From an uncultured Pelagibacteraceae bacterium (lineage in GTDB: Bacteria > Pseudomonadota > Alphaproteobacteria > Pelagibacterales > Pelagibacteraceae), in assembly GCA_902578115.1 (NCBI GenBank), contig CACHBR010000004.1, forward strand, positions 1-64,000: a DNA stretch of 64,000 nucleotides, written 5' to 3'. The translations under genes and the position numbers were made by a program. Positions 1-64,000 of this stretch are shown here, in pieces. A model generated the notes under the pieces. The model was given only the letters and a program-made list of their open reading frames with translations, made no database searches and was not told where the DNA came from. Position 1 is the first letter of the stretch. Every line of letters begins with the position of its first letter.

Positions 1-1493
1 AAAAACTATCCTCATCTTTCTTAAAGTCATTAATAAATTTACAAAAATACAATGAAGCAATTACATACTCTAAAAATTTAGAAAGTAAAAATTTATCAAA
101 CTTTGAGAGTTTACTTTTTTTGGGATTGAAAGAATTTAAAAATAAAAATTATATTAAAGCAAAATTTTATTTTAATGAATTAAAACCAAATTTTGAAAAC
201 CAATTTGTTTTTGCACCATTAAAGCTCTCACTAATAAATTGGTCAGAAATTATGATTTCAAATAAAGTATCAGACATCAAACTACTACAATCAATGCCAA
301 ACAACTTTGGCAGCTTCAAATCTATTCAAGAGGTTTTTGCTTATTGTTATTTTGATAATCTTGATGTTGACGTCAAATTTGAAAAAACTATAAAAAATGA
401 AGGTGATAAATTCTATAGATATAATTTTTTCTATGCAAATTACCTTATAGAAAAAAATAGAAAAAAAGAAGCAGTTTCTATTCTTGATTCAAGTGCAAAT
501 AAATATCCAAGGAATTTATTAATAAACCAGCTTAGAGAAAATTTAAAAAAAAATAATAAAAATAAAAATAAATTTTCGTGCCGAAACCCAGAAGATATTT
601 TAGCAGAAATATTTTACGCTTTTGCAAATGCTTTATCAGTTCAAAAAAGATTTGAACTCTCAAACTTATATATAAATTTTTCAAAATATTTAAATTCAAA
701 TTTTAAGTCATACGATGCCTTACTTGCTGAAAATTTACTTAGCTTAGGAAAAAAAACAGACTCTAAAAAAATATTTCTAAAGTTGTTTGAAATCGGATCT
801 TTTTACAAATGGAATTCGAGTAAAGAGATTGCTTTAATAATAGAAGATACAGAAGGTAATGAAAAATCTTTAATATACCTAACTAAGATTTATAAAAATA
901 TTGATAAAAATCTATTCAGAACTTTTGATTATGCAAATTTTTTAAGAGGTCATGATAAATTTGGTGAGTCCATAACACTTTACTCTGAGATACTTTCAGA
1001 AATTAATAAGGATCATAAAATGTACCCGAGAGTTTTGGATAGAAGAGGAACAGCATATGAAAGAAATGGAGAATGGACATTAGCGGAAAAGGATTTACTT
1101 TTATCTTTAGAAATTGATCCTAACCAAGCTTATACATTAAATTATTTAGCTTATACTTGGATAGAGCAAAATAGAAAAACAAAAAAAGCGCTCTCAATGT
1201 TAGAAAAAGCAAATAACTTAAAAAAAAATGATGGTTACATAACTGACTCTTTAGGTTGGGCACAATACAAACTTAAAAATTTCTCAGAGGCAAAGTTTTA
1301 TTTAGAAAGAGCAATCCAGATGATGCCTGATGATCCAATAGTGAATGATCATTTCGCAGATTGTTTATGGATGATAGATAAAAAAATCCAAGCAAGGTAC
1401 TACTGGGAGTATGTTTTAACCTTAGAAGATACTGAAGATGAGCTTAGAGAAAAAATAAAAAATAAGTTACTATTTGGATTAGAAAAAATTTAA
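1..1493 (+). CDS. TPR-repeat protein, 5' truncated by window edge
   Basis: Listed ORF starts at a TTG (120), but the frame is open to the left edge (…QKYNEAITYSKNLESKNLSNFESLLFLGLKEF…). TPR-like helices, e.g. AYTLNYLAYTWIEQNRKTKKALSMLEKAN and DGYITDSLGWAQYKLKNFSEAKFYLERAIQMMPDDP. Confidence 0.85.
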   Translation, partial: KLSSSFLKSLINLQKYNEAITYSKNLESKNLSNFESLLFLGLKEFKNKNYIKAKFYFNELKPNFENQFVFAPLKLSLINWSEIMISNKVSDIKLLQSMPNNFGSFKSIQEVFAYCYFDNLDVDVKFEKTIKNEGDKFYRYNFFYANYLIEKNRKKEAVSILDSSANKYPRNLLINQLRENLKKNNKNKNKFSCRNPEDILAEIFYAFANALSVQKRFELSNLYINFSKYLNSNFKSYDALLAENLLSLGKKTDSKKIFLKLFEIGSFYKWNSSKEIALIIEDTEGNEKSLIYLTKIYKNIDKNLFRTFDYANFLRGHDKFGESITLYSEILSEINKDHKMYPRVLDRRGTAYERNGEWTLAEKDLLLSLEIDPNQAYTLNYLAYTWIEQNRKTKKALSMLEKANNLKKNDGYITDSLGWAQYKLKNFSEAKFYLERAIQMMPDDPIVNDHFADCLWMIDKKIQARYYWEYVLTLEDTEDELREKIKNKLLFGLEKI

Positions 1494-1502
1494 TTATCTC
1501 TA

Positions 1503-2360
1503 ATGTTAAAAAAAAAATTCAAATCGTTTGCAAAAATTAACCTATTCTTGAATGTAGGAAAAAAAATCAATAAGACTGGGCTTCATAATATTCAATCTTT
1601 GGTTTGTTTAATAAATTTATATGATGAAATTAAAATTTATAAAAGTAAAAGTAAAAAAGATAAAATCAAATTTACAGGAAAATTTAGTGAAAACGTAAGT
1701 TCAAGAAAGAACACAATTACTGATACTCTTTCTCTACTTAGAAAAAGAGGTATTGTAGACCTTAATACAAAATACAATATATTAGTAAAAAAAAAAATCC
1801 CTGTTTTTTCAGGTTTAGGGGGTGGATCAAGTAATGCTGCTTTTTTAGTAAAAAATTTAATTCAGAAAAAAAAATTAGTTAATAATGAGTCTTTATTTTC
1901 AAAAAATATAGGATCGGATTTAAAATTATTTTTTGGATCTAACCAGATTTTTCAAAAAAGTCTAAATACAATTGTAAACCTTAAAAGTAAACTAAATTTT
2001 TATTTTGTAATTGTTTACCCTTATTTAAAATCATCGACAAAAGAAATTTATTCAAAGGGCAAATTTTTTAGCAGATTTAAAACAAACACAATTTATGAGA
2101 GTAGGTCAAAAAAAATAATAATGCACAACCTACCACAAGAAGAAAACCATTTAGAGAAAATAGTCATTTCAAAATTTCCAATTATTAAAAAAGTTTTATT
2201 TGAACTGCGACTTTTAAAAAAATGTCAATTTTCAAGAGTAACTGGATCAGGATCTGCTTGTTTTGGTGTATTTTTGACAAAAAAAAGCGCAGATTTAGGT
2301 CTTAAAAAAATTAGAAAAAAATTTCCTAAATTTTGGTGTGTTGTTGGTAAAACTATTTAA
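1503..2360 (+). CDS. ispE: 4-diphosphocytidyl-2-C-methyl-D-erythritol kinase
   Basis: GHMP kinase motifs FAKINLFLNVG, PVFSGLGGGSSNAAFL and C-terminal SRVTGSGSACFGVF. Confidence 0.9.
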   Translation: MLKKKFKSFAKINLFLNVGKKINKTGLHNIQSLVCLINLYDEIKIYKSKSKKDKIKFTGKFSENVSSRKNTITDTLSLLRKRGIVDLNTKYNILVKKKIPVFSGLGGGSSNAAFLVKNLIQKKKLVNNESLFSKNIGSDLKLFFGSNQIFQKSLNTIVNLKSKLNFYFVIVYPYLKSSTKEIYSKGKFFSRFKTNTIYESRSKKIIMHNLPQEENHLEKIVISKFPIIKKVLFELRLLKKCQFSRVTGSGSACFGVFLTKKSADLGLKKIRKKFPKFWCVVGKTI

Positions 2361-2394
2361 ATTTCATTTTTTATGATATATCAAAAAATTGAAT

Positions 2395-2468
2395 TGGGGC
2401 GTAGCCAAGCGGTAAGGCAGTGGTTTTTGGTACCACCATCCTAGGTTCGAATCCTAGCGCCCCAGCCA
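2395..2468 (+). tRNA. tRNA-Gln (anticodon TTG), CCA encoded
   Basis: Cloverleaf by eye: acceptor tggggcg/cgcccca, anticodon stem gtggt/accac with loop ttTTGgt (anticodon TTG), T arm ctagg-ttcgaat-cctag, then gCCA. Confidence 0.93.
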
Positions 2469-2473
2469 GATTT

Positions 2474-3721
2474 ATGCAAATTTTACAAGTATTAAAAAAA
2501 TTATTTTTTCCTTTTTATAAATCAGAAAATATTAAACAAATTTTTAAAATCTTAAATGAAGGTTCTAAAGAACAACAAGCTATGTTTGTTGGAGGTTCAG
2601 TAAGAAAATATTTACTAAACCAAAAAGTTGATGATATTGATATTGCAACAACTTTAAAACCCGATGAAATAATTAAAAAATTTGAAAATTCTAAAATCAT
2701 TGTAAAAAAAACTGGAATTGAACATGGAACTTTAACACTTGTTTTGGGTAATAAACATTTTGAAATCACAACTTTAAGAAAAGATATATCAACAGATGGA
2801 AGACATGCTTCCGTCTTATTTACAGATGATTGGGAGGACGATTCTAACAGAAGGGATTTTACATTTAACGCTATTTATCTGGATTCAAATGGAAAAATTT
2901 TTGACCCACATTCTGGTGTAAAGGATTTAAAAAATAAAAAAGTAAAATTTATTGGCAATCCTGATGAAAGAATAAAAGAGGATTATTTAAGAATTTTAAG
3001 ATTTATTAGATTTTCAATCGAATACTCAAATTTTGATTTTGAAAAAGATACATTAAGAGCAATTCAAAAAAATTTGAGTGGTATAGCTAAACTATCTAAA
3101 GAGAGAATATATAGTGAACTTAAAAAGATTTTAAAATTAAAAAATTTCAATGAAATTCAAAAAAATCATGAATTTTTAAAAATATTTAATTTAATTTTCC
3201 CCGAATTTAAATATATAGAGAGGGTCAAAAATTTATATGTTATAAGTAAATTAAAACCAGAAATATTAAATAAAAATCATATTTTAGCTTCACTATTGAT
3301 TGATGGAACGAATAATCATGAATATTTTTCTCATAAATATAATATTGAAAATGAGACTAAGGACCACCTTAATTTTTGTGCCAAGAATTTTAAAGAAATT
3401 CAGGTAAATAAGAATTTTTTTAAAAAAGATCTTAAAAAAAATATTTTTATTTTCGGTAAAAAAAGAGTCAAGTCGTTACTTTTTTTGAACAATGTGATTA
3501 AAAAAAATCAAAAAAATGATGAGTTAATAAAAAATTTATCAAAAATCGAAAATACATCTATTCCAGAGTTTCCAATTACTGGAGAATACCTTTTAGATAA
3601 TGGAATCAAAAGTGGAAAAAAAATGGGTTATGCTATTAAAGAAATTAAAAACAAATGGTTAGAAAATAATTTTAATCTTGATGACGAGCAATTGTCTAAA
3701 ACTATTAAAAAATTTAAATAA
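2474..3721 (+). CDS. cca: CCA tRNA nucleotidyltransferase / poly(A) polymerase family
   Basis: FVGGSVRKYLLNQKVDDIDIATTLKP nucleotidyltransferase motif; RRDFTFNAIYLD; GNPDERIKEDYLRILRFIRF. The listed ORF start (2420) lies inside the tRNA; ATG at 2474 is the likely start. Confidence 0.92.
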   Translation: MQILQVLKKLFFPFYKSENIKQIFKILNEGSKEQQAMFVGGSVRKYLLNQKVDDIDIATTLKPDEIIKKFENSKIIVKKTGIEHGTLTLVLGNKHFEITTLRKDISTDGRHASVLFTDDWEDDSNRRDFTFNAIYLDSNGKIFDPHSGVKDLKNKKVKFIGNPDERIKEDYLRILRFIRFSIEYSNFDFEKDTLRAIQKNLSGIAKLSKERIYSELKKILKLKNFNEIQKNHEFLKIFNLIFPEFKYIERVKNLYVISKLKPEILNKNHILASLLIDGTNNHEYFSHKYNIENETKDHLNFCAKNFKEIQVNKNFFKKDLKKNIFIFGKKRVKSLLFLNNVIKKNQKNDELIKNLSKIENTSIPEFPITGEYLLDNGIKSGKKMGYAIKEIKNKWLENNFNLDDEQLSKTIKKFK

Positions 3722-3722
3722 A

Positions 3723-4199
3723 TTAAATATATTCCACTTTAAGTATTTCAAAATTTTTTTCCCCAGATGGAGTACTAACAATTATTAATTCTTTAACAGA
3801 TTTTCCTATAAGAGATTTTCCCATGGGTGATTTAAAATAAATTAGATTTTTATTTATGTCGGCCTCATCTCTTCCAACAATTTTTAAAGATTTATTATTT
3901 TCTTTTTCTAGATCTTTAACTGTAACTGTAGAACCAAAAATTACTTTTCCTGTATTTTGAATTTTTGATACATCAATTACATTTGCTCTTGCAATAATAT
4001 CATTTATTGTCAAAATTCTTCCCTCGATATGTCCTTGTTGTTCTTTAGCAGCATGATACTCAGCATTTTCTTTAAGATCACCGTGGGCTCTGGCCTCTGC
4101 TATAGCAGCAACTACTTTAGGTCTTTTATTTTTTTTCAAATCTTCTAATTCTTCTTTAAGCTTTTTAAGACCTTGAATTGTTATCGGTTCTTTTTCCAT
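3723..4199 (-). CDS. greA: Transcription elongation factor GreA
   Basis: ITIQGLKKLKEELEDLKK…ARAHGDLKENAEYHAAKEQQGHIEGRI; C-terminal FKSPMGKSLIGKSV. Confidence 0.97.
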   Translation of the reverse strand: MEKEPITIQGLKKLKEELEDLKKNKRPKVVAAIAEARAHGDLKENAEYHAAKEQQGHIEGRILTINDIIARANVIDVSKIQNTGKVIFGSTVTVKDLEKENNKSLKIVGRDEADINKNLIYFKSPMGKSLIGKSVKELIIVSTPSGEKNFEILKVEYI

Positions 4200-4200
4200 T

Positions 4201-5043
4201 TTAATTTAGTGGGGGAAATGACATAAAAATTGCATCTACATTTCCACCAGTATTTAATCCGAATTTTGTGCCCCTATCATACAACAAATTAAACTCAACG
4301 TACCTTTTTCTTTTTAGATACTGATCATTTTTTTGTTTTTTATTCCATTTTTTTGAGATTTTATTATTTATTATATCTTTAGAGGTTGTAAGAAAACATA
4401 GTCCTAATTCTCTAATAAATTTAAAATTTTTATCCCAGTCGTTATATAAATAATCAAAAAAAATCCCTCCAATACCTCTTGGTTCCTCTCTGTGCTTTAT
4501 AAAGAAATATTTATCACACCACTTTTTATAATTGATATAATTTTTTTTATTTTTAACACATAAATTCTTCAAATTTCTATGCACAAATATTTTTTCTTTG
4601 TTATCTTTAAAACTTGGTGTTACGTCCATGCCTCCACCAAACCAACTTCTAGAAGTAGTGATAAATCTTGTATTAAAATGTACTGCTGGAATTTTGGGAT
4701 TTTTCATATGAGCGACAACCGAAATTCCTGATGCCCAGTAACTGGGGTTTTTATTTGCGCCAGGTATTTTTGATCTAAAATTTTTAGGAAATTTTCCCTG
4801 AACTCTTGAAAAGTTTACGCCAACTTGATCAAATACTTCTCCATTTTTAAGTATAAAGTATTGTCCACCACCTTCATTCACATCTTTTTTACTCCAAGTA
4901 TTTTTTTTAAATTTTTTTGAAACTTTCCTTTTTCTTTTTGACTCCTCTTTTTCGATCCTTTCGAAATCATCACAAATGATTGATTGGAGATACAAAAACC
5001 ACTCAGAGGATAGTTTTTTTTGAATTTCTAAATCTAACTCCAT
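4201..5043 (-). CDS. hemF: Oxygen-dependent coproporphyrinogen III oxidase
   Basis: NPKIPAVHFNTRFITTSRSWFGGGMDVTPSF, HREEPRGIGGIFFDYL, YVEFNLLYDRGTKFGLNTGGNVDAIFMSFPP. Confidence 0.96.
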   Translation of the reverse strand: MELDLEIQKKLSSEWFLYLQSIICDDFERIEKEESKRKRKVSKKFKKNTWSKKDVNEGGGQYFILKNGEVFDQVGVNFSRVQGKFPKNFRSKIPGANKNPSYWASGISVVAHMKNPKIPAVHFNTRFITTSRSWFGGGMDVTPSFKDNKEKIFVHRNLKNLCVKNKKNYINYKKWCDKYFFIKHREEPRGIGGIFFDYLYNDWDKNFKFIRELGLCFLTTSKDIINNKISKKWNKKQKNDQYLKRKRYVEFNLLYDRGTKFGLNTGGNVDAIFMSFPPLN

Positions 5044-5170
5044 AAAAAATAATTTTCTTGTTTATAATCTAAAAAAACTCCGATTTTTAAGTATCTTTTT
5101 GTGTCATTATGACCCTACCAAGATCTTTAAATACACCTTATTTAATAGTATTAAATGATATTATAAATCT

Positions 5171-5686
5171 ATGAATAAACCAGAAAAAAAAGGCAATAGA
5201 AGAGATTTTATATTTACGGCTAGCTATACAGTTGGAGCCATTGGTATTGGGGCAACTATTTGGCCCTTAATCGATCAGATGAATCCGGACAGTTCAGTCA
5301 AAGCATTGGCGTCAACTGAAGTTGATATAAGCCAAATTGAACCTGGAAAATCCGTTACAGTTTTATGGAGAGGAAAACCTGTTTTTATAAAAAGAAGAAC
5401 ACAGGAAGAAATTGCAGAAGCTCAATCAGTAAGCCTGGACGATCTACCTCATCCCGAAAAAGATCAGGATAGAGTAAAGAACCCAGAGTGGTTAGTAATG
5501 CTTGGAATATGTACTCACCTCGGATGTGTGCCTTTATCAGACAAAGGTGAATACAACGGATGGTTTTGTCCCTGTCACGGATCTCATTACGATACCTCTG
5601 GAAGGATAAGAAAAGGGCCAGCTCCAACTAATATGGAAATTCCTAAATATGCTTTCATTAATGATAATACAATTAAGATTGGATAA
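5171..5686 (+). CDS. petA: Ubiquinol-cytochrome c reductase Rieske iron-sulfur subunit
   Basis: Tat-like N-terminus RRDFIFTA; Rieske motifs CTHLGC and CPCHGSHYD. Confidence 0.97.
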   Translation: MNKPEKKGNRRDFIFTASYTVGAIGIGATIWPLIDQMNPDSSVKALASTEVDISQIEPGKSVTVLWRGKPVFIKRRTQEEIAEAQSVSLDDLPHPEKDQDRVKNPEWLVMLGICTHLGCVPLSDKGEYNGWFCPCHGSHYDTSGRIRKGPAPTNMEIPKYAFINDNTIKIG

Positions 5687-5689
5687 AAA

Positions 5690-6946
5690 ATGAGTGAAAA
5701 TTACGTACCAAGTTCTAAATTCGGCAAATGGTTTAACGACAGACTTCCATTATTAACTTTAAGCAAACACTTGACGGATTATCCAACACCCAAAAATTTA
5801 AATTACTGGTGGACTTTTGGTGGAATTTTAACTTTTTGTTTAATTTCTCAAATTATAACAGGAATAGTCTTGGGTATGCACTATGTTGCACATGCGGACA
5901 TGGCGTTTAGTAGTATCGAACATATAATGAGAGATGTTAATTACGGATGGTTAATAAGATATATCCATAGCAACGGAGCATCTATGTTTTTTTTAGCTGT
6001 ATATATTCACATTTTTAGATCTCTTTTTTATGGTTCATACAGATCGCCAAGAGAAATAATTTGGATACTTGGAATGTTGATTTATCTTTTAATGATGGCA
6101 ACAGCATTTATGGGATATGTTTTACCTTGGGGTCAAATGAGTTTTTGGGGAGCAACGGTAATTACTAACTTATTTAGCGCAATCCCTTTTGTTGGAGAGA
6201 GTATTGTAACCTGGTTATGGGGTGGTTACTCAGTTGATAATCCAACTTTAACTAGATTTTTTAGTTTACATTATCTTTTTCCATTTTTAATTTTAGGTTT
6301 AGTCGTTCTTCATATTTGGGCTTTACACGTGCCAGGTAATAACAACCCGATTGGAATAGACATTAAAAAGCCATCAAAGGATACCGTTCCATTTCATCCT
6401 TATATTACAATCAAAGACTTATTTGCTCTTTTAATATTTATGATTATTTTTTCTGGTTTCATATTTTTTGCTCCAAATATTCTTGGCCACAGTGATAACT
6501 ACATAGAAGCAAACCCATTAGTAACACCAAAACATATTGTTCCAGAATGGTATCTATTACCTTTTTATGCGATCTTAAGAGCTGTTCCAGATAAACTTGG
6601 CGGAGTGGTCTTGATGTTAGGGTCTATTTTTATTTTAATGGCTCTTCCTTGGCTAGATAGTAGTAAGGTAAGATCAACTGTTTTTAGACCACTATATAAA
6701 AAGTTTTTTTGGTTGTTGGTGATTGATGTTTTAGCTTTAGGTTATGTGGGGGCTATGCCTGCAGAAGGTTTATACTTATTAATTGCAAGAGTAGGTACTA
6801 TTTATTATTTTGCGCATTTTTTAATTGTGTTACCGGTTTTAAGCAGAATAGAAAAAACTGAACCAGTGCCCCTGAGTATTTCAGAACCAGTGCTAGGCGG
6901 TATGCTTAAACCTGAAATGGCTAGAAGCGATCGAAAAGATGTGTAA
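5690..6946 (+). CDS. petB: Cytochrome b of bc1 complex
   Basis: [46 protein letters not shown]. Confidence 0.97.
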
Positions 6947-7724
6947 TTTAAAAGCACGTTTTATAATTTTATCGTTCATATTTTTTTCAATTACTTTTAA
7001 TCAGGTAAAATCAGAGGAAAAAACAAAGCTTCTCGAGGTTGACTGGTCTTTTAAAGGTATAACAGGTAAATTTGACAGGTCATCATTACAAAGAGGTTAT
7101 CAAGTTTACACCGAAGTTTGTGCCTCTTGTCATTCAATGAACTTAGTGAGTTATAGAAATCTAGGAGAACCTGGTGGACCAGAATTTTCAGTAGATCAGG
7201 TTAAGGCAATAGCTGCAAATTTTGAAGTAGAGGATGGACCAAATGCAGATGGCGATATGTTCACAAGACCAGGACGACCATCAGATAAATTTGTGTCGCC
7301 ATATCCAAACGTTCAAGCGGCAACCGCAGCAAATGGAGGCGCTTACCCACCAGACATGTCAGTATTAGTTAAAGCTCGTAAAGGTGGTTCAGATTATATT
7401 TATTCAGTTTTAATGGGCTATGAGGATCCACCAGCGGGTTTTGAATTAGAAGATGGCGTTTATTACAATAAATATATGGACGGAAAAAAAATTAAGATGT
7501 CTAATCCATTATCAGAGGGCATAGTTACTTATAGTGATGGAACTGCTGCTACCGAGGCTCAAATGGCAAAAGATGTTACTACATTTCTAACTTGGACCGC
7601 TGAACCACATTTAGAGACAAGACACAAAATGGGAGTTAAAGTTTTAATCTTCTTAACAATATTTAGTTTATTAGTTTATTTAAGTATGAAAAGAATATGG
7701 TCAAGGATTGACTCTGAAAAATAA
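6939..7724 (+). CDS. petC: Cytochrome c1
   Basis: CASCH heme-binding motif; [16 protein letters not shown]-terminal TM anchor. Confidence 0.96.
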
Positions 7725-8771
7725 GACATCTCCATCTTTTACCAAATAATCCTTTCCTTCCAGTCTTAATTTTCCGTTTTCTTTTGCTTTTTCAAAACTT
7801 CCATATTTTTTAAATTCGTTATAAGAAACTGCTTCAGCCCTTATAAATTTTTTTTCAAAATCAGTGTGTATTACTGCAGCAGCTTTAGGTGCTATAGTAT
7901 TTTTTTTAATAGTCCATGCTCTAGTTTCTTCTGGACCTGATGTGAAAAAAGTATTTAAATTTAACAATTCATAGCCAGTATTTATTAATTTATTTAAACC
8001 AGTTTTTTCTAAGCCAATATTTTTCATATACATCTCTTTTTCTTCATCTTTCAATTCAGTAATCTGATCTTCAATATCGGCACATATTATTACAAATTTT
8101 TCATTAGGATATTTTTGTTTTAAAACTTCAGTGTGATTATTTCCTTTTTTGACATTTTCTTCATCAACATTGCAAACAATTATGTAAGGTTTAATCGAAA
8201 TCAAACCTATTTCTCTTAAAATTTTATTACTTTCAACATCATATTCATTAATATTTTTCCCTTTGTTAAGCTTTTTGAGTACATCTTCTAATAACACTAT
8301 GTCTTTTTCAGAAAGTTTTTTTTGTGAATTTTTTTCAAGTTTTTTTTCTAAAATACTAATGTCTGACAAAACAATCTCGGTTTTAATTGTTTCCAAATCA
8401 TTTATTGGATCAATCTTTTTATTTACATGTTGTATATTAGTTGAGTCAAAACACCTTACTAGATGAACAATCGCATCTACCTCTCTAATATGTGATAAAA
8501 ATTTATTACCTAAGCCTTCTCCTTTTGATGCTCCCTTTACTAAACCTGCAATATCAACAAAAGTTATATTTGTGTTAATTTTTTTTTTTGATTTTGATAA
8601 TTCGTGTAAAGTATTAACTCTTTCATCTGGAACATCAACAATTCCAATATTTGGATCTATTGTACAAAAAGGAAAATTGGCAGCCTGTGCATTCTTTGAT
8701 GATGTTAAAGCATTAAATAATGTTGACTTTCCCACGTTGGGAAGCCCAACTATTCCACATTTAAATCCCAT
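7701..8771 (-). CDS. ychF: Redox-regulated ATPase/GTPase YchF
   Basis: MGFKCGIVGLPNVGKSTLFNALTSS…AANFPFCTIDPNIGIVDVPDERV. Confidence 0.96.
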   Translation of the reverse strand: MGFKCGIVGLPNVGKSTLFNALTSSKNAQAANFPFCTIDPNIGIVDVPDERVNTLHELSKSKKKINTNITFVDIAGLVKGASKGEGLGNKFLSHIREVDAIVHLVRCFDSTNIQHVNKKIDPINDLETIKTEIVLSDISILEKKLEKNSQKKLSEKDIVLLEDVLKKLNKGKNINEYDVESNKILREIGLISIKPYIIVCNVDEENVKKGNNHTEVLKQKYPNEKFVIICADIEDQITELKDEEKEMYMKNIGLEKTGLNKLINTGYELLNLNTFFTSGPEETRAWTIKKNTIAPKAAAVIHTDFEKKFIRAEAVSYNEFKKYGSFEKAKENGKLRLEGKDYLVKDGDVLFFRVNP

Positions 8772-9333
8772 CCAAATTTTCGTTTACCTTGCTAGAAAAA
8801 ATATCGATTTTTTTTTCAATTAAAGTAGGTATGAGTTTTACTATACTCTCAGTTATATCTTTAATTCTGTCTTCCTCGTTTTCATTAAAATCCTCTAAAA
8901 CATGAGTATCAACCTTTTTCCCATTTTTAGGATGTCCTATACCAATTCGCACTCTCGAGTAATCTTTTCCAATCGATTTATCAATTGATTCAATACCGTG
9001 ATGACCAGCACTACTTCCACCAAATTTAGCTTTAACTTTTCCTAAGTCTATATCTAAATCATCGTGGAAAACAAAAACGTTTTTTGCGTCTATCTTAAAA
9101 TAGTCAATAAGCTCTTTAATACATGTTCCTGAATTATTCATAAATGTTAAAGGCTTAATCGCATAAACTTTTTTGTTATCAATATTACCTGTAGTTAAAA
9201 GTCCTTTAAATTTTGGTTTTTGTTTTGAAAGGCTGAACTGCTGGTTTATTGCATCAATTACTTTAAAACCTATATTGTGTCTGTTGTTGTTGTAATTTGG
9301 TCCTGGGTTTCCTAAACCTACTAATAAAAGCAT
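8761..9333 (-). CDS. pth: Peptidyl-tRNA hydrolase
   Basis: LLLVGLGNPGPNYNNNRHNIGF; HDDLDIDLGKVKAKFGGSSAGHHGIESI. Confidence 0.96.
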   Translation of the reverse strand: MLLLVGLGNPGPNYNNNRHNIGFKVIDAINQQFSLSKQKPKFKGLLTTGNIDNKKVYAIKPLTFMNNSGTCIKELIDYFKIDAKNVFVFHDDLDIDLGKVKAKFGGSSAGHHGIESIDKSIGKDYSRVRIGIGHPKNGKKVDTHVLEDFNENEEDRIKDITESIVKLIPTLIEKKIDIFSSKVNENLDGI

Positions 9334-9339
9334 ATAAAT

Positions 9340-10092
9340 TTATTTTTTTTCTTGTTTTTTTTCTCCAGCGGGTTTTTTATCTCCAGCAGCTTCTTTTCCT
9401 TTATCATCTTTTTTGGCTGCCTCACCTTCTTTAGCTGGTGTAGTTGCTTCTCCGCCTTCTGCAGCTGTTACAGCTTCACCTTCTGCGCCTTCAGCTGGTA
9501 CTTCCTCGGTAGGTTTTTCTGGTTCTTTTACAATTGTTGGTGCAGCAATAGTTGCTACTACGAAATCCCTATCCGTAATTGTTGGCTTTGCATTTTCAGG
9601 AAGTTTAACCGATGAAATTTTAATACTTGCCCCTATTTCAAGATTAGCTAAATCAACTATTAGATTTTCAGGGATATTTTCAGCCGAGCAACTTAGTTCA
9701 ACTTTTCTTCTCACAATATTTAGAACACCACCACTTTTCAGTCCTGGACAATCTTTATTATTTTTAAAAATTACTGGAATTTGCAAAATTATTTTTGAAC
9801 CTTTGCTCACTCTCATAAAATCAATATGAATTGGTTTATCAGATATTACATGGTAAGAAATGTCTCTTGGAATAACCTTTTCCGTTTGTCCATCAATATT
9901 TAAATCGATTATTGTTGAAAGAAATGAGTCTGAATTAAAAACTTTATTTAAAAGTTTTTCATCAACACTGATTTTTAAATTTGGATTATCACCGCCGTAT
10001 AAAATTGCAGGAATTAATCCTTTTGATCTTAAGGAACCCAGCTCCCCAGCAGTCTTAGAATCTCTTTTGGTGGCTTTTAAATTATTTGTCAT
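9340..10092 (-). CDS. rplY: 50S ribosomal protein L25/Ctc with low-complexity Ala/Glu/Lys C-terminal tail
   Basis: KRDSKTAGELGSLRSKGLIPAILYGGDNPNLKISV; position next to pth and prs. Confidence 0.93.
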   Translation of the reverse strand: MTNNLKATKRDSKTAGELGSLRSKGLIPAILYGGDNPNLKISVDEKLLNKVFNSDSFLSTIIDLNIDGQTEKVIPRDISYHVISDKPIHIDFMRVSKGSKIILQIPVIFKNNKDCPGLKSGGVLNIVRRKVELSCSAENIPENLIVDLANLEIGASIKISSVKLPENAKPTITDRDFVVATIAAPTIVKEPEKPTEEVPAEGAEGEAVTAAEGGEATTPAKEGEAAKKDDKGKEAAGDKKPAGEKKQEKK

Positions 10093-10135
10093 TTAAGAAT
10101 GCAATTTATAACTCAACTTTGAAATAAAACAAGTG

Positions 10136-11068
10136 CTAATTGAATAGGCTTGATACAGATGTTGAATTCGAAATCCTCTTTATTGCCTCAGCCATAAGCT
10201 GAGAAATAGATAAAACTTGTATTTTATTGGCTTTCTTTATTTTTTTTGAATTATCAATTGTATCTGTAATTACTAATTTTTTTATTCTAGACTTTTGAAT
10301 ATTTTTAATTGCGTCTCCACTTAATACAGCATGAGTAATAAAAACATAAACATTTCTTGCACCTTTTTTAACTAAAGCATCTGCCGCATTTATAATTGTT
10401 CCTCCACTATCAATTATATCATCTATAATGATACAATCTTTTCCTTTAACATCTCCAATAATATTCATAACTTTAGATTTACCTGGTTCTGGTCTTCTTT
10501 TGTCAATTATTGCTAGGTCAGCATTAATTTTTGTAGCTAAGGCTCTTGTTCTCTCTATTGCACCTGCATCAGGGGAAACACAAATAAAATTTTTACTTTT
10601 AATATTTTTTTTTATAAATCTTGCAAATAGTGGTGTGGTAAACAAATTGTCCACGGGCATATCAAAAAAACCTTGGATTTGACCTGCGTGTAGGTCAACA
10701 GTAACTACTCTATGTGCACCTGCGTTCGTAATTAAATTAGATACTAACTTTGCAGAGATTGAGGTTCTTGGTACAACCTTTCTGTCCTGTCTTGCGTAAC
10801 CAAAATACGGTATGACAGCCGTGATACTTTTTGCAGAAGATCTTCTAAGAGCATCAATACACAATAGAAGTTCCATAAGATTATCATTAGCTGGGGTAGC
10901 GCTTGATTGTATAACGAACACACTGTTGCCTCTAATATTTTCGTTAATCTCAACATAAATCTCACCATCTGCAAATTTTTTAATATTTGTATTTACAAGT
11001 TTTGTTTTAAGGTGCCTAGATATACTTTTGCTGAGTGTGGGATTACTTGTTCCTGATAAAATTTTCAT
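10136..11068 (-). CDS. prs: Ribose-phosphate pyrophosphokinase
   Basis: MKILSGTSNPTLSKSISRHL…; DNLMELLLCIDALRRSSAKSITAVIPYFGYARQDRK. The listed ORF extends to 11089, but the internal Met at 11068 is the likelier start. Confidence 0.95.
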   Translation of the reverse strand: MKILSGTSNPTLSKSISRHLKTKLVNTNIKKFADGEIYVEINENIRGNSVFVIQSSATPANDNLMELLLCIDALRRSSAKSITAVIPYFGYARQDRKVVPRTSISAKLVSNLITNAGAHRVVTVDLHAGQIQGFFDMPVDNLFTTPLFARFIKKNIKSKNFICVSPDAGAIERTRALATKINADLAIIDKRRPEPGKSKVMNIIGDVKGKDCIIIDDIIDSGGTIINAADALVKKGARNVYVFITHAVLSGDAIKNIQKSRIKKLVITDTIDNSKKIKKANKIQVLSISQLMAEAIKRISNSTSVSSLFN

Positions 11069-11109
11069 TAGGACAATCTCTTTATACATCCAATGAAAGT
11101 GTGTTTCAA

Positions 11110-11880
11110 TTAATTTTGTACAATTATTTTCTTAATGACCGATATACATCTTCCGTAATCATTCTCTCCTAACTTTTTGGCCCTTCTATGGCTAAAATAC
11201 TCTTTATGAGAAGAAAAACTATCGATGTTTATGTTATCCACTTGTAATACACCACTGCTATTAAATTTTTTGATTATAAAGCCCCTTAAATCAAAATAAA
11301 AAGAATCATTTCTACCTTTTGAAAAAAAAATGTCACTATTCTCTGATTTTTGTTTGAAAGTCAGGTAAAAATCCTTTTTTACTTCATAATTTTTTTTGTC
11401 TATGCAAGGCCCAATACAAACTGTCATTTTATTTGTATCTCCACCTAATTCTTTTACTGTTTCAATAGTATTTTCAATTATGCCGTTAATTGCTCCTTTC
11501 CAGCCTGCGTGAATACAACCAATTATTTTTTTTTTTGTTTCAAAAAATAATATTGGCGCACAATCTGCAGTCAATACACCTAAAGCTAAGTTATCTCTTG
11601 TTGTTACTATAGCGTCAGCATTTACTTTAATATTATCACTCTCTTTTTCTATTATTTTTACATTATTACTGTGAGTTTGATTCATCAAAATTAAATTCCT
11701 TCTCTTAATTTTAAAATTTTTTGCAATAATTTCTAAATTTTTACCTACCTTTTTACTGTCATCCTTGCTACCTATACCGCAATTAAGACTTTCGTAAATA
11801 CCTTTTGAATTTCCGTTTTTCCTTGAAAAAAAACAGTGTTGAATTTCTTCTAAATTTTTAAAGTTATTTGAGTAAAACAT
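11110..11880 (-). CDS. pgeF: Peptidoglycan editing factor PgeF / YfiH (laccase domain)
   Basis: MNQTHSNNVKII…DAIVTTRDNLALGVLTADCAPILF…GCIHAGWKGAINGI. Confidence 0.92.
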   Translation of the reverse strand: MFYSNNFKNLEEIQHCFFSRKNGNSKGIYESLNCGIGSKDDSKKVGKNLEIIAKNFKIKRRNLILMNQTHSNNVKIIEKESDNIKVNADAIVTTRDNLALGVLTADCAPILFFETKKKIIGCIHAGWKGAINGIIENTIETVKELGGDTNKMTVCIGPCIDKKNYEVKKDFYLTFKQKSENSDIFFSKGRNDSFYFDLRGFIIKKFNSSGVLQVDNINIDSFSSHKEYFSHRRAKKLGENDYGRCISVIKKIIVQN

Positions 11881-12944
11881 TATTTGAAGGCTAAAGAAAA
11901 TTTACATTTTTTATTTTTGGCAAATATTACTTTAAAAGTTTCCCCCATCATATAAGGACTTATAAGTCTTTGTATTCTTGAGTATAAATCAATTTTTCTT
12001 TTATAATCCATTTTATGGGATATCATCTTTGATCTTTCTAGAATACCCATTTTTTGAAGAAATTGGCTTTGACTAATAATTTTTTCAACAAAAAGATTTT
12101 TATGTAAAAAATACTTTCTATATAAATCAAAGTTTACTAAAGATGTAATATCTGCGTTCCCAATATTTTTACTTAAATCGTTAAATTTATGTTTATATAC
12201 TGACTGAAGTGTATTCTGCTTATTTTCAGATACGTAGCCATAATCTATAAATAGTGCTCCGCCATTTTGTTTTCGTATTACACTACAAATATTATTAAGT
12301 TCTTTAAAACCGTATTCTGGAAACTCAATAAGCCCACCTTTTTTAAAAAGTTGGTATTTTTTTAATTTATTAATATCACTTTTCAATGCTTTCTTAAAAA
12401 CAAAACTTACTTTATTTTTAACATTTATAGCATGCCTTTCAAAAATTTGGCTATTCACTTTCTTAAACTGTTTTATTGGAAGTGCATCCAAAAATTCATT
12501 TCCAAAAAAAATTACTGGACCCTTTTTAATTTCGTTAAAGTTTTTAATCCATAAAACTTTACTTGAGGATATTCTTTTTTTCTGGAATTTTGTAAGTTTT
12601 TCACTTTTTTCATATAAATAAATATTTACAGATTTTAAAATTTGTGGAAAACTTTTTAAAGTTTTAACTAAAATCTCACTAAAGTCAGCGTTTCCTGGGC
12701 CCAGCTCTACAATATTAATTTTTTTTGGTTTATTCAAACTTTCCCAAAAGCTTATAAACCAAATCACAATCATTTCACAAAATATATTTGAAATATTTGG
12801 TGCAGTTATAAAATCGCCTTTTTTTCCAAACGGATTTTTTTTTTGATAGTAGCCAAAGTTTTTATCATAAAGAACTTTTTCTAAAAACAAATCGAGAGGT
12901 AAAGATTTAGCTTTACCAAAAATTTTATTTATTTTTATTTGCAT
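11880..12944 (-). CDS. SAM-dependent methyltransferase, MidA/NDUFAF7 family
   Basis: FGYYQKKNPFGKKGDFITAPNISNIFCEMI; VELGPGNADF; FFGNEFLDALPIKQF. Confidence 0.9.
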   Translation of the reverse strand: MQIKINKIFGKAKSLPLDLFLEKVLYDKNFGYYQKKNPFGKKGDFITAPNISNIFCEMIVIWFISFWESLNKPKKINIVELGPGNADFSEILVKTLKSFPQILKSVNIYLYEKSEKLTKFQKKRISSSKVLWIKNFNEIKKGPVIFFGNEFLDALPIKQFKKVNSQIFERHAINVKNKVSFVFKKALKSDINKLKKYQLFKKGGLIEFPEYGFKELNNICSVIRKQNGGALFIDYGYVSENKQNTLQSVYKHKFNDLSKNIGNADITSLVNFDLYRKYFLHKNLFVEKIISQSQFLQKMGILERSKMISHKMDYKRKIDLYSRIQRLISPYMMGETFKVIFAKNKKCKFSLAFK

Positions 12945-13722
12945 ATTTTATTCTCAAAAAAAGAGCTAAACCAAAGAAAATCATCATTACGCTTAGTATG
13001 GTTCCAATTGTGTAATCTCCCAAAACATATCCAATATGATTATCTGGCTCTCTAAATTTTTCACAGATAATTCTGAAGAAACCATAAAGAATTAAAAAAA
13101 CGCATGAAATAAAACCAGCACTACTTCTCCTCAAAAAAATTAATAAATTTAAAATTATAAATAACACCACACCTTCTAGTAATGCCTCATATATTTGAGA
13201 TGGGTGTCTTGCGATAGAGTCAATTTTTGGAAAGATAACCCCCCAAGGTTTTAGCGTAGGTATTCCATAAAGTTCTCCATTAATAAAATTTGATATTCTC
13301 CCAAAAAATAATCCAATTGGCGCAACTGTAGATACAGTATCAAAATAAATCATGTAATCTAAATTATTTTTCTTTGAAAAAATTAAAATACTGATTACAA
13401 CACCTATTAGTCCACCATGAAAAGACATACCTCCTTTCCATACTTTAAATATCTCAAAAAAATTATCTAAATAAAAATTGAGGTTGTAGAATAGTACATA
13501 ACCCAATCTACCACCCACTATTATACCAACGATAATATAAGTTATAAGATCGTCATATTTGGACAAATAAATCTTAGTGTGATTTTGTGAGACTTGTTTT
13601 GTTAGAATTTTCTTACCGTACAACCAACCAATTAAAATTCCAAATATATATGCAAGTGAATACCAGCGAACTTGTATAAATCCAAAGTCAAAAAAAACAG
13701 GATCAAGATTATGCACTATCAT
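12925..13722 (-). CDS. lgt: Prolipoprotein diacylglyceryl transferase
   Basis: FIQVRWYSLAYIFGILIGW; GGRLGYVLFYN; WKGGMSFHGGLIG; GRISNFINGELYG; RHPSQIYEALLEG. Confidence 0.96.
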   Translation of the reverse strand: MIVHNLDPVFFDFGFIQVRWYSLAYIFGILIGWLYGKKILTKQVSQNHTKIYLSKYDDLITYIIVGIIVGGRLGYVLFYNLNFYLDNFFEIFKVWKGGMSFHGGLIGVVISILIFSKKNNLDYMIYFDTVSTVAPIGLFFGRISNFINGELYGIPTLKPWGVIFPKIDSIARHPSQIYEALLEGVVLFIILNLLIFLRRSSAGFISCVFLILYGFFRIICEKFREPDNHIGYVLGDYTIGTILSVMMIFFGLALFLRIKYANKNK

Positions 13723-13778
13723 TTTTGTTTAATTTATCACAATTGAAATTAAATTACTTATAATTTAAGATATAAACA

Positions 13779-14009
13779 ATGAACAATTCTGAAAAAATTT
13801 TAAAAATGGTGTCAAAATTAATTGAAACTGGTGTACTTACTTCACAAGATGTTGCAAAAAGCATTATTACCTCTGCAAAATTTAATAAAGAAAAAATTGC
13901 AAATAAATTAGATCTTGTCACTAGAGAGGAATTTGATGTTTTAAAAAAAATAATTGCAAAACAACAAAAAGAGATAATTAATTTAAAGAAAAAAAAATCA
14001 AAAAGGTAA
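13779..14009 (+). CDS. BMFP-domain accessory factor (UbiK-like)
   Basis: 76 aa with central LVTREEFDVLKKIIAKQQKEIINLKKK coiled-coil typical of the BMFP/UbiK family. Confidence 0.75.
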   Translation: MNNSEKILKMVSKLIETGVLTSQDVAKSIITSAKFNKEKIANKLDLVTREEFDVLKKIIAKQQKEIINLKKKKSKR

Positions 14010-15320
14010 AGAAATCTTAACTAGTAAACCTCCTAATTTGGCTTTTGATAAAGAAATATTACCACCATGAGATTTAATTATATCTTGTGAAATTGATAGG
14101 CCCAAACCAACTCCAGATTTATTTAGTCCTCTACTTTTATCAATCCTATAAAATGGTTTAAATACATTTGAATATTCTTCTTTTGGTATACCTGGACCGT
14201 TATCTTCTACTATTATAATTGCACTATTAACTGATTTTTTAGTTTGTATTGATATTTTATCTCCATAAGATAATCCATTTCCGATAATATTGATTATACA
14301 TCTTCTGATAAGATTTTTTCTGCCTTCGATTTCTATATTATGTTCACTTGAAAAATCGTACCTTTTTTCATCATAATTTTTAAGTATTTCTTTAATAAAT
14401 ACATTTAAATCAATTTTTGATGAACTTTCTTCAGCTTGTGATTTTGCATATTGCAAATAATCATTTAGCATTTTTTCCATTTCATCAATATCGCTGGACA
14501 TTTTTTCTGCTAAATCTTTCTTTTCCATCATTGCAAGCTGAAGTTTTAACCGTGTAAGTGGAGTTCTTAAATCATGGCTTATACCAGATAACATTTCTGA
14601 TCTTTGTGCTAAATGCCTGTTAATTCTTTTCATCATTCTATCAAATTCATATGTTGCTTTTCTTATTTCAAGTGCTCCAGAAGGTCTCAAATCCTCAACC
14701 AGCTCTCCTTTTCCAAATCTTTCTGCAGCTTTAGAAAGCTTTACTAATGGTCTCGTTTGATTTTTTAAAAAAATTATTGCAATTAATATTAAAAGTAATG
14801 ATGGAACTATTAACCAGAGAACAAAGACTCTTACAGAGGAAGGAGCAATTTTTGCTTTCGGAAAAAAGATCTGTATAATTTCATTATTGGTTTTAATTCT
14901 TAGATCAACTAAATCTATGTAAGTTACAGTGTCAAACCAATAATTATTTTGAAAAACACTTTTCATTTCTCTTCTTAAAGATCTATCCATTGGACTAAAA
15001 CGTCTATCAGATCTTGTTTCAGGTAATTTTTCATCAGTTTTTATATTAATAACAAAATCAAAATTTTTTTTATATAAGTCTGTAAGATTTTTTATATTTT
15101 CCTTACTTTGATTTGATTTATAAACATCAAAAAGAGTTACAACTTCCCCAACGAGAGATCTTGTCATACCTTTGTTCGCTTTTATCCAAATACTATCAAA
15201 AAAAACTATACTAATAATTAGTTGTAACAATATTACTGGTGCTGCAACTATAATTAGAGCTCTATAAAACAATCTTTTTGGTAAAATTTTTTTTAGTATA
15301 TTATTTAACCCATAAAACAT
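13998..15320 (-). CDS. EnvZ-like sensor histidine kinase
   Basis: Two TM segments, HAMP-like region, H-box SGISHDLRTPLTRLKLQ, N box, G1 VEDNGPGIP and G2 GVGLGLSI. Confidence 0.93.
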   Translation of the reverse strand: MFYGLNNILKKILPKRLFYRALIIVAAPVILLQLIISIVFFDSIWIKANKGMTRSLVGEVVTLFDVYKSNQSKENIKNLTDLYKKNFDFVINIKTDEKLPETRSDRRFSPMDRSLRREMKSVFQNNYWFDTVTYIDLVDLRIKTNNEIIQIFFPKAKIAPSSVRVFVLWLIVPSLLLILIAIIFLKNQTRPLVKLSKAAERFGKGELVEDLRPSGALEIRKATYEFDRMMKRINRHLAQRSEMLSGISHDLRTPLTRLKLQLAMMEKKDLAEKMSSDIDEMEKMLNDYLQYAKSQAEESSSKIDLNVFIKEILKNYDEKRYDFSSEHNIEIEGRKNLIRRCIINIIGNGLSYGDKISIQTKKSVNSAIIIVEDNGPGIPKEEYSNVFKPFYRIDKSRGLNKSGVGLGLSISQDIIKSHGGNISLSKAKLGGLLVKISLPF

Positions 15321-15981
15321 AACCTGAACCTCGAATTGTTTGTAAAAACTTTGGATTTTTTGGGTCTAATTCAATTTTTTTTCTTAATCTTGTTATCATT
15401 ACATCTATCGAACGTTCTTTTGATATACTTGCAATTTTACCTATGTCAGTCCTAGAAAATATTTTTCCAGGTGATGATAACATTTTTATCAAAACCTTTT
15501 TTTCAGATGAATTAATTCTTTTAAGCTTATCCTTTATTTTGATTGTCATTTTATTTAAATTTAATTCAGCTTCTCCAATTTTACTCGATAATAATTTATT
15601 TGGATCAATATTCATTTTAATTACATTTTTTACTCTTAACAATAATTCCTTAGGATCAAAAGGTTTACCAATATAATCATCTGCTCCAATTTCTAAACCA
15701 TGAATTCTATTTTCAACCTCTCCTTTTGCTGTAAGTAATATAATCGGAATATTTTTTGAAGCTTTAAGTTCTTTAGTCAGGTCGTATCCACTTTGTCCTG
15801 GCATCATTACATCAAGAATAATTAAGTTAAAATTAAATATATCAATTTTTATTTTAGCTTTATCTGCGTTCTCAGCTGTAGATACAAGATAACCTTTATT
15901 AGACAGATATTCTTTAATTAGTAACCTTATTTTATCATCATCATCCACTACTAAAATATGGTATTTATTTTTTTCCATCAA
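15301..15981 (-). CDS. OmpR-family response regulator (PetR-like)
   Basis: Receiver HILVVDDDDKIRLLIKEYL…ILDVMMPGQSGYDLTKEL…LLTAKGEVENRIHGLEIGADDYIGKPF; C-terminal winged helix ending SIDVMITRLRKKIELDPKNPKFLQTIRGSGYVL. Confidence 0.92.
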   Translation of the reverse strand: MMEKNKYHILVVDDDDKIRLLIKEYLSNKGYLVSTAENADKAKIKIDIFNFNLIILDVMMPGQSGYDLTKELKASKNIPIILLTAKGEVENRIHGLEIGADDYIGKPFDPKELLLRVKNVIKMNIDPNKLLSSKIGEAELNLNKMTIKIKDKLKRINSSEKKVLIKMLSSPGKIFSRTDIGKIASISKERSIDVMITRLRKKIELDPKNPKFLQTIRGSGYVLWVK

Positions 15982-16408
15982 TGATTTTTTTTAAAACCTC
16001 TTTAAATTTAATTACAGAGTCCGAATCAGATTTTTTTAAAGCATTAAAAATTCTTTTTTTTTGGCTTTCAAAAACTTCATTATAAAACTTTTTACCATTT
16101 TGATCTAAATAAAGAAGTTTTCTTCTTGTGTCATTTTTATCTTTTAATTGCTTTATAATTTTAAGTTTTTTTAACTCTTTTAAAACTCTATTAAGACTCT
16201 GTTTTGTTATTTTCAGTTTTAAAAGCAACTCATTAACACTTATACCTTCGTTTCTTTCTACTAAATGCAAAGCTCTGTGGTGAGCTGGTCCAAGTGAATT
16301 TTTTTTTAAAATTTCTACTGGATCAGAAAATGTTTCTCTATATGCATATAGAAGTAATTGTATGCAATCTTTTATTTGTTCATCCTTCAAATATAGTAAA
16401 TCTTTCAT
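15965..16408 (-). CDS. MarR-family transcriptional regulator (PetP-like)
   Basis: MarR wHTH LHLVERNEGISVNELLLKLKITKQSLNRVLKELKKLKIIKQLKDKNDTRRKLLYL; overlaps an OmpR regulator in petP-petR order. Confidence 0.88.
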   Translation of the reverse strand: MKDLLYLKDEQIKDCIQLLLYAYRETFSDPVEILKKNSLGPAHHRALHLVERNEGISVNELLLKLKITKQSLNRVLKELKKLKIIKQLKDKNDTRRKLLYLDQNGKKFYNEVFESQKKRIFNALKKSDSDSVIKFKEVLKKIIDGKK

Positions 16409-16424
16409 ATTTTGGTCAGATATG

Positions 16425-16459
16425 TTGACTTATTTTACCAACAAATATACTTTTTTGTT
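16425..16459 (+). promoter_or_regulatory. Candidate ilvE promoter overlapped by AACAAA-N8-TTTGTT dyad
   Basis: TTGACT (16425-16430) N15 TATACT (16446-16451). Inverted repeat AACAAA (16440-16445)/TTTGTT (16454-16459) in the divergent marR/ilvE intergenic region. Confidence 0.4.
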
Positions 16460-16486
16460 AGAAAAAAATTATTTAATTTATAACTA

Positions 16487-17374
16487 ATGGAAACAATTCC
16501 TTACGATAAAAGATCTGGTAAGATTTGGTTTAATGGAGAACTAGTTGATTGGAGCAATGCCAAAGTTCATCTGCTCAATCATGGTTTGCATTATGCTAGT
16601 TGTGTTTTTGAAGGCGAGAGGATTTATGACGGAGAAATTTTCAAACTTCAGGAACATACGCAGAGATTATTTCACTCCGCCAAAAGAATGGGTATTAAAA
16701 TGCCATACAGTGAAAAAGAAATTAATAGTGCATCAAATGAAGTAATAAGGGTACAAAAAATTAAAGATGGCTATGTGAGACCAGTAGTTTGGAGAGGAAG
16801 TGAGATGATGGCAATCTCTGCACAGAAAAATAAAATCCATGTGGGAATTGCTGCATGGGAGTGGGGATCATATTTTGATCCAAAATTAAAATTAGAAGGA
16901 ATTAAACTACAAACATCATCTTGGAGAAGACCGCCCCCTAATTCAGTCCCATGGGATACAAAAGCAGCCGGTTTGTATATGATCTGTACTTTGTCTAAAC
17001 ATGAAGCTGAGAGCAAGGGGTTTGCTGATGCATTAATGTTAGATCATGAAGGTAACGTAGCAGAAGCGACTGGTGCTAATATTTTTTTTAAAGATAAGCA
17101 AGGAGCACTCCACACTCCGATACCAGACTCTTTTTTAGACGGAATTACGAGACAATGTGTAATTGGAATTGCTAAATCGAAAGGAATCAAAATAACAGAA
17201 AGAAAAATCAAACCTAACGAGATGTCAAATTTTATTGGATGTTTTTTAACTGGTACAGCTGCAGAAATTACTCCTGTTTCACAAATTGATAATTATAAAT
17301 TTACTGTTTGTGAACTTATAAAGGGATTATCTGAAAGTTATATAAATCTTGTAAGAAAAAAAGTTGCGGCCTAA
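16487..17374 (+). CDS. ilvE: Branched-chain amino acid aminotransferase
   Basis: IWFNGELVDWSNAKVHLLNHGLHYASCVFEGERIYDG; EATGANIFF; DGITRQCVI. Confidence 0.95.
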   Translation: METIPYDKRSGKIWFNGELVDWSNAKVHLLNHGLHYASCVFEGERIYDGEIFKLQEHTQRLFHSAKRMGIKMPYSEKEINSASNEVIRVQKIKDGYVRPVVWRGSEMMAISAQKNKIHVGIAAWEWGSYFDPKLKLEGIKLQTSSWRRPPPNSVPWDTKAAGLYMICTLSKHEAESKGFADALMLDHEGNVAEATGANIFFKDKQGALHTPIPDSFLDGITRQCVIGIAKSKGIKITERKIKPNEMSNFIGCFLTGTAAEITPVSQIDNYKFTVCELIKGLSESYINLVRKKVAA

Positions 17375-17962
17375 CTACTCTTTATCATCATCATTAATTG
17401 CAGTAATTATTCCTTTCCTCAAATAGTCATATCCTGTGTACAACGTTAAAAAAGCGGCAACCCACAGTAAAATAATTCCGATTGTTTGTGCGTTATAGTT
17501 TTGAAAATTAATTATTTTATTACCCGTTTCACCTGTTAACAGTATAGCTATAGAAAACATTTGAATAAAAGTCTTGAACTTAGATAAACTTGAAACTGGT
17601 AAGTTCAACTCTTTTTTTTTAGCCAAGAATTCTCTTAGACCAGAAATTAGTATTTCTCGAGTTAAAATTATAATTGCTGCAATTACCTCAAGATTTTTTA
17701 TTATTCCATTCATAACTAACAACACAAGAGCAGCAGAAACTAGAATTTTATCCGCTATTGGGTCAAGTAATTCACCTAATTTTGATTCTTCTTTATAGAG
17801 TCTTGCGATTAATCCATCTAGAAAATCAGTAAAACTTGCGATCGCGAAAAGAAAAAAAGGAACTAAATCACCTACGATTCCAGGAATATAAAAACTTAAA
17901 ACAAAAATTGGGACTATTATTAATCTACCTATAGTTAATATGTTTGGTATTTTTATTTTCAT
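17375..17962 (-). CDS. pgsA: CDP-diacylglycerol-glycerol-3-phosphate 3-phosphatidyltransferase
   Basis: CDP-alcohol phosphatidyltransferase motif FTDFLDGLIARLYKEESKLGELLDPIADKIL. Confidence 0.94.
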   Translation of the reverse strand: MKIKIPNILTIGRLIIVPIFVLSFYIPGIVGDLVPFFLFAIASFTDFLDGLIARLYKEESKLGELLDPIADKILVSAALVLLVMNGIIKNLEVIAAIIILTREILISGLREFLAKKKELNLPVSSLSKFKTFIQMFSIAILLTGETGNKIINFQNYNAQTIGIILLWVAAFLTLYTGYDYLRKGIITAINDDDKE

Positions 17963-17964
17963 AA

Positions 17965-19800
17965 CTAATTGTCATGGAAAAAATCGTGAATTTTTTTTGC
18001 TACTTTTTCCTCAATCCCTTCCACTGACCTTAAATCCTCGAAACTTGCAGACTCTACTGATTTTGCAGAACCAAAGTGATGAAGTAAAGCTCTTTTTCTA
18101 CTTCTACCTATTCCAGAGATTTGATCAAGTAAAGATTTACTTAAATTTTTTCTTCTTTTAGCTCTATGTGTACTTATCGCAAACCTGTGAGCTTCATCCC
18201 TAAGTCTTTGAAGAAAGAAAAGGGTAGGATCATTTTTTTGGAATTTGAAAACTTTGTTTTCATGAAAGAAAGTCTCCTCCCCAGCGTTTCTGTTTTTACC
18301 TTTAGCAATTGCAATTATTGGGAGTTCGTGAAGTCCCAGGTCATTCAAGGTTTCTCTACTAACTGAGTATTGACCCTTACCCCCATCAACTAAAATTAAA
18401 TCTGGCAGTGTCATATTTGTACTTTCATCTTTAAGTGCTCGAATAAATCTTCTATTTAAGACTTCTCTCATCATGCCATAATCATCTCCCTTAATTGCAT
18501 CCGACTTAATATTAAACTTTCTGTATCTTTTTTTAATAAAGCCCTCTTTACCAAAAGTTATAAGTGCACCCACAGAATCTGATCCTTGAACATGGCTATT
18601 ATCGTATACCTCAATAAGATTTACGTTTGAATTTAAATTAAATTTATCAGAAAGTTTGTCTATCAATTTTGAATTACTTTCGGTTTCTAAAATTTTTTGT
18701 GTTAAGGCTTGTTTGGCGTTTTTCCTAGCCATTTCCGAAACAATTTTTTCTTCTTTAGAAATAGCTTTTTTAATTATTATTTCTTTTTTTTCTCTACTAG
18801 AAAATGTTTTCTCTAACAAAACTTTTTCATTAATTTCAATATTCAAAAGAACAAGTTTTGGAACAGTTTTATTTTCATAAAATTGACCTAAAAAAGATGA
18901 TAAAATTTTTTCTTCTTTTTCATCAGGATCATGCTTTGGAAAATAAGCTTGATTACCCCAATTTTGTTTTGACCTAAAAAAGAAAACTTGAACACAAGTT
19001 TTACCCGACTCTTTAAAAATAGATATAACATCTGCTTCTTTCAAATTAGTTTGATTTATTTTCTGAGATGATTGAATTTGTGTTAATGCTTTTATTCTAT
19101 CCCTTAATATAGCTGCTTTTTCATAATCCAAATCTTCGCTAGCGTTTTCCATTTCTTTAGATAAATTTTTTTGAATTCTTTGTGATTTACCAGAAATAAA
19201 ATCAACTGCATCACCAACTAGATCCTTATAATTTTTTTCTTGGATCTTTCCTACACATGGAGCAGAACACCTTCTTATTTGGTATAAAATGCATGCCCTA
19301 TCTCTATTTTTAAAAACTGTATCGTCACAAACTCTTAATAGAAATATCTTTTGAAGAATTTTGATAGTCCAGTTTGCTGATCCTACAGACGCAAAAGGTC
19401 CAAAATAATACCCATCTCTATTTTTTTTCCCCCTTAGCTTTGTTAATTGTGGCCATTTATCTTTGTGGCCAATAAATATATACGGGAAAGATTTATCGTC
19501 TCTTAACAAAATATTGAACCTTGGCTTATACTTTTTTATAAGATTTGCCTCTAATAATAGAGCTTCGCTTTCATTTGTTGTAGTTGTAGTTTCAAGTTTT
19601 CTTGTTAGTGAAAGCATTCTTTCGGTTCGTATTGGCAGATGACTATCAGAAACATAGCTCTTTAAACGATTTGGAATATTTTTGGCTTTTCCAACATAAA
19701 GAATCTCATTTTTTTCACTTAGCATTTTATAAATCCCGGGATTATTTGTGAGATTTAAAACTTTTTTTCGAATTATTTCTTTACCTTTTTTAATACTCAT
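17965..19800 (-). CDS. uvrC: Excinuclease ABC subunit C
   Basis: GIY-YIG N-terminus [44 protein letters not shown]-terminal HhH. Confidence 0.97.
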
Positions 19801-20194
19801 TTGATCTAGTTTTTTCTAATTCTATCCCCACTGAAGTGGTATTCTTAATGACGTCTAATTTTTCAATTCTTAAAAGAATTTTTCTTATTCTCAAATTTTC
19901 AAAAAGCTTTGAAAATATTTTTTCCGCTAAAGTTTCAAGAAGAGGATAATGCTTTCTAGAAGTAATTTTTGTAATAGTTTTAATTACCTGTTCATAATTT
20001 ACGATACTTTTTAAATCTTTATCACTTGGAATTAGATTTTGATCAACATTTATAACCAAGTTAAACTTAACTCTTTGTTTTTTCTTTTTTTCAAAATTAT
20101 GAATTCCAACAAGCATATTTAGTACCAGATCTCTTATTAGAACCTTTCTTTTATAACTATAAAATTTTTTCTGTTTAAATTTAATTATTTTCAT
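19790..20194 (-). CDS. folB: Dihydroneopterin aldolase family
   Basis: [32 protein letters not shown]…[29 protein letters not shown]. Confidence 0.88.
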
Positions 20195-20946
20195 TCTTTT
20201 GAGTTGATTATATCAGGAGTTTTCCAAGCTAAACTTTGCCCACTATCTACACTAATTATTTGACCTGTAATACTATTATTTTCTAGAAAATATTTAACTG
20301 ATGCGCATATATTACTTAAATCAACTTTTTTTTGAAGAATGGTAGATTTCCATTGGGATTTAAAATGTTTTTCTGATTGTCTTTTATTTTTTAAAGTTGG
20401 TCCTGGTGAAATTCCATTCACTCTTATATTCGGTGCAAGTTTCATGGCAGCTGTGGTTGTTAGTGTTGCAAGTGCGGCTTTACTCAAAGTATAAGAAAAA
20501 AAGAAAGGTGTTAGTTTTCTCACCCTTTGATCAATAATATTTATAACGTTTGCTTCTTTATTTTTAACATATTTTTTAAATTCCTTTATCAATAATGCAG
20601 GAGCTTTTAAATTTATATCTAAATGTCTTGTAAAACTTTTATCTGTAAAGTTTTCTAAATCGTCTTTTTCAAACAAAGAGGCGTTATTAATAAGACAATC
20701 TAAACCCTTCATTTTTCTATTTGCAAACGGAACTATTTTTTTTACTTGATTGATATTACTGAGGTCTGCTTTAATTAAGTAAACTTTACTACCGATTTCT
20801 TCAAGTTCTGTTTTTAATTTTTGGGCTGATTTCTTAGATTTATTAAAATGAATTATTATTTCAACATCGTATCCAGCTAAACTTTTTGCTATAGCTGAAC
20901 CTATTCTTGTTGCTCCACCAGTTATAATTATTTTTTTGGCTTCCAT
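20191..20946 (-). CDS. SDR-family oxidoreductase, pteridine reductase (PTR1/FolM)-like
   Basis: N-terminal [14 protein letters not shown] (TGxxxRxG rather than TGxxxGxG), catalytic YTLSKAAL, adjacent to and overlapping folB. Confidence 0.75.
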
Positions 20947-23099
20947 TTTTTTATAGATTTTCTTGGTTTAGTTCCTGGCATCCCCATTTTTGATCTTCCT
21001 TGAGGATATACTTTTTTATTTAAGTTGTACTGTGAAATTTTTGGATTTAAATTAATTTCAAGTTCATTTGTCTCCAATTTTCTTATTTCATCTCTAATTT
21101 TTGCTGCCTCCTCAAACTCTAAATTTGACGCAGCTTCTTTCATTTTTTTATTTAGTGCCTTAAGGTGTTTTTTTAAATTTCCACCAACATTTGATCCCTC
21201 ACTAATTTTTACGTAATCTTTTTCATAAACAGACTCTAAAATATCGTTAATTTCTTTCTTGACTGACTCCGCACTAATATTATTTTTTTTATTGTACTCA
21301 ACTTGCCTGCTTCTTCTCCTATCGGTCTCTTTAATTGCCTTATCAATACTTTTTGTCACTTTGTCTGCATAAAGAATTACTTTCCCATCCACGTTTCTTG
21401 CAGCTCTACCAATAGTTTGAATTAATGAAGTTTCTGATCTCAAAAAACCCTCTTTGTCTGCATCCAAAATTGCAACCAAAGCACATTCCGGTATATCTAA
21501 TCCTTCTCTCAATAAATTGATACCAACCAAAATATCAAAAACACCCATTCGTAAATCTCTAATGATTTCAATTCTCTCAAGTGTATCTATATCTGAATGC
21601 ATATATCTTACTTTCAAACCGTTTTCATGAAGATATTCTGTTAAATCTTCTGCCATTTTCTTTGTAAGGGTAGTAACTAAAATTCTATATCCTTTATCAA
21701 TAACTTTTTTAGACTCGTGAAACAAATCATCCACCTGAGTTTTTGCAGGTCTTATCTCAACAGGCGGATCAATTAAACCTGTTGGTCTTATAACTTGATC
21801 TATATATTTATTTTGAGTTTGTTTTAGTTCCCAAGGACCGGGAGTTGCTGATACAAAAACAGTTTGAGTTCTCATTGCATCCCACTCTTCAAACTTTAAT
21901 GGTCTATTATCCATGCAAGAAGGTAATCTGAAACCATACTCAGCAAGAGTTTTCTTTCTCGTGTGATCACCTTTGTACATACCATTTAGTTGAGGTACAG
22001 TTACGTGGCTTTCGTCTACAAATATAATAGTGTTGTCTGGAAAATATTCAAAAAGAGTTGGCGGAGGTTCCCCTTTGTTTCTTCCAGATAAAAATCTTGA
22101 GTAATTTTCAATACCCGCACAGGTTCCTGTTGCTTCAATCATTTCAAGATCAAATTTAGTTCTCTCCCTCAACCTTTGAGCTTCTAGAAGTTTATTATTT
22201 GATTTGTGATCTTCTAAAGTTACTTCCAATTCTTTTTTAATTTCTTTGATAGCTTGATCAATAGTTGGTTTTGGAGTTATATAATGGCTGTTAGCGTATA
22301 ATTTTATTACCGCAAAATCATTTGTTTTATCCCCTGTTAGAGGATCAAATTCTTCTATCTTTTCAAGTTTATTTCCATTTAAACTCAATCTCCAAGCTCT
22401 ATCTTCTAAATGTGATGGGAATATTTCTAAATTCTCTCCTCTAACCCTGAAAGTACCTCTAAAAAAATTTTGATCATTTCTTTTATATTGTAAATTAACA
22501 AATGTTTTAATAATCTCATCTCTTTCATATTCATAATTTTTTTTTAATGCCAATGTCATTTTACTGTATGCTTCAACTGAACCAAGTCCGTAAATACAAG
22601 AAACACTAGCTACAATAATTACATCGTCACGTTCAAGCAAAGATCTTGTTGCCGAATGCCTCATCCTATCTATTTGTTCATTTATAGAAGCTTCTTTTTC
22701 TATGTAAGTATCTGATCTTGGAACATATGCTTCAGGAGTATAATAATCGTAATACGAAACAAAGTATTCAACAGCGTTGTTTGGAAAAAAACTTTTCATT
22801 TCGCCATACAATTGTGCAGCCAAAGTTTTATTTGGAGCTAAAACTAAAGCAGGCCGATTTGCAGACTCTATTACTTTGGCCATAGTAAAGGTTTTTCCTG
22901 ATCCAGTGACACCTAGCAGAACCTGTTCGCTTTGCTTATCTTTTAAATTTTTAAGTATCTTTTTAATTGCCTCAGGCTGATCCCCGGCAGGTTGAAAATT
23001 ACTTTTTATTTTAAATCTTATTCCACCTTCAAGTTTTTTCCTAACAGGAGCGTTATTAGCCTCTAAATTATCTATTTTTTCTTGGTATGTATTTTGCAT
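20928..23099 (-). CDS. uvrB: Excinuclease ABC subunit B
   Basis: [50 protein letters not shown]-terminal UVR motif. Confidence 0.98.
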
Positions 23100-23133
23100 T
23101 TTGTGTTAATAATAATAAATATTATAAATTTCA

Positions 23134-24321
23134 ATGAGCATAGTTTCCAATAGTTTAAAGCGAATAAAACCTTCACCAACCATAGCGGTTACCTCAAAAG
23201 CTAGGGAAATGAGGGCAGCTGGTAAAGATGTTATAGGTTTAGGAGCAGGTGAGCCTGATTTTGACACTCCAGATAACATCAAAGATGCTGCTATCGAAGC
23301 AATTAAAAGAGGAGAAACAAAGTACACAGCTGTAGATGGTACACCTAAACTTAAAAAGGCGATCCAAGGGAAATTTACTAGAGAAAATAATTTGTCTTAC
23401 GAATTAGATCAAATTTCGGTTGGTACGGGAGGAAAACAAGTTTTATATAACGTTTTTATGGCAACCCTGAATCCAGGAGACGAAGTCATTATCCCAGCAC
23501 CTTATTGGGTATCTTATCCTGATATGGTTTTATTAGCTGGCGGTAAACCCAAAATAGTAAAGTGCTCAGAAAAAAATGAATTTAAAATAACACCAGATGA
23601 ATTAAAAAAAGCTATTGGAAAAAAAACTAAATGGTTAATTATAAACTCACCGTCTAATCCAACCGGATCTTGTTACACAAGGAATGAGATAGAAGAATTA
23701 TCAAAAATATTAATAAAAAATAAAAATGTTTATATACTTAGTGACGATATTTATGAGCATATTACGTATGATGATTTTAAATTTTTCACTATTGCCCAAA
23801 TTAATGCTTTAAAAGACAGAACATTAACAATGAACGGTGTAAGTAAGTCTTACTCTATGACTGGATGGAGAATAGGGTATGGAGCTGGTCCGAAAGACAT
23901 AATTAAAGCTGTAGCAAAAATTCAATCTCAATCTACAACAAATCCATCTTCGATTAGTCAGGCAGCAGCAGTAGAAGCTTTGAATGGAACTCAAGATTTC
24001 ATAAAAACAAGATCTGACTCCTTTAAGGAGAGGAGGGATTACGTTGTTGAAACTTTAAATAGTATTAATGGTTTAAGTTGCTTGAAACCTAGCGGAGCTT
24101 TTTATGTTTTCCCAAATTGCAAAAAGTTGTTAGGAAAAAAGACAAAATTAAAAACAGATAAAGAATTTGTAGAAAAATTACTTGAAAAAGCGGAAGTAGC
24201 TGTAGTTCAGGGATCTGCATTTGGTTTAGATGGATACTTCAGAATTTCTTATGCTACCTCCATGGAAAATCTTAAAAAAGCTTTAGATAGAATAAAATCG
24301 TTTTGTGAAACTTTAAACTAG
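23134..24321 (+). CDS. Aspartate aminotransferase (class I)
   Basis: VIGLGAGEPDFDTPDNIKDAA; NSPSNPTGSCY; SKSYSMTGWRIGYGAG PLP-lysine motif. Confidence 0.94.
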   Translation: MSIVSNSLKRIKPSPTIAVTSKAREMRAAGKDVIGLGAGEPDFDTPDNIKDAAIEAIKRGETKYTAVDGTPKLKKAIQGKFTRENNLSYELDQISVGTGGKQVLYNVFMATLNPGDEVIIPAPYWVSYPDMVLLAGGKPKIVKCSEKNEFKITPDELKKAIGKKTKWLIINSPSNPTGSCYTRNEIEELSKILIKNKNVYILSDDIYEHITYDDFKFFTIAQINALKDRTLTMNGVSKSYSMTGWRIGYGAGPKDIIKAVAKIQSQSTTNPSSISQAAAVEALNGTQDFIKTRSDSFKERRDYVVETLNSINGLSCLKPSGAFYVFPNCKKLLGKKTKLKTDKEFVEKLLEKAEVAVVQGSAFGLDGYFRISYATSMENLKKALDRIKSFCETLN

Positions 24322-25335
24322 TCCTAATCTTACGACTGATTTAGCATTCTCAATCATACAATCTTTTGCAGGTTTAAATTTAAAACCTAATAATTCTTCT
24401 GCATAAGCAGTATCGGTTTGCATTAAAATTCCAAGATCGGGTATCATCATTTTAGCGCTTGAGTCTATATAGCTTATTAATTTTACCATGAAATTTGGAA
24501 GTTCTTTTTTGGGAAGTTTTTTTGCGTACTCAGGCATTGCCTCAGCCATTATTTGAGATAATTCCACTAGTTTTTTTACTTCTTTTCCAACAATTAATCT
24601 CCTTCCACCGACTTTATTGTTTCCAATACAAGCCACATGTGCTTTTGCAATATCTTTAACATCAGAAATTAAAACTGCAAACTTAGGCGCGCCTGGAAAT
24701 TTACCTGCCATAAATTGCCTAACATATTCTATCGATGTACCTCCTTTTTTATCTAAAGCATCTCCAAAAACTCCACCAGGACAAATACAAGTTAATTTAT
24801 TTCTTAATCCTTTGCTCTCCATAAACTCCCAAGCTAATCTTTCTGCTTTTGTTTTCGACAAGAAATAGTCATTCACACCTTCTACCCAATTTTCATCGGT
24901 CCAATCATTTTCTCCAAACGTGTAGGGATTGTTTCTGTTAGGTTTTCTAAACATTGCAACGATTGAAGAAGTTTTAATTATTTGTTCCACACCTGCATTT
25001 ACTCCAGCTTTTAAAACTCTTAAAGTTCCGTCAACAGCAGGAGGTAATAGACTTTCTCTATTTCTGGAAACTTTCATAGGAAAAGGTGAGGCAATGTGAA
25101 ATATATATTTACATCCCTTTGCTGCTTCATCCCATCCGTCATCTTTAACAAGATCTAATTCAACAAATGATAATTTATCAGTCGAAGCATATTTGCTTAT
25201 AGTTTCTTTCGTTTGTTTTATTAAATTTTTATTTCTTACTGTTCCTAAAACTTCGTAACCAGAATTTAATAATTCTATAGTAGTGTGTTTTGCAATCCAT
25301 CCACTTATGCCTGTAAGTAATATTTTTCCACTCAT
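24313..25335 (-). CDS. NAD-dependent epimerase/dehydratase (dihydroflavonol-4-reductase-like extended SDR)
   Basis: ILLTGISGWIAKHTTIELLNSGYEVLGTVRN; YFLSKTKAERLAWEF. Confidence 0.85.
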   Translation of the reverse strand: MSGKILLTGISGWIAKHTTIELLNSGYEVLGTVRNKNLIKQTKETISKYASTDKLSFVELDLVKDDGWDEAAKGCKYIFHIASPFPMKVSRNRESLLPPAVDGTLRVLKAGVNAGVEQIIKTSSIVAMFRKPNRNNPYTFGENDWTDENWVEGVNDYFLSKTKAERLAWEFMESKGLRNKLTCICPGGVFGDALDKKGGTSIEYVRQFMAGKFPGAPKFAVLISDVKDIAKAHVACIGNNKVGGRRLIVGKEVKKLVELSQIMAEAMPEYAKKLPKKELPNFMVKLISYIDSSAKMMIPDLGILMQTDTAYAEELLGFKFKPAKDCMIENAKSVVRLGLV

Positions 25336-26267
25336 TTTGAAGACAAATGTTTTTCAGCCTCAAGTGCAGCCATACAACCCATTCCAGCCGCTGTAACTGC
25401 CTGCCTGAATATTTTATCTTTAACATCGCCAGCTGCAAAAACTCCTGGCACATTAGTTATTGTAGAGTCGGGATTGGTTACAATATATCCCTCTTTATCC
25501 ATATTTAATTGACCCTTGAAAAGCGAAGTAGCTGGGTCATGGCCTATTGCTATAAAAAGTCCATCAACTTTCAATTCAGTATTTTTATTAGTTTTTACAT
25601 TTTTAATTTTGATAGCTTTTACTGATTTTGGATTAGTGTCACCGATAACATCCTCAACAACGCTATCCCAGATAATTTCAATTTTTTTATTTGCTTTTAA
25701 TTTTGCTTGGAGCATTTTTTCTGCCCTTAATTCATTTCTTCTATGGATTAGTTTAACTTTTGAGGCAAACTTCGTTAAAAACATTGCTTCTTCTACAGCA
25801 GCATTTCCACCTCCAACAACAGCAACTTCTTTTTCTTTAAAAAAGAAACCATCGCATGTTGCGCATGCTGAAACACCAAATCCTCTAAATTCTTGTTCTG
25901 ATTTTAAATTTAACCACCTTGCCTGAGCTCCCGTGGAAATAATAAAACTATCTGCGCTATAAACTTGACCACTATCTCCAATAGCTTCAAAAGGTTTTTT
26001 TGATAGATCAACTTTTTTTATATGATCTTGTATCATTTCTGTTCCAACAGCCTTTGCTTGGCCCTTCATTTCTTCCATTAACCATGGACCTTGAATAACT
26101 TTTGAATATCCTGGAAAGTTTTCTACGTCGGTTGTTGTGGTTAACTGACCTCCTGGTTCGGATCCAAAAACCAAAATTGGCTTTAACATAGCTCTTGCCG
26201 CATATATTGCAGCTGTATATCCAGCGGGTCCAGATCCAAGAATTAGTACTTTAGAATGTTTTGTCAT
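25332..26267 (-). CDS. trxB: Thioredoxin-disulfide reductase
   Basis: VLILGSGPAGYTAAIYAARA; CATCDGFFFKEKEVAVVGGGNAAVEEA; VPGVFAAGDVKDKIFRQAVTAAGMGCMAALEAE. Confidence 0.96.
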   Translation of the reverse strand: MTKHSKVLILGSGPAGYTAAIYAARAMLKPILVFGSEPGGQLTTTTDVENFPGYSKVIQGPWLMEEMKGQAKAVGTEMIQDHIKKVDLSKKPFEAIGDSGQVYSADSFIISTGAQARWLNLKSEQEFRGFGVSACATCDGFFFKEKEVAVVGGGNAAVEEAMFLTKFASKVKLIHRRNELRAEKMLQAKLKANKKIEIIWDSVVEDVIGDTNPKSVKAIKIKNVKTNKNTELKVDGLFIAIGHDPATSLFKGQLNMDKEGYIVTNPDSTITNVPGVFAAGDVKDKIFRQAVTAAGMGCMAALEAEKHLSSK

Positions 26268-26314
26268 AACTAAGCTTATATAGGTATTTTTGAAAAAATT
26301 TAAAGTTGCAAAAT

Positions 26315-27361
26315 TTACTCAAAAGTATCGTTATACTGTTGATTAACCCTCACAAAAGTTGTGCATTTACTCAATTGTTTTAAAGAAGGTGCTCCAACAT
26401 AAGTGCAACTACTTCTTAACCCACCTAAAATATTTAAAACCGTATCATTAATTTTTCCTCTATATTTTAATTGAACTTTTTTACCTTCGCTGCTTCTGTA
26501 ATCAGCATGACCACCATAATGTTTATTTAAAGCTGTCTCAGAACTTGAGCCATAAAACTCAATAACTTTTGATCCGTTTTTTTTTATTATTTTTCCTCCG
26601 CCTTCATCATGGCCCGCAAACATTCCACCAAGCATTACAAAATCTGCGCCTCCACCAAATGCTTTTGCTACATCGCCCGGACATGTACATCCTCCATCAG
26701 CTACAATGTGCGCGCCTAAACCATGAGCCGCATCAGCACATTCGATAACAGCACTTAATTGAGGATAACCAACACCTGTTTGAATACGAGTTGTACATAC
26801 ACTTCCAGGTCCAATTCCAACTTTTACAATATCTGCGCCAGCAAGTATTAATTCTTGAGTCATATCAGCTGTAACAACATTTCCTGCAATAATAGTTTTA
26901 GTAGGATATTTTTTTCGTACTGAACTGACAAACTTACTGAAGTGGTCAGAATAACCATTTGCGATATCAATACATATAAACTCAAAAAAACTATTTTCTT
27001 TTAATATGTCATTTAGCCTTTTGTAATCTTGATCACTTGTTCCAGTACTTAAAATAACTTGAGGAAATATTTTTTTAATTGATTTAAATTTTTTTATTAT
27101 TTTTGAATTATGCTGTTTAGTTAAACAGGTCATAATTTGATGAGTGGCTAAATTTTCGGCCATAACAAGTTCCCCCACACCATCCATGTTGGCTGCCATC
27201 AAAGGGATACCAGACCATTCGTGATTACTATATTTGAATTTGTATGTACGCTCTAACTTTACGTCTTTACGACTATGTAAAGTGCTTCTTTTAGGCCGAA
27301 ATAGGACATCGGCGTAATCCAGTTTGATATCTTCTTCAATACGCATATTTCCATCAAACAT
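26315..27361 (-). CDS. guaC: GMP reductase
   Basis: IMPDH/GMPR fold; [74 protein letters not shown]. Confidence 0.93.
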
Positions 27362-27444
27362 GTATAAAGGTTTGTTAATTAAATAAAAAGTTAATCTATT
27401 TTTATATGTGGATAAATAAAACCTAGAAATATATAAGATAACTT

Positions 27445-28395
27445 ATGCTAAAAACGAAAGCTCTTCTTTTAACCCAGGGTATGCATGGAATGATAAGTCA
27501 GGTGGAGGGTCTATCTAAAGCTTTAGGTTTAAAGTTTAAGCACGAAAAAATTCAACTTAAAAATTTTTGGAACATCATACCTCCAAAATTTACGCCAGTG
27601 ACAGAAAATATATTAAAAAATAGGTTTGTATGTGACTCTAAAATAATAATATCGTGCGGAAGAAAAAGTGTAATACCATCATTAATGTTAAAAAAAAGAT
27701 TCAAAAAAGATGTTTTCACAATTCACATTCAAGATCCAAAAGTCAAATTAGATAATTTCGATTGTATTATTTGTCCAGAACATGACAATTTAGAAGGTGA
27801 TAATGTTATAAGAACTAAAGGCGCTATTCATTATCTTACCAACGATGAAATTGAAAAAAATATTAATTATCTTAATCCAAAAGCAGATGGCAAAAAAATT
27901 ATCACTTTAATCCTTGGAGGGCCAAATAAATATTATAGTTTTTCAGAAAAACAAATGACCGAGACATTTGCAAAAATTAAAAATTTATTTGTTTATTCTA
28001 AATATAAATTAATAGTAATTCCCTCTTACAGAACACCAGAAAATATTATTAAACTTGCTTTTAATTCTTTTAACGATAATCATTTGGTTATTAAAGAAAG
28101 AGATAAAAAAGCATATTTGTCTTCGCTTGGTTTAGCAGATATTATCATTGTAACTTGTGACTCAACATCAATGATTTCGGAGGCTGCAATTACAGGTAAA
28201 CCAGTGTACGTTGCTCAGATGAGAAACAAAAAAAGTATATATAGATTTGAAAAATTTTATAAATTATTTAAAGAACTTGGTATAATAAGAGACTTAGATA
28301 ATAAAATTGAAAATTGGACTTATAAAGGTTTAGATGAAGTGAATAAAGCTGCAACTTTAGTTAAAGAAAGAATGAAAACAAATGGAATTATTTAA
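27445..28395 (+). CDS. ELM1/GtrOC1-like family protein (putative glycosyltransferase fold)
   Basis: LLLTQGMHGMISQVEGLSKALGL; FTIHIQDPKVKLDNFDCIICPEHD; IIVTCDSTSMISEAAITGKPVYV resembles the 'mitochondrial fission ELM1' family. Confidence 0.75.
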   Translation: MLKTKALLLTQGMHGMISQVEGLSKALGLKFKHEKIQLKNFWNIIPPKFTPVTENILKNRFVCDSKIIISCGRKSVIPSLMLKKRFKKDVFTIHIQDPKVKLDNFDCIICPEHDNLEGDNVIRTKGAIHYLTNDEIEKNINYLNPKADGKKIITLILGGPNKYYSFSEKQMTETFAKIKNLFVYSKYKLIVIPSYRTPENIIKLAFNSFNDNHLVIKERDKKAYLSSLGLADIIIVTCDSTSMISEAAITGKPVYVAQMRNKKSIYRFEKFYKLFKELGIIRDLDNKIENWTYKGLDEVNKAATLVKERMKTNGII

Positions 28396-29047
28396 TTCAC
28401 TAAAAGATAGGCTAGAAACTTATGATAAACCTTTCACGCATTGGGCCGTAAACAAACCTTTAACGGATTTAGCAATTAAAGAAATTTGTAATGCAGAGAT
28501 TGCAAACCCAATTTCTGAAGGAATTAATTACGATGGAACTAGAGCAATTGATGGTGGAGAGGGTAAATTTAGAGAAGGAATTAAGTCAGGCGGAAAAGCA
28601 AAAAAATATAGATGTTTTGTGACTAAAGAAAATTCTAAAAATTTTCCTCAACTTACCAATTTTATAAATGAGCTATGTTCAAAAACTGTCTATAAATATA
28701 TCGGTCAATTAATTAAAAGAGATCTTTCAAATTCCTATGTAAGGTTAGAAGTGATTTGTGATAGACAAGGTTTTTGGCTAAAACCTCATTGTGATATTAA
28801 GGAAAAACTTTTGTCTTCTTTGATATTTGCAAACCCCTTCAATGAGTCTGAAAATCTAGGCACTGATTTTTATGATGAAAAATTAAATAAAATAAAAACA
28901 GTTCCATACAAAGATAATTATGGATATTTTTTTTCTAGCGGCCCAAATACTTGGCATGGAATGGAAAAAAAAGAGATTAAAAAAGAGAGACGTTGTATAC
29001 AAATTAATTATGTTTCCTTTAAAACAGACTGGAAAGTAGAAGTTTAA
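28382..29047 (+). CDS. Putative 2-oxoglutarate/Fe(II)-dependent oxygenase-fold protein
   Basis: HxD motif KPHCDIKEK followed by distal H and R in NTWHGMEKKEIKKERRCIQINYV. Confidence 0.6.
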   Translation: MELFNSLKDRLETYDKPFTHWAVNKPLTDLAIKEICNAEIANPISEGINYDGTRAIDGGEGKFREGIKSGGKAKKYRCFVTKENSKNFPQLTNFINELCSKTVYKYIGQLIKRDLSNSYVRLEVICDRQGFWLKPHCDIKEKLLSSLIFANPFNESENLGTDFYDEKLNKIKTVPYKDNYGYFFSSGPNTWHGMEKKEIKKERRCIQINYVSFKTDWKVEV

Positions 29048-29064
29048 TAGTATATATTTTTTTT

Positions 29065-29256
29065 ATGGCTACATACGAATGTTCAAAATGCGGAATGTCA
29101 GTTAATGCTACATGTGGTAAGTGTGCAACGCCATTAGTAAATGACAATTTGAAACTTGATGATGGAAAACAAGTTCAAATATCCAAGTGTCCTAATGATC
29201 ATGGGAAAATAAAATCTCCATTGTGTTGTGGTCAGGATATGAGTTGTAGAGTTTAG
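29065..29256 (+). CDS. Small Cys-rich zinc-ribbon-like protein (63 aa)
   Basis: Eight cysteines in 63 aa: [22 protein letters not shown]. Full-length ORF immediately after the previous gene. Confidence 0.75.
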
Positions 29257-32200
29257 TTATCCTGCAAAGCTCTTACTTTAATTGGATATTTTTTTAGTGC
29301 CTCAATGGACTCTAAACATGCATTCGCGGCTGCGATTGTAGTAAAATAAGGAATCTTATTTACTAAACTTGTTCTTCTTAGACTAAAAGAGTCCGAAATG
29401 GAGTCTTTTCCCTCTGTTGTATTTATAACTAATGAAATATTTTTTTTATTTAATTTCTCAACTATATGTGGTGACCCTTGATTCACTTTATTTATTTTTT
29501 TACATTTTACTCCGTTAGTTATTAAATATCTTGCGGTTCCAGAAGTGGCGAATAAAGAGAAACCAAATTTAATTAATTTTTTTGCATTATTTAATATTTT
29601 ATCTTTGTCTCTATCTTTAACTGAAATAAAAGCATTACCTTTAAGAGGAATACTGTTGTTACTTGCTATTTGGCTTTTTGCAAAAGATAAACCAAAATTA
29701 TTATCAAATCCCATAGCTTCACCGGTTGATTTCATTTCTGGACCCAATAAAACATCAACTTCAGGAAATTTATTGAAAGGAAATACAGCTTCTTTAACAG
29801 CAAATGTATTTTTATTTTTCTTTTTAAGATTAAATTTAGATAATTTCTCTCCTGCCATTACCCTTGAAGCAATCTTTGCTACGGACAGCCCGGTTGCTTT
29901 TGAAACAAATGGCACAGTTCTACTTGCTCTTGGATTGACTTCAAGAACATAAATTTCATTTTCTTTAATAGCAAATTGAATATTTATTAAACCAATAACT
30001 TTTAAAGCTTGTGCTAATTGTCCAGTTTGAAGCTCAATTTTTTTTATAATTTCTTTACTTAAAGTATAGGGAGGTAGAGAACAAGCGGAGTCACCCGAGT
30101 GTATACCTGCCTCTTCAATATGTTCCATAATTCCTGCTACAAATACTGATTTACCGTCACAAATAGCATCGACATCAACTTCAGTCGCATCATTAAGAAA
30201 TCTATCAATTAAAACAGGATTTGAACCTGAAACTTTTACGGCTTCATCAATGTATTTTTTAAGATCAGAATGTGAATAGATTACTTCCATTCCCCTTCCA
30301 CCTAGAACGTAAGATGGTCTAATTACAATTGGAAAACCAATTTTATTTGCAATTTTAAAAGACTCTTTTTTATTTTTAGCAATCCCACTCTCTGCTTGTT
30401 TAAGTTTTTCTCTTGTAAGTACTTTTTTGAATCTCTCTCTATCTTCTGCAAGATCAATAGAGTCGAATTGAGTACCTAAAATTGGAATTTTATTTTCATT
30501 TAGAGTTTTAGCCAATTTTATTGGTGTCTGACCACCAAATTGTGCAATTACACCGAGAAGTTTACCTTTTTCCATTTCTTTATAAATTATATTTAATACG
30601 TGTTCCTCAATTAAAGGTTCAAAATATAATCTATCACTTGTGTCATAATCGGTAGAAACTGTTTCTGGATTACAATTTATCATTATTGTTTCATATTTTT
30701 TCTTCTTCAAAGCAAAGCTTGCTTGACAACAACAATAATCAAACTCTATACCTTGACCTATTCTATTTGGCCCGCCTCCTAAAATTATAATCTTTTCTTT
30801 TTTCGTTGGATTTGACTCACAATCTACAGAACTACCTGATAAGCTTTGATATGTTGAGTACATGTAAGGAGTCTCTGATTTAAATTCTGCAGCACAAGTA
30901 TCAATTTTTTTAAATACTGGAAAAATTTTAAGCTTTCTTCTCTTATTTTCAATAGTACTAATTGAGCTTTTTGTCAGTTCTGCAATTTTACTATCAGAAA
31001 ACCCTATAGACTTTATAAAAGAAAATTCCTCGAAGTTTTTAGGAACACCATTCTTTTTTAATTTTTTTTCTATTTTAATTAAGTCAGATATTTGCTCAAG
31101 AAACCATGGGTCAATTTTTGTAGATTTATAAATATTTTTTATACTAATGTTTCTTCTTATTGCTTCTGCAACCACAATAAGTTTGTCAGGCAAATTTTGG
31201 CTCAATTTTTTTCTTAATTCTTTGTTTGTTAAATTATTTAAGGAATCTAGACCTTTGTAGCCAACTTCTAAAGATACCAAACCTTTTTGGAAAGACTCTT
31301 TAAAGTTTCTTCCAATCGACATTGCTTCACCCACAGATTTCATTGATGTTCCAAGCTTTACTTCAGCGGATTTAAACTTTTCAAACGTAAATCTTGGAAT
31401 TTTAGTAACAACATAATCAATTGTCGGTTCAAAAGATGCAGGGGTTGTACCAGTAATTTCGTTTGTTAATTCATCAAGAGTATAACCAATAGCAAGTTTA
31501 GCAGCGACTTTTGCAATTGGAAATCCTGTAGCTTTTGACGCTAATGCTGAAGACCTTGAAACCCTAGGGTTCATCTCAATTATAACCATTCTTCCATCTT
31601 TAGGATTGATTGCAAACTGAACATTAGATCCGCCAGTTTCAACTCCAATTTTTCTTAAGCACTCGATAGAAGCATTTCTCATTATCTGAAATTCTTTATC
31701 GGTTAAAGTTAACGCAGGTGCTACAGTAACCGAGTCCCCCGTGTGTGTTCCCATGGGATCAACATTTTCAATTGAACAAATTATTATACAATTATCTTTC
31801 TTATCTCTCATAACTTCCATTTCAAATTCTTTCCACCCTTCTAGTGACTCTTCTACAAGTACTTGATTTTGAGGTGACTCAGCTATCCCAGATTTAATTA
31901 AGCTAAAAAATTCTTTTTTAGTTTTTGCTATTCCACCACCTGAACCCCCCAAAGTGAAAGAAGGTCTGATAATTGCAGGTAATCCAATTTTTTTAAAAAC
32001 CTTTTTTGAATTTGAAAATGAGTTAAGAATTTCAGATTTAGGAAGATCAAGGTTAATCTCTCTCATTGCTTTTCTAAAAAGCGCTCTATCCTCCGCTCTT
32101 GATATTGCTGATGCTTTCGCTCCAATTAATTCTACTTTATTTCTTTTGAGCATCCCCTTTTTCTCCATCGAGATTGCAGTATTCAACGCAGTTTGCCCAC

Positions 32201-32471
32201 CCATGGTTGGTAGAATTGCACAAGGTTTCTCTTTCTTTAAAATTTTTTCAACAATTTCAGGTGTAATAGGCTCAATGTAAGTCTTGTCGGCAACTTCAGG
32301 GTCAGTCATAATTGTTGCTGGATTTGAATTAATTAAAATAACTTTGTACCCTTCGTCTTTAAGCGCTTTACATGCTTGGGTACCTGAATAATCAAACTCA
32401 CATGCTTGACCAATAACTATAGGACCCGCACCAATAACTAAAATTTTTTTAATGTCTTTTCTTTTTCCCAT
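29253..32471 (-). CDS. carB: Carbamoyl phosphate synthase large subunit
   Basis: [30 protein letters not shown]; duplicated ATP-grasp halves; second half [23 protein letters not shown]. Confidence 0.98.
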
Positions 32472-33651
32472 TTTTTTTTGATTTAATGTTTTTTAAAAAT
32501 TTTCTGAATAAATATTTACTATCTTGAGGTCCAGGATTAGCCTCTGGATGATACTGAACTGAAAATAAATTTTTATTTTTTACCTCTATACCTTCAATAG
32601 ACCCATCAAAAAGAGATTTGTGGGTGACTTTTACATTTTTAGGAATAGATTTAATATCAACTTCAAAACCATGATTTTGACTTGTTATCTCGACTTTATT
32701 AGTTGTTAAATCTTTTACTGGATGGTTCGCACCTCTGTGTCCAAGTGACATTTTTTTAGTTTTTGCTCCAAGGGCTAATGACAGAATTTGATGACCTAGG
32801 CAGATACCAAAAATAGGTATTTTCTTTTCAATTAATTTTTTTACAATCGGTATTGCGTACCTTCCTGTTGCCGCAGGATCTCCGGGACCGTTTGATAAAA
32901 AAACTCCATGTGGTTTAAGTTTTAAAATCTCATCTGCTGGAAAATTTGCTGGGACAACTGTCACACCGCAATTAATATCTGAAAAACATCTTAATTGATT
33001 TTTTTTCATTCCATAATCAATTGCGATAATTTGATATTTATTTTTATTATTTTTAACGTAACCATTTTTTTTATTCCAAGACATCAATGACTTCCATTTA
33101 TAAATTTTTTTACAAGTAACTTTCTTAGCTAAGTCTAGGCCTATTAATCCATTCCACGATCTTGCATTTTTTAAAAGTTTTTTTAAATTATGATTTCCTT
33201 TTCTTAAAAACTGTATTGACCCCTTAGGAGCACCTTTGTCCCTAATATAATTAGTTATAACCCGAGTATCTAAGCCCACTATTCCGATGATCTTTCTTTT
33301 CTTAAGCCATCTATCTAGTTTTTTAATCGATCTATAATTAGATGGTTCCGTTATATTAGAATTAAGGATAACGCCTTTTGCCCAGACCTTATCAGCCTCA
33401 TTATCTTCAAGATTTGTTCCAACATTACCAATGTGAGGAAATGTGAAATTAATAATCTGATCAGAATAAGAGGGATCTGTTATTATTTCTTGGTAACCAG
33501 TGATGGATGTGTTGAAACAAACTTCACCGACAGCACTCCCCTCATGACCAATGCCTGTTCCAAAAAATTTGGTGCCATCTTCAAAAATTAAAATACCTGT
33601 CGAAAAATTGTGAGATTTGCTCTTTCTGTTTTTGACCTGTCTCAAATACAA
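32449..33651 (-). CDS. carA: Carbamoyl phosphate synthase small subunit
   Basis: [60 protein letters not shown] glutaminase motif. Confidence 0.97.
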
Positions 33652-33776
33652 CTCATGAGTTAAAGTGAATCCTTTTAATTAGGGTTTTGGGCTTTATATG
33701 AAAAAGGCTCACAGTCGTCAACCCCATTCTTTTTTCTTTTGAAGAAAAAATGTTATTAAAGTAAGTTTAGAATTAT

Positions 33777-34232
33777 ATGTCCCTTCATAGCAAAATTGAG
33801 ACTAAGCTAAGCGAAGCTTTAAAAGCACAAGATAAAAAAACATATTCTACGTTGAGGCTGATTATAGCGGCAATTAAAGACTTAATGATTGCCAAAAAAA
33901 TTAAGGATAAAAGTACTTTGCCTGACAACGATCTAGTTGCACTTTTGAAAAAAATGGTAAAACAAAGGAATGACTCTTGCGAAGCATATAAAAAAGCTGG
34001 AAGAAAAGAACTTTTAGATAATGAAATATCCGAAATAGCTATCATAAATAAATTTTTACCTAAACAGCTAAGCGAGGAAGAAATGAATAAAATTTGTGTT
34101 GAAAAAATCAAACAAGTTGGTGCAAGCACAATTAAAGATATGGGCAAGGTTATAGGAGCTCTTAAAAAAGACTACTCTGATGTAATGGATTTTTCAAAAG
34201 CTAGCCAAATAATAAAAGACAATTTAAAATGA
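33777..34232 (+). CDS. GatB/YqeY domain protein
   Basis: LSEALKAQDKKTYSTLRLIIAAIKD…ISEIAIINKFLPKQLSEEEM…IKDMGKVIGALK; upstream of dnaG-rpoD. Confidence 0.92.
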   Translation: MSLHSKIETKLSEALKAQDKKTYSTLRLIIAAIKDLMIAKKIKDKSTLPDNDLVALLKKMVKQRNDSCEAYKKAGRKELLDNEISEIAIINKFLPKQLSEEEMNKICVEKIKQVGASTIKDMGKVIGALKKDYSDVMDFSKASQIIKDNLK

Positions 34233-36004
34233 ACATGAAATATCCAAAAAATTATTTAGAGGAAATTAAATTAAGACTTAAAGTTTCACAAATTGTTGGT
34301 AAAACTGTTAAATTAAAAAGAAGAGGAAAAGAATTTATAGGACTCTCTCCTTTCACCACAGAAAAAACTCCATCTTTTACGGTAAGTGACGAAAAAGGTT
34401 TTTATCACTGCTTTAGCTCAGGAGAACATGGAAATATATTTGATTTTTTGATGAAAACACAATCTCTAAAATTTGGTGAAGCAGTTAGACAATTAGCCTC
34501 CCAGGCAGGAATGCAGCCTTATAGATTTTCGAATTTTGATGCTGAAAAAGAAAAAAGGTATCAGAGTTATAAAAATATATTTAAAGATTATTCTGAACAT
34601 TATCACAAAATATTATTGGAAAATAATTCCTTACCAAAAGAATATTTAAAAAAAAGAGGTATAAATAAAGACACTATAATCGAATTTCAAATTGGTTATG
34701 TACCTTACAATTCTGATTTTTATACAGAATTATCAAAAAAATATTCAGAAAAAGAAATATCCGATACAGGTTTATTTTATAAAAATGAAAAATATAAGAA
34801 AAATATAAATAGGTTCTATTCAAGAATTATATTTCCCATACGCAATATCACAGGGGATGTTATAGCATTTGGAGGAAGGATAATTGATGATAAAAAAATT
34901 GCGAAATACATCAATTCTCCTGAAACAGAATTTTATAAAAAAGGTAAGCATGTATTTAACTTAGACAAAGCAAGATCTGCAAACAACAAAGCTCATGAGG
35001 TAGTAATTGTAGAAGGATATATGGATGTAATAAGTATTTATTCGACTGGTATAAAAAACGTAGTCTCAAATTCTGGAATTGCTTTAACAGAAAGCCAAAT
35101 AAATTTAATTTGGAAGTTTTTTTCAAACCCAATAATATGTTTGGATGGCGATGTAAGTGGACAAAAAGCAGCTTTACGTATTGCAGAAAGTCTTTTGCCT
35201 CATGTCAAAGAGAACAATCAAATAGGATTTGTAACTCTATCAAAAGGCTTGGATCCAGATGATTATATTAAAGAAAAAGGAAAGGATAGTTTTCAAGAAC
35301 TTTTGTCAAAAAAATTATCTATTGAGGAATTTATTTGGAAAATTTATTTAAATAACCTAGATAGGTCAGATCCATTTGCTACCTCTAAATTTGAAAAAAA
35401 GTTTAGAAATTTGTGCAATTCAATTAAAGATCAAACACTTAAAAAATATATTTTAGAATATTATTTAGAAAAAATAAGAAATTTAACTCCTCTACAAAAA
35501 AACAATATAAGAAATAATAAAAGTAAAAGTTATAGAATACTCAATGAAACTAAAAGAATTTCTGTTGCAAAGGAACATCTTAGCAAGGAGGAAATAAAAG
35601 AGTACTCAATATTATATATAATGTTTAATTATCCAGGAATTATTTCCCCAAGAATCGAAATTTTTAGAGATATTCAATTTTCATCAGAAAGTTTGAATCA
35701 ATTAAAATCTGAATTAATCAAATTGATTTTTGAAGAAAAATTTAATGACGCAAACAAATTGGAAATTAAGAAAAAATATTTGAATTTAGTTAATGACATA
35801 AATCAAAACGTTGTAATCAAAAATATTTTTTTGAAAAAGGACAAAGAGAAACAAATTGAATTATTAAACGAAATACTCAAGGAGCTAAACGATATTAAAT
35901 TCTCAAAAAAAATTGAAAATCTTGAGAACAAGTTAATAGAGAAATTTGATGAAAAATCTTACTCTGATCTAATAAAGCTTAAAAGTCAGATAAATAAAGA
36001 GTAA
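34229..36004 (+). CDS. dnaG: DNA primase with degenerate zinc-finger domain
   Basis: GLSPFTTEKTPSFTVSDEKGFYHCFSSGEHGNIFDFLM; TOPRIM EVVIVEGYMDVIS…LDGDVSGQKAA. Confidence 0.95.
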   Translation: MNMKYPKNYLEEIKLRLKVSQIVGKTVKLKRRGKEFIGLSPFTTEKTPSFTVSDEKGFYHCFSSGEHGNIFDFLMKTQSLKFGEAVRQLASQAGMQPYRFSNFDAEKEKRYQSYKNIFKDYSEHYHKILLENNSLPKEYLKKRGINKDTIIEFQIGYVPYNSDFYTELSKKYSEKEISDTGLFYKNEKYKKNINRFYSRIIFPIRNITGDVIAFGGRIIDDKKIAKYINSPETEFYKKGKHVFNLDKARSANNKAHEVVIVEGYMDVISIYSTGIKNVVSNSGIALTESQINLIWKFFSNPIICLDGDVSGQKAALRIAESLLPHVKENNQIGFVTLSKGLDPDDYIKEKGKDSFQELLSKKLSIEEFIWKIYLNNLDRSDPFATSKFEKKFRNLCNSIKDQTLKKYILEYYLEKIRNLTPLQKNNIRNNKSKSYRILNETKRISVAKEHLSKEEIKEYSILYIMFNYPGIISPRIEIFRDIQFSSESLNQLKSELIKLIFEEKFNDANKLEIKKKYLNLVNDINQNVVIKNIFLKKDKEKQIELLNEILKELNDIKFSKKIENLENKLIEKFDEKSYSDLIKLKSQINKE

Positions 36005-36063
36005 ATTTAGTGTAGATTTTTAGTAATTTGTCTCTATATATATAAAACATTTAGCTTTAGCAT

Positions 36064-37947
36064 ATGAAAACCAAACTGATAACCAAATCTTTTGAACGAC
36101 TTTTAGAAAAAGGTCTTCATAGAGGCTTTATTACCTATGAGGAACTTGCGAAGTCTCTTGGAAAAAGGAACAGCTCTAACGAAAATTTAGAAAAAGCTTT
36201 AATAATTTTATTTGATAAGAAAGTAACTTTAGTTTCAAAAAAATCTGAGTTTCAATCTCAAAAGAAAAAAGAAGTAAACCAAACAGACGCAGATAAAACT
36301 ACCGATAAAAGTGATGATCCGATTCGAATGTATCTAAGGGAGATGGGTGGAGTTGAATTACTTTCACGTGATGGTGAAATTGCAATAGCAAAAAGAATTG
36401 AGGCTGGTAAAAATGTAATGATCAATGCTCTTACACAAAGTCCATTAATTTCAAAAAAGATTTTTGAATGGAAGGATCTACTCGAGAAAAATGAGTTATT
36501 GGTAAGAGATATTATAGACATAGATTCTACTTATGAAGATTTTGAAAACGATAATTCCGCTGACTCAGATTTAAAAAAAGCATCTAAACAGAAAAATAAG
36601 GATGACAAAATTAAAGAAAAAAAAGATGATACTAAAGAAAAAGGTGATGAAAAAACTGAAGAATTTACCGAGCAAGATGAATTTAACGTTTCTCTTGCTG
36701 CAATGGAAGAAGAAATCAAACCTAAAGTTATTTCTTTAATACAAAATCTTTCAAAAAATTATTCAAAACTTAAAAAATATCAAATTGAAAAACTTGACTG
36801 TATTTTGAATTCAAAAGAGTTATCAGTTTCAAAAAATAAAAATTTGAAGAAAATACAAAGTATTCTTGTCGAAGATTTTAAAAACTTACAATTAAGTCCC
36901 TCTGTTGTTGAAGAATTAGTCCAGGCTCATTACAAAGAAAACAAAAAAATATTATCTTTAGAAGGCGTGCTACTAAGACTTGCAACAGATAATAAAATTT
37001 CCAGAGAAGAATTTATAAAATATTATGTAGGTAATGAAATAAACTCTAAATTTGAGTCATTTTTAAAAGAAAATAAAACATGGAAAAATTTTTTCAAAAA
37101 ACACAAAAAAGAATTCTATGAGATAAGAGAAAGGTTAATTGAATTTAGTAAAAAAATTGAACTTCCAGTTGGTGAATTCAAATCATTAGTTAAAAGAATA
37201 CAGAAAGGGGAGAGGGAGTCTAGAGTTGCTAAGAAAGAAATGGTTGAAGCTAACTTAAGATTGGTAATTTCAATTGCAAAAAAATATACAAACAGAGGAT
37301 TGCAATTTTTAGATTTAATTCAGGAAGGAAACATCGGATTAATGAAAGCAGTCGATAAATTTGAGTATAGGAGAGGTTATAAATTCTCAACTTATGCTAC
37401 TTGGTGGATTAGACAAGCAATTACAAGATCAATAGCGGATCAAGCGAGAACTATTAGAATTCCAGTGCACATGATCGAAACAATAAATAAAATTGTGAGA
37501 ACACAAAGACAGATTTTAAGTGAGTTTGGTAGAGAGGCGACCCCAGAAGAATTAGCGAAGAAGTTAGCAATGCCATTGGAAAAAGTGAGAAAAGTTTTAA
37601 AAATTTCAAAAGAACCAGTATCATTAGAAACACCTGTTGGAGATGAAGAAGATAGCAGTCTAGGTGACTTCATTGAGGATAAGAATGCTCTTCAGCCTCT
37701 TGATACTGCAATTAGATCAAATTTAAGTGAGTCAACTACTAAAATCCTTGCATCACTCACACCAAGGGAGGAAAGAGTTTTGAGAATGAGATTTGGTATT
37801 GGAATGAACACAGATCATACTTTGGAAGAAGTTGGTCTTCAATTTAATGTTACAAGAGAAAGAATTAGACAAATAGAGGCAAAGGCTTTACGAAAACTTA
37901 AACATCCAAGTAGATCTAAACAATTAAAAAGTTTCTTAGAAAAGTAA
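36064..37947 (+). CDS. rpoD: RNA polymerase primary sigma factor (sigma-70)
   Basis: [30 protein letters not shown]; region 2 [34 protein letters not shown]; region 4 [16 protein letters not shown]…[20 protein letters not shown]. Confidence 0.98.
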
Positions 37948-37972
37948 TTTTACAGCTTCAAATTTTTATTTT

Positions 37973-39010
37973 ATGGTTCAAATTGTTAATTTTAAAATAA
38001 ACGAAAGCTTTAAAAAAAAATTTTTATCATTTATTTCTTCAAATTTATTTCAAAAAAGAAAAAAAATTTTTAAATCAAATTATTGGGAATATCATACTGA
38101 AATCATCAAATATACTATTAGAGACAATATATTGTCCATAACAGGAGACTCAGGTTTTTATTATGAAGAAAAAAATTTTATTAAAAAAATTAAAAAAAAA
38201 TTAAAAAATTTTTTGAACATTTTTAATTTTAGCCAGGTGAGATATACTTCCTATGTCAAAGCTTTTGAAAAAGCCATATCTTTAAGAAAAAACTTAAAGC
38301 ATCAAGTTCAGTTTAATAAGTCGAATTTACTAGCAAATAATATTAAAGAAATAAAAAAAATTTTTCCTTTTACCAAATTCGAGATTAATGACCATGTAAT
38401 CAGAAGCTATTATAATATTAACCTTTTAAATAGCTATTTTGAGATAAAAGATAAAGAATTTATTTTAGAGATAGGACCAGGCGGCTGTAATTTGGTTTCA
38501 CTTTTAAAACATCATTTTAGTAATAAATGTTTCGTATTAGTTGATTTACCTGAAACATTAATTTTATCAATATCTACAATAAACGAGTTATTTCCTCAGT
38601 CAAAAATATTGTTTCCAAATGAATGTGATAATAAAATTAATACCCAATTGTTAGAAAAGTATGATTTTATTTTTTTAACACCCGATAAAATAAATTTATT
38701 AGAAGATAATTTAATAGATCTCAGTATTAATACTAATTCATTCGGTGAAATGCAAATAGATCAAGTTAACAAATATTTAAAATTGATCCAAAGAGTTTCT
38801 AAAAACGGTTCTTTTTTTTTTAATACCAATAGAATTGAAAAATATGCAATAGCTAATAAACATGAAAATAATAATGTTGAAACTCCCCCAACGAGATATA
38901 TTGATTATAATTTTTTTAATAATGATGTTAAATTTTATGAAATTTGTGATTTTAAAATTGAAGTTCAAAGAAATCCTGTTTTCACAAGATTAGAAAAAGT
39001 TATCAAATAG
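37973..39010 (+). CDS. Putative sugar O-methyltransferase (SAM-dependent)
   Basis: SAM motif FILEIGPGGCNLVSLLKHH; NTNSFGEMQIDQVNKYLKLIQRV…FFFNTNRIEKY resembles putative sugar O-methyltransferases. Confidence 0.6.
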   Translation: MVQIVNFKINESFKKKFLSFISSNLFQKRKKIFKSNYWEYHTEIIKYTIRDNILSITGDSGFYYEEKNFIKKIKKKLKNFLNIFNFSQVRYTSYVKAFEKAISLRKNLKHQVQFNKSNLLANNIKEIKKIFPFTKFEINDHVIRSYYNINLLNSYFEIKDKEFILEIGPGGCNLVSLLKHHFSNKCFVLVDLPETLILSISTINELFPQSKILFPNECDNKINTQLLEKYDFIFLTPDKINLLEDNLIDLSINTNSFGEMQIDQVNKYLKLIQRVSKNGSFFFNTNRIEKYAIANKHENNNVETPPTRYIDYNFFNNDVKFYEICDFKIEVQRNPVFTRLEKVIK

Positions 39011-39061
39011 TTTTTAAAAGTTGCTTGACTCTAAAAAGTAATATAAACACTTAATTAATAG

Positions 39062-39138
39062 GGGCCTGTAGCTCAGCTGGTTAGAGCAGTACACTCATAA
39101 TGTATTGGTCCCAGGTTCGAATCCTGGCGGGCCCACCA
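39062..39138 (+). tRNA. tRNA with CAT anticodon (probably tRNA-Ile2 requiring lysidine, alternatively elongator Met), CCA encoded
   Basis: Acceptor gggcctg/cgggccc, anticodon stem gtaca/tgtat with loop ctCATaa, T arm ccagg-ttcgaat-cctgg, then aCCA. Confidence 0.93.
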
Positions 39139-39196
39139 ACTAATCTGAAATTGTTCCAATAAGCCACAAAGATATTAAAATATACCAAATCATACT

Positions 39197-39844
39197 TTAT
39201 CTATTTGAGAATTCTTCTAATGTTTGTAAAAGAGCATTTATGTCATTGTTATTACTACTTAATATAGATGCAAATTCCTCTTTTTGTGTTCTTGCCAAAC
39301 TTAAACCTTCGATTATTAAATCTCTTATTAAAGGTTTTTCAGGATTTTTTGTGTAAACTCTCCAATCGATTTTTACCTCAGGTCTTTTGTCTGTTTTAAG
39401 CAACATACTTTTTACTATAGTATATTTTTCATTTACTCTTTCAGCTGATAGAACGCTTATTTTCGGATCTGAATAATCGGTTAGTCTTGAAGTAAAACTT
39501 TTTAAAAAGTATTTTTCAAACGTAGCTTCATATCTCTGTTTTTGATCTGGAGTTATTTCTTTCCTTTTTTTTCCTAAAGTATAATAACCAATACCTTTTA
39601 CATCTACAGTCTTTAGAGCAATTATTGATAGTTTTTCGGCTTTCATTTCTTTTGTGTCTTGGCTATTTAATATCAATTTGGCTTCATTAATTATTTCTGA
39701 GATAAATTTTTCAGGATCTGAACTGTAAGCCGCAACCAACGAATTTGTTGAAAAACAAATAAAAAAAACAACAAGAAAAGATGAAAATATTCTTTTCATG
39801 GTCCTAAATTTATTGATTGTCGATTTCTTCCCAATCGCTATCAT
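39197..39844 (-). CDS. mlaC: MlaC/Ttg2D-family phospholipid-binding ABC-transporter protein
   Basis: Signal peptide; ITPDQKQRYEATFEKYFLKSFTSRLTDY; KIDWRVYTKNPEKPLIRDLIIEGLSLARTQKEEFASIL. Confidence 0.88.
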   Translation of the reverse strand: MIAIGKKSTINKFRTMKRIFSSFLVVFFICFSTNSLVAAYSSDPEKFISEIINEAKLILNSQDTKEMKAEKLSIIALKTVDVKGIGYYTLGKKRKEITPDQKQRYEATFEKYFLKSFTSRLTDYSDPKISVLSAERVNEKYTIVKSMLLKTDKRPEVKIDWRVYTKNPEKPLIRDLIIEGLSLARTQKEEFASILSSNNNDINALLQTLEEFSNR

Positions 39845-40595
39845 CTTGTTTTTTATTAGAAATCGGAGAATTAGAAATTTTTTGAGCTCTATTTTGTAAG
39901 TACAAACTTTTCACAGAAGCATAAAAGTCTATTGAATTATTTTGCAGACTTTCTATGGACTCAATATTTTTTGATCTGAAATCTACTGCATCCGTTCCTT
40001 TATATATATAATAATTATGTTCCTGCAAATTATCATTACCTACAAGCATATCTGTTTCAGTGTTATGTGTGACTTGATAGACTGGATCTATAAAGACGTT
40101 ACCGACCATCCCCACAGCATCCCTGGCAGTAGTTGGCCCTAAAATTGGCAAAACAAAGTAGCATCCTGTATCTGCACCCCAAACTCCTAAGGTCTGACCA
40201 AAATCTTCTCTACTTCTTTTAGTTAAACCCATTTTTGTAGCTGGATCAAATACTCCCAAAATACCAACCGTAGTATTAACCGCAAATCTACCCGCGGTGT
40301 TTGCTGCTCCTTTCAAGTCTCCTTGTAAAACATTATTTGAAAAGCTTAACAATGATCTTAAATTTTCTATAAAGTTGCTCGAACCTTTTCTGATTGGAAC
40401 CGGTAAAGCCCTATAGCCTTTTGCCACTGGTTTAAATACAGCTCTATCTAATGCCATATTAAATTTTAGTGTTCCTCTACTAAATTTTTCAAAACATTCA
40501 TTGGCAGTGTATTTTTCTTCTGCCATTGAGCTCGTAAAGCAAAGCGATAGAATTGTTATTGCGTAGATTAGAGTTTTTAAGGGTTTTTGAGACAT
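39810..40595 (-). CDS. mlaA: MlaA/VacJ family outer-membrane lipid asymmetry protein
   Basis: NENLRSLLSFSNNVLQGDLKGAANTAGRFAVNTTVGILGVFDPATKMGL…EDFGQTLGVWGADTGCYFVLPILGPTTARDAVG. Confidence 0.93.
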   Translation of the reverse strand: MSQKPLKTLIYAITILSLCFTSSMAEEKYTANECFEKFSRGTLKFNMALDRAVFKPVAKGYRALPVPIRKGSSNFIENLRSLLSFSNNVLQGDLKGAANTAGRFAVNTTVGILGVFDPATKMGLTKRSREDFGQTLGVWGADTGCYFVLPILGPTTARDAVGMVGNVFIDPVYQVTHNTETDMLVGNDNLQEHNYYIYKGTDAVDFRSKNIESIESLQNNSIDFYASVKSLYLQNRAQKISNSPISNKKQDDSDWEEIDNQ

Positions 40596-40618
40596 TTTTT
40601 ATGTTATATATCTTTTTT

Positions 40619-41317
40619 ATGGAAATTACCAAATTCTATTCTAAAAACTTTGATAAAAAAAAGCGAACCCGTAAAAATATAACATCAATTATACTCCATT
40701 ATACAGGAATGCAATCAGAGCGAGAATCTATTAAAAGGTTAACTAAACAAAGCTCAAAAGTAAGCTGTCATTACTTAATAAATAGGCGTGGCAAAATATT
40801 TAGGCTGGTAAAAGATGAAGATGTAGCTTGGCATGCTGGAAAATCGATGTGGGGAAAATACAAAAATTTAAACAAAAGTTCTATCGGTATTGAACTAGTT
40901 AATAGAGGTCACAAATTTGGTTACCAAACTTTCCCCAAAATACAGATAAAAAAATTAGCCAAGCTTTGTAAATTTTTAATGAAAAAATATAATATTAAGA
41001 AAAAATTAGTATTAGGTCATTCAGACATTGCTCCACTAAGAAAAATAGACCCTGGCGAGAAATTTCCTTGGAATTATTTGTCATCAAAAGGAATAGGCAT
41101 TTATCCAAAAAAAATATTTAAAAAAAAAGGAAATAATTTAATCTTAAAAAATGAGTTATTTTTTAATAATTTACATAAAATTGGCTACAGGTATTTAGAT
41201 ACAAAACTAAAGAAAAAAATAATTAAAAACTTTCAAAGAAGATATCGCCAAAAGAAAATAAACGGTATTTTAGACCAAGAAACCTTGAAAATAAGCGAAT
41301 TTTTAACAAAAAATTGA
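40619..41317 (+). CDS. N-acetylmuramoyl-L-alanine amidase (AmpD-like, Amidase_2)
   Basis: SIILHYTGMQSERESIKRL…VSCHYLINRRGKIFRLVKDEDVAWHAGKS…LVLGHSDIAPLRKIDPGEKFPW; C-terminal peptidoglycan-binding-like region. The ORF start at 40553 overlaps mlaA; Met at 40619 preferred. Confidence 0.88.
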   Translation: MEITKFYSKNFDKKKRTRKNITSIILHYTGMQSERESIKRLTKQSSKVSCHYLINRRGKIFRLVKDEDVAWHAGKSMWGKYKNLNKSSIGIELVNRGHKFGYQTFPKIQIKKLAKLCKFLMKKYNIKKKLVLGHSDIAPLRKIDPGEKFPWNYLSSKGIGIYPKKIFKKKGNNLILKNELFFNNLHKIGYRYLDTKLKKKIIKNFQRRYRQKKINGILDQETLKISEFLTKN

Positions 41318-41324
41318 AAATATC

Positions 41325-41351
41325 TTGATTTTATTTTCTTAGGCATTATAC
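41325..41351 (+). promoter_or_regulatory. Candidate rnpB promoter
   Basis: TTGATT (41325-41330), TTATAC (41346-41351), ending about 6 nt before the 5' end of P1. Confidence 0.4.
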
Positions 41352-41357
41352 CAACAC

Positions 41358-41717
41358 TTGCTAGGCAATTGGATTGTCGCCACTTTCATTGTAGAAATTG
41401 GAGGAAAGTCCGGGCTCCGTAAAGACGCGATGCCAGTTAACGACTGGCGAGGGTGACCTTAGGGATAGTGCCACAGAGAATAGACCGCCTAATCAAGGTA
41501 AGGGTGAAACGGTGTGGTAAGAGCACACCGGTTTTTTGGTAACAAAAAACGCACGGCAAACCCCATCGGGAGCAAGACTATAAAGAGATGACACTGCGTA
41601 AGCTAAAAACAGTCTTTAGTTAGTCATCAGGGTTAGTCGCTTGAGTTTAAGTGTGAACTTAAACCCAGATAAATGACATCTTAAATGACAGAACCCGGCT
41701 TAAAGATTGCCTAGCAA
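41358..41717 (+). ncRNA. rnpB: RNase P RNA (bacterial type A)
   Basis: 12-bp P1 helix ttgctaggcaat (41358-41369)/attgcctagcaa (41706-41717); conserved GAGGAAAGTCCGGGCTCC and ACAGAACCCGGCTTA. Confidence 0.96.
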
Positions 41718-41789
41718 ATCATCTCAAATGTTCATGTTTTGTATTCACAGTTGTAGGGTAAGTTTTAAAACCTATTAATAAATAGGGTA

Positions 41790-41818
41790 TTGACTAAACT
41801 TTAATATACCCATACTAT
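41790..41818 (+). promoter_or_regulatory. Candidate sigma70 promoter of mraZ-ftsZ/dcw cluster
   Basis: TTGACT (41790-41795) N17 TACTAT (41813-41818). Confidence 0.6.
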
Positions 41819-41833
41819 CCCATGAATTCCCAT
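41809..41833 (+). promoter_or_regulatory. Candidate MraZ-binding repeats (3 x CCCAT, 10-bp period)
   Basis: CCCAT at 41809, 41819 and 41829; reverse complement ATGGG-N5-ATGGG-N5-ATGGG matches the TGGG-N repeat organisation known for MraZ. Confidence 0.7.
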
Positions 41834-41871
41834 ATAAGGGGAATTAGGAGATTTTGAAAGAAAGATGAAAT

Positions 41872-42336
41872 ATGTTTTTGTCAAGTTACGAGAACAAATT
41901 AGACAAAAAGGGAAGGGTGTCAGTGCCATCTAGTTTTAGAGCTTATCTAAATTCTATGGGTTATAATGGATTTATTACATATCCTTCCTTTAATCATTCA
42001 GCATTAGATGGTTGTGCACAAGATAGAATTGAAAAATTATCAGAAAGCATCGATTCTCTTGGTCCATTCGAAGACAAAAGAGATTATTTTGCTACTTCTG
42101 TTTTGTCGGAGAGTGTCAATCTGAATTTTGATAGTGAGGGAAGAGTATCTATACCTGAAAAATTATTACAGCATGCAAAAATTAAATCCAATATAGTTTT
42201 CGTTGGATTAGGCAAAGTCTTTCAAATGTGGGATCCAAAATTATTTACAAATTTTAAATCAATAGCTAGAAAAAAATCTTATTTAAATAGATCTGCGCTT
42301 AAGTGGGACAATAAATTTAAAAAGGAGGGTGTATGA
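41872..42336 (+). CDS. mraZ: Transcriptional regulator MraZ
   Basis: FLSSYENKLDKKGRVSVPSSFRAYL; LNFDSEGRVSIPEKLLQHAKIKSNIVFVGLGKVFQMWDP. Confidence 0.96.
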   Translation: MFLSSYENKLDKKGRVSVPSSFRAYLNSMGYNGFITYPSFNHSALDGCAQDRIEKLSESIDSLGPFEDKRDYFATSVLSESVNLNFDSEGRVSIPEKLLQHAKIKSNIVFVGLGKVFQMWDPKLFTNFKSIARKKSYLNRSALKWDNKFKKEGV

Positions 42337-43811
42337 CAATAAATATTGGTGGTGGAGAATTAAAAGAACTTAAACCAAGAATTTTAGTAATGGGCGTTGG
42401 CGGCGCTGGTGGAAATGCAATTAATGCAATGATTGAAGATGGTATGCGAGGTGTAGAGTTTGTAGCGGTAAATACAGATGCACAAGATCTTAAAAATAAT
42501 AAAGCTGATGCAAAAATTCAAATCGGAATGAATTTAACAAAAGGACTTGGTGCAGGTGCTAAGCACGACATTGGTCAAGCAGCTGCCGATGAATCGCTTA
42601 ATGAGATAGTAACATATTTACAAGGTGCTAATATGGTTTTTATAACTGCTGGTATGGGCGGGGGAACTGGGACTGGCGCATCACACGTAATCGCAAGAGC
42701 AGCAAAAGAATTAAATATTCTTACTGTTGGAGTAATAACCCTTCCTTTTTCATATGAGGGACCAAAAAGAATGAGAAGAGCTCATGACGGTTGGGCTCAT
42801 TTAAAAAAACATCTTGATGCATCTATAGTTGTTCCTAACCAAAATCTTTTTAAAATTGCTAATGAAGCAACTACATTTGAAAATTCTTTTTTACTATCGA
42901 ACAATGTGCTTAAACAAGGTGTAAGAAGCATTACTGACTTAATGGTTCGACCAGGTTTAATTAACTTAGATTTCGCAGATGTTGAAACAGTTATGAGTTC
43001 AATGGGTAAAGCAATGATGGGTACTGGAGAAGCTGAAGGAGAAAATAGAGCTTTAGCAGCAACCGAGTCAGCTTTGAACAACCCTTTAATTGATGATTAT
43101 TCCCTAAAAGGTGCTAAGGGGCTATTAGTAAATATTACTGGCGGTGATGACATTAAATTATTCGAAGTTGATCAAGCAGTAAATAAGATCAGATCGGAAG
43201 TTGATCCTGAAGCTGAATTAATATTTGGAGCAATTAAGGATGAGAGTTTAAGTGGAAAAATGAGAGTTTCAATTGTTGCAACAGCTTTAGACGGAGAAGC
43301 TCCTGAGACAAGGTCTGTAGTTAATATGGTGCATAGAATTAATAATAGAAACTATGGTTACTCCGAAAGTAATTTTGCTACAGGTAGTAATAACATTCCT
43401 GCTTCACCTAGTTTAGATTCTATTCAAGGCGCGACAGCTTTAAAATTAGATGACGAAATAAAAACAGAACAAGAAACTATAAATGAGAATAAACAGGAAA
43501 TAAATACCCAGACAAATTTGGATTCCGGAATATCTCTTGATAGTGCTTCTTATTTTGAAAATAACCTTAACCAAGAACAAACTCATAAAGATGAGGTACA
43601 AGAGGAAGTAATAATTGACGATATTTCTATTTATGAAGAAAAGCCTATTGAAAAACCAGAGATGAATTCTATTGAAGAAGAAGGTTTTCCCCAGTTATTT
43701 TCCGATGAAGCAAAAAACAAAACATCATCGGAAAATAACAATAGCGAAGATATGAAAAACGAGGAAGAAGAATTTGAAATACCTGCGTTTTTACGTAAAC
43801 AGAAATTTTAA
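42333..43811 (+). CDS. ftsZ: Cell division protein FtsZ
   Basis: LVMGVGGAGGNAINAMIEDGMRGVEFVAVNTDAQDL; AGMGGGTGTGASHVIA tubulin signature; C-terminal peptide FEIPAFLRKQKF. Confidence 0.98.
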   Translation: MTINIGGGELKELKPRILVMGVGGAGGNAINAMIEDGMRGVEFVAVNTDAQDLKNNKADAKIQIGMNLTKGLGAGAKHDIGQAAADESLNEIVTYLQGANMVFITAGMGGGTGTGASHVIARAAKELNILTVGVITLPFSYEGPKRMRRAHDGWAHLKKHLDASIVVPNQNLFKIANEATTFENSFLLSNNVLKQGVRSITDLMVRPGLINLDFADVETVMSSMGKAMMGTGEAEGENRALAATESALNNPLIDDYSLKGAKGLLVNITGGDDIKLFEVDQAVNKIRSEVDPEAELIFGAIKDESLSGKMRVSIVATALDGEAPETRSVVNMVHRINNRNYGYSESNFATGSNNIPASPSLDSIQGATALKLDDEIKTEQETINENKQEINTQTNLDSGISLDSASYFENNLNQEQTHKDEVQEEVIIDDISIYEEKPIEKPEMNSIEEEGFPQLFSDEAKNKTSSENNNSEDMKNEEEEFEIPAFLRKQKF

Positions 43812-43824
43812 GTTTTAAGGCAAG

Positions 43825-44838
43825 ATGAAAAATTTTTCATCTCCCCAACACATATCACATTATCCTGTAATGTTGGATGAGGTTCTAAAAATATGCAATC
43901 CTATTAATGGGGGAGATTTTATAGATTGTACATTTGGATATGGAGGATTTAGTAATGCGATATTATCATATCCAAAAACAAAAGTCATTGCGCTAGACAG
44001 AGATATTCAAACAAAGAAATATGCGGAAAAAATTAAAAAAAATTACAAAGATCGTTTTTCTTTTTATAATAAAAAATTTAGTGAATTATCAAAAAATATT
44101 AATACAAAAAAAAAATTTGATTTCATAATTTTTGATCTTGGAGCATCAAATATGCAAATTCTAAATTTAGATAGAGGTTTTTCTTTTAATTCTAAAACAA
44201 GTATTGATATGAGAATGGGTTTAAATTCAATTTCAGCAAATGAAGTTATAAATAGTTATAGCCAACAAACTTTAAACGATATAATTAGACTTTTCGGAGA
44301 CGAAAAAGAAAGTTTTAAAATATCAAAAAATATAATAAATGAGAGAAAAAAATCACCAATATCATCAAGTGTTGATTTAGCTGGAATTATAAAAAAAAGT
44401 AAAAAAAAAGATTTTAATAAAAAAATAAATATTTCAACAAAGACTTTTCAAGCTTTAAGAATTTTTGTTAATAAAGAGTTTTCTGAATTAATAAATGGTC
44501 TTATCGAAGCTACTAAATTGATAAAGTCAGGTGGAAAAATAATTGTAATTAGTTTCCACTCTCTAGAGGATAAAATTGTGAAATTTTTTTTTACAAATTA
44601 TTCAAAAAACAAATCTAAAGTATCGAGGTATTTACCTGATTTATCAAAAGGTAATACTCTATTTGAAAATTATAAAAATAAAATAGTTATCCCAACTTCA
44701 GAAGAAATTATTAAAAATAAAGCATCTAGATCAGCTAAGTTAAGATACATAACAAGATGTAAAAATGATTTCTTTTATCCAAACGATTTAAAAAAAAAAT
44801 TTATAAAATATTTGGAGGTAGAGGATCGTTATGTTTAA
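43825..44838 (+). CDS. rsmH: 16S rRNA (cytosine1402-N4)-methyltransferase
   Basis: HYPVMLDEVLKICNPINGGDFIDCTFGYGGFSNAIL; FDFIIFDLGASNMQ; GGKIIVISFHSLEDKIVKFFF. Confidence 0.97.
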   Translation: MKNFSSPQHISHYPVMLDEVLKICNPINGGDFIDCTFGYGGFSNAILSYPKTKVIALDRDIQTKKYAEKIKKNYKDRFSFYNKKFSELSKNINTKKKFDFIIFDLGASNMQILNLDRGFSFNSKTSIDMRMGLNSISANEVINSYSQQTLNDIIRLFGDEKESFKISKNIINERKKSPISSSVDLAGIIKKSKKKDFNKKINISTKTFQALRIFVNKEFSELINGLIEATKLIKSGGKIIVISFHSLEDKIVKFFFTNYSKNKSKVSRYLPDLSKGNTLFENYKNKIVIPTSEEIIKNKASRSAKLRYITRCKNDFFYPNDLKKKFIKYLEVEDRYV

Positions 44839-45154
44839 TAAACCATTAATTATATCTTTATCGATTTTTTTTATTTTTATGATCTACACCTCTTCTGTAA
44901 AGCATAAAACAAGAAATTTAGAAAAAAAAATAAATAATTTAAATAGTGAAATTGGTGTTTTAAAAAAACAGTTGAAAGATGCTAAAACAGATTATGTGTT
45001 CCTCTCAAGCCCGGAACAACTTAATAAATATTTAATTACTTTAAATATTAATGATTTTTCCATTTATGATGTTTCAAGAATATTCCACTCAACAGACCAA
45101 TTTATAATTTACAACGATAAACAAACAAGATTATTAAATCTTAAATCGAAATGA
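44831..45154 (+). CDS. ftsL: FtsL-like division protein
   Basis: 107 aa, single N-terminal TM then coiled-coil; between rsmH and ftsI. Confidence 0.75.
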   Translation: MFNKPLIISLSIFFIFMIYTSSVKHKTRNLEKKINNLNSEIGVLKKQLKDAKTDYVFLSSPEQLNKYLITLNINDFSIYDVSRIFHSTDQFIIYNDKQTRLLNLKSK

Positions 45155-46872
45155 AAAAAATACCAAAAAATCAAAACCAAAGGAGTTTTTATTTTAATGA
45201 ATATAACCAAAATTTATTTAATGAGAAAAAAAATAATAATTTAAATATAAATCAAGATAGAGTGTATGTACTTTTTTTTATATTTTTTTGTTTAATATTT
45301 ATATTTGCCGTAAAAATCTTCTTCGTTTCTCTTAAAACTTATGATTCAGAAAATTATTTGAAAAGTTATAATAATTTTAAACCATTACGAAATGATATTG
45401 TAGATAGGAACGGAGATTATATTGCCAGGAATATTCCAGTTTATCATGTAGCAATAAAGCCAAACTTAATTAAAGATAAAAAAAAATTTATTATTAAACT
45501 TAAGTTATTCGATACAACACTTGATTATAAAAAAATTGAAAATAAATTAAAAAAAAACAGTTATTTTTATTTGAAAAAAAATCTCACATTAGATGAAAAA
45601 AATAAATTTTGGTCATTAGGTGAAAAAGGTTTAATTTTTGAGACTACTCAAACTAGAATTTATCCCCATAAAAATTTATTTAGCCATGTTATAGGTCAAA
45701 TTGATATAGATAATAATGGAATTTCTGGAATAGAAAAATTTTATGATACCGAACTCAAAAAAAATGATAATCAATCAATTCACTTATCTTTAGACACAAA
45801 TTTACAATATTTGATAAGAGAGGAACTGCTTAAATCTATTTCAACTTTTCAATCAAAAGGAGCAGCAAGTCTTTTGATGGACATTAATACTGGTGAAATA
45901 TTATCTTTAATTTCTTTACCTGATTATAATCTTAACTCAAGACAAGATTTAAAAGACAAAAATTTTACAAATAAAATAACAAAAGGTGTTTTTGAACTAG
46001 GTTCTATTTTTAAAACATTTACTTTAGCTTTAGCCATTGAGGATGATTTATATTCTCCAAGCACAATTATTAAAAATATACCTGATAAAATTCAATGTTC
46101 AAAATTTACAATAAATGAGCATGATGAAATGCCAAGTGATCTGACTTTAAAAGAAATTTTAGTTAGATCTTCTAATATTGGAACTATCAAAGTTGCTAGG
46201 AGTTTGGGTGAAGACAAACTTAGAAATTTTTTAGAAGATTTAAATTTATTAAATAAAATTAATTTAGAATTAGATGAAATTGGATCCCCATTAAAATTTT
46301 TATGGAATAAGTGTAAGTTAGAAACAGTATCATACGGTCATGGAATAACTACTACCCCTTTACAGGCAGCATCAGCATACGCATCAATATCTAATGGTGG
46401 CGTAGTTGTTAATCCAACACTTATAAAAAATAAAACTATGAATTCTAAAACAAAAAGGATTGTAAGTTTAAAAACTAGCAAAAATATAAATAATATGTTG
46501 CGAGAGGTCGTAGTTAGTGCAGATGGAACTGCGTCGTTAGCTGAAGTCAATGGTTATTATGTTGGAGGAAAAACTGGAACAGCAAATAAGAATATAAATG
46601 GTGAATATACCTCAAAAAAATTAACATCTTTTATTTCTGTTTTTCCAACAAACAATCCTGAATACTTATTATTAACATTAATAGACGAACCTAAACCAGC
46701 ACCTGAGCTTGTTTACAATTATAGAGGAAAGAAAATTTCAGGAATACACAGGAATGAGTCCGGTTGGAATTCTGCTTACGTTGCTGGCAAAATTATAGAG
46801 AAAATTGGTCCTATTTTAGCCATAAATAAAAACGATTTTTATGACAACTATGTTGTTAAAAAATCTGATTGA
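45151..46872 (+). CDS. ftsI: Peptidoglycan D,D-transpeptidase FtsI (PBP3)
   Basis: Active-site GVFELGSIFKTF (SxxK), SSN, GGKTGTANK. Confidence 0.95.
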   Translation: MKKIPKNQNQRSFYFNEYNQNLFNEKKNNNLNINQDRVYVLFFIFFCLIFIFAVKIFFVSLKTYDSENYLKSYNNFKPLRNDIVDRNGDYIARNIPVYHVAIKPNLIKDKKKFIIKLKLFDTTLDYKKIENKLKKNSYFYLKKNLTLDEKNKFWSLGEKGLIFETTQTRIYPHKNLFSHVIGQIDIDNNGISGIEKFYDTELKKNDNQSIHLSLDTNLQYLIREELLKSISTFQSKGAASLLMDINTGEILSLISLPDYNLNSRQDLKDKNFTNKITKGVFELGSIFKTFTLALAIEDDLYSPSTIIKNIPDKIQCSKFTINEHDEMPSDLTLKEILVRSSNIGTIKVARSLGEDKLRNFLEDLNLLNKINLELDEIGSPLKFLWNKCKLETVSYGHGITTTPLQAASAYASISNGGVVVNPTLIKNKTMNSKTKRIVSLKTSKNINNMLREVVVSADGTASLAEVNGYYVGGKTGTANKNINGEYTSKKLTSFISVFPTNNPEYLLLTLIDEPKPAPELVYNYRGKKISGIHRNESGWNSAYVAGKIIEKIGPILAINKNDFYDNYVVKKSD

Positions 46873-49690
46873 TAACTTAAATTCTAAAATTAGTAATTTA
46901 AAGATTAGAAAGATATCAGCAGATAGTAGAAAAATTCAAAAGGGTGATTTATTTGTTTCTATAAAAGGAAACAAATTTGATGGTAATAAGTTTATTGATC
47001 ATGCAATTTTAAAAGGAGCAAAAGTTGTAGTTTATTCAGGATTACTAAAGAAAAAATATAACAATATCACTTACATCAAAACAAAAAATACTAGAGATAA
47101 ACTCGCAGAAATTTCATCAAAATACTTCAAAAAAAAACCAAAAAATATTATTGCTGTTACAGGTACAAATGGTAAGACATCAGTATCAGATTTTTTTCAC
47201 CAAATTTTTACACTGAATAATAAACCCGTAGGTCTTCTTGGAACCTTGGGGTTTAAAAAAAATAATAATTTAAAAAAAAGACAATTAACTACTTTAGATT
47301 CATTAAATCTTCACAAAGATCTAGAAGAAATGAAAAAATCAAAAATAGACAATGTTATTATTGAGGCATCAAGTCATGGTCTTATTCAAAAAAGACTAAA
47401 TTTTTTAAATATTAAATCAGGGATTTTTACTAATTTAAGCCATGATCACTTAGATTATCATAAAAATATGAAAAATTATTTTTCAGCAAAGTTAATTTTA
47501 TTTAAAAAATTACTTAAAAAAAAATCTACAATTATTACAGACTCAGAAATTAAAGAATATCGAGTTTTTGAACGATTGCAAAAAAAGAGAAATCTAAACT
47601 TACAAAGTATAGGGAATTTTGGAAATACATTTAAAATTTTAAATCATAGAATTTTTAATAATTACCAGTTAATTAAAATCTTATATAATAAAAAAAAATA
47701 TAATTTAAAAATAAATTTAATTGGATCAATTCAAATAAAAAATTTATTCATGGCTATCTTGGCTTGCAAAATTTGCGGTTTAAGTATCCAAAATATATTT
47801 AGAGTTATAAATAAAATTCAGAGTGTAAATGGAAGGTTGGAATTTATAAGATCTTTACCAAATCAATCAAAGATTTTTTTAGATTATGCTCATACACCTG
47901 AAGCATTAAAAAATGCAATAATCTCCCTTGAGGAACACTTTAATAAAAAAATAACAGTCGTTTTTGGATGTGGCGGTGAAAGAGATGAGTCAAAAAGAGA
48001 AAAAATGGGAAAGATAGTAAATAAATTATGTGAAAAAATTATAATTACCGATGATAATCCAAGAAATGAAAATCCATCTAAAATTAGAAAACAAATTATT
48101 AAAGTAATAGATAAAGGGAAGGTAAGAGAAATACCTGGTAGAAAAAAAGCAATTACTTTTGCATTAAAAAATTCTAGTCCATATGAAATTATTTTAGTGG
48201 CCGGAAAAGGTCATGAAAATTACCAAAACCTGGGAAAAAAAGAAATTTTTTTTAGTGATAAAATAAAAATTAAGCAAGTTCATTTAAGGAAAATAAGCAA
48301 TAAAAAAAATCAATTAAAATATAATGATATTTTAATAAATAAAATATTAAAAAATAAAAGAGAAAACCTTTTTTCTGGTGTTTCAATAAATTCAAATACA
48401 ATTAAAAAAAATAATTTATTTATTGCAATTAAAGGAAAAAATAAAGATGGGCATAATTTTTTAAATCAGGCAATTAGTAAAGGTGCTAATTATTGTGTTG
48501 TTTCAAAAAACGTCAAAAAAAGATTTAAACCGATTAAAGTAAAGAATACTTTCAATTTTCTAAAAACTTTCTCCAAAAAGAAACGGGAGTTTTCCTCAGC
48601 AAAATTTGTAGCTATTACAGGAAGTGCTGGTAAAACATCATTAAAATCAATGTTAGGAAATTTATTAAAATTATATTCAAAAACTTACTTTTCACCACAA
48701 TCATACAATAATCACTATGGGGTTCCGTTAAGTTTATCTAATATTGAACCAGAGCACAATTTTGGAGTATTTGAAGTTGGAATGAATAAATTTAATGAAA
48801 TTAATAAACTTTCTTCAATTCTAAAACCAGACGTAGGTATTATTACAAATATTTCTGAGGCACATTTAGAAAACTTTAGACACATTTCTGATATAGCTAA
48901 AGCAAAAAGTGAAATTATTCATAATATTAAAAAAAATGGGCTAATAATTCTTAATCGTGATGATAAATTTTTTAATTTTCACCAAAATATAGCTAATAAA
49001 AAAAATATTCGAATTAAATCCTTTGGATATTCCAAAAATGCTGATTTTAGATTTTTAAATACCAAGAAAATTAAAAATAATTTATTTCTTAATGCATCTT
49101 TAGAAGGAGAGAAAATATCTTTACCAATTAATAATTCTAACAAAAATTTTATTATGAATATACTTTGCTGTTTAGCAGTTTTAAGCGATTTTAATTTAAA
49201 TACTAAAAATATTCAAAAGTTTTTTAAAAATCAAAAACCTTTAAAAGGGAGAGGAAAAATTAAAAAAGTAAAAAGGTTTGGTAAAACTTTTTATTTAATT
49301 GATGAAAGTTATAATGCAAATCCTTTGTCAATTAAAACAGCTTTAGAAAATTTTTCAAATATAAGAAAAAATAGAAAGAAAAAGTATTTCTTTTTTGGTG
49401 ATATGATGGAATTAGGAAGCAAATCACATATTTACCACAAAAAAGTTACAAATTTTATTAATAAAAGTGATATTGATAAAACATATGTTTATGGAAAAAG
49501 GGCATCTAAAGCATATAAATTTATTAATAAAAATAAAAGAGGTGAAATTATTAATAATTTTGAGAAATTCGATAAGGTGATATCAAAAATTTTAAAAAAT
49601 GGAGATTATTTAATGATAAAAGGATCAAACGCAACAAAACTTTATACAGTTTCTGATAATTATTTAAAAGGTCAACAAAATGCTTTATAG
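46841..49690 (+). CDS. MurE-MurF fusion (UDP-MurNAc-tripeptide synthetase / MurNAc-pentapeptide synthetase)
   Basis: 949-aa uninterrupted ORF. N-half [29 protein letters not shown] (meso-DAP-type DNPR motif), [10 protein letters not shown] (MurE). C-half [46 protein letters not shown] (MurF). Join near 48300. An alternative ATG at 46850 is possible. Confidence 0.93.
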
Positions 49691-50765
49691 TTTTCTTACA
49701 TCCCTTGTTGAAACATTTTCTTTTTTGAATGTTTTCAAATATATTACTTTTAGAATTGGTCTATCAGTAGTTACATCCTTAATAATAATCTTTTTAATTG
49801 GTAACCCACTTATTAATTATTTTGCAAAAAAACAAATTACTGGCCCTATAAGACAAGATGGACCAATCGATCATATTATTAAAAAAAGTGGAACTCCTAC
49901 AATGGGAGGGTTAATGATACTAATTGGAATTATTGTTAGTACTCTTTTGTGGGCAGATTTAAAAAATATTTATATTTGGATTGTTTTATTTGTCTGTACA
50001 TCTTTAGGTTTATTAGGTTTTTTAGATGATTATTTAAAAATTAAATTAAAAAATTCTTCTGGTATAAATGCCAAATTAAAATTTTTTGGACAATTTATGA
50101 TAGCCTTAATAGCAATATTGACTTTAGTTTATTTTACGGATCATGAAACTATATCAAATTTATATTTCCCTTTTTTCAAAAACCTAATTTTAAATATGGG
50201 TTTATTTTTTATTCCATTTGGAATTTTTGTTATTATTGGATCTTCAAATGCTGTAAATTTAACAGATGGTTTAGACGGTTTAGCAACCGTTCCAGTTATG
50301 TTAGTGGCACTATCATTTTCACTTATATGCTATCTAGTGGGTAACACTATTTTCTCAGATTACCTTCAGATTCAATACGTACCAAATGTTGGAGAACTAT
50401 CAGTTTTTTGTGGTTCGATAGTGGGGTCTTGTCTTGGTTTTCTTTGGTATAATGCCCCACCAGCTAAAATTTTTATGGGAGATACAGGTTCATTATCTTT
50501 AGGTGGATCAATAGCCTCTGTAGCAATAATTGTAAAACATGAAATAGTTCTAGCTATAGTAGGAGGTCTTTTTGTTTTAGAGACAGCATCAGTAATAATT
50601 CAAGTAATTTCTTTCAAGCTAACTGGAAAAAGAGTTTTTAAAATGGCACCTATTCACCATCATTTTGAAAAAAAAGGTTGGGCAGAGTCCACAGTAGTAA
50701 TAAGATTTTGGATAATATCAATTATCTTGGCCTTAATTGGACTTGCAACTTTAAAATTAAGATAA
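49680..50765 (+). CDS. mraY: Phospho-N-acetylmuramoyl-pentapeptide-transferase
   Basis: [64 protein letters not shown]. Confidence 0.97.
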
Positions 50766-50766
50766 A

Positions 50767-52080
50767 ATGATATTTAAGCAGATTCTGAAAAATAAAAGTT
50801 TTTTGGTTTATGGATTAGGTTTAACCGGTCAATCTGTAATAAAATTTTTAAAAAAAACAAAAGTAAAAAATATTTATCTTTGGGATGATAATATCAATTT
50901 AAGAAAAAAATTTAATTTAAGAGAAAACAACTATTCGATAAAAAAAAAATTTTCAGAGGTAGATTATATAATACTAAGCCCCGGTATTAGTCTTAGAAAA
51001 AGCAATAAAAAAAAACAACTAAATAAAAACCAAAGAAAAATAATTACTGATATAGATCTTTTTTTTCTAACTAACAAAATTTTCAAATCTGTGGTTGTAA
51101 CAGGTACTAACGGAAAATCTACAACATGCAGTATTGTTAAAAAGGTATTATCTGATTCAGGATATAATACTGTAGCAGTAGGTAATATAGGCAAACCAAT
51201 ATTAAATTATAATATTGGAAAAAAAAAAAATGTTGTAATAGTCATTGAGATGTCCTCTTTTCAATTGGAATATTCAAAATTCGTAAGACCAAATCATGCA
51301 ATTCTTACCAATATAACTAGAGATCATTTAGATTGGCACGGAAGTATGAAAAATTATATTAATTCTAAATTTAAAATCTTTTTGCTTCAAAATAAAAAAG
51401 ATTATGCCTATTTACCTCAAAATAAAAACATAATTAAACTTTTCAAAAAAAATAATATGGAGGCTAATATTGTTTTAAATAAAGTAAGGATACAAAACTT
51501 TATTAAAAAAAATATTTCAAATGCTCACTTAATGTCAAAAAGTAATCTTGAAAATATATCATTTATTTATGATTTAAAAAATAATTTTAAAATAAGTAAT
51601 AAAAGCTTTTTCACCTCTTTAAATAAATTTAAAGGTTTACCTCACCGACAAGAAATATTTCTTAAAAAAAATAATATTTATTTTATTAATGATTCGAAAG
51701 CCACAACATTTACAGCAACCGAAGGGTGTTTAATGAATTATAAAAATATATTTTGGATTGTGGGAGGCCTCAAAAAAGTTGGTGATCGATTTAACCTAAG
51801 TAAAATTAAAAAAAATATATTAAAAGTTTTTATTATTGGAAAAAATAGATCTTTTTTTAAAAATAAAATAATCAAAAAAATAGATTTTGTAGAAACAGAA
51901 AATATTCATCAAGCAGTAAAAAATATCTTCAGTGAACTTAAAAACTTTTATAAAAATAAAGATAAAATATTTGTTATATTAAGCCCAGCATGTGCATCTT
52001 ATGATCAATTTAAAAATTTTGAGGAGAGGGGAGAACTATTTAAAAAACTTATTAATTATAATGCAAAAAAATATCTCTGA
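50767..52080 (+). CDS. murD: UDP-N-acetylmuramoylalanine-D-glutamate ligase
   Basis: FLVYGLGLTGQSVIKFL; VVVTGTNGKSTTCSIV; FINDSKATTFTATEGCL; ILSPACASYDQFKNFEERGELF. Confidence 0.95.
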   Translation: MIFKQILKNKSFLVYGLGLTGQSVIKFLKKTKVKNIYLWDDNINLRKKFNLRENNYSIKKKFSEVDYIILSPGISLRKSNKKKQLNKNQRKIITDIDLFFLTNKIFKSVVVTGTNGKSTTCSIVKKVLSDSGYNTVAVGNIGKPILNYNIGKKKNVVIVIEMSSFQLEYSKFVRPNHAILTNITRDHLDWHGSMKNYINSKFKIFLLQNKKDYAYLPQNKNIIKLFKKNNMEANIVLNKVRIQNFIKKNISNAHLMSKSNLENISFIYDLKNNFKISNKSFFTSLNKFKGLPHRQEIFLKKNNIYFINDSKATTFTATEGCLMNYKNIFWIVGGLKKVGDRFNLSKIKKNILKVFIIGKNRSFFKNKIIKKIDFVETENIHQAVKNIFSELKNFYKNKDKIFVILSPACASYDQFKNFEERGELFKKLINYNAKKYL

Positions 52081-53200
52081 AAATATTACGTCAAAATACT
52101 TTAAGTTTAACAAGTATTGGAGAAATATTGACAAACAAATATTATTTGGTTTCTCTTTATTATTCATTCTGGGTGTTTTTTTTTCATTCTCATCTACATC
52201 AATTTTAGCAGATGAGAGATTAGATCGAGAATATTATTCATTTTTCCAAAAACATTTTCTTTACGCTACTCTGTCTTTCTGTTTGATGATTTTTATTTCT
52301 TTTTTAAATAAGGATTTTCTAAATAAAACTTTTGTGCCTTGCTTTTTGATTTTTTTTATTATGTTATCTGTAGTTCCATTTATAGGAATAGAGGTAAAAG
52401 GTGCAAAAAGGTGGTTAAATTTTTATTTTTTTAATTTTCAACCAGTTGAATTTATAAAGCCATTTTTCATTTTAATAATTGCACAAATTATAAGTTCAAA
52501 CAATTTTAAAAGTTTAAACTTTACTCACTTTATTTCATTTATAATTTTATCCTTAATAATATTTCTACTTGTAGTCCAACCAGACATAGGTCAATCAGTT
52601 TTATTAATAGCCACTTGGATTTCTGTAATTTTTGTTTCGGGTATGAATATTTATTTTATATTTGCCTTAAGCGTTATAGTTATTTCAGGTTTTTTTAGTT
52701 TAATTTTTTTCTCTCCTGAAAAATTTAATTATATTCTAAGTCGAATTTCATCTTTTATAGATCCTTCAAAAGGTGATGGTTTTCAATCACAAAAAGCAAT
52801 TGATGCAATAAGATTAGGAGGGGTAAAAGGACAAGGAATGGGTGAAGGTATTTTAAAAGAGTCTGTACCAGAAGCACATACTGATTATATTATTGCAGTA
52901 ATCAGTGAAGAATTTGGATCGATAGTTTCGATACTTATAATATGCATTTTTCTTTTTATTGCTTTACGGCTCACTAAAATAATTATTGATTCTAAAAATA
53001 ACTTGCTAAAATTATCTTTAAGTGGCTTAGTTTCATTAATTATTTTTCAAACTTTCATACACGTAGGGGTCAATGCAAACCTATTACCAACTACAGGTAT
53101 GACATTGCCATTTTTAAGTTATGGTGGCTCTTCTTTAATATCAAGCGGTATAATAGCAGGAATAATTTTAAATTATACAAGCTTGGAGATTGAGAATTAA
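52061..53200 (+). CDS. ftsW: SEDS glycosyltransferase FtsW
   Basis: Polytopic; GAKRWLNFYFFNFQPVEFIKPF; QPDIGQSVLL; HTDYIIAVISEEFGSI; LPFLSYGGSSLI. The ORF start 51992 overlaps murD; Met at 52061 preferred. Confidence 0.93.
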   Translation: MQKNISENITSKYFKFNKYWRNIDKQILFGFSLLFILGVFFSFSSTSILADERLDREYYSFFQKHFLYATLSFCLMIFISFLNKDFLNKTFVPCFLIFFIMLSVVPFIGIEVKGAKRWLNFYFFNFQPVEFIKPFFILIIAQIISSNNFKSLNFTHFISFIILSLIIFLLVVQPDIGQSVLLIATWISVIFVSGMNIYFIFALSVIVISGFFSLIFFSPEKFNYILSRISSFIDPSKGDGFQSQKAIDAIRLGGVKGQGMGEGILKESVPEAHTDYIIAVISEEFGSIVSILIICIFLFIALRLTKIIIDSKNNLLKLSLSGLVSLIIFQTFIHVGVNANLLPTTGMTLPFLSYGGSSLISSGIIAGIILNYTSLEIEN

Positions 53201-54292
53201 ATGGATAAAAAAAATTGCATTGTTATTGCTGCGGGTGGAACTGGTGGACATGTATTCCCATCTATTGGTTTAGCTAATTATTTAATGAAAGATTATGATA
53301 TAGAAGTTTTTACAGATGAAAGAGGTATAAAATATTTAAATAATCATAAAAATATCAAAATAAAAAAAATTACTTCAAGCAGAGTTTTTGGCAAAAATAT
53401 AATTTATTTTATAATAGGAACAGTTAAAGTTTTTTTATCAATTATTTTCTCAATAATTCTTTTAATTAAACTCAAACCAAAATTAATTATTGGTATGGGA
53501 GGATATTCATCTTTCCCAGTATGCTTGTCAGGATTTTTTTTAAAAATCCCAATATTTATTTATGAGAATAATCTAGTTATAGGAAGAGCTAATAAAATTC
53601 TTTTACCTTTTTCAAAAAAAATACTAGTCTCCACAAATAGTATTCAAGGTATTGATAACAAATATAAGAATAAAATAAGTCATATTGGGTTTTTATTAAG
53701 AGATAATATTTTAGGTGTAAAAAATACAAACTTAGAAGTTACTAAGAATAATCTATCGATTTTAGTAATAGGTGGAAGTCAATCTGCAAAAGTTTTTGGC
53801 GAACAAATCCCAGAAATAATAGAAGAATGTTACAAGAAAGGAATAAAATTTAATGTTTATCAACAATGTTTAGAGTCCCAAAAAAATAATATTCAAAATA
53901 TTTATGGCAAACTTGATATTAAATTTGAATTATTTACTTTCTGTAACGATTTATCAAAGTATTACCAAAAAAGCGATATTGCGATTACAAGATGTGGAGC
54001 ATCTTCTATTGCTGAACTAGTAAATCTAAGAATCCCCTTCGTGGCTGTACCTCTCCCATCATCAATTGATAACCATCAATTAAAAAATGCAAAATATTTT
54101 AACGAAAAAAATTATTGCTTTTTACTTGAGCAAAAATTTCTTTTATCTAAATTATTGAATATATTGCAAGATGCACATCAAGATAGAAACAAGCTGTATT
54201 CATTTAAGCAGAAAATGAGTAAGCATTCTGATAAAGAGTCTCTTATGAAAGCCAAACAAATAATTAAGGATTATTTTAATGGAAAAATCTAA
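53201..54292 (+). CDS. murG: UDP-GlcNAc:undecaprenyl-PP-MurNAc-pentapeptide GlcNAc transferase
   Basis: IVIAAGGTGGHVFPSIGLANYL; GMGGYSSFPVCLSG; ITRCGASSIAELVNLRIPFVAVPLPSSIDNHQ. Confidence 0.96.
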   Translation: MDKKNCIVIAAGGTGGHVFPSIGLANYLMKDYDIEVFTDERGIKYLNNHKNIKIKKITSSRVFGKNIIYFIIGTVKVFLSIIFSIILLIKLKPKLIIGMGGYSSFPVCLSGFFLKIPIFIYENNLVIGRANKILLPFSKKILVSTNSIQGIDNKYKNKISHIGFLLRDNILGVKNTNLEVTKNNLSILVIGGSQSAKVFGEQIPEIIEECYKKGIKFNVYQQCLESQKNNIQNIYGKLDIKFELFTFCNDLSKYYQKSDIAITRCGASSIAELVNLRIPFVAVPLPSSIDNHQLKNAKYFNEKNYCFLLEQKFLLSKLLNILQDAHQDRNKLYSFKQKMSKHSDKESLMKAKQIIKDYFNGKI

Positions 54293-55670
54293 AATTAGTT
54301 TTAGTGAAAGAATTCATTTTATTGGTATTGGCGGTATTGGAATGAGTGGATTAGCTGAAGTAATGAAAGATATGGGATTTAATGTTCAAGGGAGCGATAT
54401 TGCTAATAACAAGAATATTGAAAGATGCAGAAAAAATGGAATTAAAATTTTTTTAAAACACAACAAAAGAAATATTAGAAATTCTTCAATTATAGTTAAA
54501 TCTTCAGCGATTGGAAATAATAATCCAGAAATAATTTTTGCAAAAAGACAAAAATTAAAAATTTTAAAAAGAGCAGAAATGCTTGCGCATGTCGTTTCAC
54601 TAAAAAAAAATATTGTAATAACTGGTTCACACGGAAAAACCACTACAACATCTCTTATTTCAAGGATTTTATACGATGCCAAATTAGATCCAACAATTAT
54701 AAATGGAGGTGTAATAAATTCTATAAAAAGTTCAGCTAGACTTGGAAAAGGTGATTGGGCAGTTTTAGAAGCGGATGAATCTGATGGAAGCTTTTTAAAT
54801 TTTCCAGTTAATTATTCTGTTATAACTAATATTGACGAGGAACATCTAGATTATTATAAAAATTTCGAAAATCTAAAAAAATCTTTTTTAACCTTTTTAA
54901 ATAAAACACCAACAATTGGCAAATCTTTCTTATGTATTGATGATAAAGAAATAAAAAAAATAATACCCAGAGTAAAAAACAAAAATTTTTTTACTTACGG
55001 TTTTTCAAAAAAATCAAATTTTAGAATTTTTAATACAGTTTATAAAAAAAACTATTCCATTTTCGATATCAAGATCTCGATACCAGGAATAAGAAAAACT
55101 GTATTAAAAAAAATAAAGTTAAACCTTATCGGGGCTTATAATATTCTTAACTCTGCTAGTGCAATAGCTATTTGTTTACATATTGGTATAGATATCAAAG
55201 TTATTAGAAATGCACTTAAAAAGTTTAGTGGTATACAAAGAAGATTGACAAAAGTTTTTTCAGATAAACAAAGAGAATTTTTTGATGATTATGCTCATCA
55301 TCCAACTGAAATCAAATCTGTTCTAAAAAGTATGAAGAAAATCAGTGCCGAAAGAAAAATAATTTCTGTTTTTCAGCCACATAGATATTCAAGGTTAAAA
55401 TTATTAAAAAATAAATTTGCATCCTCTTTTCAAGACTCAAATGTAGTTATTTTGTGCCCTGTTTTTTCAGCAGGAGAAAAAGTTGATAAAAATTATGATA
55501 CATTTAAATTTGCTGATCTAATATCAAAAAAGTCAAATGTTCAGGTGATTACTGTTGAAAATCAAAAAGATCTTAAAAACTTTTTTAAAAAAAATTTAAT
55601 TAGTAATGAACTAGTGTTATGTATGGGTGCTGGGTCTATATCAAAATGGATAAGGGAAATGGAACTTTAA
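54279..55670 (+). CDS. murC: UDP-N-acetylmuramate-L-alanine ligase
   Basis: IHFIGIGGIGMSGLAEVM; ITGSHGKTTTTSLIS; EADESDGSFL; DDYAHHPTEIKSVL. Confidence 0.97.
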   Translation: MEKSKISFSERIHFIGIGGIGMSGLAEVMKDMGFNVQGSDIANNKNIERCRKNGIKIFLKHNKRNIRNSSIIVKSSAIGNNNPEIIFAKRQKLKILKRAEMLAHVVSLKKNIVITGSHGKTTTTSLISRILYDAKLDPTIINGGVINSIKSSARLGKGDWAVLEADESDGSFLNFPVNYSVITNIDEEHLDYYKNFENLKKSFLTFLNKTPTIGKSFLCIDDKEIKKIIPRVKNKNFFTYGFSKKSNFRIFNTVYKKNYSIFDIKISIPGIRKTVLKKIKLNLIGAYNILNSASAIAICLHIGIDIKVIRNALKKFSGIQRRLTKVFSDKQREFFDDYAHHPTEIKSVLKSMKKISAERKIISVFQPHRYSRLKLLKNKFASSFQDSNVVILCPVFSAGEKVDKNYDTFKFADLISKKSNVQVITVENQKDLKNFFKKNLISNELVLCMGAGSISKWIREMEL

Positions 55671-56543
55671 ATGTCAAACTTATTTTCAAGAGATATAGAT
55701 TTAAAAAATTACAGCTGGTTTAATCTTGGTGGCCCAGCCAAAAACTTTTTTAAACCAAAAAATAATACTGACCTTATAAATTTTTTTAATAAAAAAAATG
55801 ATATTAATAAAAATATTCATATTTTAGGAGCAGGATCTAATACTCTTTTTAGAGATGGTGGATACAATGGAACAATAATTAAATTGGGAAAGGAATTTAG
55901 TAATATTGAAATTCTAAATGATGGAAATTTACTTGTCGGAGCTGCATGTTTAGACAAAAAAATTGCAAATTTTGCGCTAGAAAACTCTTTTAAAGACTTT
56001 GAATTTTTATCCTGTATACCCGGCAGTATCGGAGGTGCAATTGCTATGAATTGTGGGTGCTATGGCAATGAAATTTCTAAATTAGTTATTTCTGTTGATG
56101 CAGTGACATTTGATGGACAATTAAAAACTTTTAATAAAGATCAAATTAAATTTTTTTATAGAGGAAGTGACTTTGGAGAACCACTTATTATCACAAGTGC
56201 TAAACTAAAGGGTAGCAAGGGTAAAAAAAAAGAAATACAAGAAAAACAGAATAAATTTTTAGATCAAAAAAAGAAAAGTCAGCCTAGTAAAATAAAAACT
56301 TGCGGTAGTACATTCAAAAATCCTGGAAATAAAAAAGCTTGGGAGTTAATCAAAGACTCAGGATGTATAAATTTGAAAGTCGGCGGAGCTAAATTGTCAA
56401 ATCAACATTGTAATTTTTTTGTTAATGAGGGAAACGCAACATCAAAGGATATTGAGCTGTTGATTGAGAGCGTTAAAGATAAAGTTTATTTGAAAACAGG
56501 TATAAAACTAGATCTTGAGATAAAGATTGTAGGGAAAAATTAA
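55671..56543 (+). CDS. murB: UDP-N-acetylenolpyruvoylglucosamine reductase
   Basis: NYSWFNLGGPAKNFFKP; LGAGSNTLFRDGGYNGTIIKLG; GSIGGAIAMNCGCYGNEI; CGSTFKNP. Confidence 0.96.
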   Translation: MSNLFSRDIDLKNYSWFNLGGPAKNFFKPKNNTDLINFFNKKNDINKNIHILGAGSNTLFRDGGYNGTIIKLGKEFSNIEILNDGNLLVGAACLDKKIANFALENSFKDFEFLSCIPGSIGGAIAMNCGCYGNEISKLVISVDAVTFDGQLKTFNKDQIKFFYRGSDFGEPLIITSAKLKGSKGKKKEIQEKQNKFLDQKKKSQPSKIKTCGSTFKNPGNKKAWELIKDSGCINLKVGGAKLSNQHCNFFVNEGNATSKDIELLIESVKDKVYLKTGIKLDLEIKIVGKN

Positions 56544-56545
56544 CA

Positions 56546-57478
56546 TTGTATAAAAAAAAAAAAATTTTAGTTATATTAGGTGGAACATCAAAAGAAAGAG
56601 CCATTAGTATAGACACGGGTCTGGCTTGTATTAAAGCATTAAAAAAATTAAAATATAAAATTATAAAATTTGACCCTAAACTTGCCCCGATCAGTGATAT
56701 TAAAAAAAATAAAGCAGATATAATTTTTAATGCACTACATGGAAAAGGTGGTGAAGATGGAACAATTCAAAGTTTTTTTGAATACATAGGATTACCTTAC
56801 ACTCACTCTGGCCCTATTTCATCTATGCTTGCTATGAATAAGTATTTTTCTAAAAAAATATTTATAAAGAATAAAATTATTACACCTAAATATTTTTATT
56901 TAAATAAAATAAATTTCTCAAATATAGACCTAAAAAAAGAAATAAAAAAAAATAGACTTAAATTTCCAATAGTAATAAAACCAAACCAGGAAGGTTCTAG
57001 TATTGGTGTAAATATCTGTAAAAATTATAACTTTTTAAATAGTTCATTTAGAAAACTTAGAAAAAAATACGACGATTTAATATTTGAAAATTATATACCT
57101 GGAAAGGAGATACAAGTTGCAAATATTGGCAATAATGCTATTGGCGCTATAGAACTTCAACCTAAAAGAAAATTTTATGATTATGATGCTAAATATAAAA
57201 AGTCATCTAATACAAGACACATTATGCCCGCTGATATTTCAAAAAAAAAATATAAGGAAGTCTTAAAAATATCTGAGAAAGCCTATAAAATTTTAAAATG
57301 CAAAGGTATTGCAAGATGTGATTTTAGATTTTACAAAGACAAATTTTATTTATTGGAAGTAAATACACAACCTGGCATGACTAGTTTATCTTTAGTTCCA
57401 GAAATAGCAGCATATGAGAATATTTCCTTCACAAAACTTGTTAAATGGATGGTAAATAACGCAAGTCTTAATAGATGA
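56546..57478 (+). CDS. ddl: D-alanine-D-alanine ligase (TTG start)
   Basis: ILVILGGTSKERAISIDTG; NALHGKGGEDGTIQSFFEYIGLPYTHS; YLLEVNTQPGMTSLSLVPEIA. Confidence 0.94.
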   Translation: MYKKKKILVILGGTSKERAISIDTGLACIKALKKLKYKIIKFDPKLAPISDIKKNKADIIFNALHGKGGEDGTIQSFFEYIGLPYTHSGPISSMLAMNKYFSKKIFIKNKIITPKYFYLNKINFSNIDLKKEIKKNRLKFPIVIKPNQEGSSIGVNICKNYNFLNSSFRKLRKKYDDLIFENYIPGKEIQVANIGNNAIGAIELQPKRKFYDYDAKYKKSSNTRHIMPADISKKKYKEVLKISEKAYKILKCKGIARCDFRFYKDKFYLLEVNTQPGMTSLSLVPEIAAYENISFTKLVKWMVNNASLNR

Positions 57479-58149
57479 AAAAAAAGAATATTTTTTTTTG
57501 GTTTTTTCTTTTTATTTTATTAACTACATTTTATTTTGATTTTAATAAAACTAAATTAGCAGAAACTTTTAAAATAAAAAAAATTGAGATCCATGGTGTA
57601 GAAAATGCAGATATAAATTTGTTAAATCTCAGATTAGAAAGATTTAAATATAATAACTTTTTTTTAATAAATCGAAGTCAAATAGCTTCTTCTATAATTG
57701 ATATTGATTTTATTAATAAAGTTTTAATAAAAAAAATATATCCTGATAAGGTTGAGATAAAAATAAAGGAACATAAGATTATAGGTATAATTATAAAAAA
57801 TAAAAATAAATATATTTTAAGTAAAGACGGAATAATTATTAAAAAATTTGATAAAAAATTTGAAACATTACCAATCATTTACGGAAAAGAAGCTCAAAAT
57901 TTTTTTCCTCAATTTTATAAATCTCTTAAAGAAACAAATTTTGATATTAATAAAATCGAATTTTTTAAATATTTTGATACAAGGCGGTGGGATATATTTC
58001 TCAAAAGTGGCAGACTAATCAAACTTCCTAGTAATGAAAATGATACTAAGCAATCTATATTCAAATTTATGTCAATTAGTAAAGACAAAAAATTTGATAA
58101 ATTTAAAATATTTGATTTTCGAGTAAAGAATCAATTAATAATAAAGTAA
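57475..58149 (+). CDS. ftsQ: FtsQ-like division protein (POTRA domain)
   Basis: N-terminal TM, IKKIEIHGVENADINLLNLRL POTRA-like start; between ddl and ftsA. Confidence 0.8.
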   Translation: MKKKNIFFWFFLFILLTTFYFDFNKTKLAETFKIKKIEIHGVENADINLLNLRLERFKYNNFFLINRSQIASSIIDIDFINKVLIKKIYPDKVEIKIKEHKIIGIIIKNKNKYILSKDGIIIKKFDKKFETLPIIYGKEAQNFFPQFYKSLKETNFDINKIEFFKYFDTRRWDIFLKSGRLIKLPSNENDTKQSIFKFMSISKDKKFDKFKIFDFRVKNQLIIK

Positions 58150-58155
58150 AAAACA

Positions 58156-59331
58156 ATGGATGAAAAATTAATCATAGAGTTAGACAATGATAAAATTAAG
58201 TATGCTGTTTTTAAAACTAATAAAGAACAGGATTATAAACTATTAAGAAATAAAATCTCAACAAATGCAGGAATTAAAAAAGGAAAAATTCTTGATTTTG
58301 AATACTCATCAAAAATAATAAGTAATGATCTTAATGAAATTGAAAAAAATGTTAACAAAGTTTTTAAAAGTATCTCCGTTGTTTTGAATCAAAAAGATGT
58401 ATTTTGTACAAACTTATGTGGTTTTAAAAAGTTAAATGGTTCAAAAGTTGAAAAGAGAGACCTGGACTTCATTTTAAATGAAGCGAAAAATTCTATTTCC
58501 AAAAACCAGAAAAATAATTCTATACTTCATATTTTGAATTCTAATTTTATTTTAGATAAAACAAAACAAGATAAAGTACCATTAAATATATTTGGAGACC
58601 ATTTGAGTTTACATATGACTTTTGTTTCTATACCAGATAATAATTTAAAAAATATTAAGGAGATTTTTAATAATAGTGATTTAAAAATTGATAGAATAAT
58701 TAGTAAACCTTTTGCTGAAAATATTAATTTACTTAATTCAAATAAAAAATTAAAAAATTTTATTTCAATAAATATTGGAAATGAGCTTTCAACTATTACT
58801 TTATGTCAAGATTCTTCTCTTGTTTTCTTTAAAACTTTCCCATTTGGGTCCAATTCAATTTATAATGATATAAATCAACTTTGCTCTTTATCGAAAAATG
58901 AAGCAAAAACAATTATTGAAAATTTAGAAAATAATAAATCAATATATATAGATAGGAAATTTTTTGTTAATTCAGATTATAAAAAAATAAGTTTAAATCA
59001 TTTTAAAGAAATAATTAATGTTAGAATAAAAGAAATGTTAAATTATACTTTTAATAGCAATAAAGATTTAATTTATTATAAGAAAAAAATTGGAAAAATA
59101 AATATTTTTTTTGAAGATATTGATATTTACAAAAATTTGGGTGAAATCTTTAAAAGCCACTTAGATCTTAACGATCAAAAAATTCTTATAGAAAATTTCA
59201 CTGACGATGACCTCGGGACACTTTATGGAGCAGCTGAATTAATATTTAAAGGTTGGCCCAATGAGGCGTTACCTTTCTCTATTAAAAAAAAGTCAATAAT
59301 ATCTGGTTTTTTCGATCGTTTTTTTAGCTAA
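58156..59331 (+). CDS. ftsA: Highly divergent FtsA-like protein
   Basis: Position ftsQ-X-lpxC; FtsA-like blocks (VFFKTFPFGSNSIYNDINQLCSLSKNEAKTIIEN; SKPFAENINLLNSNKK); C-terminal amphipathic SIISGFFDRFFS. Canonical nucleotide-binding motifs not recognisable. Confidence 0.75.
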   Translation: MDEKLIIELDNDKIKYAVFKTNKEQDYKLLRNKISTNAGIKKGKILDFEYSSKIISNDLNEIEKNVNKVFKSISVVLNQKDVFCTNLCGFKKLNGSKVEKRDLDFILNEAKNSISKNQKNNSILHILNSNFILDKTKQDKVPLNIFGDHLSLHMTFVSIPDNNLKNIKEIFNNSDLKIDRIISKPFAENINLLNSNKKLKNFISINIGNELSTITLCQDSSLVFFKTFPFGSNSIYNDINQLCSLSKNEAKTIIENLENNKSIYIDRKFFVNSDYKKISLNHFKEIINVRIKEMLNYTFNSNKDLIYYKKKIGKINIFFEDIDIYKNLGEIFKSHLDLNDQKILIENFTDDDLGTLYGAAELIFKGWPNEALPFSIKKKSIISGFFDRFFS

Positions 59332-59396
59332 ATCGTAGTCTTTTGTAACATTAGTTGTTTTCAGTAGTTTTTTAAATTTCTATATAAACTTGAGTC

Positions 59397-60329
59397 ATGT
59401 GGGACAAATATCAAAAAACAGTAAATAGTGAAACGAACTTTTCAGGAATCGGATTGCACTCTGGTGTAAAAGTTGACGTTACATTAGTTCCAGGTAATTC
59501 AAATTCAGGAATAGTTTTTAAGAGAACAGATTTAGAAAAAGACAATGAAATTGTTGCTAATTTTAAAAATGTATCTTCAGCAAAATTGTGTACTAAAATT
59601 GAGAATAATCATGGTGTAAGTGTTTCAACTATAGAGCATTTACTTGCAGCGTTTTATGTGTGTGGAATTGACAATATCATTGTAAATTTAAATGGTCCCG
59701 AAGTCCCTATTATGGACGGTTCAGCGAAAGAATTTGTAAAGATTATAAATGAGGTAGGATTAAAAACACTTGAAGGCAAAAGGAAGTTTGTAAGAGTCAA
59801 AAAAAGTGTTGAATTAAAAAAAGAAGATGGGAGAACAATAAGTGCAAAACCGTCAAGCCAAACTTTTGATGTAAAGTTTACATTAAATTACAAAAAAAAC
59901 CCTTTAATTAAAACACAAATAAATAAAATAAATTTTGCGGAAAAAAATTTAGAAGACATTGTAGTTGCAAGGACTTTCTGCTTATACGAAGATATAGAGA
60001 TGATAAAATCTATGGGACTTGCCAAAGGTGGAAGTTTAGATAATGCCATAGTTGTTAGAGGCAATGAAGTTTTAAATAGGGGTGGACTTAGATCTAAAAA
60101 AGAATTTGTAAATCACAAAATACTCGACCTAGTCGGAGATTTCATGCTTTCAGGAACTAGATTAATTGGTTCGGTAGAATGTTTTCACGGTGGTCATGCA
60201 TTGACTATTGAATTCTTAAAAAAGATTTTTTCTAATAAAAATAACTATGAAGTTGTAGAAAGTCATTCTTTATTCTCTAATGTAAGAAAAATCATTCCTC
60301 TTAATAAGAGATTTGCTGTAAACGCTTAA
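59397..60329 (+). CDS. lpxC: UDP-3-O-acyl-N-acetylglucosamine deacetylase
   Basis: SGIGLHSGVKVDVTLVPG; STIEHLLAAFYVCGIDNIIVNLNGPEVPIMDGSAKEFV; NHKILDLVGDFMLSG. Confidence 0.97.
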   Translation: MWDKYQKTVNSETNFSGIGLHSGVKVDVTLVPGNSNSGIVFKRTDLEKDNEIVANFKNVSSAKLCTKIENNHGVSVSTIEHLLAAFYVCGIDNIIVNLNGPEVPIMDGSAKEFVKIINEVGLKTLEGKRKFVRVKKSVELKKEDGRTISAKPSSQTFDVKFTLNYKKNPLIKTQINKINFAEKNLEDIVVARTFCLYEDIEMIKSMGLAKGGSLDNAIVVRGNEVLNRGGLRSKKEFVNHKILDLVGDFMLSGTRLIGSVECFHGGHALTIEFLKKIFSNKNNYEVVESHSLFSNVRKIIPLNKRFAVNA

Positions 60330-60377
60330 TTCTAAGACCATTTTACGCCAAGTGTTTTTTTTGTTATTAATAACTTA

Positions 60378-64000
<3,623 letters not shown>

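Follow-up and report, generated by a model that had tools for sequence, protein, structure and literature searches.

Results

The window is a 64-kb, AT-rich stretch of DNA from a genome of 0.96 Mb in 23 contigs (completeness 82%). It encodes an FtsA orthologue whose three nucleotide motifs, as read from alignment to E. coli FtsA, are all degenerate. It is likely, at a probability of roughly 0.7, that this protein works independently of ATP, as a tether between FtsZ and the membrane and as an IC scaffold, and, as part of the same reading, no longer binds ATP in the canonical way. The original prediction had proposed an ATP-independent tether; the degenerate pocket, the purifying selection on the gene and the retention of the IIB residues and membrane tail speak for this proposal, but the tie that it drew to the relocation of ftsZ does not hold. 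The nearest named relative is the uncultured Pelagibacteraceae single-cell genome AG-916-O22, whose LpxC is 81% identical. Below, g1 denotes the genus of the window, g8 its sister genus and f2 the sister family in the same order. The features are collected in Table 1.

Table 1. Features of the window that bear on FtsA and FtsZ (residue numbers of the window protein unless E. coli is given).
Feature	Positions	Strand	Description
ftsZ	42333..43811	+	492 aa; between mraZ (41872-42336) and rsmH (43825-44838)
FtsZ C-terminal peptide FEIPAFLRKQKF	43773..43808	+	intact
ftsQ	57475..58149	+	upstream of ftsA; synteny
ftsA orthologue, ATP motifs lost	58156..59331	+	391 aa; profiles, predicted fold, synteny
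Former phosphate-1 (P1) region LIIELDNDKIK	58168..58200	+	Gly16 to Asp and Thr17 to Asn (E. coli); acid and Lys kept
IC (SHS2) domain	58402..58626	+	most conserved part in g1, pn/ps 0.078; borders approximate
Lobe II (IIA+IIB)	58750..59211	+	half absent from Pelagibacter mini-FtsA; borders approximate
Former phosphate-2 (P2) region FISINIGNELSTITL	58759..58803	+	Asp210 to Asn (E. coli)
IIB residue Asp238 (E. coli D242)	58867..58869	+	invariant in all groups
IIB RxxE, Arg290 and Glu293 (E. coli R300, E303)	59023..59034	+	invariant in all groups; putative FtsZ docking
Former adenosine motif region, contains FFED	59092..59127	+	E. coli G336 to Phe319, 18/18 in g1
C-terminal amphipathic membrane helix KSIISGFFDRFFS	59287..59328	+	sequence, predicted helix
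lpxC	59397..60329	+	downstream of ftsA; synteny

Identity and predicted fold of the window FtsA

The gene order at the locus is ddl, ftsQ, ftsA, lpxC, and the ORF occupies the position between ftsQ and lpxC/ftsZ that is expected of an FtsA orthologue in the dcw cluster. In profile comparisons, it matched TIGR01174 (E 2.9e-35, 122 bits) under the curated equivalog cut-off of 175.85 and PF14450 (23.8 bits) under the gathering cut-off of 31.8, although its SHS2_FTSA score of 32.9 bits is over the cut-off of 25.4. The solved FtsA structures 7q6g and 7q6d match it at E ~5e-13. The AF2 prediction shows the two-lobe FtsA fold (pLDDT 82.9, pTM 0.81), the canonical fold being favoured in this prediction because canonical FtsAs were contained in the input alignment. 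In a Foldseek comparison with this model, the top 19 matches were all FtsA entries (best E 2.6e-26, TM 0.74-0.76). The SHS2_FTSA score, and at the level of prediction AF2 and Foldseek, point to an actin-like fold in which IC (SHS2) replaces IB. The ORF is an FtsA orthologue, and the family membership presupposed by the original prediction is confirmed by profiles, structures, predicted fold and flanking genes alike. As a family query, PF14450 was dropped, since it mostly found a second actin-like gene (344-357 aa, ~40 kb from ftsA), which is taken as MreB from its length and position.

Degeneration of the nucleotide pocket

In the alignment to E. coli FtsA, the P1 segment I-E8-L-D10-N11-D-K13 of the window corresponds to L-E14-I-G16-T17-A-K19, the P2 segment N206-I-G208-N-E-L211 to D210-I-G212-G-G-T215, and the adenosine-site residues F318-F319-E320 to T335-G336-G337. 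In E. coli numbering, E14, K19 and G212 are kept, G16 is replaced by D, T17 by N, D210 by N and T215 by L, and at the adenosine site T335 and G336 are both replaced by F and G337 by E; the canonical motif set (P1 DxG[ST], P2 DxGGGT, adenosine GG) is not matched. The original prediction had described P1 as eroded, P2 as lacking a D-I-G-G-G-T-T-D-like motif and the adenosine region as devoid of GG. The statements on P2 and the adenosine region agree with the alignment; at P1, the Gly and Thr are gone, but the erosion is less complete than had been implied, because the acid and the Lys persist.

The degenerate state is found throughout the close relatives in g1 and g8. Among the distinct FtsAs of g1 and g8 (18 and 14 sequences, respectively), neither D210 nor G336 survives in any sequence (0/32 for each), whereas D210, G212 and G336 are kept in 37/37 outgroup FtsAs from E. 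coli and other proteobacteria. The G336 position holds Phe in 18/18 sequences of g1 and Ile, Leu or Phe in 14/14 of g8. In a tree of LpxC+Ddl+LigA+BamD (100 loci, rooted on f2), g1 and g8 fall together, with genera g11 and g13 adjacent. Since the motifs DxG[ST] (P1), DFG (P2) and GxGS (adenosine site) are all kept in genera g4, g6, g7 and g12, and the P1 Gly persists in g11 and g13 with Asn or Asp in place of the Ser/Thr, the final pocket loss is placed on the stem of g1+g8, and it is a trait of this clade. The GGGT part of P2 is already xxK throughout Pelagibacteraceae. In f2 (L305-L313), DIR stands at P1 in place of DIG, and DIQ or DIN is frequent at P2, which reads as a second, separate partial erosion of the pocket.

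Selection and the site of constraint

Averaged across the 14 closest pairs of g1, FtsA has a pn/ps of 0.19, with 0.078 in IC and 0.25 in lobe II; the values of LpxC and FtsQ are 0.145 and 0.36. The g1 ftsA is under purifying selection. In groups that retain the motifs, pocket identity exceeds IC identity, with ratios of 1.31 (gammaproteobacteria), 1.43 (alphaproteobacteria) and 1.48 and 1.73 (other Pelagibacteraceae); the ratio is 1.09 in f2, 0.70 in g1 and 0.55 in g8. Judged by these ratios, constraint has shifted from the pocket to IC.

Frameshifts in ftsA occur in a few g1 assemblies, at L135 (G009), L051/L136 (G143, AG-916-O22-like) and L149 (G142), mostly in lobe II. At L135, ftsA alone is broken; at L136 and L149 the neighbouring ddl is broken as well, so that sequence error is likely there.

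FtsZ docking residues, membrane tail and possible partners

The IIB residues D242, R300 and E303 (E. coli numbering) are invariant in every group compared, g1 and g8 included; R300 is presumably the key FtsZ-docking Arg of IIB. The FtsZ C-terminal peptide is intact, and both prerequisites of a tether, the IIB docking residues and this peptide, are present in the window genome. Deletion of 2B in FtsA abolishes the FtsZ interaction, and 1C recruits FtsN/FtsQ (PMC4281207); the FtsZ peptide forms salt bridges with FtsA 2B (PMC5256927); and in E. coli and Vibrio, FtsN is bound at the IA-IC cleft of FtsA, which makes lateral contacts via IC and longitudinal contacts via IIA-IIB (PMC7613929). In g1 and the majority of g8, the FtsZ peptide reads FEIPAFLRKQKF, whereas most other genera have LEIPAFLRRQ[KT]N, a difference that is possibly a co-change with FtsA. 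The Pelagibacter peptide is LEIPAFLRRQKN.

The C-terminal amphipathic helix, which had been described as kept, is indeed retained: the stretch SIISGFFDRFF is present in the window FtsA and conserved in g1. The hydrophobic moment of the window copy, 0.52, is reached by 13% of shuffles and is not exceptional by itself, standing out more in most relatives, and the helix is predicted at residues 381-390 with low pLDDT. Neither of the alternative tethers SepF and ZipA was detected in 19 genomes, which leaves FtsA as the one recognisable tether of the candidates tested. A search for FtsN via the SPOR domain found only RlpA-like lipoproteins with a lipobox (L314-L321).

Position of ftsZ

The order mraZ-ftsZ-rsmH, away from ftsA, was found in the sampled loci of g1, g8, g4, g6, g7, g11 and g5 (L188-L213; at L197 and L198 the automatic upstream-neighbour call beside ftsZ chose another ORF), g5 being Pelagibacter as inferred from named loci of the same kind. 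In f2, ftsZ lies directly upstream of an rsmH-like ORF. The pocket erosion had been supposed to coincide with the departure of ftsZ from the side of ftsA. This is contradicted by the same ftsZ site in genera with intact P1 and adenosine motifs, which makes the move older than the erosion and independent of it. Elsewhere in the window, positions 46841-49690 hold one 949-aa ORF that appears to be a MurE-MurF fusion.

A short form of FtsA in Pelagibacter

At the same locus, an ftsA of 222-244 aa (about 234) was found in 28 of 60 g5 loci (L053, L054, L056, L057, L060, L061, L062 and most of L214-L239), which is no frequency estimate because the 60 loci were chosen from search output and not randomly. 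In this mini-FtsA, N-terminal IA, IC and a return to IA are followed directly by a C-terminal helix and a tail of the type GFFEKFFxLFS; the stretch that begins with the P2 strand and ends with IIA is missing, and with it the whole IIA+IIB lobe with the ATP and FtsZ sites. The model of the L057 protein (pLDDT 85.2, pTM 0.80) has FtsA structures as its best matches (4a2a, E 1.5e-11, lobe I). With dN/dS of 0.09-0.28, mini-FtsA is under purifying selection. The ftsA products of other g5 lineages are 368-394 aa long, and the majority carry [DE]xG[ST] at P1. On mini-FtsA, Pfam and NCBIfam gave no match or sub-threshold matches.

That lobe II is encoded apart in these genomes was rejected: profile A6 found it elsewhere in 0/13 mini genomes, whereas the long-form Pelagibacter controls were positive in 4/4 cases (E 1e-41 to 1e-53), as was the window (7e-10), although a very diverged copy could escape this search, since the profile also misses the eroded lobe II of g8. 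The mini form may have arisen once or several times: the flanking-gene tree scatters the minis among long forms, and a tree of the N-terminal part of FtsA has two mini groups with weak support. In one complete Pelagibacter genome (G038, L238:2400-3162), a frameshift at a T/A run breaks the mini ftsA in two. No description of FtsA pocket loss or of the mini form in SAR11/Pelagibacter was found in the open-licence literature, and mini-FtsA is apparently an undescribed form of FtsA.

Discussion

The need of FtsA for ATP is debated, because hydrolysis is weak or undetectable. In the tether and scaffold that we propose for the window FtsA, the FtsZ peptide would still dock on IIB, and the C-terminal tail would hold FtsA-FtsZ at the membrane. 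The lobes would be permanently joined without nucleotide, and the bulky Phe/Ile/Leu at position 336 may plug the adenine site. Any self-assembly would rely on IC contacts and on clustering by FtsZ instead of ATP-gated filaments, and IC, the part under strongest selection, would be the functional centre. In Pelagibacter, a similar loss of the need for ATP may have ended in the deletion of the whole second lobe.

Since the presumed FtsZ site is deleted in Pelagibacter, FtsZ tethering by FtsA is perhaps dispensable in SAR11, and tethering may not be what g1 retains. SAR11 FtsA might even be untethered from FtsZ, as a membrane-bound IC signalling module with an FtsN-like partner, and lobe II might be decaying toward the mini form. 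This would fit the mini-FtsA, which keeps IA+IC and the tail under selection without lobe II and the FtsZ site, as well as the faster evolution of lobe II than of IC in g1 and the concentration of g1 frameshifts in lobe II. We nevertheless consider it unlikely, in view of the 100% conservation of R300, E303 and D242 in g1 and g8 while the rest of lobe II drifts, the non-neutral pn/ps of lobe II and the SPOR search, which yielded RlpA-like lipoproteins and no FtsN.

A pocket that is substituted yet working, with other residues coordinating ATP or a different nucleotide, appears somewhat less probable still. Within g1, the P1 Glu is invariant and the Lys common, and Phe319 and Glu320 are fixed or nearly so and Asn206 mostly, so that remodelling for another ligand is conceivable. 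However, in this one genus the P1 Gly16 position holds D/A/S/N/G/E and the P2 Gly212 position D/G/E, neither the catalytic Asp nor either adenine-site Gly is left, conservation of the pocket has fallen below that of IC, and g8 carries other letters at the same sites. A pseudogene or sequencing artefact, to which the few frameshifted g1 copies (G009, G142, G143/AG-916-O22) might point, is scarcely credible against 18 intact distinct g1 sequences with the pn/ps given above and a ddl that is broken too in G142 and G143, a sign of poor sequence.

SAR11 are tiny ocean bacteria and among the most numerous on Earth. We lean slightly towards the broader view that they gave up the actin-like ATPase cycle of FtsA, in the pocket in g1+g8 and with the whole ATP/FtsZ lobe in many Pelagibacter, which would leave a membrane-anchored IA-IC module. 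If so, some of the most abundant bacteria divide without the FtsA nucleotide switch, and those with mini-FtsA also without the known FtsZ-FtsA contact, since mini-FtsA retains the half responsible for binding FtsN and lateral partners and drops the half for ATP and FtsZ. A natural clade without the pocket but with the IIB docking residues, IC and the tail would separate tethering from nucleotide switching. The ATP question is directly testable, because the window FtsA and mini-FtsA are small, expressible proteins; profile libraries mostly miss the latter.

Comparison with known systems

The window FtsA shares with the canonical FtsAs of E. coli, Vibrio maritimus and Thermotoga maritima (TIGR01174; 7q6d, 7q6f, 7q6i, 1e4g, 4a2a) the position after ftsQ, the IA-IC-IIA-IIB order, the predicted fold, the IIB RxxE and the C-terminal amphipathic helix; it differs from them in the absence of the P1 Gly/Thr, the P2 Asp and the adenosine Gly-Gly, and in its score under the TIGR01174 cut-off. 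The FtsA of Deinococcus radiodurans is similar in that it has no ATPase activity yet acts on FtsZ, but its polymerisation depends on ATP, which it binds (PMC4281207), whereas the binding motifs of the window FtsA are gone. PilM (PF11104; 5eou, 2ych; Foldseek E ~1e-17) also resembles actin and has an IC-type subdomain, to which a membrane protein is bound by its cytoplasmic tail; PilM belongs to a different system and is less similar to the window protein than FtsA in every comparison. The mini-FtsA of Pelagibacter (L057, L060, L061; 234-236 aa) has the locus, IA+IC and the amphipathic tail in common with the window FtsA and lacks IIA/IIB, whereas the window FtsA has both lobes.
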